Shown in pieces: positions 1 to 34,623 of a DNA stretch of 34,623 nucleotides (position 1 is its first letter; each line of letters starts with the position of its first letter). The notes below the pieces were generated by a model. That model was not told where the DNA came from, did no database searches, and saw only the letters and a list, made by a program, of their open reading frames with translations. This DNA comes from an uncultured Verrucomicrobiota bacterium (GTDB taxonomy: Bacteria > Verrucomicrobiota > Verrucomicrobiia > Palsa-1439), in NCBI GenBank assembly GCA_903825435.1, contig CAIKAP010000073.1, positions 1 through 34,623 of the forward strand, in the 5' to 3' direction. The translations under genes and the position numbers were made by a program.

Positions 1-147
1 CTTCGCGCCAGTTTTGAATTGAATCAGGATGGTCACCGTTGGGTGAACGCCTCCGCCAGAGGCGACAGGATGGTTTCTCATAACAAAACCCATCCCATCT
101 CAAACGGTGGCTTTCTACGCTACTGCATAGTTCCGGCTAAGGTTTAG
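1..147 (+). other. Window edge; possible C-terminal tail of an upstream gene
   Basis: Frame 1 on the plus strand is open from the first base to a TAG at 145-147 (about 48 residues), so this could be the end of a gene that begins outside the window. It would converge with the alpha-oxoamine synthase and overlap its last codons. I recognise no domain. A small hairpin (CGCCTC, five-base loop, GAGGCG) lies at 48-64 but lacks a T-run. No other gene is supported here. Confidence 0.2.
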
Positions 148-1378
148 GACGGACACCGGCGCGTTGAAGGGCGCGCGTCAGCGCTTCGCCGAAGCGGTTG
201 AGTTGGTCGGCCGTGTGCAGGGCCGAGACAGCGCAGCGGATCATGTCCTTGCCGACCGGCACGCCGGGCGCGATGGACATCACGGTGAAGAATCCGTCGT
301 CCCAGAGCGAACGCCAGATGCGGTAGCATTTCTCCTTGTCGCCGATGACAATCGGCAACGCCGGCGTGGGACTGTTCCAGGAATCCACGCCGATCTGGTC
401 GAGGATGGCGCGCAGGTGGCGGTAGTTGGCCCAAAGCCGGTCGTGGTGTTCAGGTTCGGACTGCATCACCTCCAGCGCGGCGCGTGCGGCGGCAGCTTGT
501 GACGGACTGAGCGCAGCACTAAAAATGATTTGGCGGGAGCTACTGCGCAGGTACTCGATCAACGCACGGTCGCCGGCGACGAAACCGCCGGTACTGGCCA
601 GCGACTTGGAGAAACTGCCGGCGATCAATTCAACGCGGTCGGTCACGCCACAATGGTCGCAGACGCCGCGCCCGTTACGCCCAAGCACACCGAGACCGTG
701 GGCGTCGTCCACGACGACCACAGCTTGATGTTTGTCGGCAAGGTCAGCCAGTTGTGGCAATCCAGCGATGTGGCCTTCCATCGAATAGACGCCGTCTACG
801 GCGATGACCTTGGCTTGGCGCGGGTCGAGTTGTTCCAGCAACCGAGCGAGCGCTGCCATGTCGTTGTGGTCAAAACGTTCGATCTTCGCGCCACTCAGGA
901 GTGCGCCGTCCCAGAGCGATGAATGGATGCTCGGATCCACGATCAACACGTCGCCGCGGCAGATCAAGGAGCTGAGACTGGCCATGCACGCAAGATAACC
1001 GGCGGCGAATACATGGCAAGCTTCCTTGCCGAGGAACGCTGCTAGTGCCTCTTCCAGTTCAATGTGGTAGGCACGGGTGCCGTTAGCCAGGCGCGATCCA
1101 CATGCGCTGGTGCCCCATTTATCGAGCGCTAACTTGGCAGCGGCAACCACGCGCGGGTGACGGATCAAGCCGAGGTACTCGTTGCTGGACATCATCACCA
1201 TCGGCCGGCCGTCCACGGTCAGGTTCACCCCGTCGGCAGCATCCACCACGCGGTAGAACGGCGCGTACTTCAGGCGAAGCCGTGTGTTCGTATCAGCCTG
1301 GCAACGTTTATAGATCGGTTTCCTATTTCCTGAGAACATCATGCTGCGGACAGTAGCGGAGCGGATGCGTGCCGTCAA
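137..1378 (-). CDS. Alpha-oxoamine synthase (AONS/KBL/serine palmitoyltransferase-like), PLP-dependent
   Basis: Fold-type I PLP enzyme of the alpha-oxoamine synthase family, which condenses an acyl-CoA (or acyl-ACP) with an amino acid and releases CO2. Visible motifs: SNEYLG (65-70), the cofactor-stacking His in HSSLW (152), the VDDAHGLG block (223-230) with the Asp that holds the pyridine nitrogen and a His, and GSFSKS with Schiff-base Lys258. The length of 413 aa is normal for the family; an internal Met pair (residues 13-14) is an alternative start. Family knowledge cannot separate 8-amino-7-oxononanoate synthase (biotin), glycine C-acetyltransferase and serine palmitoyltransferase from motifs alone. 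No other biotin gene is nearby. It is divergent, with about 40 bp of spacing, from a lipid-type export operon, which makes a role in a lipid or secondary metabolite plausible (inference). Confidence 0.85.
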   Translation of the reverse strand: MTARIRSATVRSMMFSGNRKPIYKRCQADTNTRLRLKYAPFYRVVDAADGVNLTVDGRPMVMMSSNEYLGLIRHPRVVAAAKLALDKWGTSACGSRLANGTRAYHIELEEALAAFLGKEACHVFAAGYLACMASLSSLICRGDVLIVDPSIHSSLWDGALLSGAKIERFDHNDMAALARLLEQLDPRQAKVIAVDGVYSMEGHIAGLPQLADLADKHQAVVVVDDAHGLGVLGRNGRGVCDHCGVTDRVELIAGSFSKSLASTGGFVAGDRALIEYLRSSSRQIIFSAALSPSQAAAARAALEVMQSEPEHHDRLWANYRHLRAILDQIGVDSWNSPTPALPIVIGDKEKCYRIWRSLWDDGFFTVMSIAPGVPVGKDMIRCAVSALHTADQLNRFGEALTRALQRAGVRPKP

Positions 1379-1420
1379 TCAACTGAAAAAGGCTGGCAGC
1401 AACGGCAGTCGTTGGCTAGG

Positions 1421-2776
1421 ATGCGCGGCACTTTGACGGCACGACCAATACATCTATGCTGTTTTGCCTTGCTTGGCGTCGTTTTCGCCTGTGGCGCAGA
1501 ACCCACAACAACGAATTCGCCGCCATGCTACACGTTGGCGGATTGCCTGCAACGAGCGATGACCAGGAACGCCGATGTCGCGGTCGCCCGCAAGCGCCTC
1601 GAAGAAACGGCGGGAGCCATTGTCGAAGCGCGCGCGGGCTACCTGCCGAATCTGACCAGTTCGGCGAGTTACCAGCTATTGGAAGCCAATTATGCGAATC
1701 TGGATGGCACTGCAAGCCGTCGCCCCGAAATGTGGAGCATTGCCATCCGCCTTACGGAGAACATCTACTCCGCGGGCGCCACGGCAGGACGGATGGAGAT
1801 GGCACGGTTGAACCGTTCCACCCGGTTGCTCGATTACGAGGTTGCTGTGGATCGCGCGGTCATGGAGACACATATTGCGTTTTACGATATCCTCCAGAAC
1901 CGGGCGCACGTTGTTGTCCGCCAGGAAGCGGTTACATTCCTTGAAAACGAACTGGCCAACCAGCGCAACCGTCTTCAACTCGGCACCGGTGACCGGTTCC
2001 AAGTATTGCGTGCCGAGGTCAGTCTCGCGCTGGAACGCACCGGACTGGTGGAAGCGCAGACCAAGCTGAGCAACGTGCACCTTCACCTTGGCGAATTACT
2101 TGCCATTCCTGCCGTCAGCACGAACGCGGCGCCGTTCACCATTGCCGGCGAACTCACCTGCGCGCCGCAACCCCTTGATCTCGGCACCTGCCTGAACCGG
2201 GCGCTGGAACTGCGACCGGAGTTGCGCGAACGAGCCAATGAAGTCTCCGCCCAGCGCCAGCAATTGATCGTGGACCGCAGCGCCATGCGCCCACGCGTCG
2301 ATCTGTTTGTCGGATACGACGTCGTCAACGAACCCGACCGCCTGGCTTCTCACACCTATTACAACGGCGCGCTGGGTGGTGTTGCCGTCACATGGCCGTG
2401 GTTTGACGGGTTCGCCACCAAAGGACGGATCCAGTCCACACGAGCCCGCATTGAAGCCGGCGAAGAGGCAATGACTGCAGCGTATCGGGCCGTCGAAGCG
2501 GAGGTGGTCCGTGCGTTTCATGACCTGGAGCAGGCGGAACAGACCATCACTGCCCAGCGTAAGAACGTCGCGCTCGCTGAGGAATCGCTTCAGTTGGCCC
2601 GGACCAATGTTGGACTGGGCAGCGCCACGCAACTGGAATTGCTTCAAGCCCGCCTCGACCTGACCCGAGCACAGACAGCCGAACTGTCGGCCCGATTTGG
2701 CTACAACGCCGCGCTGGCCCGCCTGCAGCGGGCTGTCTCCAGCAAGTTCACCATCCTGACAGGGCCGACACCGTGA
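1421..2776 (+). CDS. TolC-family outer membrane efflux protein (first of two)
   Basis: Outer membrane factor with the TolC two-fold repeat: an N-terminal hydrophobic leader (FALLGVVFACG) followed by long amphipathic helices rich in Ala, Leu, Arg and Glu. The family-typical ending 'AxxNVxLGSATQLELLQARLDLTRAQ' type segment is visible about 60 residues before the C-terminus. At about 451 aa it is of normal length. I chose the ATG at 1421; an in-frame TTG at 1412 is the alternative, and neither has a strong Shine-Dalgarno sequence. It should form the trimeric outer membrane duct of the exporter encoded downstream. Its stop overlaps the GTG start of the second TolC gene, so the two are probably translationally coupled. 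Confidence 0.88.
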   Translation: MRGTLTARPIHLCCFALLGVVFACGAEPTTTNSPPCYTLADCLQRAMTRNADVAVARKRLEETAGAIVEARAGYLPNLTSSASYQLLEANYANLDGTASRRPEMWSIAIRLTENIYSAGATAGRMEMARLNRSTRLLDYEVAVDRAVMETHIAFYDILQNRAHVVVRQEAVTFLENELANQRNRLQLGTGDRFQVLRAEVSLALERTGLVEAQTKLSNVHLHLGELLAIPAVSTNAAPFTIAGELTCAPQPLDLGTCLNRALELRPELRERANEVSAQRQQLIVDRSAMRPRVDLFVGYDVVNEPDRLASHTYYNGALGGVAVTWPWFDGFATKGRIQSTRARIEAGEEAMTAAYRAVEAEVVRAFHDLEQAEQTITAQRKNVALAEESLQLARTNVGLGSATQLELLQARLDLTRAQTAELSARFGYNAALARLQRAVSSKFTILTGPTP

Positions 2777-4101
2777 CTGCATTCCGCACAGTCCTCTGCT
2801 GCCTCCTGCTGGCTGTCGCGGCGTGCGCGGAGACATCTTATCCGGTAACGCTAACCGAGTGTTACCAACGAACGGTGGCGCACAATCCGGAGATCCAACA
2901 GGCCAGGCTCAACCTGGAACGGGCCGCCGGCGCGCAACTGGTGTTTGCCGCACGGGCTTTTCCCCGTGCCAGGACGCAGTTTCAGGCCGGCGCCATGCAA
3001 GGCTCCCTCTACAGTGAAAAGCCCGCGCCGTTTGCCGTTGTCGGCTCTGACGCCGCGCAACCGTTGTTTGACGCCGGTATTCCCGCTTCGCGGCGCCGCG
3101 GCGCGCTGGAAGTGATCCTCGCACAACAACAACTCTACCGCGTTACAAGCGAACAGCTGTACGCCATGCGGGTGGCATTCTGGCAAACGGCGCTGGCGCG
3201 GGAGCTGGCGCGCATCCAGCGCGAAATCGCTGGATACGCGGCGGCAAATGAAAAACGGGAACAGGAACGCCTGGCTATCGGGCAGATCGGGAAACAGCCG
3301 GTGTGGCAGGCGAAAATCCAGTCACTGAACTTGCAGGTGGACCAGGCGCACGTTGAGAGGGAGCAACGCGCCGCCGCGACAGACCTGGCATTGTTACTGG
3401 GTGAATCCGTGGCAACCGGTGCCGTCGTGCGTTTGCCGGTTCCGGAAGGCAAGTTGGAATACAACCCGCTGACGGTGGATAGTGCTGTCGAGAGCCGGCG
3501 CGCCTTGGCACAGCGACCGGACTTGCGGTGGTTGCGAGAGATGGTGCGGGCAACACGCGAGGATCAGCGCATGATCGAAGCAGACCTCTTTCCCTTCGTG
3601 ACGCTGGCGGCGTCAGGCCAGTACGTGCCCAAGTCGGGTCTCTACACGCGCGCCCCGCAAATCGTGACGGGGCGTGACCCGCGCACGACCGAGGCGCTCG
3701 GCGGGGGAACATGGACATGGCGCATGGGCGACAACGGCGCGATCATCGGCGCAAGTCGTCGCGTGGCAGCGAGACGCGAGGCGATGGAAGTGACGTTGCG
3801 CCGGTTGGAGGAAAATGTGCCGCGCGAATTAGCTGCTTTATCCGGTGCGGCAGAAACAGCCGCTGCGAAGATGGCGGCATTGCGCGCCTCGTTGCAGCAG
3901 GCAAAGGAACTCCTGCAACTGGCGGAGCAGCGTGTGGCGCTCGGCGAAGCGACGCAACTAGATTATCGCAACGCACAGGCAAACCTGTTGTCCACGCAAA
4001 CCGGCTTGGCACAAGCGGCTTTCGAAAGCGAATTAGTGCGGGCCGATCTGGACCGTATCACGGGACGTTACCTCGATGTCAATTTGAAAGTGAAACCATG
4101 A
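2773..4101 (+). CDS. TolC-family outer membrane efflux lipoprotein (second of two)
   Basis: A second TolC-like protein (442 aa) starting at a GTG that overlaps the stop of the first one by four bases. The leader LLLAVAAC-AET fits a lipoprotein signal (V-A-A-C), so it is probably acylated at about Cys18. The helical repeat architecture and a C-terminal 'EQRVALGEATQLDYRNAQ' type segment match the TolC family. Sequence similarity to its neighbour is low by eye, so this is not a recent tandem duplication. Two different outer membrane factors in one operon suggest a mixed duct, two alternative ducts or a division of labour; the sequence cannot decide. It ends in an ATGA overlap with the adaptor gene. 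Confidence 0.85.
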   Translation: MTAFRTVLCCLLLAVAACAETSYPVTLTECYQRTVAHNPEIQQARLNLERAAGAQLVFAARAFPRARTQFQAGAMQGSLYSEKPAPFAVVGSDAAQPLFDAGIPASRRRGALEVILAQQQLYRVTSEQLYAMRVAFWQTALARELARIQREIAGYAAANEKREQERLAIGQIGKQPVWQAKIQSLNLQVDQAHVEREQRAAATDLALLLGESVATGAVVRLPVPEGKLEYNPLTVDSAVESRRALAQRPDLRWLREMVRATREDQRMIEADLFPFVTLAASGQYVPKSGLYTRAPQIVTGRDPRTTEALGGGTWTWRMGDNGAIIGASRRVAARREAMEVTLRRLEENVPRELAALSGAAETAAAKMAALRASLQQAKELLQLAEQRVALGEATQLDYRNAQANLLSTQTGLAQAAFESELVRADLDRITGRYLDVNLKVKP

Positions 4102-5222
4102 AGAAGACCATCTTGGTAATTGCGATCTGTACCGTGCTGGGAGCGGCGGCTTGGCCGTTGTACCGTCTGTTGACGCGGCCGGTGGCGGAGGTCTGCGTGG
4201 TGCAACGCGGCACCGCCGTTTCCGCGGTGTACGGCACGGTGCGCGTGACGCCAAAGGTGCGACTAATCGTGCGCGCCCGAACGGGCGGCACCATGCAGCT
4301 TGCGCAGAATGCGGACGGCGCGGAGTTGGCGCCGGGCATGCCGGTGAAAGAAGGCCAATTACTCGGTTCCATCAGCAGTCCGGAACTGGAACGGGAGTTG
4401 ACGAAGGCTGAGTCGGACCTGAAAGCCGCCGAGGAACGCCAGCGCCTCGGGGCTCCGTCGCTGCAATTATTGAAGACGGGGGAGGCAAACCTGGTGCGAC
4501 TGGAGAAACTGGCAGCGCAACAAAATGCCCCTGCCAGCGAACTGGAACGGGCGCGCAACGAGGTCCAAGGGTTGCGCGAACGCGTCAAGAACGAGCAGGT
4601 TGAACTGGAGCGGATGCTGACGCTGGCACAGCAGCAGGCGGGGGCCTTGCGCGACAGCAAGGTGCGGTGCGAGGTGCGCGCCCCGCTGGCCGGCGTCCTG
4701 ACAGCGGTGGCGGTTGTCACGGGCGACTTGATCCCGGAAAACGCCGCGCCGTTCATCGTGGAAAGCAAATCCACATATCTCGAAGGCCAGGTCAACGAAG
4801 AGGACGTCGGCAAGTTGGCGCCCCAACAGAAGACGGTCGTGCGGCTCACCGCGTACCCGCGACAGGAGTTCACCGCAACATTGACGCACATCTTGCCGGG
4901 CGGCGACAACCAGCGGTATGTGGTGCGCCTCGAGTTTGACGCGCCGCCATCCAACCTGCTCAGCGGGATGACCGGCGAGATGAACATCGTACTCGGCAAA
5001 CGTGAACAGGCGCTGATCATCCCCAGCCGTGCATTGTTGGGTAATCAGGTCTGGGTAGTGAAAAACGACGCCATTCAGACGCGCACGGTTCAGACCGGAC
5101 TGCGCAGCATGGAGCGCACCGAAATCGTCTCCGGGCTGCACGAAGGCGAACACGTGTTGGTGGCCGACCATGATCAGTTCCGGATCGATCAACTCGTCCG
5201 CTCATTGGTGGTGAACCACTGA
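4098..5222 (+). CDS. HlyD/MacA/DevB-type periplasmic adaptor (membrane fusion protein)
   Basis: Periplasmic adaptor of 374 aa. An uncleaved signal anchor (ILVIAICTVLGAAAWPLY, residues 4-21) is followed by a beta segment, a lipoyl-type half (APGMPVKEGQLLGSI), a long coiled-coil hairpin (about residues 95-185, rich in Glu, Lys, Arg and Leu), the second lipoyl half (VRAPLAGVLTAVAVVTGDLI), and beta-barrel and membrane-proximal domains. The frame stays open far upstream into the TolC gene; I place the start at the ATG of the ATGA overlap, where the signal anchor begins. It should link the FtsX-type permease and ATPase in the inner membrane to the TolC duct. RND adaptors look similar, but the downstream genes are clearly ABC. 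Confidence 0.88.
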   Translation: MKKTILVIAICTVLGAAAWPLYRLLTRPVAEVCVVQRGTAVSAVYGTVRVTPKVRLIVRARTGGTMQLAQNADGAELAPGMPVKEGQLLGSISSPELERELTKAESDLKAAEERQRLGAPSLQLLKTGEANLVRLEKLAAQQNAPASELERARNEVQGLRERVKNEQVELERMLTLAQQQAGALRDSKVRCEVRAPLAGVLTAVAVVTGDLIPENAAPFIVESKSTYLEGQVNEEDVGKLAPQQKTVVRLTAYPRQEFTATLTHILPGGDNQRYVVRLEFDAPPSNLLSGMTGEMNIVLGKREQALIIPSRALLGNQVWVVKNDAIQTRTVQTGLRSMERTEIVSGLHEGEHVLVADHDQFRIDQLVRSLVVNH

Positions 5223-5226
5223 CGCC

Positions 5227-6474
5227 ATGTCGCCGCCACTTTTTATCGCGCTGCGTTTCATCAGCCACCGCAAAAAGGCGATCCTACTGAGTCTGACCGG
5301 TGTGGTGCTCGGCGTGGCATTTTTCATCTGCGTGCAGGCACAGACGCAGGGGTTCGAGCAGTTCTTCATCAAGACGGTACTCGGCAGTTCGGGTGCGATC
5401 ATCATTCAGGACCGGTTCCAAACGCTCTACACCGGCGTGCTCGAACCGGCGACCGACAATGTGGTCAGCGTCACCGGCCAGAAACCGCGCCGCTACACCG
5501 AGGGCATCATTGACCCGGAAACGATGATCCGCACAGTGGAGGAGTTTTCCAACGTCGCTGCGACTTCACCCGTGTTGGAGGGGAATGCAGCGGTGCGCGC
5601 CGATTTCCGCCAGGAGGTGTTCCGCGTGCAGGGCATTGATCTCGAGCGGCACTTGCGGGCAACGGCGCTGCGCGAGCACATCGTCGCCGGTGACCTCGCC
5701 GAGTTTCGCCTAAAACCAAACGGCGTAATCCTCGGTTACAATCTTGCCCGCAATGTCGGCGCGAATGTCGGCCAGAAAGTGCTGCTGGTCGGGACGGACG
5801 GCGGCACGCTGCCGTTCCTCGTCTGCGCGATCTTCCAGACGGGCAACATCTCGATTGATGAGAAGCGTGGATTGATTCATCTCGGCGCGGCGCGGCGGCT
5901 GTTGCGCAAACCGTTCGGCGTCTCGCTGCTCATGGTCAAGCTGCGCGACCCGGCGCGCGCGCCGCAACTGGCGGCGCACTTGGAGCGGCTCTTGCAACAC
6001 CGCGTCCGCAGTTGGCAGGAACGGGAGCGCGGCAACCTGCAAATCTTCCGGCTCATCCGCATCTCCGGCATGATCACCGTGTCCACCATCATACTCCTGG
6101 CCGGTTTCAGCATCTTTAACATCCTGACTCTGATGGTGCTGGACAAGGTACGCGAGATTGCCGTGCTACGATCAATGGGCTATCGGCGGGCCGACATCAG
6201 CGCCATATTTCTGTGGCAGGGGTTTCTAGTTGCCGTCATTGGCTCGGCATTTGGGTGCGCGCTAGGGGCGCTGTTGACATACGGCGTCTCGAAAATCCCG
6301 GCCAACATCCGCGGCCTGTTGACCACGTCGCATTTTCTCGTGCACTGGAGCCTCAGCCATTATGTCGTTGCCAGCCTGATTGCGTTCGTGGCGATTTTCC
6401 TCGCCAGCTATTTTCCCGCCCGGCGCGCATCACGGCTGGCACCCGTCGCGATCCTCCGGGGAGGCGGACAATGA
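5227..6474 (+). CDS. FtsX-type ABC permease (MacB/DevC/LolE-like)
   Basis: Inner membrane component of a tripartite ABC exporter, 415 aa. It has the four-segment layout of this family: TM1 at about 18-38, a large periplasmic domain of over 200 residues, then three TM helices in the last 150 residues, with a conserved C-terminus (SYFPARRASRLAPVAILRGG). The ATPase is a separate gene, as in DevBCA and LolCDE and unlike the fused MacB. Such mechanotransmission transporters do not pass substrate through the membrane; they drive extraction or periplasm-to-outside export of lipids, lipoproteins, peptides or antibiotics. The stop overlaps the ATPase start (ATGA). Confidence 0.88.
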   Translation: MSPPLFIALRFISHRKKAILLSLTGVVLGVAFFICVQAQTQGFEQFFIKTVLGSSGAIIIQDRFQTLYTGVLEPATDNVVSVTGQKPRRYTEGIIDPETMIRTVEEFSNVAATSPVLEGNAAVRADFRQEVFRVQGIDLERHLRATALREHIVAGDLAEFRLKPNGVILGYNLARNVGANVGQKVLLVGTDGGTLPFLVCAIFQTGNISIDEKRGLIHLGAARRLLRKPFGVSLLMVKLRDPARAPQLAAHLERLLQHRVRSWQERERGNLQIFRLIRISGMITVSTIILLAGFSIFNILTLMVLDKVREIAVLRSMGYRRADISAIFLWQGFLVAVIGSAFGCALGALLTYGVSKIPANIRGLLTTSHFLVHWSLSHYVVASLIAFVAIFLASYFPARRASRLAPVAILRGGGQ

Positions 6475-7160
6475 CAGCCCCGTTGCGGTGCGCCGCAATC
6501 GAGCGATACCTCGGTGAGGAGGAGGCGCGTGTGCACGTGCTGCGCGGCGTCTCGCTGGAAATGCAGGCGGGCACGGTGCACGCCGTGGTCGGGCCGTCGG
6601 GGTGCGGCAAGAGCACCTTGCTGTACGTGCTCGGCCTGCTGGACCGGCCCGATGCCGGCCAGATCTGGCTCGACGGCGCCGACGTGGCCGGGCTGAATGA
6701 CAATGAGCTGACGCAACGACGCAACGAGCAGATCGGGTTCGTGTTCCAGTTTCATTTCCTGATGCACGAGTTCACGGCGGAAGAGAACGTGATGATGCCG
6801 ATGCGCCGGCTCGGCCGTCTCAGCCGGCGGGCGATGAGGGAACGCGCTGGACACCTGCTGGAGCTGGTAGGACTGGCCGACAAACGGCAACGCCCCAGCC
6901 AGCATCTGTCCGGCGGTGAACAGCAGAGGGTCGCCATCGCGCGGGCGCTGGCAAACGACCCAGTGGTGCTGCTAGCTGACGAGCCAACGGGCAATCTCGA
7001 CACGGCCAACGCAGAACGGGTGTTCGAGTTATTGACCACGCTGGTACAGCGAGAACAGAAGGCGCTGTTGTTGGTAACTCACAATCCGGCCATCGCCGCA
7101 GCGAGCAACTGCGTGCACGACATGAAGGACGGCGTGATCACGCGCAGCCACGCGCCGTGA
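6471..7160 (+). CDS. ABC ATPase, LolD/MacB/DevA type
   Basis: Nucleotide-binding subunit for the FtsX-type permease, 229 aa. All catalytic motifs are present: Walker A GPSGCGKST (41-49), Q-loop Gln93, signature LSGGE (146-150), Walker B VVLLADE (165-171) followed by the family-typical PTGNLD, and switch His204 in VTHN. PTGNLD and the compact size are characteristic of LolD/MacB/FtsE ATPases. The start is fixed by the ATGA overlap with the permease; the same frame is open upstream but only as read-through of the permease gene. It is the last gene of the five-gene operon and converges on wzm with a 3-bp gap. Confidence 0.92.
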   Translation: MTAPLRCAAIERYLGEEEARVHVLRGVSLEMQAGTVHAVVGPSGCGKSTLLYVLGLLDRPDAGQIWLDGADVAGLNDNELTQRRNEQIGFVFQFHFLMHEFTAEENVMMPMRRLGRLSRRAMRERAGHLLELVGLADKRQRPSQHLSGGEQQRVAIARALANDPVVLLADEPTGNLDTANAERVFELLTTLVQREQKALLLVTHNPAIAAASNCVHDMKDGVITRSHAP

Positions 7161-7163
7161 CCG

Positions 7164-8027
7164 TCACATCACGTCTGCGAAGGCGCGTTTGGTGCGCATG
7201 AAGAAGGCGTAACCGCTGACTGCGACGAGGAAGCTAGCCACCCACAACAGCGCGAGCCGTCCCCACGACGGGGAGATACCCCAGAGCAGGATGTTGCGCG
7301 CTTCGTGCACGACGAGTGCAATTGGGTTGAAGAGAAACAGCGTTTGAAACTGGGGCGGGACGCGGTTCAGCGAGTAGAAGATGGCGCTGGCGAACATCAG
7401 GATCGTCAGGGCAACGGGTACGATGGCGTTGATGTCACGAATGAACACGCCAAGGCTGGACAGGAACCAACTCAAGCCGAGCGCCAACAGGATCAGCGGC
7501 AGCACAACCAGCGGTAGGTAGAGAGCGGTCAGAGGAATCGTACCGTGCGCCGCCAGCAGCGCGGCCAGAAGCGGGATGAAACTGATGAGCATCTGAATCA
7601 GCGCCGCACCGACTGCGGAGACGGAGAGGATTTCGAGCGGAAAGACAACCTTGGTGACGTAGTTCGGGTTGGCCAGCACAAGCATCGGCGCGCGGCTGAG
7701 GGATTCGCCGAGGAAATCGAACAGGACAAGGCCGCAGAACAAGGCTAGGGTAAAGTCGAGTTTGCTTTCGTTGGCGCCTTGGCCGAGCCGTGACTGAAAG
7801 ATGAAGCCGAAGACGACGGCATAGACTGTCAGCATCCCCAAGGGACGGAGCAGCGACCAAAACGCGCCGAGGAAGGAACCGCGGTACCGGGCGAGGATGT
7901 CGCGCTTGGTGAGTTGCTGGATCAGGGAACCGTGGCCGCGCAGGTGGCGCACGATTCGCCAGGGACAAAGCAGGTCGACGCAAGGAATTTCCTTGCGCGC
8001 GACCGGAAGTTCTGGTGACGTGAGCAC
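7164..8027 (-). CDS. wzm: ABC-2 type polysaccharide export permease (Wzm-like)
   Basis: Inner membrane permease of an O-antigen or teichoic-acid type ABC exporter, 287 aa. The amphipathic N-terminal segment 'LIQQLTKRDILARYRGSFLG' followed by 'WSLLRPLGMLTVYAVVF' is the hallmark of Wzm/TagG/RfbA permeases, and about six TM helices follow. The start is a GTG at 8027; no convincing Shine-Dalgarno sequence is seen. It should move undecaprenyl-linked polysaccharide across the inner membrane with the ATPase encoded divergently at 8020-9387. Opposite-strand placement relative to wzt is uncommon, since the pair is usually in one operon. Confidence 0.88.
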   Translation of the reverse strand: MLTSPELPVARKEIPCVDLLCPWRIVRHLRGHGSLIQQLTKRDILARYRGSFLGAFWSLLRPLGMLTVYAVVFGFIFQSRLGQGANESKLDFTLALFCGLVLFDFLGESLSRAPMLVLANPNYVTKVVFPLEILSVSAVGAALIQMLISFIPLLAALLAAHGTIPLTALYLPLVVLPLILLALGLSWFLSSLGVFIRDINAIVPVALTILMFASAIFYSLNRVPPQFQTLFLFNPIALVVHEARNILLWGISPSWGRLALLWVASFLVAVSGYAFFMRTKRAFADVM

Positions 8028-9387
8028 GAACGGATTTTACGAGGAACCTTGCAAGACACAAGCTGTGAATTCTGAACCCGTCATCCAAGTTGCCGGTTTG
8101 TCGAAGGCCTACACGATCTGGTCCAGCCCATCGGCGAGGCTGCACGGACCGTTGCTGGGACAACTGGGGCAAATGCCATTCCTGCCGGCACGAATGCGCC
8201 GGGTCTGTAGTCGGCTCTCGCACAAGTCATTTCACAACTTCTACGCGCTGCGCGACGTGTCGTTCGAGGTGCAACGCGGCGAGAGCGTCGGCATCATCGG
8301 CTTGAACGGCTCCGGCAAAAGCACGCTCCTGCAAATCGTGGCCGGTACACTCCAACCAACCGAAGGCAGCGTGAGGGTGAACGGGCGCGTGGCGGCGTTG
8401 CTGGAGCTAGGTAGTGGATTCAACCACGAATTCACAGGTCGCGAAAACGTGTATTTGTACGCAGCGATCCTCGGATGGCGACCGCAGGAAGTTGAAGAGC
8501 GATTTCAGCAGGTGGTGGAGTTTGCGGAGATCGGTGAATTCATGGACCAGCCGGTGAAGACATACTCCAGCGGCATGCAGGTGCGGCTGGCGTACAGCGT
8601 GGCCACGGCGGCGGTGCCCGACATCCTGATTGTGGACGAGGCATTGTCGGTCGGTGACGTATACTTCCAGCACAAATGTTTCGCCCAGATCCGCCGATTT
8701 CGTGAGCAGGGCACGACGCTGCTGTTCGTGTCTCACGATCCGGGCGCGGTGAAGACGCTGTGCGACCGGGCGTTATTGCTCGATGCCGGCGCGGTAATCC
8801 GCGACGGCTCACCGGACGCGGTGCTCGATTACTACAATGCCATCATCGCGCGGAACGCCGCCGACCAAGAAGTGCGACAAGGTGAGACTGCGGATGGCCG
8901 CCGCGTGACTCGTTCGGGCAACGACCGAGCAACGATAAAGACGGTGGAGTTACTGCAACATGACCACAGTGTCCGGGCCGTCAACGTCGGCGCATCGGCA
9001 ACACTGCGAGTACAAGCCGTGACACGAGAACAGTTGCCACATCTCAGTGTCGGCTTTGTGATTCGCGACCGTCTGGGCAATGATATCTTTGGGATAAATA
9101 CATGTCAGTTGCGACAGTCGTTGTCGCCCGAGCCTGAACGCCCCTTCAATGTGGACTTTTATCTGCCGAGTATCGGCTTGGGTCCGGGACATTACAGCGT
9201 GACGGTGGCGCTGCACACACGGGAGACACACATCGAAGACAACTTCGATTGGTGGGACCAGGCGCTAGTTTTCCAAATCGTTCCCGGCAAGCATGCGCCG
9301 TTCAACGGCGTATGTCAGCTGGCAGTGGAGGTGCAGTCCGACGCATTGGTGAAATTGACTGGTCAAACGTCACGACCTATCGAATAA
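8020..9387 (+). CDS. wzt: ABC polysaccharide export ATPase with C-terminal glycan-binding domain (Wzt-like)
   Basis: ATPase partner of Wzm. The N-terminal domain has Walker A GLNGSGKST, the Wzt/TagH-type signature YSSGM, Walker B ILIVDEALSVGD and the switch His in FVSHD. After the ATPase, about 170 residues form a beta-rich Wzt-C type domain (for example 'VGFVIRDRLGNDIFGINT', 'LPSIGLGPGHYSVTVALH'), which in characterised systems binds the capped, often methylated, end of the glycan. I prefer the GTG at 8020, which has GGAAG about 10 bases upstream; a GTG at 8065 is the alternative. The following gene encodes a methyltransferase, consistent with a chain-terminating modification read by this domain. 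Confidence 0.9.
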   Translation: MSTNGFYEEPCKTQAVNSEPVIQVAGLSKAYTIWSSPSARLHGPLLGQLGQMPFLPARMRRVCSRLSHKSFHNFYALRDVSFEVQRGESVGIIGLNGSGKSTLLQIVAGTLQPTEGSVRVNGRVAALLELGSGFNHEFTGRENVYLYAAILGWRPQEVEERFQQVVEFAEIGEFMDQPVKTYSSGMQVRLAYSVATAAVPDILIVDEALSVGDVYFQHKCFAQIRRFREQGTTLLFVSHDPGAVKTLCDRALLLDAGAVIRDGSPDAVLDYYNAIIARNAADQEVRQGETADGRRVTRSGNDRATIKTVELLQHDHSVRAVNVGASATLRVQAVTREQLPHLSVGFVIRDRLGNDIFGINTCQLRQSLSPEPERPFNVDFYLPSIGLGPGHYSVTVALHTRETHIEDNFDWWDQALVFQIVPGKHAPFNGVCQLAVEVQSDALVKLTGQTSRPIE

Positions 9388-9394
9388 TTGCACC

Positions 9395-10477
9395 GTGATT
9401 GAAACTAGCAACGCGCAGATTGACACCACCGCCTTGCTCCAACAGGTGCGCGATGTCGTGCGTCGACAGCAGACAGAACCGCCTGGGTTCTTGGAGGCGG
9501 GATCGCAAGTTGGCAGCCGCGTAGCGTCTGGACGAAAATACAACAGGATACCGTCATGGCTGCCGGGTTTTCTGCAACCGTTCTTTCGTAATCAGGGTGC
9601 TATTAACCGTCAATTACTGCACGCGGTCGAGCAGCAACAACTCCAGTTGCAGTCGCTTTGGCATGCAGTAAAATGCCAGAATGTCAGGATGTCGGAACTG
9701 CTAGCCGAGGTGGCCGCGATGGAAGCGCAACAACGACAACTGGCGACGCGGTTGTTGGAGAAACTGGAAACGGCAGGTACAGCTCGCGCGGTGCTGGCCG
9801 AGGCGGCGGTGGAACTCCACGCACACAGCCTCGATGCATTTTATGTGGCGTTTGAAAACCAGTTCCGCGGTACGCGCGCGGAAATCAAGGAGCGGCAGCG
9901 CGTGTACCTGCCCTATGTGGTTGGGCGATCAGTTTTGGATCTTGGGTGCGGACGCGGCGAGTGGCTGGAATTGTTACGCGAAGCGGGGCAGACGGCCAGC
10001 GGCGTGGATGCGAGCGGAGTGATGGTCGCCGTCTGCCGTGAACTCGGTCTCGATGTTCAACAAGCCGACGCCATCGTACACTTGAAGTCGTTGCCAGACG
10101 CAAGCGTCGGTGTGGTGACCGGTTTTCACATCGTCGAGCATCTGCCATTCGACGTTCAGTTGGAATTGTTCGTCGAAACCCGCCGCGTGTTGCAGCCCGG
10201 CGGCCTGGCGGTTTTTGAATCGCCGAACTGCCAGAACATCATCGTCGGTGCCTGCAATTTCTATTCCGATCCCACCCATGTCCGTCCGTTGTTTCCCGGT
10301 ACGGCCAAGTTCCTGTTGGAACGCGTCGGGTTGGTTTCCGTGGAGATACTCTACCTGTCGCCGGCGCAGGGCAGCCCATTCAATCTGTCGTCGCCGGATT
10401 CCGCGCAGTTGCACAACTGGTTTTTTGGGCCGCGTGATTTCGCGGTCATCGGCGCCAAACCCGCCGTTGCGACATGA
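9395..10477 (+). CDS. SAM-dependent methyltransferase with N-terminal coiled coil (O-antigen modification)
   Basis: Class I methyltransferase, 360 aa, GTG start 7 bp after wzt. Residues 1-75 are polar with an amphipathic proline-containing stretch (SWLPGFLQPFF), and 75-145 are predicted coiled coil (many Gln, Leu, Glu). Then comes a family-typical block FRGTRAEIKERQRVYLPY (158-175), SAM motif I VLDLGCGRGEW (180-190), GVDAS, and HIVEHLP. This type accompanies Wzm/Wzt clusters and resembles the methyltransferase part of WbdD-like chain terminators (family knowledge). A role in capping the glycan for Wzt recognition is inference; no kinase domain is present. It ends in an ATGA overlap with the double glycosyltransferase. 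Confidence 0.82.
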   Translation: MIETSNAQIDTTALLQQVRDVVRRQQTEPPGFLEAGSQVGSRVASGRKYNRIPSWLPGFLQPFFRNQGAINRQLLHAVEQQQLQLQSLWHAVKCQNVRMSELLAEVAAMEAQQRQLATRLLEKLETAGTARAVLAEAAVELHAHSLDAFYVAFENQFRGTRAEIKERQRVYLPYVVGRSVLDLGCGRGEWLELLREAGQTASGVDASGVMVAVCRELGLDVQQADAIVHLKSLPDASVGVVTGFHIVEHLPFDVQLELFVETRRVLQPGGLAVFESPNCQNIIVGACNFYSDPTHVRPLFPGTAKFLLERVGLVSVEILYLSPAQGSPFNLSSPDSAQLHNWFFGPRDFAVIGAKPAVAT

Positions 10478-12834
10478 AGCCTCTGGCGATCGTAATTCCG
10501 TGGTTCGGTCGAGACCTCAAAGGCGGTGCGGAAACGCAGGCCTGGCAGATTGCCTCACGTCTGGCACAACGCAGCCATGAAGTCGAGGTGCTGACGACCT
10601 GTTGCCGGTCGCACAACGACGACTGCGGCACCAACCACCTGCCAGCCGGGGTGACGCGGGAGGTAGAGGGCTTTTCGATTCGTCGGTTCCCGGTGCGCCG
10701 GCGGCGGCGCCGGGCATTTTGCCGCGTCTGCGAGCACCTGCACGGTCTACCGAGCGGGGCGCTCAAGGCAGGCGTCTCCCCATTGAACGCGGCAGATGCC
10801 GCCACGTTTAGTCACGAATTTATCAAATCCACGGCACTGCTCGATTACCTGCGTGACAACATGGGTGCCTATCACGCATTTATTTTTATGCCGTATCTCT
10901 ACGGGCCGGTGCTAAACGGGTTGCCGCTTGTGGCCGCCAAGGCTTGGCTTCAACCGTGTCTGCACGACGAGACGTGTGCCTACCTGCCACAGGTCACCGC
11001 CATCTTTCATCAAGCTAAGGGCATCCTTTTCAACAGCGATGGCGAATTCGAGTTGGCCGTTCGCCTATACGGTCCGGCGATTATTCCAAAGTCAGTTGTG
11101 GTGGGTGAAGGAGTAGAGGTTCTCGAAAGAACAGCAGGTGAGACAGCCGCGCGGGCGGTGTTCCCATTTGGCGATGATCCATTCATCCTTTGCCTTGGGC
11201 GCAAGGAATGCGGCAAGAATTCGCACATGTTGCTGGAGGCGTTTCGCGCCTTCCGAAAATCCAATCCAGTCAGTCGTCTAAAACTGGTGTTTGCCGGGAC
11301 AGGCTCGATCCCGATGGACGGCCTGTACGAACAGGCGTTTGATCTCGGCACGGTGCCGGAACAGGCCAAGTTGGCGTTGCTGGATGGTTGTCGCGCGTTG
11401 TTTCAGCCGAGCGAGAAAGAGAGTTTTTCCCGCGTTATGATGGAAGCGTGGCGACGCGGTCGTCCGGTCGCGGCGCACCGGAATTGTCTAGCCACCGCGA
11501 CAGCGGTGCGGCGCTGCGGCGGCGGATGGCTTGCCGGCGATGAGACGGAGTGGCGCGCGCTATTCGCCTCCGTGGAGCGTGCCTCAGATGGCGATCTGGA
11601 TGCTACTGGCGCGGCAGGTTTAACTTATGCGCGAGACGTTGCCGACTGGCATAAGGTAATGGACCGCTACGAGAGTGCGCTATTCGGCGCAATGAATTCT
11701 CGTGTGCATGTCGTGGTTGAACCAAAACAGGCCTTGCATCAGGTGTTGCCTAGCCTAGCGTATGGCGACGCGATTTCCAACTTCGTCCGATGGATTCGTC
11801 GGACCATGCAAGCTCAGGGCATCGTCTCTGAGATTTTCGTCCTCCACATTGACGCACGGGTCGCCGCGGAGTGTCGTCTGTTCACGCCAGGATGTATCGA
11901 CGACAGTGATGCAATTCTGTATCATCACGCTATCGGCAGCGAGCTCACACAGCACGTCATCGCTCATCCTGGAAAGAAGTGCCTCGTCTATCACAACATC
12001 ACGCCGGCTGAGTTCTACGAACAATCTCATCCGTTGATCGCCGAGACGTGTCGGCAAGGTCGTCAGGAACTCCGCTTACTGGCACCCCACTTCCAAGTGG
12101 CAATTGGCGTTTCGGCATACAATGTTGAGGAATTGCGAGAGACTGGCTTTGCCACCGCATCCGTACTACCATTGTGCATAGATCCAGACCAGTGGGCCAT
12201 GCCGCTGGATCCCCACTTGGCCGACCGACTTCAAGCAGGCCAGACTAATATTTTGTTTGTAGGGCGTGCTGTTCCTCACAAAAAACTTGATGATCTGATC
12301 CGTCTTTTTCGGCGCTATCTCGATTTTGATCCGAACGCCACTCTACACCTTATAGGCAAAACAGACCCTGACGACCTGTATTGGCGATATCTACTACACC
12401 TGGCGGCGACATTAAACATCCACGATAAGATCAATTTTGCTGGCAGCGTTACACCTGCGCAGCTGGCAACATATTATCGGTTTGCACATTTGTTTTGGTC
12501 TATGTCAGAGCATGAAGGATTCTGCGTACCACTGATTGAGGCAATGTGGTACGATGTGCCAGTGCTTGCCTACAAGAGTTCTGCCATCCCTGAAACGTTG
12601 GGTGAGGCGGGTATGATGTTCACAACCAAGGAGGACGAAGATCATCTCGCTGCGCTTGCGTGGTTGCTTGTCCATGATTCCGACTTACGACGGAAGTTGA
12701 TTGCCGTCCAACGACAACGACGAACCCACTTCACGGCTTCCGTGGTAGCGCCACAACTTCTGGCTTTAGTCAACAGTATGATTGGTCCAACCGTTTCGAC
12801 GTCACAGGCCGGCACATCACCTTTGGTTGCATAA
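10474..12834 (+). CDS. Bifunctional protein: two tandem GT4-type glycosyltransferases
   Basis: 786 aa containing two complete GT-B modules. Module 1 (about 1-400) opens with IVIPWFGRDLKGGAETQAW and has the nucleotide-sugar half (PFILCLGRKECGKN, then FQPSEKESFSRVMMEAWRRG). Module 2 (from about 407) opens with VVVEPKQALHQVLPSLAYGD and has ILFVGRAVPHKKLDDLIRLF, the EHEGFCVPLIEAMWY block with the E-x7-E arrangement, and IPETLGEAG. Both halves look catalytically complete, so the protein may add two sugars of the repeat unit in sequence. A Met codon at 11692 sits at the module junction, where base composition also shifts to more A/T, suggesting fusion of genes of different origin. The start overlaps the methyltransferase stop (ATGA). 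Confidence 0.87.
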   Translation: MKPLAIVIPWFGRDLKGGAETQAWQIASRLAQRSHEVEVLTTCCRSHNDDCGTNHLPAGVTREVEGFSIRRFPVRRRRRRAFCRVCEHLHGLPSGALKAGVSPLNAADAATFSHEFIKSTALLDYLRDNMGAYHAFIFMPYLYGPVLNGLPLVAAKAWLQPCLHDETCAYLPQVTAIFHQAKGILFNSDGEFELAVRLYGPAIIPKSVVVGEGVEVLERTAGETAARAVFPFGDDPFILCLGRKECGKNSHMLLEAFRAFRKSNPVSRLKLVFAGTGSIPMDGLYEQAFDLGTVPEQAKLALLDGCRALFQPSEKESFSRVMMEAWRRGRPVAAHRNCLATATAVRRCGGGWLAGDETEWRALFASVERASDGDLDATGAAGLTYARDVADWHKVMDRYESALFGAMNSRVHVVVEPKQALHQVLPSLAYGDAISNFVRWIRRTMQAQGIVSEIFVLHIDARVAAECRLFTPGCIDDSDAILYHHAIGSELTQHVIAHPGKKCLVYHNITPAEFYEQSHPLIAETCRQGRQELRLLAPHFQVAIGVSAYNVEELRETGFATASVLPLCIDPDQWAMPLDPHLADRLQAGQTNILFVGRAVPHKKLDDLIRLFRRYLDFDPNATLHLIGKTDPDDLYWRYLLHLAATLNIHDKINFAGSVTPAQLATYYRFAHLFWSMSEHEGFCVPLIEAMWYDVPVLAYKSSAIPETLGEAGMMFTTKEDEDHLAALAWLLVHDSDLRRKLIAVQRQRRTHFTASVVAPQLLALVNSMIGPTVSTSQAGTSPLVA

Positions 12835-12944
12835 AGCCCAAAAGCTCTTTGGTACCTCCTGAAACTCCATTTTTTGAAACCAAATAGGACCAATAAAATC
12901 ATGCTTGTTCTTTATGGAGTTGGAGTTTTCGAAAGTGCCCATTT

Positions 12945-14537
12945 ATGAAATATAAAGATATGACTCCTGTCTGTGGAGTCCGCGTCCACGCTGGGAACTC
13001 GTCTCGCCACCGCTTCCGCCAGGGATTCGCCGTTACACTAGCACTCGCGATATTGGCCGTCGTCGCCGCAGTTCCTCCGTATCTGACCGACCTCGCCGCC
13101 AACATGAATTCCGACCAACTCACATTGCCTGACCTTTATGAAAGCCTAGTCCGTCGGAACGAAGCCTGGTCATCCTGGTGCCTGGGCGGGGCACCTTTTT
13201 TCTTTCCAGACATCGCTTTGTTTTTCCCTGTTGCCGCCGTGGTCGGCGACACTTATCTGGCGCATCTGCTCCAAACAGGACTCTACGTCTTGACCCTGAT
13301 GGCCGGCTTTTGGGCTCTGGGCCGGGCCAGAGCCGGCCGGTATGCGGACTGGGCGACCAGCTGGGCGCTGGTGCTTTTTTTACTGATCACCCATCCTAGG
13401 GTTTGGCCTCAAGCAGCAGACTTGTGGAAAGTGATTTACCATCCATTTGCGCATGGAGGCGCGGCTTTGCTGGCAGTCGCAGGCATGCTTCTGGTGTTTT
13501 CTCATCTCAAACGCGGTCGCCGATGGGCGCTCTTCTTCTTGGCTGTAGTGTGCGTTGGCGGCGGCGCCTCGGATTTACTTTTTTGCCTCTATTTTTCGAT
13601 TCCTTCCCTACTTTCCCTTACCGTTCTGGCCGTGCTCCATCGCTTCCGCCGACAGCGTGTTTCAGCACTATTCCTGACAATCCTGCTCGCCACACTGCTA
13701 GGCCGGATGTTGATACCCTGGATCAGGCCCGGACAACAAGCCGAGCATCTCTATCTTTCCCGAACCGGAATCGGCACCGCATGCAACACGGTTCTTTTTA
13801 TGGTACGCGATTTGGTGTTCCAACACCACTGGATGTTCCTCTTCTCGGCAGTGGTGTCGCTGACAGTGGCCACTTGGCTTGGCATTCGCTTGGTTAGAAT
13901 GTTGTTGCGGAAAACCCCGTTCTCTTGGCGTGTCTGCTACCTTGACCAGTGTGTGGTTTGGAGCTTGGCTGGTGGTTGGGCCGCCCTGTTGGCCACGGGT
14001 AATTATGTGGATACCGGCAGTTGGCGTTATCTGGTTTTTCCCTCAGCTCTGGCTATCGTTATGGCGGTCTGGGCCGCTGCCCTGCGCATGCCACGGTGGA
14101 TGGGCGGGTTGGGAGTTGCCGTTTTCCTCATGATCTGTCTAGGACACGGCTTTTCCAAACCCAACCTCCAACGACCCTATCCTGAACTCGCCCGTTTCCT
14201 CGACGCCTACGGCCAGGACAAGCCACCCTTAGTTCTAGGCGACTATTGGACCGCCCGGCAAACGACCTTTCTTTCCCGTAACGGCGTCCGGGTGGAACAA
14301 ATTTGCGCTAACGGGCGGATTTACCATTGGGCGAATTCCTTAGATACCTATCGCCGTATCCGGGAGGAACCCGGTCGGCATGGAATTATCATCATGGACC
14401 GCTTGGATCCCGCGCAAATCAGGGCCGCTTTTGGCGACCCCACGGAGGAAAGATACGTGGGGAAAAATCTGGTTTACTTTTATCTTCCGCCCCGGAGCGT
14501 GCAATTGGTTCGCTTCCTCCAAGGTGGCCTGCCTTAG
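12945..14537 (+). CDS. Polytopic membrane protein of the polysaccharide locus, possible GT-C type
   Basis: 530 aa with roughly 9-11 predicted TM helices and a soluble C-terminal tail of about 140 residues (from about 390). An N-terminal TM helix (about 27-47) is followed by an extracytoplasmic loop with acidic residues (MNSDQLTLPDLYESL), a position where GT-C glycosyltransferases often carry catalytic acids. I recognise no named family with certainty. Position between glycosyltransferase genes suggests a role in polysaccharide decoration or transfer from a lipid-linked sugar (inference). The ATG at 12945 lacks a strong ribosome site; a second Met five residues later (12960) is possible. A 110-bp gap separates it from the preceding gene. 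Confidence 0.65.
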   Translation: MKYKDMTPVCGVRVHAGNSSRHRFRQGFAVTLALAILAVVAAVPPYLTDLAANMNSDQLTLPDLYESLVRRNEAWSSWCLGGAPFFFPDIALFFPVAAVVGDTYLAHLLQTGLYVLTLMAGFWALGRARAGRYADWATSWALVLFLLITHPRVWPQAADLWKVIYHPFAHGGAALLAVAGMLLVFSHLKRGRRWALFFLAVVCVGGGASDLLFCLYFSIPSLLSLTVLAVLHRFRRQRVSALFLTILLATLLGRMLIPWIRPGQQAEHLYLSRTGIGTACNTVLFMVRDLVFQHHWMFLFSAVVSLTVATWLGIRLVRMLLRKTPFSWRVCYLDQCVVWSLAGGWAALLATGNYVDTGSWRYLVFPSALAIVMAVWAAALRMPRWMGGLGVAVFLMICLGHGFSKPNLQRPYPELARFLDAYGQDKPPLVLGDYWTARQTTFLSRNGVRVEQICANGRIYHWANSLDTYRRIREEPGRHGIIIMDRLDPAQIRAAFGDPTEERYVGKNLVYFYLPPRSVQLVRFLQGGLP

Positions 14538-14632
14538 TCTTTAGGCGTGGTGCTGGCATAACCGTTGATCGACACTTTACAAGCAATCAGTTCACCCGGT
14601 AACTGCGTCGAAAACGCAAGGCTACCGATCTG

Positions 14633-15814
14633 CTAAACGACCAGACGATTCCGCAACGCGCATGCGTACTCAGCCCATGACCGGAAGGGCCGCCGCTCGG
14701 CTTCACCAGCCAGACGTTCGTACAGTGCAGGGTCGGTCAGTAACTGGCGCATCGCCGTTGCCAGCGACGCCGTGTTCGTCTGGTCGCACGTCAGACAACC
14801 GCCTCCTGCAGATACTTCGCCCAACGCGCCGTTGGTGCCGCAAACACACGGACGGCCAAACCAGAGGCTTTCCTGAATCGGCAGCCCGAACCCCTCGATC
14901 AGCGACGGATACACCGTGAAACTGCATTGCCGGTAGGCAGCCACCAACGTCTCATCCGACACGTGCTGCAACCAATGTAACGGACGTCCACGTTGTTGTA
15001 GCTCCGCGATTGCCTCCAAAATCGACTGGCTGTGCCGACGGACGCGAAGACGGCGGCCGATCAGAGTAAGTTCAAAACTCATCCCATCACTCCAGAGTCG
15101 CTCGGCGGCGGCAAATAATCCCATGTGGTTCTTGCGCGCATCTAGGCTGGACACGTATAGCACCCGTCGCTCAGCAAATCGCCCCACGTCAGCACTGCCG
15201 CGTGGCCCGAACTCCATTGGCCACGGCTCAACCTCTATTGGCGCTGGCTGGCATCCGAATTGTCGCCACGCCGACAGCAGCGACTGGCGCGATTCGGCGG
15301 AAACAGTAATCACCACGTCGAACGCACCCAGACAGCGCACATAGTCGACGAAGTCCGTTTGGCGAAATGACGGCGTCAGGTCCGGCCGCAGAAATGGGAT
15401 GGCATCGTGAAACAACGCCACCAGCCGCAATCGTTTCGCCGTCGCCGCCTTCTCCAACCATGTCGCACGCTCCGCCTCAACAATATCCGGCATCAAAAGC
15501 GTATGGCCTCGCTCATCGGTTTCATCGCCACGGAGCACAACCGGCCCCGGACATAATAATCGCTCCATGCTGGACCGCAAACGCCGCCCCACTGCGCTCG
15601 GGTCTGCCGATGGCCGGTCATGATGCGCGAATGGTTGTTCGAGAAAGTGCTGTTCGTGTGCTGTCAGGGCGCAATACGCCTTACGCCGGTGCGACCACGT
15701 AACCGGCGTGATCGGCCCGAGTTGCTGCAGCGCCTCATGCAACCGTCGCACCGTCCGCGGAATTCCGCACGTGGTGGGCGAGCGCGCAGCGGCTGTTGTA
15801 TCCAAGTAAAGCAT
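14633..15814 (-). CDS. GT4-family glycosyltransferase
   Basis: 393-aa GT-B fold glycosyltransferase. N-terminal half: MLYLDTTAAARSPTTCGIPR, typical of mannosyltransferase-like GT4 proteins, and ALFHDAIPFLRPDL. C-terminal half: RRVLYVSSLDARKNHMGLF, LTLIGRRLRV, VSDETLVAAYRQCSFTVYPS, then the donor-site E-x7-E block EGFGLPIQESLWFGRPCVC and ALGEVSAGG. The family uses nucleotide sugars to extend glycans, here presumably the O-antigen-like polymer in the cytoplasm. It is the second gene of a minus-strand pair, 12 bp after the upstream gene's stop. A short stem (TGCGT/ACGCA) lies just beyond its 3' end but lacks a T-run. Confidence 0.85.
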   Translation of the reverse strand: MLYLDTTAAARSPTTCGIPRTVRRLHEALQQLGPITPVTWSHRRKAYCALTAHEQHFLEQPFAHHDRPSADPSAVGRRLRSSMERLLCPGPVVLRGDETDERGHTLLMPDIVEAERATWLEKAATAKRLRLVALFHDAIPFLRPDLTPSFRQTDFVDYVRCLGAFDVVITVSAESRQSLLSAWRQFGCQPAPIEVEPWPMEFGPRGSADVGRFAERRVLYVSSLDARKNHMGLFAAAERLWSDGMSFELTLIGRRLRVRRHSQSILEAIAELQQRGRPLHWLQHVSDETLVAAYRQCSFTVYPSLIEGFGLPIQESLWFGRPCVCGTNGALGEVSAGGGCLTCDQTNTASLATAMRQLLTDPALYERLAGEAERRPFRSWAEYACALRNRLVV

Positions 15815-15826
15815 GACGGAAGATTA

Positions 15827-16900
15827 TCACCCAGACTGTGCGCCGCCAGCCAGAAACCACAGCCATTGCGACGCCGTGCGCGCCGCCGTAAAACGTTCCT
15901 TCACCAAGCCGTGACCACGCCGGGCAAGCTCATCAAGGCGGTTGGGATCCAGCCAGAGTTCTCGGAGCGCGACCAGCCATTCTGCCGGTGTCTGCGCGCT
16001 CGGCAAGCCGCAGTCCCGGCTAAACTCCACTACATCCGGCGAACGCGAGTCGCCAATCGCCGGACACCCAAGCGCAAACAGGCACCGCAGCCGCCCGGCA
16101 CTTTTGAGGTGCGAATCGGCCAATGTCGGACGCGCCGGCACAAGCCCCAGCCTCGCTGTCGCTGCCGTCGCCGCCAGCGATTCCGTCGACCACTTTACCC
16201 AGCATACACGCAACGCCCCCCACCGCTCCGCCCCGTCGCGACGGTCTGTCACCACCACTAGTTCTACACCGCTCTCGCGGCCAAACTCCTCCAGCACCGG
16301 CCGCAGCCGCAGTAATCCGTCGAGACTACCGCGCATCCCGTGCCATACAAGACATGCCTCGCGCCGTGAGGGCAGCGTCCCGGTAAGTGCTTGCTGTCCC
16401 TGCGCTATGGTTTGTGCAGATTCTGTTTCCTCGACAAACCAGACGCGTGGATGAAGAGCGCCGATCAAAGATGCTAGCGCCGGTGACGCCACCGATACAA
16501 CATGGCCGAACCGCGCCAGTTTCCCCCACACCCGGTCCGCATCATCACACACCAACAGCACCGTGCGCTCGACGGCACAGCGTCCCGGCGGCGGTACGGC
16601 TTTCAAGCACAACAGCCAGTCCACTGGCACCGCCGGCAACTCCGGCCCTGCGCTGATCTGCCATGCCCACCCACGTGCCTCAACCAACGCGCGTAAGTGC
16701 GGCACCACACACCCGACTTGCCGGACCGTGCTTGGCCACGCAGAATGCGGCGTCCAGAAGTGGACCCGCAACGGCACGCCGTTGACACCGTCGGGTGGCA
16801 CCATCGGCATTGGACGAAACGGCCCCTCCTGACGTGTCCGTAATGCTCGTCGAAAGCGTACTGACGGCGGCAACAGACTTGTGATCCAATCAATCGCCAT
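15827..16900 (-). CDS. Putative GT-B glycosyltransferase
   Basis: About 357 aa, starting at MAIDWITSLLPPS; the frame is open 39 bases further upstream, but this Met is the more natural start. It has a weak GT-B look: an N-terminal half with VHFWTPHSAW, and a C-terminal half with ARLGLVPARPTLADSHLK, CLFALGCPAIGDSRSPDVVEF and a C-terminal 'LARRGHGLVKERFTAART' helix typical of GT4 proteins. The E-x7-E signature is not intact, so donor use cannot be predicted. It is the first gene of the pair with 14633-15814, and it is divergent from the orphan gene at 16918. Confidence 0.65.
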   Translation of the reverse strand: MAIDWITSLLPPSVRFRRALRTRQEGPFRPMPMVPPDGVNGVPLRVHFWTPHSAWPSTVRQVGCVVPHLRALVEARGWAWQISAGPELPAVPVDWLLCLKAVPPPGRCAVERTVLLVCDDADRVWGKLARFGHVVSVASPALASLIGALHPRVWFVEETESAQTIAQGQQALTGTLPSRREACLVWHGMRGSLDGLLRLRPVLEEFGRESGVELVVVTDRRDGAERWGALRVCWVKWSTESLAATAATARLGLVPARPTLADSHLKSAGRLRCLFALGCPAIGDSRSPDVVEFSRDCGLPSAQTPAEWLVALRELWLDPNRLDELARRGHGLVKERFTAARTASQWLWFLAGGAQSG

Positions 16901-16917
16901 GTTGGGGCCACAAGCTA

Positions 16918-17376
16918 ATGAGCCGCAGCAGAAATGCAACCGTTTTTGACGGTGTGTTTCAGGAGTGGCTCATAAAAAAGAAGTCCCGCCAAAAAACGGG
17001 TGACATTAAGTTGGCAAAATGGCACATTGTCAGAGTTACCAAGTGGCGACCTCCAGCGGGCTGCCATGTTAAACGGCTGCCCCTGAACGGGTGTATTTGG
17101 AATTGTCATCTCGTGGACCATGAATACCGGTGCAAAATCATTGGCAAGGAATTGTGGCCCCTACAGAAAGGCGAAAAAGTCGATCCTGCAACTATCAGAA
17201 CTATTACGCGTACGGAACGTGTTGGTCGTGAACTTATATCCACGATAAAACACTGGTGGCTCGACAAAGAAATCATACGCCCACAATTGCAGCGGGAGGA
17301 CTGGGACTTTTCGCCGCTGAAGAACAGCCAATACGATTGGCAACTATCTGCTAGCCGTCCAAGCCGGCGCCCATAA
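16918..17376 (+). CDS. Orphan hypothetical protein, 152 aa
   Basis: I recognise no family. The protein is basic and Trp-rich (KWHIVRVTKWRPPAGCHVKR, IKHWWLDKEIIRP), with four scattered Cys and no signal peptide or TM segment. What argues for a real gene is a strong hairpin with a following T-rich run that begins four bases after its stop. Codon and base usage are more A/T-rich than the polysaccharide genes next door. It lies at the left edge of the low-GC accessory stretch. Its start lies close to the divergent glycosyltransferase (about 17 bp), so the two may share a promoter area. Confidence 0.4.
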   Translation: MSRSRNATVFDGVFQEWLIKKKSRQKTGDIKLAKWHIVRVTKWRPPAGCHVKRLPLNGCIWNCHLVDHEYRCKIIGKELWPLQKGEKVDPATIRTITRTERVGRELISTIKHWWLDKEIIRPQLQREDWDFSPLKNSQYDWQLSASRPSRRP

Positions 17377-17379
17377 AAT

Positions 17380-17420
17380 GAGAACGGCGCACTGTGCTAC
17401 ATACGCCGTTCTCGGTTTTC
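17380..17420 (+). terminator. Rho-independent terminator, possibly bidirectional
   Basis: A perfect 10-bp stem (GAGAACGGCG at 17380-17389 with CGCCGTTCTC at 17404-17413) encloses a 14-base loop and is followed by GGTTTTCT. On the minus strand the same stem is followed by ATTTTATG, so it may work both ways. It directly follows the stop of the 152-aa orphan gene. Confidence 0.75.
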
Positions 17421-17710
17421 TACTCTATCGATCTTTGAAGTGACGGGGTTGATAGTTTGTGGGCTCGACCACTGGAACCTCTGTTCCTCTAACCCTCCCG
17501 CCAAATCTCAAAGACCGAGAAACTAAAATCTATACAAAGCAGTTCTAATACTTGTTCAATTTCTTCCCCTGCAAGGCCTGTGATCGACATTCACAATCTG
17601 CCCATCAATTTTCTCAACTCAAGTTATGCCCGTTCTGATGGAAAGCAAGTAGGGTAAATCCGAAGGCTTCCTGGTTTGATTTTCCCGTCTCAAAATGCTA
17701 TCAACCGGCC
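17421..17710. other. Non-coding stretch upstream of the GH53 operon
   Basis: About 290 bp without a credible gene on either strand. It is A/T-richer than the surroundings and presumably holds the promoter of the galactanase operon, but I see no convincing -35/-10 pair, operator palindrome or riboswitch. TCTTTGA (about 17434) and TCAAAGA (about 17505) form a weak distant inverted repeat of doubtful meaning. Confidence 0.4.
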
Positions 17711-18820
17711 ATGACAAAACACCTATTATTTCTCGCCGTCATCCTCAGTGGCACATTACTCTTCGGCCAAACATCACCATCTCTTCGAAACAACAGCACA
17801 CCAGAAACGGACTCCAAGCCGTTCATTATCGGTGCCGATATTTCTTGGGTGCAACAGCAGGAGGATGAAGGTCTGCGTTTCTCGGACCGAGGGTCGCAGA
17901 AGGACATCTTTGCCATCCTGAAAGAATACAGATTTAATTGGATTCGCCTACGAGTCTTTAACAATCCAAGAACTGAAAATGGATATTCGAAGAACGGCTA
18001 TTGCGACCTGAACCATACGCTGCAAATGGCAAAGCGAATCAAGGCAGCAGGCATGGGGTTTCTGCTGGACTTCCACTACAGCGATACCTGGGCCGATCCG
18101 TCGCACCAGTTTAAGCCTGCGGTGTGGAAAGATCTTCATGGAGCCGACCTTGAAAAGGCAGTCCACGACTACACCCGAGATGTGGTGGCTGCATTGAAGA
18201 AGCAGGGAACGTCCCCCGACATGGTGCAAATCGGCAACGAGATCAGCAATGGCTTCTTATGGCCCGATGGCAATGTGTGGAAGTCGGGGAAGTGGGAGGT
18301 GTTCTGCGGCCTCATTAAGGCGGGAATTGCTGGGGCGAGGGAAGCTGATCCTTCGGTAAAGACCATGATCCACTTGGCCTGGGGCGGCCAGAACGCTCAG
18401 TCCAGGGCTTTCTTGGACAAGGCCTTTGCCCAAGGAGTGACGTTCGACATCATCGGCCAGTCCTATTATCCCAAGTGGCATGGAACCTTAGCCAACCTGA
18501 AGGCCAATCTGACTGATTTGGTTGGCCGATACAAACAAGACATCATCGTTGTGGAATATGCTGCTCCATACCTGAAGGACATCAACGACATCGAGCATGA
18601 GCTGAAGGAGATTAACGACATCGTGCATGGGCTTCCCAATGGCAAGGGGTTTGGCACATTCTTTTGGGAACCGACTAAGTGTGGGCCTGACGGTGCTGGC
18701 TTGTTCGAGTGGAATGGGAAGGCCAAGCCAGAAATTGATGTGTATTCAGAGATTTCCAGGAAACACGAGAAAAACTGGAAGGAGCATGAGGGCCATTCGG
18801 AGGCATACACTGGAAAATGA
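17711..18820 (+). CDS. Secreted GH53 endo-beta-1,4-galactanase
   Basis: Arabinogalactan endo-1,4-beta-galactosidase, glycoside hydrolase family 53 (clan GH-A, retaining), 369 aa. A cleavable signal peptide (HLLFLAVILSGTLLFG, about residues 4-19) is followed by the TIM barrel. Motifs: FIIGADISWVQQQE (38-51), WIRLRVF (77-83), LLDFHYSDTWADP (118-130), the acid/base Glu177 in QIGNEISNG, and the nucleophile Glu282 in VVEYAAPY. GH53 enzymes cut beta-1,4-galactan side chains of pectin type I, which suggests growth on plant or algal polysaccharide. No TonB receptor or other pectin enzyme lies beside it, which is unusual for a polysaccharide utilisation locus. The stop overlaps the next gene (ATGA). 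Confidence 0.93.
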   Translation: MTKHLLFLAVILSGTLLFGQTSPSLRNNSTPETDSKPFIIGADISWVQQQEDEGLRFSDRGSQKDIFAILKEYRFNWIRLRVFNNPRTENGYSKNGYCDLNHTLQMAKRIKAAGMGFLLDFHYSDTWADPSHQFKPAVWKDLHGADLEKAVHDYTRDVVAALKKQGTSPDMVQIGNEISNGFLWPDGNVWKSGKWEVFCGLIKAGIAGAREADPSVKTMIHLAWGGQNAQSRAFLDKAFAQGVTFDIIGQSYYPKWHGTLANLKANLTDLVGRYKQDIIVVEYAAPYLKDINDIEHELKEINDIVHGLPNGKGFGTFFWEPTKCGPDGAGLFEWNGKAKPEIDVYSEISRKHEKNWKEHEGHSEAYTGK

Positions 18821-19371
18821 AAACTCAATTGCGTACATCGCCGTATTACCCATTCAACCTGGACGGATCGCTCTGTCCATTGCTTAACGACGCAGAACTT
18901 TTGTTGCGATTTTATGAGGAGGAGAGTCTTCGACACAGCATCAAACAGTTCTGCAAACGTGCCACTTGGCCTGGAAAACCCGCCAACACGTATGCTGTGG
19001 ACTCTGAGAAGCTGAAGGAGTTGATGCTGAACCTTTTCAACTCTCCAATTGCCCGCAAAACATTGGAGGCTGGCCGCTACACTGATTTACACAATGCGAT
19101 CTGGCAGTGGTTTACCCCTGCTGATCCACAGTTGAGCGAGCGAATCTCGAACTGCTGTGCTGCGGTGAAAGGGATGTTGTTCGTGAAATGCGAGTTGTGG
19201 GAGAAGTTCCTCGCAGATGTCCAAAAGGAAAAACCCCAGGCTGATATTGTGGTGTATCTGGCCTATGTAACACTGGCTTTTGCGATGCTTCAGGAGGACG
19301 ACAGATACACGTTGGGTGAAGCATTTCTAGCGGTGTTTCCTGAGTACACAGACAAATTATGCGGATCATGA
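18817..19371 (+). CDS. Hypothetical protein, 184 aa, coupled to the galactanase gene
   Basis: Unrecognised. Its ATG overlaps the galactanase stop, so it is very likely translated from the same message. It is predicted mostly alpha-helical, without signal peptide or clear TM segment, with Cys residues in the middle (SNCCAAVKGMLFVKCELW) and a hydrophobic helix near 143-156 (ADIVVYLAYVTLAF). The order of a secreted hydrolase followed by a cytoplasmic-looking helical protein gives no obvious function. Base composition matches the other genes of this accessory stretch. Confidence 0.6.
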   Translation: MKTQLRTSPYYPFNLDGSLCPLLNDAELLLRFYEEESLRHSIKQFCKRATWPGKPANTYAVDSEKLKELMLNLFNSPIARKTLEAGRYTDLHNAIWQWFTPADPQLSERISNCCAAVKGMLFVKCELWEKFLADVQKEKPQADIVVYLAYVTLAFAMLQEDDRYTLGEAFLAVFPEYTDKLCGS

Positions 19372-19392
19372 CCGCAACCGAATCCTGTAATT

Positions 19393-20211
19393 GTGGATAA
19401 TATTACGTTCAATTGCGAGAAGTGCAGCAAGGCGATTACCGTTGATGAGGAACTCGCTGGCCGTGAGATTCCCTGCCCTCACTGCCAACAAACGATTCGG
19501 GTACCAAGAAGAAAGATCGGGTTTAAGAATAATCCACAAGGCAGCACCGGTGGCGGAAACCCTTGCCCGCATTGCAACAGCCAAATGGCGTATGACACCG
19601 TGATCTGCATGAATTGCGGCTGGGATTTGCGGACGAACAAGCAGGTCAAGACGAGGTCCAGCCTGAAGGGCATCTTTCGGGTAATCCCACGGGCTATCGG
19701 GTTGATCCTTGTACTCGGAGTGCTGGCTTGGGCATGGTCACGCTGGCATCAGGACATATTGAAGGCGACTGGGTTCGAGATAGTGAGGACAACAACCAAT
19801 TCTATCCCCTTCGACATTCACGACGGCTATTTTGCGTCGAACAAGTTTGAACCGAAGGCGAAGACTTCGTTTGTCGTCTTGCGGGATCAGAAGGCGTTCG
19901 ATGAAGTGTTTGGCGTGGCAATGGTCATGAACGACAAATCTCACCGACTTCCACCTGATTCATTCACAGAAAAGATGGTTGTGGCAGCGGTTCACAGAGG
20001 GAAGGCTGTGTGGGGGTATAGGGTCGAGAGCATTGTAACCGAAGGCAAGACGCTGATCGTAAAGTATACCTCATGGTCAAAACCGTCTGAAACCGCTGAG
20101 TACGCCTGCCCACTCATCATCTCCGTTCCTCAGGGCGATTACGCTACCGTGCAGTTCGTGGAGAATAGGAAAGCGGTGAAGAAACTGGAGTTGGCAGAGC
20201 CAGCGACATAG
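19393..20211 (+). CDS. Zinc-ribbon membrane-anchored protein with PrcB-like C-terminal domain
   Basis: 272 aa from a GTG start. The N-terminus holds two zinc ribbons: FNCEKC...PCPHC (about 7-32) and NPCPHC...CMNCGWDL (about 56-79), a layout common in PVC-group proteins. One TM helix (about 100-116, IGLILVLGVLAWAWS) follows. The remaining 150 residues are beta-rich; the pattern 'SFVVLRDQKAFDEVFG', 'KMVVAAVHRGKAVWGYRVESI', 'CPLIISVPQGDYATVQFVE' resembles the PrcB_C (protease complex subunit) type domain. This is a by-eye match with moderate certainty. The ribbons would face the cytoplasm and the C-terminal domain the periplasm. The function is unknown. Confidence 0.7.
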   Translation: MDNITFNCEKCSKAITVDEELAGREIPCPHCQQTIRVPRRKIGFKNNPQGSTGGGNPCPHCNSQMAYDTVICMNCGWDLRTNKQVKTRSSLKGIFRVIPRAIGLILVLGVLAWAWSRWHQDILKATGFEIVRTTTNSIPFDIHDGYFASNKFEPKAKTSFVVLRDQKAFDEVFGVAMVMNDKSHRLPPDSFTEKMVVAAVHRGKAVWGYRVESIVTEGKTLIVKYTSWSKPSETAEYACPLIISVPQGDYATVQFVENRKAVKKLELAEPAT

Positions 20212-20248
20212 CTATTGCACCACAGCCCAGAAGGTCTATCCTTCCAGC

Positions 20249-20815
20249 ATGAAAACCTCCCTTGGTGCTGTGGCCTTGGTATATCCCACGCCAGTATTCC
20301 TCATCGGTACCTACGACAAATCTGGCAAACAAAACATCATGACGGCTTCCTGGGGTGGGATCTGTTGCTCCAAGCCTCCCTGTGTTGCCGTGTCCCTCCG
20401 AAAAGCGACCTACACCTACGGAAGTATCGTCGAGCGGAAAGCATTCACGATCAGCATTCCATCCGAGAGCCAAGCCAAAGAAGCCGACCACTGCGGATTG
20501 GTTTCTGGCCGCACCACCAACAAGTTTGCAAAGACAAAACTGACACCTGTGAGAAGCGATCTGGTTGATGCACCGTATGTGAAGGAATGCCCTCTGGTCG
20601 TGGAGTGCAAATTGGTTCACACCTTTGAGCTGGGATTACACACCCAGTTTGTCGGCGAAGTGATGGATGTCAAAGCCGACCAGGAAGTGTTGAAACTAGA
20701 TGGATTACTCGACATCCTCAAGCTGAAGCCGATGATGTTCACGCCCGACAGTCATGAGTACTACGGAGTCGGCAAGTTCCTTGGTGCAGCATTCTCTATT
20801 GGCGAGAAGATTTGA
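20249..20815 (+). CDS. Flavin reductase-like FMN-binding protein
   Basis: 188 aa, flavin reductase (DIM6/NTAB/RutF-like) split-barrel family. Indicators: the N-terminal PTPVFLIGTYDKSGKQNIMT followed by ASWGGICCSKPPCVAVSL, TISIPSESQAKEADHCGLVSG, and the C-terminal EYYGVGKFLGAAF common in flavoredoxin-type members. It probably binds FMN and reduces it with NAD(P)H, or serves as an electron carrier. The partner is unknown and no monooxygenase is adjacent. It starts 37 bp after the zinc-ribbon gene on the same strand. Confidence 0.85.
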   Translation: MKTSLGAVALVYPTPVFLIGTYDKSGKQNIMTASWGGICCSKPPCVAVSLRKATYTYGSIVERKAFTISIPSESQAKEADHCGLVSGRTTNKFAKTKLTPVRSDLVDAPYVKECPLVVECKLVHTFELGLHTQFVGEVMDVKADQEVLKLDGLLDILKLKPMMFTPDSHEYYGVGKFLGAAFSIGEKI

Positions 20816-20937
20816 ATTCGTTACGCCATGCCCCCCCGCAACTACATGGGAGAAGTTTCGCAGCTGCCACAAAGACCTTGGGATTCTAGTGATTGCCATA
20901 TGCCTGTCTACGGCCAACTGGTCTGCGAGGTGAAGGT

Positions 20938-21495
20938 GTGAAGGCCGTGCTTCTGTCGTTGCTTCCCCGTCCTTGGATCTACGTCTTAATGGGCTTGGCC
21001 GTGCTGGAATTCGATTTGCTGACGGGGCGGTTTCTCATGTTCCCCATTCTGTTTGTAATCCCGGTGATGCTCTCGGCGTGGTTCGTCACCGTCCGGCACG
21101 CCTTTGCTCTGGCGATTTTTCTTCCGCTCGGTCGGCTCTATATCGCCATCTTCTTCCACCACCCCGCCCCGCCGCTATTCCTTGAAATGAACGCACTGAT
21201 CCGAATCGGCGTCCTCAGTCTGCTCGCATATCTCGTGGCCCGCACCGCCCGCCAAACCAAGGAACTACAACACGAGGTCAAAGAACTGGAGGGCATTCTG
21301 AACATTTGCATGTACTGCAAGCGCATCAAAGACGAGCACGAGAATTGGCAATGGATTGAGAACTATATTGCACAGCACTCGAAAGCGGATTTCAGCCATG
21401 GCATGTGCATGGAGTGCGCTCAGAAACATCATCCAGAAGTCTTCGGTAAAAAACCTTGCACCCACTCTGACTATGTGAAATCTGTAAAAACCTGA
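20938..21495 (+). CDS. Small membrane protein with the Cys-rich C-terminal module of bacterial sensors
   Basis: About 185 aa starting at GTG 20938, preceded by a GAGG about 8 bases upstream; a TTG at 20893 is less likely. There are three to four TM helices in the first 110 residues, then a coiled-coil linker (RTARQTKELQHEVKELEG), then ILNICMYCKRIKDE, the WQWIENYIAQHS helix, FSHGMCMECAQKHHPEVFG. The last block (CxxCK...FSHGxCxxC...HPE) is a recurrent C-terminal module of PAS, GAF and response-regulator proteins and probably binds metal through four Cys. Here it lacks any kinase or receiver domain, so this looks like an orphan membrane sensor or adaptor. Confidence 0.7.
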   Translation: MKAVLLSLLPRPWIYVLMGLAVLEFDLLTGRFLMFPILFVIPVMLSAWFVTVRHAFALAIFLPLGRLYIAIFFHHPAPPLFLEMNALIRIGVLSLLAYLVARTARQTKELQHEVKELEGILNICMYCKRIKDEHENWQWIENYIAQHSKADFSHGMCMECAQKHHPEVFGKKPCTHSDYVKSVKT

Positions 21496-21604
21496 CCAAA
21501 CACGTCACCCCAACCCTACTCACGTCCATACCTCAAGACAACCTTATGTTTGTTGCGGAATTTTCCGTGTGGAACGCTCCGGCAATTCCGAGACCGGTCA
21601 AATT

Positions 21605-21676
21605 ACCCACACATCAACCCACACAGTGAAATCTTCAGGCTTACAGCCTGAATGTTGTGTGGGTTGATGTGTGGGT
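21605..21676. repeat. 72-bp nested inverted repeat built from four 9-mers
   Basis: Two perfect 21-bp arms (21605-21625 and 21656-21676) face each other across a 30-bp spacer. Each arm is itself two copies of ACCCACACA (or its complement) separated by TCA, so the element holds four copies of the 9-mer. The spacer contains a second perfect hairpin, TTCAGGC-TTACA-GCCTGAA (21634-21652). The right arm is followed by TTTTC. It lies 110 bp after the membrane protein gene and 119 bp before the tRNA 3' end. It could act as a bidirectional terminator, a recombinase or regulator binding site, or a small mobile element. Confidence 0.85.
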
Positions 21677-21752
21677 TTTCGTCCGTCAAGTTTCAGGATG
21701 TTCGGGATGTTTCATCAAAAAAGCGTAAGCCGGAAGCACATGCATTTTAGCC

Positions 21753-21787
21753 AATGAAAACGGGCCTAATATTGCTATCAGGCCCGT
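21753..21787 (-). terminator. Rho-independent terminator of the initiator tRNA gene
   Basis: On the minus strand, downstream of the tRNA, ACGGGCCT and AGGCCCGT (21780-21787 and 21760-21767) form a perfect 8-bp stem with a 12-base loop, followed by TTTC. It starts 7 bases after the encoded CCA end. Confidence 0.8.
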
Positions 21788-21794
21788 CTCAAGT

Positions 21795-21871
<77 letters not shown>

Positions 21872-21913
21872 ATCGAAACCTGCGAAGACTTTAGTGGAAC
21901 TGTTCCTGTCCCG

Positions 21914-22681
21914 TCAAGCCTTCTCGGTGCCCCAGCGCCGGTGAAGGAATCGTTCCCACGGAGAGAACAGGATTTTGTCGGCCAACAACCCGATGACGAT
22001 GATCACCAGCATGATACCGGCGACCTGGTCCATCGCTTGCAACTCGCGCCCGTAGTGCAACAGGTGTCCGAGACCGAAGCCGGTCAAGATCGTCACGTAA
22101 ATCTCTGCCGCCATCAACGAGCGCCAGGCGAACGCCCAGCCTTGTTTCATGCCGCTGATGATGAACGGCAGCGACGCTGGCACGATGACACGGCACCAAG
22201 TGTGCAGGCCGCGCGAGCCCATCGTGTGAGCTGCGCGCACGTAGATCGGCGGCACCGTTCGCACTCCGTTGTCGGTGGCGATCAGCACCGACCAGAGCGT
22301 GCCCATAGTGACGACGAACAGCATCGCCGATTCCGTTTGCCCAAACCACAGCAACGCCAGCGGTACCCAACAGACGCTTGGCAACGTCTGGAATCCGAGC
22401 GCGATGACACCTAGCGTGTCGGACATCACCTTGAAACGGGCCGTCAACAGTCCCAGCGGCAAACCAACGAGCAGCCCCAATCCGTAGCCGATCAACAGTC
22501 GACGGATTGTGACTAGGGTGGCGCGCTCCAGCGTGCCGTCGGCTAGTGCCTGCCCGATGTAACGCACCACGCTGAACGGAGACGGCACTAATACTGGCGA
22601 CCAGACGCCGGCACGTACCAGCGCTTCCCAAATCGCGATCATGCAGGCGAAGAAGATGACGACGCCGAGGAGGCGTTTCAT
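21914..22681 (-). CDS. ABC permease, sulfonate/taurine/nitrate type (SsuC/TauC/NrtB-like)
   Basis: 255 aa, BPD-type inner membrane permease with about six TM helices. The EAA-type cytoplasmic loop (IYVRAAHTMGSRGLHTWCRVIVPASLPFIISGMKQG family pattern) is clear around residues 150-185, as is the SsuC/TauC ending 'GLLADKILFSPWERFLHRRW'. It forms the channel of the importer with the ATPase at 22678-23469, whose stop it overlaps by four bases (ATGA). Substrate class cannot be fixed from the permease alone; aliphatic sulfonate, taurine, nitrate or thiamine-precursor analogues use the same family. Confidence 0.87.
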   Translation of the reverse strand: MKRLLGVVIFFACMIAIWEALVRAGVWSPVLVPSPFSVVRYIGQALADGTLERATLVTIRRLLIGYGLGLLVGLPLGLLTARFKVMSDTLGVIALGFQTLPSVCWVPLALLWFGQTESAMLFVVTMGTLWSVLIATDNGVRTVPPIYVRAAHTMGSRGLHTWCRVIVPASLPFIISGMKQGWAFAWRSLMAAEIYVTILTGFGLGHLLHYGRELQAMDQVAGIMLVIIVIGLLADKILFSPWERFLHRRWGTEKA

Positions 22682-23469
22682 TCGGCGACCTCTTCCAGGT
22701 CGGGGTGTAAGTGTCGTTTGAGGGCGCGGGTGATTTTGGTAGCGTGTTGGGCGAGGTCCACACTGTTAATGTCGCGCGGGCGTGGCAACTCCACAGTAAA
22801 CTGTTCTTGAACGCGACCGGGGTTTGGCGAGAACAGCACCACACGGTCGCCAAGGCAGGCGGCTTCGCGGACGTTGTGCGTGACGAACACGATGGTTCGC
22901 TTTCGTTGTTGCCAGATGCGTTGGAGATCGCCATAGAGCTGCTCTCGCGTCAACGCATCCAGCGCCGCGAACGGCTCGTCCATCAGTAGTACGCGCGGGT
23001 TCGGCGCGAGGCATCGGGCGAGAGCGACGCGTTGTTTCATGCCGCCGGACAGTTCGTGGATGCTGGCGTACATGAACCGGTCCAAGCCGACCAGTTCGAG
23101 GTAGTACGTCGCCACCTCGCGGCGCTCCTTGTTACTGAGGTGTGGCTTAAGCTTCAGGCCGAACATTACGTTGTCGAACGCATCCAGCCACGGGAACAGC
23201 GCGGGCTCCTGGAACATCACCATCCGGTCACTTCCAGGGCCGGTCACCGACTTGCCGTTGGCGAGGATCTGTCCTCCATCGGGCAAGTCCAACCCGGCGA
23301 TCAGGTTCAATAGCGTCGTCTTGCCGCAGCCCGACGGGCCAACCAAACAGATGAACTCGCCCTCGCGCACGGTGAGCGAGACGCTGTCGAGAGCGTGAAT
23401 CTCGCCCTTGCGGGTGCGAAAGCGTTTCGTCACGCTCTCAACGACCAGTTTTGGGATTTCTTCTGCCAT
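22678..23469 (-). CDS. ABC ATPase, sulfonate/taurine/nitrate type (SsuB/TauB-like)
   Basis: 263 aa with Walker A GPSGCGKTT (44-52), Q-loop FQEPALFPW (87-94), signature LSGGMKQR (140-147), Walker B RVLLMDEP (159-166) followed by FAALDALTRE, and switch His in FVTHNVREA. FQEPALFPWLDAFDNV and LMDEPFAALDALTR are typical of the SsuB/TauB/NrtD group. It energises import together with the permease downstream and the binding protein upstream (3-bp gap). The overlap with the permease gene indicates one transcript. Confidence 0.9.
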   Translation of the reverse strand: MAEEIPKLVVESVTKRFRTRKGEIHALDSVSLTVREGEFICLVGPSGCGKTTLLNLIAGLDLPDGGQILANGKSVTGPGSDRMVMFQEPALFPWLDAFDNVMFGLKLKPHLSNKERREVATYYLELVGLDRFMYASIHELSGGMKQRVALARCLAPNPRVLLMDEPFAALDALTREQLYGDLQRIWQQRKRTIVFVTHNVREAACLGDRVVLFSPNPGRVQEQFTVELPRPRDINSVDLAQHATKITRALKRHLHPDLEEVAE

Positions 23470-23472
23470 GGC

Positions 23473-24555
23473 TCAGGGTAATTCCGCCAAACCTTTTTCG
23501 CGCAACACTTCGTTGAGCAGGCGCAAATCGTAAATGCGCGACAGGTCCGGTTTATCGCGCAGGAACCCTATGCGGTGCGCGTCACCGGCTGACTTCAACA
23601 GGGATGCGCGAACCGGGTCGTGCGTCAACTCCAGCCGTTTCCACGCGCCGTCCAGCGTCGACGGCGGCAGCGCCTTCGTCGTCTCCGCCTTGATCTCGTC
23701 GTTCAGAATCCGTTTTGCCTCGTCGGGGTGCGCCGCGATCCACTGCGTCAACTCCACGTGCGCCGCGATCCACTTCTTTAACAGCGCAGGCTTCTCCTTC
23801 AACAACCGCGCGCTGCTGACCAGATGTGTCGTCACGTATTTACCACCCGTGCCCGGCCAGAGAGCGCTCTCCTCCAGATAAAGGCGCCCCCTCGCCTCCA
23901 GTTCGAGGCGCGTGACCCACGGCTCGACCGTCCACACGGCGTCGAGGTTACCCCTCTGGAACAACGTAAACTGGTCCGGGTTCGCCGTCGGCAACACCAG
24001 CGCGTCGCCACCACTCATCGTCACGTTCAGTCCCTTCGACAACAACCAAGCCCGCGCTGCCACGTCCTGCGTGTTGCCGAACTGCGGCGTCCCGATCCGT
24101 TTGCCTTTGAAGTCGGCATCGGTCTTGATGCGCCCGTCCGGCTGCACCACGAGCGCCGCGCCGCCGCTGCACGCGCCCGCGATGATGCGGACCTCGGTAC
24201 CTCGCGATTTCAGGTGGGCGTTGATCGCGGGGTTCGGGCCGACGTACGTGAGGTCGAGCGAACGGGCGAACATCGCCTCCATCGCGCTCGGCCCGGCGTT
24301 GTAGACGAACCATTGCACCTGCACGTCGGGGCCGAGCCGTTGCTCAAACCAGCCTTTGCCATGGCGTGACAAGCCATGCGCGATGAGCGCCTGAGCGTGG
24401 GTGATGTTGGGAAAATGACCGACTCGCAGCACGATTTTCTCCGCGCGACTACAGGCGCCTCCGAACAACGTCAGCGCCAGCAACGAATTACCGATGAAGC
24501 GTCGCATCCCGCTCACAGCGTAACCTTTTATCAGCCATCTGCAAAGTGTTTTCAT
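23473..24555 (-). CDS. ABC substrate-binding protein, SsuA/TauA/NMT1-like
   Basis: Periplasmic binding protein of the NMT1/SsuA family, about 360 aa. The mature part starts EKIVLRVGHFPNITHAQALI, followed by LTYVGPNPAINAHLK and IIAGACSGGAALVV, the usual ligand-cleft segments, then KRIGTPQFGNTQDVAAR and VWTVEPWVTRL. Start choice: the ATG at 24555 overlaps the stop of the preceding small frame (ATGA), the coupling style of this genome; an inner ATG at 24507 gives a more compact signal peptide (MRRFIGNSLLALTLFGGACS). The GGAC could be a weak lipobox. The adjacent methionine-enzyme remnant favours a sulfur compound as substrate (inference). Confidence 0.87.
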   Translation of the reverse strand: MKTLCRWLIKGYAVSGMRRFIGNSLLALTLFGGACSRAEKIVLRVGHFPNITHAQALIAHGLSRHGKGWFEQRLGPDVQVQWFVYNAGPSAMEAMFARSLDLTYVGPNPAINAHLKSRGTEVRIIAGACSGGAALVVQPDGRIKTDADFKGKRIGTPQFGNTQDVAARAWLLSKGLNVTMSGGDALVLPTANPDQFTLFQRGNLDAVWTVEPWVTRLELEARGRLYLEESALWPGTGGKYVTTHLVSSARLLKEKPALLKKWIAAHVELTQWIAAHPDEAKRILNDEIKAETTKALPPSTLDGAWKRLELTHDPVRASLLKSAGDAHRIGFLRDKPDLSRIYDLRLLNEVLREKGLAELP

Positions 24556-24689
24556 GAGGTTTCTAACGCGCGCTGCAATCGTTGCCACAAATCGTCCGGG
24601 TCCTCCAGCCCGACGGAAATCTGGTCAGCGTTGCTGTTCAGCACGATAGCAAATGCACTGAATACTGTGGCTAATAGTTTAGCTTTCAT
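24552..24689 (-). pseudogene. Chimeric frame: signal-peptide start fused to the C-terminus of a Cys/Met-metabolism PLP enzyme (metY/metB type)
   Basis: 45-codon frame with its own ribosome site (AGAAAGG, 4 bases before ATG). Codons 1-22 read as a signal peptide (MKAKLLATVFSAFAIVLNSN). Codons 23-45 read QISVGLEDPDDLWQRLQRAL plus three, matching the conserved last residues of O-acetylhomoserine sulfhydrylase or cystathionine gamma-synthase ('RLSVGIED-x-DDL-x-x-DL-x-x-AL'). Its stop overlaps the ATG of the binding-protein gene. The simplest reading is that a full-length enzyme gene once preceded the importer and was cut to its last 23 codons when the 24.6-26.4 kb segment arrived. The rest of the enzyme is not in this window. 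Whether the hybrid peptide is made and exported is unknown. Confidence 0.65.
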
Positions 24690-24709
24690 TTTGCCTTTCT
24701 TGAGGGGGG

Positions 24710-26041
24710 TTAACTTCGCCGAGATGCTAGATACAAAACGACAAGACAGATTCCACATAGGAGAATCCAATGCTCTTTCCACCACGGGACGCGTTCTCCG
24801 GGTTGTGGAGTGGCTGCAGGATTAACGATCCTAGTTCGATGCGATGTTTCAGCATCAGCGGTCTGTTGTGCGGATGCCGCCTCTTGCGTCGTTACACTTA
24901 CTACAAGTACAGTGGTTTCTGCGGCCTGTGGCAGATCAGGACTCGGCAGACCAGACCGCGCTTTCGTAACGTCAGTTGCTAGTTGTGCCTGTAAATTCTG
25001 AATGCTTGCTAAGACGCGCGCGGTAGGGTTTGTACCAGATTGCGCTACTGAAGCCTCTGTATTCAGGCGGGTGATTTCTTTTTCTGCCGTAGCAACTCTG
25101 CCCTGTAATTGGGTTAGTCCGGCCCTGGCGGCTAGCGACCTGGCATCTGGAAGAACTGCTCCAAAATCTCGCCCTGGCGCAATCCAATGCTTTTGCGTAC
25201 AACCACAAGCTGAACAACGGGAGCCACTCACGGAAATCCATTGAGCTGACGCAATCAGTGCGAGTTCGTTTTGAATGCTGTCAATCTGTGTATTGCATGT
25301 TTGAATTTGGCTTTGTAGTTGTTGAATCCTTTGCGCTCGGGCTTGAATGTCTGCCTTCGAATTGTCTGGCGCGGTTGACGCTGCAGTTGTCCACTCCGAA
25401 AACGCATGTGAGCACTTTGTCTGGACCATACCGATGGTATTCTCAGTCAATGGTCTTTGCTGGAGAGCCTTTCGGTATAGATTGATTGCTGATTCGTACC
25501 TCTTTGAGTAAAGCTGGCGGTCTCCCTCGCTGACCAACTGTGTAACTTGAATGGTTGCGACCATCTTCTTAGCTTCATCACCCCGGCACCATTGGTTGTT
25601 TTGCTTGATGCTGCCTGCTGCGACCTCGTTTCGTTCCGCAGTCCATGACTTGAGCGTGTTCTGCATGTCTGGACAATATAACGACTGTGGGTATGCGGTC
25701 AGGAACTTCACAAAAACGTTGGAAATCACATTGTCGTAATAAACGATGGGATAACTGTAGGTCGTCAGTTGATACCGCCGAGAGTTCTGGAACGCCTCCT
25801 GCATCGCCGTTTCGGGGTCTGTTGCACCACGTCGAATCTCTTTGATGTCCGACCGCAAGACATCCCTTAGCGAAAAGATGGTTCCCGACTCATTGGGAAC
25901 TCGTATCTGAACGACTGGCCCAGCATCCAAAACGATCTCACCGGTTATAGTCTCGCCAGAATTCAGCTTGATCAAGTCAGCAAAACCTTGGACCACGAGT
26001 CCCAGCACTGCGACAACCGCAAAAACCACAGTCTTGTTCAT
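24710..26041 (-). CDS. Secreted, tail-anchored protein with coiled coil (hypothetical)
   Basis: About 443 aa starting at ATG 26041, which has a strong ribosome site (AGGGGAGGGAAT just before it); the frame is open a further 51 bases upstream. Layout: signal peptide (VVFAVVAVLGLVVQGFA), a short beta domain LIKLNSGETITGEIVLDAG (a segment I associate with PVC secreted proteins), a repeat-like helical region with a TPR-like stretch (YSKRYESAINLYRKALQQRP), a coiled coil (about 235-265), a four-Cys patch (GSRCSACGCTQKHW), a second coiled coil, a Pro/Gln/Thr-rich linker and a C-terminal TM helix (WILLCGICLVVLYLASRRS). It is divergent from an xre regulator, with paired operators between them. The function is unknown. 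Confidence 0.65.
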   Translation of the reverse strand: MNKTVVFAVVAVLGLVVQGFADLIKLNSGETITGEIVLDAGPVVQIRVPNESGTIFSLRDVLRSDIKEIRRGATDPETAMQEAFQNSRRYQLTTYSYPIVYYDNVISNVFVKFLTAYPQSLYCPDMQNTLKSWTAERNEVAAGSIKQNNQWCRGDEAKKMVATIQVTQLVSEGDRQLYSKRYESAINLYRKALQQRPLTENTIGMVQTKCSHAFSEWTTAASTAPDNSKADIQARAQRIQQLQSQIQTCNTQIDSIQNELALIASAQWISVSGSRCSACGCTQKHWIAPGRDFGAVLPDARSLAARAGLTQLQGRVATAEKEITRLNTEASVAQSGTNPTARVLASIQNLQAQLATDVTKARSGLPSPDLPQAAETTVLVVSVTTQEAASAQQTADAETSHRTRIVNPAATPQPGERVPWWKEHWILLCGICLVVLYLASRRS

Positions 26042-26068
26042 ATTCCCTCCCCTAGAGACCTGATTAGG

Positions 26069-26131
26069 TGCTCCAATTTCGGAGCAATTCAAGCCGTCCC
26101 TTTCTCTAAAGTCAAGCTCCGAGAATGGAGC
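26069..26131. promoter_or_regulatory. Twin palindromic operators in the divergent xre promoter
   Basis: Two copies of GCTCC-N6-GGAGC lie in the 90-bp gap between the divergent genes. Copy 1 is 26070-26085 (arms extend to TGCTCC/GGAGCA, 26069-26086). Copy 2 is 26116-26131 and ends at the base before the xre ATG. Read in the same orientation the 16-mers are GCTCCGAAATTGGAGC and GCTCCGAGAATGGAGC, 14 of 16 identical. Centres are 46 bp apart. The second site overlaps the ribosome-binding region of the xre gene, so binding would block translation initiation sequences and possibly transcription: classic autoregulation. Confidence 0.75.
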
Positions 26132-26362
26132 ATGGCGAAACCACAGAACATTGTCGGGCCGCAGATTCGCAAGCTTCGCTACCAGCAGGAATTCACACAG
26201 GAGATGCTGGCGGCGCGGTGCGCGCGTTTCGGCTGGGATCTCAGCCGAGCCACACTTTCCAAAGTCGAAGCTCAGATTCGCTGTGTAACAGATTCAGAGT
26301 TGCTCGTTATCGCCCGCGCGTTAGGCGTTCTGCTGGAAAAACTCTATCCACCGAAGAACTAA
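26132..26362 (+). CDS. XRE-family helix-turn-helix regulator
   Basis: 76-aa DNA-binding protein. The HTH lies at about 8-65: VGPQIRKLRYQQEFTQEML, then the recognition helix region LSRATLSKVEAQIR, then the TDSELLVIARALGVLLEKLY ending typical of Cro/C1-type regulators. The frame is open upstream to 25988, but the ATG at 26132, directly after an operator half-site whose GGAG may double as the ribosome site, begins the homologous part. It probably represses itself and the divergent secreted-protein gene through the paired palindromes. It converges on eboF with a gap of 4 bp. There is no toxin or phage gene beside it. Confidence 0.85.
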   Translation: MAKPQNIVGPQIRKLRYQQEFTQEMLAARCARFGWDLSRATLSKVEAQIRCVTDSELLVIARALGVLLEKLYPPKN

Positions 26363-26366
26363 TCGT

Positions 26367-27620
26367 TCACTTCGTTAGCAGCCGTAACAAAAGCGGAATA
26401 AGGTCTGTCGCCTTTGTCGATCCGGTGGGCAACGCGTAGGTAGATTTCTCGTCCGCCGCCAACACCGCCCAGCCTTCGCCGTCGTCGCCAACCCGGCCGT
26501 GGGAGCCTTTCACCAGCCCAGGGCGCGTCGCCGTCGCGGGGTGGAGCGAGCGGAGCGTGCGAGGCCAGTCTAACCACAACTCGCACGGGTCGTAACCGGG
26601 TTTGCAGTGGATGTCCACCGAGTGCGCGAAGTCCGGGGCCTTGTTCCAATCGTTCCACCAGTAGTACGCGAACCATTTGTCGCGCGGCGCGACGACCACC
26701 AGCTCGCCCGCACGCGGGTGGGCAATGGTGGTGAATTCCACGTCACCAAGCGCGGCGCGGGCAGCCTCGAAGGTGCCAGGTTTGCAGTAGATGTGCGCGA
26801 CTTGGTGGTCCACGACGGCAAAGGCGTCGCTCAACTCGAAGTCGAGATATTCGCGCCCGGCGATTTCGCGGACGCGGAGCAAGCCGGCTTGTCGGAGTGC
26901 GCGATTCGGGTAGAGCGCACCGGTGACGGGCGAGAGCGAGTATTCGGAGCAGACGATCACCGACGCTTCTTTGCCAAACTCGGCGAGGAGTTCGGCGACG
27001 ACGGCATCAATCTCGCGCAACGCCCGCGGCTGGTCCGGGCCGAGTTTCTGCGAGGAGTAGTCGAGGTGCGGCAGATAAACGAGCATCAGGTTCGGTTTGT
27101 GCCGGCGCCACGTCGCTTGCGCGGCGCGGCCAATCCACCGGCTTGATCCGATACCGGCAAGCGGGCCCCAGTAGGACTGCAATTTGAAATCTGAGATTTC
27201 AGATTTCAAATCCTCGTAGTAGCCGGGCGGTTTGGAGTAGCACCACTGGATGAGTTTGTGGTGGGTGTGAATCGGGCGCGGCGTGATGACGACCCCGGCG
27301 TTGATGTACATCGACTGTTGCCAGAAAAGGACGGCGGTCTTCTGGTTCGGCAACAGGTCCCAAATGCGCGGGCTCTGGACGAGCGAACCGGGTTGTTCCC
27401 AGAATTTCACTTCGCGGGTGTCGCGGTCGAACCAGCCGTTGCCGACGATGCCGTGTTGTTCCGGTTTTGTTCCGGTGAGCAGCGTCGCCTGCACGGAACA
27501 GGTCACGGCGGGAAAACTCGGGCGCATCGGTCGCCACGTGAACGCTGACAAGCTCGGCATCTGGCGCTGGTGGTGCGGCGCGAGTCCGACGACGTTGAGG
27601 ATGACGACGTGTTTGCTCAT
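26367..27620 (-). CDS. eboF: EboF-like alkaline phosphatase-fold phosphodiesterase/nucleotide pyrophosphatase
   Basis: 417 aa of the type I phosphodiesterase/nucleotide pyrophosphatase group. The N-terminus HVVILNVVGLAP and the nucleophile block PSFPAVTCSVQATLLTG (34-50, Thr40 the probable nucleophile) followed by EQHGIVGNGWF match the phosphodiesterase of ebo clusters as I know it from cyanobacteria. Metal ligands recur at HLDYSSQ and SEYSLS (a usual D-H-H set is partly replaced), and the C-terminus has GSHGR. A near-perfect DNA palindrome at 27182-27211 adds the residues DLKSEISDFKLQ in frame. It overlaps the eboC stop by four bases. In ebo systems the cluster aids movement of a metabolite to the periplasm; the substrate here is unknown. 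Confidence 0.8.
   Translation of the reverse strand: MSKHVVILNVVGLAPHHQRQMPSLSAFTWRPMRPSFPAVTCSVQATLLTGTKPEQHGIVGNGWFDRDTREVKFWEQPGSLVQSPRIWDLLPNQKTAVLFWQQSMYINAGVVITPRPIHTHHKLIQWCYSKPPGYYEDLKSEISDFKLQSYWGPLAGIGSSRWIGRAAQATWRRHKPNLMLVYLPHLDYSSQKLGPDQPRALREIDAVVAELLAEFGKEASVIVCSEYSLSPVTGALYPNRALRQAGLLRVREIAGREYLDFELSDAFAVVDHQVAHIYCKPGTFEAARAALGDVEFTTIAHPRAGELVVVAPRDKWFAYYWWNDWNKAPDFAHSVDIHCKPGYDPCELWLDWPRTLRSLHPATATRPGLVKGSHGRVGDDGEGWAVLAADEKSTYALPTGSTKATDLIPLLLRLLTK
27182..27211. repeat. Palindromic GATTTGAAATCTGA-type insert inside eboF
   Basis: Perfect 13-bp arms (27182-27194 and 27199-27211) around a 4-base loop, strongly A/T-rich in a G/C-rich gene. The repeated GAAATCTGA/TCAGATTTC units are typical of small interspersed palindromes. 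It is in frame and translated as part of DLKSEISDFKLQ. Confidence 0.8.
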
Positions 27621-28264
27621 GTCATGGCGAGGATTCTACCCAACAACGCCGCCGGTACCAAGAGCGACAACACGATGGCGGCGGCCTGCCAGTTGCCGGT
27701 CGCGGCGACAAGCGCTGCGTCGAGGACGATGATGCCGAGCAGCAGCCATTTCACCACCGGGCGAAGTTTTGGCTGGGCTTCTTCGTGTCGGGCGATGAAC
27801 GAGAGGACGATGACGTAAGCGCCGAGCACCATCGGCGGCCACTGGACAATGACGTTCATGCCGAGAGTCATGTTGAACGCGCGGCAGAGGCCGAGGACCC
27901 ACGGCCATTTGCGGACACCGTTGTAGAGCAGGATCAACCCGGCCAGCGCGAGCGCCTTGAGGTTCGGGGCGAGCGCGAGTCCGCCGAGCATCAACACTGC
28001 CGCGAGCGTCCACGCGAACGAGCGCGAGAGTTCGCCGCGCGGCAGCGGGCGCTCGGGCCGGTCGCGGCAGTCGGCGGCGTAATCGAAGCAGTCGTTGAAA
28101 ACGATGCCGGAGGCGTAGAGGCAGGCGGACGCGCCGAGCGCCGGCCAGAGCGGCCCGGCCTGTCCGGCGATGAACCACCCCGCCAGCGGGTCGGCGACGG
28201 CGGTGAACAGGTTCGGCAGGCGCAACAGTTGCGCGGTGGCGCGAAATTTCGGCATCGGCGACAT
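27617..28264 (-). CDS. eboC: EboC-like UbiA-family prenyltransferase
   Basis: 215 aa, polytopic, UbiA superfamily. The N-terminal LLRLPNLFTAVADPLAGWF and the first aspartate-rich motif FNDCFDYAADCRDRPERPLP (prenyl diphosphate/Mg binding) are intact; the second motif region is weaker (YNGVRKWPWVLGLCRAFNMTLG). This sequence style and the overlap with a phosphodiesterase gene match EboC of the ebo cluster. The protein is shorter than the roughly 290 residues common for UbiA members, so the last helices may be missing. The substrate acceptor is unknown. It is divergent, with 38 bp of spacing, from the zinc-ribbon gene. EboA, B, D and E are not in the window. Confidence 0.8.
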   Translation of the reverse strand: MSPMPKFRATAQLLRLPNLFTAVADPLAGWFIAGQAGPLWPALGASACLYASGIVFNDCFDYAADCRDRPERPLPRGELSRSFAWTLAAVLMLGGLALAPNLKALALAGLILLYNGVRKWPWVLGLCRAFNMTLGMNVIVQWPPMVLGAYVIVLSFIARHEEAQPKLRPVVKWLLLGIIVLDAALVAATGNWQAAAIVLSLLVPAALLGRILAMT

Positions 28265-28302
28265 TAGAACAAATTGGCCTTGTGCAAGAAAGGTTTTTCC
28301 AT

Positions 28303-28455
28303 ATGGTGTGCCCCGTCATGGAAGATGTCACCTGTCCGAATTGCAACGTGGACGTGGATCCGCAGGAGTTGAAGCGGAACCAGTTGCGTTGTCCCACCTG
28401 CGGCTACGATCTCAGCGACATACCGGACGAAGACGACGAGAGGGAAGAGGAATAA
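28303..28455 (+). CDS. Small zinc-ribbon protein, 50 aa
   Basis: A tiny reading frame with CPNC (two Cys) and CPTCGYDL (two Cys) spaced 15 residues apart, a classic zinc ribbon, and an acidic tail (DIPDEDDEREEE). The ATG at 28303 has AGAAAGG nine bases upstream; the in-frame ATG at 28318 (45 aa, MEDVTCPNC) lacks such a site but is also natural. Its TAA overlaps the ATG of the hydrolase gene (TAATG), so the two are coupled. A ribbon of this size may bind RNA or DNA or act as a partner of the hydrolase; no family name can be assigned. Confidence 0.75.
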   Translation: MVCPVMEDVTCPNCNVDVDPQELKRNQLRCPTCGYDLSDIPDEDDEREEE

Positions 28456-29096
28456 TGCTTTTGGAAGCATTTAAGGGCGGTCCTGTCGCCACGATTGGAT
28501 ACCTCATCGCCGATCGCCGCGGCGGCACGGCGGCAGTGATCGACGCGCCGCTCGGCACGGCGGCAGCGATGATGGAGAAAGCACAGGGTTGGAAAACAAC
28601 GATCGCGTACCTGCTCACGACGCATCCGCACTGGGACCACCTGCTAGACAACGCGGATTTACTGCGCCGGTCGGGCGCAAAGTACGGCGTGCATCACGAG
28701 AGCCTTCAATTGCTGGCGATGCCGCAGACGCGGATGTTCGGGCTGGACCTGGAGATGCCGGACTGCAAGCCGGACTTCTTTCTGGAGGAAGGAAAGCCGC
28801 TTCCGGTTGGGAATTTGACTTTCGAGGTTCTGTATTGTCCCGGCCATTGCCCCGGCAGCGTGGCGTTATTCGAACCCCAGGAGAAGATCGTGTTCACTGG
28901 CGACGTGCTCTTTGCCGGATCGATTGGACGGACCGATCTGCCCGGCGGAAGCATGGAGACATTGCTGCATTCGATCCGTGGGAAGTTGTTGCCGCTCGGC
29001 GGCGATGTGCGGGTGTTGGCAGGCCACGGCCCCGAGACGACCATCGGCACGGAGCGCCGGGAGAACCCGTTTCTGACCGGGCGACATCGACTTTAG
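28455..29096 (+). CDS. Metallo-beta-lactamase-fold hydrolase (glyoxalase II-like)
   Basis: 213 aa. The metal-binding set is complete: THPHWDH (His57, His59, Asp61, His62), His131 in CPGHCPGS, Asp150 in FTGDVLF and His191 in AGHGPETT, with the GSIGRTDLPGG loop found in YcbL/glyoxalase II-like hydrolases. Such enzymes hydrolyse thioesters such as S-lactoylglutathione or related small substrates; those with this compact length lack the extra C-terminal glutathione-binding domain of classical glyoxalase II. The start is fixed by the TAATG overlap with the zinc-ribbon gene; the open frame upstream belongs to other genes. Confidence 0.9.
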   Translation: MLLEAFKGGPVATIGYLIADRRGGTAAVIDAPLGTAAAMMEKAQGWKTTIAYLLTTHPHWDHLLDNADLLRRSGAKYGVHHESLQLLAMPQTRMFGLDLEMPDCKPDFFLEEGKPLPVGNLTFEVLYCPGHCPGSVALFEPQEKIVFTGDVLFAGSIGRTDLPGGSMETLLHSIRGKLLPLGGDVRVLAGHGPETTIGTERRENPFLTGRHRL

Positions 29097-29112
29097 CCTT
29101 CAAAATCAGGGG

Positions 29113-29177
29113 TTGCAAAGCTTTTGGGCTTTTGATAGGAATCCCGCCAAGCCAAACAATCAACCCAAACAAGGAGG
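29113..29177 (+). promoter_or_regulatory. Promoter-like elements and ribosome site of the HU gene
   Basis: TTGCAA (29113-29118), 17 bp, then TAGGAA (29136-29141) resemble a sigma-70 pair of moderate quality. AAGGAGG at 29171-29177 is a perfect Shine-Dalgarno sequence nine bases before the ATG, fitting a highly expressed gene. Confidence 0.4.
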
Positions 29178-29186
29178 ATAGATCAC

Positions 29187-29471
29187 ATGGCTAAATTGAC
29201 AAAGTCCGCGACACTGAAGACGCTCGCCGATAAGACGGGCATCACCAAGAAACAAGCCGGCGTGTTCCTGGATGCGCTGGTCGCCCTCGCCTACAAGGAA
29301 GCGAAGAACAGCTTCACGATTCCTGGCATCGGCAAGCTCGTGTTGGTGAATCGCAAAGCCCGCGTCGGCCGTAACCCGGCCACCGGCGCCACCATCCAGA
29401 TCCCGGCCAAGAAGGTCGTGAAATTCCGCGTTGCCAAGGCGGCGAAGGACGCGATCCTCGGCAAGAAGTAA
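29187..29471 (+). CDS. HU/IHF-family nucleoid protein
   Basis: 94 aa, bacterial histone-like DNA-binding protein. The alpha-helical dimerisation part (KSATLKTLADKTGITKKQAGVFLDAL) is followed by IPGIGKLVLVNRKARVGRNP, the beta-arm with the intercalating proline region (RNPATGATIQIP) and AKKVVKFRVAKAAKDAIL. It bends and compacts DNA as a dimer. A perfect Shine-Dalgarno sequence upstream and a strong terminator downstream mark it as a single-gene, well expressed unit. HU versus IHF cannot be told from this one subunit; a Lys/Ala-rich form like this is common in PVC bacteria. Confidence 0.95.
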   Translation: MAKLTKSATLKTLADKTGITKKQAGVFLDALVALAYKEAKNSFTIPGIGKLVLVNRKARVGRNPATGATIQIPAKKVVKFRVAKAAKDAILGKK

Positions 29472-29502
29472 CGATGTCCTCGCGGTAACACCGCGAACAG
29501 AA

Positions 29503-29538
29503 AGAGCGGCCCGTCATTGTGCGGGCCGCTCTTTTTTT
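29503..29538 (+). terminator. Strong rho-independent terminator after the HU gene
   Basis: A perfect 11-bp stem (AGAGCGGCCCG at 29503-29513 with CGGGCCGCTCT at 29522-29532), 8-base loop, followed by six T. A smaller hairpin (CGCGG/CCGCG, about 29481-29495) precedes it. Confidence 0.93.
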
Positions 29539-29548
29539 GTCATCGAAA

Positions 29549-29616
29549 TGTAGCCGCGGCGCTCTGTCGCCGCGCCCCGGCACTTGTCCGCCAAGGCGGA
29601 GAGCGGGGCGGCTACA
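29549..29616. repeat. REP-like element with a three-hairpin (cloverleaf-like) fold
   Basis: Outer arms TGTAGCCGC (29549-29557) and GCGGCTACA (29608-29616) are perfect complements. Inside lie CGCGGCG-CTCTGT-CGCCGCG and TCCGCC-AA-GGCGGA, the latter flanked by CCCCG/CGGGG. The element sits between the HU terminator and the exbD stop codon, ending 1 bp before it. It looks like an interspersed palindromic repeat of the REP/MITE kind; I see a single copy in this window. Confidence 0.7.
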
Positions 29617-29617
29617 G

Positions 29618-30049
29618 TCAGTGCGCCGGTGTGGACGAAACGGTCTTCTTGGTAAACGCCGTGATGTCGCGGATACCGGCGAGGCGGGCGGCGTCCACGA
29701 TGCCGACGACGGTGCCGTAGCTGGCGCCCTTGTCGGCGGACAGTTCCAACAGCGTGTTCACGTTCTTGGTGTGCGCCGCCTTCAACGCTTTCTCGAGCGT
29801 CGCCAGCGTGACGGGATTCTGGTCGAGGTAAACCTGGTTGTCGGGCGCGACGGTGATGCGCAGGCGCGGGATCTCCGTCTTGCCGATTGCCTCGGCGGAG
29901 CGAGCCTCGGGCAACGTGAGCTTCACCGCCGTCTGTTCCTGTTTCGCCAGGCGGAAGGTGGTGGAGGCGATGAAGAAAATCAGCAGGTTCAGCAGGATGT
30001 CCACAAGGTTGATCATCCGGATCGAAGGCGACCGGTGGCGTTGGGACAT
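29618..30049 (-). CDS. exbD: ExbD/TolR-type biopolymer transport protein
   Basis: About 143 aa from the ATG at 30049; a Met five codons upstream is possible. A single N-terminal TM helix with the essential membrane Asp (INLVDILLNLLIFF) is followed by a periplasmic domain with 'LRITVAPDNQVYLDQNPVTL', the ExbD/TolR fold signature. It forms the proton-driven motor with ExbB. It is the last gene of the tonB-exbB-exbD operon and converges on the HU gene, with the REP-like element between. Confidence 0.92.
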   Translation of the reverse strand: MSQRHRSPSIRMINLVDILLNLLIFFIASTTFRLAKQEQTAVKLTLPEARSAEAIGKTEIPRLRITVAPDNQVYLDQNPVTLATLEKALKAAHTKNVNTLLELSADKGASYGTVVGIVDAARLAGIRDITAFTKKTVSSTPAH

Positions 30050-30070
30050 TTCAATGAGGCGCATGGCGTC

Positions 30071-30676
30071 TTACCGGTAGAGACGGGCGAGGAGCTCGTT
30101 GGTGTAGCGTTCCATTTCCAGCACCAGCAGTTCGATCCGCCGGCGCAGGTACATGTAGGCGACCAGCGCGGGAATGGCGACGGCGAGGCCGGTGACGGTG
30201 GCGATGAGGGCCTCGAAGATACCGCGCGAAATCTGCGCCGGTTCGCCGAGGCCGTGTTGCGCGACGTCCACGAACAGTTTCACCATGCCGCTGCAGGTGC
30301 CGAGCAGGCCGAGCAACGGGCTGATCTCGGCGATGATCGAAAGCGTCGTCAACCCGCGTTCGAGCCGGCCGACGATCTGGCGGGCGATGGACTGGATCGC
30401 CTCGACGTTTTCGTGCTTGGCCATCGTGGAATGCGAGAAGATGGCGCGGAACAGTTCGCCGAGCACGGTGGTGTCGTTGGCGCTGAGCGTCTTGAGTTTC
30501 TCGTGGGCGTCGCCCGTCGCGGGCGTGCTGTCAATCATATCCTCCAGCGCCGGCGCGATGATCCGCGAGCGGCGCAACCCCCAGGTGCGTTCGATGATGA
30601 TCGCGAAGCCGACGACCGAGCAGAGCAGCAGCGGGTACATGGCGACGCCGCCTTGGTGGAACCATTCAGGTATCAT
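30071..30676 (-). CDS. exbB: ExbB/TolQ/MotA-type proton channel protein
   Basis: 201 aa with three TM segments in the ExbB layout: TM1 (about 12-28, YPLLLCSVVGFAIIIERTW), a cytoplasmic loop of about 90 residues, then TM2 (ISPLLGLLGTCSGMVKLF) and TM3 (ISRGIFEALIATVTGLAVAIPALVAY), both with the conserved Gly/Thr/Pro pattern of the proton path. It works as a pentamer around ExbD in the inner membrane. The upstream gene is TonB-like, so the complex should energise outer membrane receptors, although a Tol-type role is not excluded. Confidence 0.93.
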   Translation of the reverse strand: MIPEWFHQGGVAMYPLLLCSVVGFAIIIERTWGLRRSRIIAPALEDMIDSTPATGDAHEKLKTLSANDTTVLGELFRAIFSHSTMAKHENVEAIQSIARQIVGRLERGLTTLSIIAEISPLLGLLGTCSGMVKLFVDVAQHGLGEPAQISRGIFEALIATVTGLAVAIPALVAYMYLRRRIELLVLEMERYTNELLARLYR

Positions 30677-30685
30677 GTCGTTCTC

Positions 30686-31957
30686 CTAGTAGTAGAAAGT
30701 AAAATCCACATCACGCGGTTCATTGCCGAGATACGTCCGCAAATCCTCCGGCCACGGTGCGAACGGGCCGGACTCTACAATAGCTTTCTGACAAAACAAC
30801 GCCAAAATCTCCCCCGCCGACGTCGTCTTCACCTCGGCGTTGGTCACGGTACCGTCGGCGCGCAACTGGAAATGGATCGTCACCTCCCCGGCGCGCTCGT
30901 ACAGGCCGTTCTTCTCGATGAGCGCGTACCAGCGGCTCTGCACCGCGCGCACGATCTGTTTGTCGTACGCGCCGAACGGACTCTCGGCCACGTTGAACGC
31001 CGTCACGCCCATCCGGTCAACGCCGATTGTGTTCAGGCGCGACTTGCGCGTGGCGATCTCGCGAGCCGAACTGCTGCCCGCGCTTCCCGTGCCGCCACCA
31101 CCCGCAGCGATCGCCGGTGAACCGGGCGACGGCGCGGGTTGCTGCAAAGAAAGTTCCGGTTTGACCGGAGGTGTCTCCGGTTGTGGGGGCGGTGGCGGCG
31201 GAACGTGAACCGTCTTCTGGGTCGGCGGCGGCGTGAGCATCGCCAGTTTCGTTTCCGGCTGCGGCTTCATTCCTTCATCCGGAACCGGCGCCGGTTTCTC
31301 CAGCGGACCTTTCCGCTCCGTGCCTTCCTTCAAGCCCTTGTTTTCGCCGGGCGACTTTACCTCCGGCTTCGCCTCCACGCGCTTTTCCTCTTCCCGCGCC
31401 CGCGTCGGCAAATCCAACGGCTTTAACAGCGGCGCCGGCGTGGGCCCAGCAGACGACGGCGGGGCGGGGCGCGCTGCTTGCGGCGGACCGGGCGGCAACG
31501 GCACGCCGGGCGGAGTGAGTATGGGCGCGACGTTTTCCGTGCTCAACATCCGCGTCTCGGTGCCGTCCAGGAATGGCGTGTCGCCGGTTTTGGCGGTGGG
31601 ATTGTTCTTGTTGGCGACAACCGTGGAGCGGTCGGAGTACAAATCGGTCTCTTTCGGTTTCTCGCCGGTGACCTGCGTGTTGTCGGTCTCAATGAAATGT
31701 TTCGGCGGCGCCGGTGCGGCCGGCACCGGAGCCGGTTCCTTGTCTTCAACGAAGGTAATGACCGGCTCGACCGGCGCTTCCGGTTTCGCCTGGGCGACCG
31801 TCACCGGTTTCGGCGCGGGCGTGAGCGCCCTCACGATGGCTCCGACAACCGGCACGCGTGCGAGTGCCGCCCGCTGTTCCCAGCCGCCAAGGAAGGCGAC
31901 ATGCAAGGCCAGCGACACCAGCACCGCTGTTTCAAGTTGGACGTTCTCGCGTGCCAT
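30686..31957 (-). CDS. TonB-like energy transducer with long Pro-rich linker
   Basis: 423 aa. A short cytoplasmic N-terminus and a weak N-terminal TM helix (TAVLVSLALHVAFLGGW) are followed by about 270 residues rich in Pro, Lys, Glu and Ala (for example PPPPPPQPETPPVKPE), then a C-terminal domain (about 325-423) of TonB/TolA type: YDKQIVRAVQSRWYALIEKN, GEVTIHFQLRADGTVTNAEV, CQKAIVESGPFAPWPEDL. TonB and TolA have similar C-terminal patterns; the RWYALIE start is closer to TolA-like members, so I give no gene symbol. It leads the operon with exbB and exbD, spaced by 9 and 21 bp. The linker is long compared with E. coli TonB (239 aa). Confidence 0.82.
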   Translation of the reverse strand: MARENVQLETAVLVSLALHVAFLGGWEQRAALARVPVVGAIVRALTPAPKPVTVAQAKPEAPVEPVITFVEDKEPAPVPAAPAPPKHFIETDNTQVTGEKPKETDLYSDRSTVVANKNNPTAKTGDTPFLDGTETRMLSTENVAPILTPPGVPLPPGPPQAARPAPPSSAGPTPAPLLKPLDLPTRAREEEKRVEAKPEVKSPGENKGLKEGTERKGPLEKPAPVPDEGMKPQPETKLAMLTPPPTQKTVHVPPPPPPQPETPPVKPELSLQQPAPSPGSPAIAAGGGGTGSAGSSSAREIATRKSRLNTIGVDRMGVTAFNVAESPFGAYDKQIVRAVQSRWYALIEKNGLYERAGEVTIHFQLRADGTVTNAEVKTTSAGEILALFCQKAIVESGPFAPWPEDLRTYLGNEPRDVDFTFYY

Positions 31958-32146
31958 TAGTAACTACATCATAGCAAATCCCGCCCCGGCATCAACGACC
32001 GGTATCGGCGGTGCGAAGTTTCGGGTTTCTCCCTTTAGCAAGTGCGCTGGAGAGAGGTGGTGCCGGGGGCTAGAATTCGTTAGCGGTTGGGCAGCACAAC
32101 GGAAACAAAACTTGAAATATGAGGGTTGATTCCTAAGCCGCGTGAT

Positions 32147-33727
32147 TTATACCGGCCTTAGTTTGTCCATTGAGACGCCGTAAGTCTGTTGGAGGTATTG
32201 CCGAAAACGCTCCTGTTCTTCGCTAGAATCATCTTTCGCCTCAAACCCACCAAGTGGGTCAAGGATTCCCGCCCATACGGTTAGTTCCGATTGGAGTTCC
32301 ATGCCAAAGCATTCAAGAACATCGATGGCATCATCAACCGTCTGGACGCTGGAGATCAAAACTATGTCCTTATTGTCCTTGGCTTGATCTTCGGGATCGT
32401 TCTCGAACCCAGTCGCTGTACGCTCAAAGACGATTTCTTGAAGACCAAGCTGCATCTTCTCAATCTGTTCTTTCGTCAGTTTTGTTTTCGGGCGATTTGA
32501 CCGGACGGGTACTATTTGGATGATATGCTCGTCGTAGTCCTTCGGCAATGGCGGACTGTTGGCGCCCCATCCTTTCCGCGTCGCCATTTCCGCAAACGTC
32601 TCCGGCTTATCGCATCCCTTGAGACGGCGTTCACTTTCTTCCCACGGGAGTCCTGCCTTGCCGAAATGACCGTAGTTGGTGGTCTGGCGGTAAATCGGAC
32701 GAAGCAAGTCCAGTTGTTCGATGATTGCCTGCGGCCGGTAATCGCACTTGCGCGCAAACTCCTCCGCGGCTTTGGCATCACCGGTCCCGAAGGTGTCGAT
32801 CTTGATGGAAATTGGCTTGGCAACGCCAATCGCATACGAGACTTGAATCTCTGCCCGTTTCGCCAATTTTCGCAAGACAATCCTCCGTGCGACGGCGCGA
32901 GCAAAGTACGCCGCGCTGCGGTCCACCTTGGATGGGTCTTTCCCGCTGAATGCGCCTCCACCGTGGCGCGCAAATCCGCCGTAAGTGTCCACGATGATCT
33001 TCCGTCCGGTCAGGCCGCAGTCTGCCGTGGGACCGCCAACCGAGAATTCGCCGCTGGGGTTGACGTGCAGCTTGATATCGCGGTTGTGCCAACGACCGAG
33101 TTCTCTTGGCAACAGAACATCAGCCACGTACTGCTTGATGGTGTCCTGTGAAACATCAGGCCAGTGTTGGGTGGACACCACCACAGCCGTCACCGCGACT
33201 GGCTTGTCATCCTGATAGCGCACTGACACCTGAGTCTTTGCATCAGGTCGCGCCCACTTGATAGCACCCGACTTTCGATCCTGAGCCAAACCTTTTGCAA
33301 GCCGATGAGCTAACAAGATCGGTAACGGCATCAATTCAGGTGTCTCATCGGTTGCATAGCCGTAAACCACTCCTTGATCTCCTGCCCCCTGTTCCTTGCC
33401 ACCAAACACGGCCTTGGCAATATCAGGTGCTTGCTCGGTGATCAGGCTATGGACGATGACACCGTTGGCATGAAACAGATCGCGCGGGTCTGTGTAGCCG
33501 ATCTCAGTGATGGCTTTCCGTACAACCTGCGTGTAGTTGACCTGCGCCTTTGAGGAGATTTCGCCTGCGATCACCACGTTTCGACCCTTGCACAAAGTTT
33601 CGCAGGCTACTCGGCTGTGAGGGTCTTGTTCCAGCAGGGCATCAAGGATTGAGTCCGAGATGTAGTCGCTGACCTTGTCTGGATGACCTTCGGATACGGA
33701 TTCAGAGGTGAAGATATAATCGTTCAT
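32147..33727 (-). CDS. metK: S-adenosylmethionine synthase with C-terminal extension
   Basis: Methionine adenosyltransferase (ATP + methionine to SAM), 526 aa. Conserved blocks: MNDYIFTSESVSEGHPDK (1-18, GHPDK binds ATP/Mg), GAGDQG (114-119), FSVGGPTADCGLTGRKIIVD, the P-loop-like GGGAFSGKDPSKVDRS, and RPIYRQTTNYGHFGKAGLPWE near residue 363, where ordinary MetK proteins end within about 20 residues. Here another 150 or so follow, with charged helical segments and VVLISSVQT-like and DAIDVLECFGMELQSELTVW stretches I cannot assign. The ATG overlaps the stop of an upstream small gene (ATGA). A long structured leader precedes that gene. Confidence 0.95.
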   Translation of the reverse strand: MNDYIFTSESVSEGHPDKVSDYISDSILDALLEQDPHSRVACETLCKGRNVVIAGEISSKAQVNYTQVVRKAITEIGYTDPRDLFHANGVIVHSLITEQAPDIAKAVFGGKEQGAGDQGVVYGYATDETPELMPLPILLAHRLAKGLAQDRKSGAIKWARPDAKTQVSVRYQDDKPVAVTAVVVSTQHWPDVSQDTIKQYVADVLLPRELGRWHNRDIKLHVNPSGEFSVGGPTADCGLTGRKIIVDTYGGFARHGGGAFSGKDPSKVDRSAAYFARAVARRIVLRKLAKRAEIQVSYAIGVAKPISIKIDTFGTGDAKAAEEFARKCDYRPQAIIEQLDLLRPIYRQTTNYGHFGKAGLPWEESERRLKGCDKPETFAEMATRKGWGANSPPLPKDYDEHIIQIVPVRSNRPKTKLTKEQIEKMQLGLQEIVFERTATGFENDPEDQAKDNKDIVLISSVQTVDDAIDVLECFGMELQSELTVWAGILDPLGGFEAKDDSSEEQERFRQYLQQTYGVSMDKLRPV

Positions 33728-33978
33728 ATTGCGGTTCCTTCTGATTGGTTTGTTTCCGCTCCCAGTGGCCGGTGCTGGAAAATGCTGGTAGAACTCACGC
33801 GTATCGGATGTCGGAGTATTGCGTCCCGACGATCCCGGGCCTCTGCCGCATCCTTGGTTTTCAAAGACCAACGCCAACGCTGCTTGGGGATTGGGGTGTG
33901 GTGAAACCACCAAGTGCCGTTGTTGTTCCACAGGTGATGGTTCCTGTTGCCTTGGGTTCCGACATTCTTCCTACTCAT
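33724..33978 (-). CDS. Truncated integrase-type arm-binding domain protein coupled to metK
   Basis: 84 aa. The segment NRNHHLWNNNGTWWFHHTP, then RWRWSLKTKDAAEARDRRDAIL, matches the N-terminal arm-binding region of tyrosine recombinases of PVC type ('W...GTWW..R.....R.SL.T.d...AR.RRD'). The SAM-like and catalytic domains are absent; the last 30 residues are unrelated. A ribosome site AAAGG is present 10 bases before the ATG, lying in a hairpin loop. The stop overlaps the metK ATG, so it must be translated to couple, or else it serves as a leader frame. It may be a decayed integrase or a domesticated DNA-binding protein. Confidence 0.55.
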   Translation of the reverse strand: MSRKNVGTQGNRNHHLWNNNGTWWFHHTPIPKQRWRWSLKTKDAAEARDRRDAILRHPIRVSSTSIFQHRPLGAETNQSEGTAI

Positions 33979-33982
33979 GACA

Positions 33983-34104
33983 CGTAATCCTTTCATTACG
34001 CATCAGGACGTGGGTAAATAAAATACCCGCCAATCCTGAGCTTCTGCTGCTCACTCTGGCGGGTTCATCCCGTCAGAGTTCTTGTTTCAGAGGCACCTGC
34101 CTCT
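33983..34104 (-). promoter_or_regulatory. Hairpin series in the metK leader, one holding the ribosome site
   Basis: Read on the minus strand, four stems follow each other: AGAGGCA-GG-TGCCTCT (34089-34104); ACTCTG plus CGGG stem with ATGAA loop (34053-34079); TCAGGA/TCCTGA with inner GGGTA/TACCC (34003-34039); and CGTAAT-GAAAGG-ATTACG (33983-34000). The last one exposes or hides the AAAGG ribosome site of the small gene before metK. Such a set suits a translation-level expression platform. Confidence 0.55.
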
Positions 34105-34105
34105 G

Positions 34106-34193
34106 CACATCGATCAGATCATTCGATCAACCACCTTGGGAACTCTGCACCCAGGTTGGTGGGACAACCACAAGGTCATCCGCTCTTGATGCG
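34106..34193 (-). promoter_or_regulatory. Candidate SAM-sensing (S-box-like) or new riboswitch aptamer upstream of metK
   Basis: 88 nt closed by CGCATC/GATGTG (34188-34193 with 34106-34111). Just inside is AAGAGCGGATGA, close to the S-box junction AAGAGAGGUGGA. Further inside are a stem CCTTG/CAAGG (34171-34175 with 34134-34138), a hairpin GGTTG/CAACC (34165-34169 with 34154-34158) and CAACC followed by GGTGCAGAGTTCC, reminiscent of the S-box CAACC...GGUGCCAAUUCC. The kink-turn GGGA/CCC part of SAM-I is not present, so this is at best a divergent S-box; position before metK fits a SAM sensor. Confidence 0.4.
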
Positions 34194-34207
34194 TGCTCAC
34201 TTGAGCA

Positions 34208-34235
34208 TGCATAAGCTATCAGGTGACACCGACAA
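34208..34235 (-). promoter_or_regulatory. Possible sigma-70-type promoter for the metK leader transcript
   Basis: On the minus strand TTGTCG (34230-34235), 16 bp, TATGCA (34208-34213). Transcription would start near 34200, just before the P1 stem of the candidate aptamer. The match to consensus is moderate. Confidence 0.3.
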
Positions 34236-34623
34236 TGGGAAGTACAATCTGTGTCATAAAACGCACTCGATGCTTGTTGCTACATCTCGCTTCAGCTACG
34301 TTCAGAACATAGTATTCATGAAAATGTTCCAACTACACATTGGGGCAGATGCGCTCACGAAAAAGATTTCACCGGAAGTTGAAAAACATATCTATCAGAT
34401 GGCGTCTGGGGTCTTTGCACTCGAACGACCATATTTCGAGCTAAGCGCTGCTATGGACTTCCGCCCCTTTCAGACGTTTGATATATGACGTTCTTGCAAA
34501 ACTTCTTTTAGTGGATGGCGATTGGAGTGGAGATGGCGAGCCGAAGGTGTGAAAACAGTTTTTCCAGAGGCCCTTCGGCTTACTTTTACGATGGGCGACC
34601 ATGCTCCGCCCTTGGCGTCGGCC
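34236..34623. other. Right edge without a supported gene
   Basis: A lower-GC stretch upstream of metK. A plus-strand frame of up to 110 codons (34156-34488) is open, but its start lies antisense in the metK leader and it has no recognisable domain; its last 55 codons (from 34318) look somewhat protein-like. An inverted repeat AGCCGAAGG/CCTTCGGCT (34539-34547, 34572-34580) with a 24-base spacer and a following TTACTTTT lies near the end and may be a weak terminator. Confidence 0.3.

Follow-up and report, generated by a model that had tools for sequence, protein, structure and literature searches.

Layout of the locus

The 45-codon open reading frame described here lies on the minus strand of a 34,623-nucleotide stretch of DNA, called the window, from an uncultured Verrucomicrobiota bacterium, and joins a signal-peptide-like start to the tail of a Cys/Met PLP enzyme. 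Its translation, MKAKLLATVFSAFAIVLNSNADQISVGLEDPDDLWQRLQRALETS, divides into MKAKLLATVFSAFAIVLNSNAD-QISVGLEDPDDLWQRLQRALETS and a stop. A three-gene importer stands directly downstream, and the stop codon of a PTPDL-like gene lies 20 nt ahead of the frame. The features of the locus are listed in order of position.

21914..22681, minus strand: importer permease
22678..23469, minus strand: importer ATPase
23473..24507, minus strand: sulfonate-type substrate-binding protein (SsuA_fam, TIGR01728, 190 bits against a cut-off of 163.5), likely start 24507
24508..24551, minus strand: 44-nt spacer, aligning with a 43-nt spacer in the same-genus genome G001
24552..24689, minus strand: 45-codon chimaera of a signal-peptide-like start and an enzyme tail, ATG at 24689, last base of TGA at 24552
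24552..24620, minus strand: remnant of a metB2-type Cys/Met PLP enzyme, last 22 codons plus stop (profile match, identity to G044 and G001, synteny with G001)
24618..24626, minus strand: breakpoint, where metB2 homology ends before codon 24 (profile and alignment with orthologues)
24621..24689, minus strand: signal-peptide-like start MKAKLLATVFSAFAIVLNSNADQ, predicted from hydrophobicity
24694..24701, minus strand: SD-like AAGAAAGG ahead of the frame's ATG, read from the letters and scored
24710..26041, minus strand: PTPDL-like secreted/TPR protein (NF041881, 67 bits, below the cut-off of 200)
26132..26362, plus strand: small HTH_3 regulator, divergent from the PTPDL-like gene
26367..27620, minus strand: Phosphodiest-family gene, with which the second synteny block, matching G001 contig C11, begins

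The enzyme tail

The C-terminal part of the frame is homologous to one subgroup of PF01053 enzymes, for which the name metB2 is used here. A profile built from 13 metB2 C-termini matched the tail at 37.7 bits (E 5.3e-11) in a six-frame search of the window; its second-best match there reached 7.5 bits (E 0.14), and the best score in 20 shuffled windows was 12.1 bits. By Pfam alone, the 23-residue tail matched the last 20 positions of PF01053 (362-381 of 381) weakly, at E 0.069, below the cut-off. Comparison of the whole 45-residue protein with its taxonomic family, own genome excluded, returned mainly metB2 C-termini, aligned in register, among them those of G009 (5.4e-5), G005 (0.0018), and G001 (0.011). 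The tail shares 17 of 19 residues with the metB2 orthologue of G044 and 10 of 19 with that of G001. The metB2 match in G044 (L151, C124:2348-3454) is reported with a single TAA in frame, which may reflect another instance of decay or the way the aligned range was set.

An earlier note, made from the letters of this DNA, had proposed a metY/metB-type gene cut to its last 23 codons. The truncated Cys/Met PLP-enzyme gene is borne out by the profile score, the register of the C-terminus, and the synteny described below; the homologous part comprises 22 codons (I24-S45), however, and becomes 23 only if Q23 is included. What survives is homologous to the metB2 C-terminal segment and in register with it, and the catalytic domain with the PLP-binding lysine is missing, so that, measured against the whole gene at the same place in G001, the last 22 of 441 codons are left and the active-site lysine region is gone.

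The assignment to metY/metB was too narrow. The remnant shares with MetY (O-acetylhomoserine sulfhydrylase) and MetB (cystathionine gamma-synthase) the PF01053 superfamily and the C-terminal motif xSVGxED..DL...L..AL; the tail of the genome's own O-acetylhomoserine (OAH) sulfhydrylase, RLSIGIEDVADIIADLDQAL, is clearly less similar to it than the metB2 tails are. The full metB2 enzyme of G001 scores 201 bits against the nearest NCBIfam model, NF042918 (BesB), which has a cut-off of 800, and is therefore not BesB itself; its closest solved structures are 9aub and 9aua. On the strength of these scores, the lost enzyme is a distinct, distant BesB-like paralogue outside the usual MetY/MetB families. 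As a group, metB2 enzymes are distant relatives of BesB with an extra N-terminal segment, and they pass no NCBIfam equivalog among those listed. A tandem metB1-metB2 pair of PF01053 genes recurs across Verrucomicrobiota (loci L184, L185, L187, L188, L189, L190, and L040).

Synteny in relatives

The window genome (G000) was compared with one genome of the same genus, G001, whose contig C8 carries, in order, cysK, metB1 (383 aa), metB2 (441 aa), and the binding protein, ATPase, and permease of the importer. An intact orthologue of the remnant thus stands at the syntenic place, as the earlier note had suggested might be found in a sister genome. The distance from the enzyme stop to the importer ATG is 43 nt in G001 and 44 nt in the window genome (ATG at 24507), and the two spacers can be aligned. 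The position of the remnant before the importer also fits its placement as metB2 when set against G001 and G007, although metB1 has been lost in the window genome.

The gene ahead of the importer is an Rrf2-type regulator in most other family members examined and in many more distant Verrucomicrobiota. In G007, metB2 lies ahead of such a regulator (Pfam PF02082), and in G029 metB2 is followed by an Rrf2-type gene; in G013 and G028, which belong to another family, about 8-9 kb separate metB1 and metB2 from the importer. The direct contact of metB2 with the importer thus seems to be peculiar to the genus shared by the window genome and G001, and the order metB2-regulator-importer looks older, with a polarity drawn from few genomes. 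A search for an Rrf2 neighbour in G000 and G001, run without a positive control, returned none, and the two Rrf2 genes of G000 do not match the importer-linked regulator. Elsewhere, a stop-start overlap (ATGA or TAATG) between the Rrf2 gene and the importer is frequent (L064, L069, L073, L082, and L105), which suggests a sulfur-responsive importer unit. Literature searches yielded nothing on point.

The gene loss extends to the whole genome. No further metB2 was found in G000 at E<=1e-10, metB1 is absent throughout, and the missing N-terminal part of the enzyme, which the earlier note had proposed to seek elsewhere in the genome, was found nowhere in it. The only full-length PF01053 gene of G000, on contig C97, is classed by TIGR01326 as an OAH sulfhydrylase (672 bits, cut-off 495) and is 33% identical to metB1. 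It has cysK directly ahead of it, and because both genes are present, homocysteine synthesis by this route should remain.

The junction and the signal-peptide-like start

Identity with the aligned orthologues begins at I24, which places the breakpoint at about 24618-24626. Homology to metB2 stops abruptly there and the flanks map to different places in G001: the importer block matches contig C8, and the window from 26367 to about 32001 matches contig C11, with DNA identity to G001 of up to 86% in the contig beyond the PTPDL-like gene. The intervening 1.75 kb (24621 to about 26366), which holds the signal-like start, the PTPDL-like gene, and the HTH_3 regulator, is absent at both matching G001 loci. 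From 24.6 to 26.3 kb the GC content falls to about 0.48-0.55, compared with 0.60-0.65 on either side. A rearrangement or insertion would be expected to produce such a stretch, and by comparison of the sequences the junction near 24,620, already suspected as a site of recombination, is a rearrangement breakpoint. Only short, chance-like pairs were seen in a search for junction repeats of a mobile element or recombination site, no integrase or transposase was seen among the window's reading frames, and no second copy of the junction DNA was found in the window genome. Scanning for promoters and terminators yielded no more than shuffled sequence did.

The first 22 residues of the frame have a basic start and a strongly hydrophobic core, with a best 12-residue Kyte-Doolittle mean of 2.5. 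In trials with random upstream sequence of the local composition, a signal-like start arose in frame at a frequency of about 0.0004-0.0007, and together with an SD-like motif at about 0.00006; the criteria were chosen after the sequence had been seen, so the true chance figures are higher. The signal-like start, predicted from hydrophobicity and the SD-like motif AAGAAAGG, looks real, in agreement with the earlier proposal of a secretory start joined in frame with its own ribosome site, and it likely derives from a genuine exported-protein gene. Its source gene was not found in the genome itself, in the taxonomic family, or in the loci compared. A tandem PTPDL-like paralogue was considered as the source because PTPDL-like signal peptides also end in AD; that likeness is suggestive only, and the candidate was set aside for lack of homology.

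The importer start

The stop of the 45-codon frame overlaps, as ATGA at 24555-24552, an ATG in frame with the importer protein. This ATG has no SD and would put 16 extra residues ahead of the importer's signal sequence MRRFIGNSLLALTLFGGACS; a start at 24507 gives that sequence a length that fits relatives, and at the aligned place G001 has TAA and no ATG. On these features 24507 is the likelier start. The overlap had been read as preserved ancient operon coupling. The letters do hold an ATGA, yet its ATG, at 24555, is unlikely to be where the importer truly begins, and the coupling does not hold up: enzyme and importer stand 43 nt apart in G001, and in most relatives examined it is the Rrf2 regulator that is coupled to the importer, with genuine ATGA overlaps between the two in several of them. 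Since G001 lacks the ATG, 24507 fits relatives, and true overlaps involve Rrf2, the ATGA of the window genome most likely arose by chance and is not an inherited link.

Origin of the frame

The 45-codon frame is very probably what is left of a gene cut at a rearrangement breakpoint. A deletion or translocation would have taken away metB1 and most of metB2, and the same event may by chance have fused the beginning of another exported-protein gene, including its ribosome site and the codons for its signal peptide, in frame to the 22 codons that remained. Any protein translated from the frame would comprise a signal peptide of 22 residues and some 23 mature residues, for which no function is expected, and the intact importer genes downstream would now probably be read from the promoter of the PTPDL-like gene or from an unseen local one. 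Remnants of bacterial deletions and rearrangements are likewise short in-frame 3′ ends of genes that are intact in a close relative, beside unaltered downstream genes; what differs here is the in-frame join to a signal-peptide-like start that carries an SD-like site of its own.

That join invites the reading that the fused frame encodes a genuinely new small protein for export, or serves as a leader cistron promoting importer translation through the stop-start ATGA. The rarity by chance of the in-frame start with an SD-like site (about 0.00006) and the ATGA at 24552-24555 speak for it, as does a tail without visible decay, judged from the open frame, the SD-like site, the strong signal-like start, and the 17/19 match to G044. 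Set against these, the ATG of the overlap lacks an SD, is absent in G001, and adds 16 residues before MRRFIGNSLLALTLFGGACS, and the 45-codon frame occurs in no second genome searched, so this reading is improbable. Still less credit is given to its combined form, in which the rearrangement made a new small exported protein from a signal peptide and a sulfur-metabolism enzyme tail that was then kept as the translated leader of the sulfonate importer.

A junction of this kind could also arise if metagenome assembly had joined two unrelated stretches, since G000 is an assembly of 242 contigs with 3% contamination, the two sides of the junction match different G001 contigs, and GC content steps there. 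Yet the PTPDL-like family is present in 11 of 11 genomes examined from the same taxonomic family, beyond it the contig and G001 share up to 86% of their DNA letters, and both metB1 and metB2 are missing genome-wide, as a true deletion predicts; a chimaera is accordingly quite unlikely. Chance resemblance of the tail, which might be entertained for some 20 residues whose Pfam match alone falls below the cut-off, is scarcely credible beside the family-profile E-value and the same strand, place, and spacer before the same importer in G001, a synteny that refutes it.

Implications

As a gene remnant, the frame is most likely without function and is an ordinary, though well documented, trace of gene loss. 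Through it, the disappearance of a sulfur amino-acid gene pair can be assigned to one lineage, and an importer operon is seen to survive the replacement of its upstream neighbours. It also serves as a warning for annotation, as gene calling may set the start of the importer 16 codons too far upstream.
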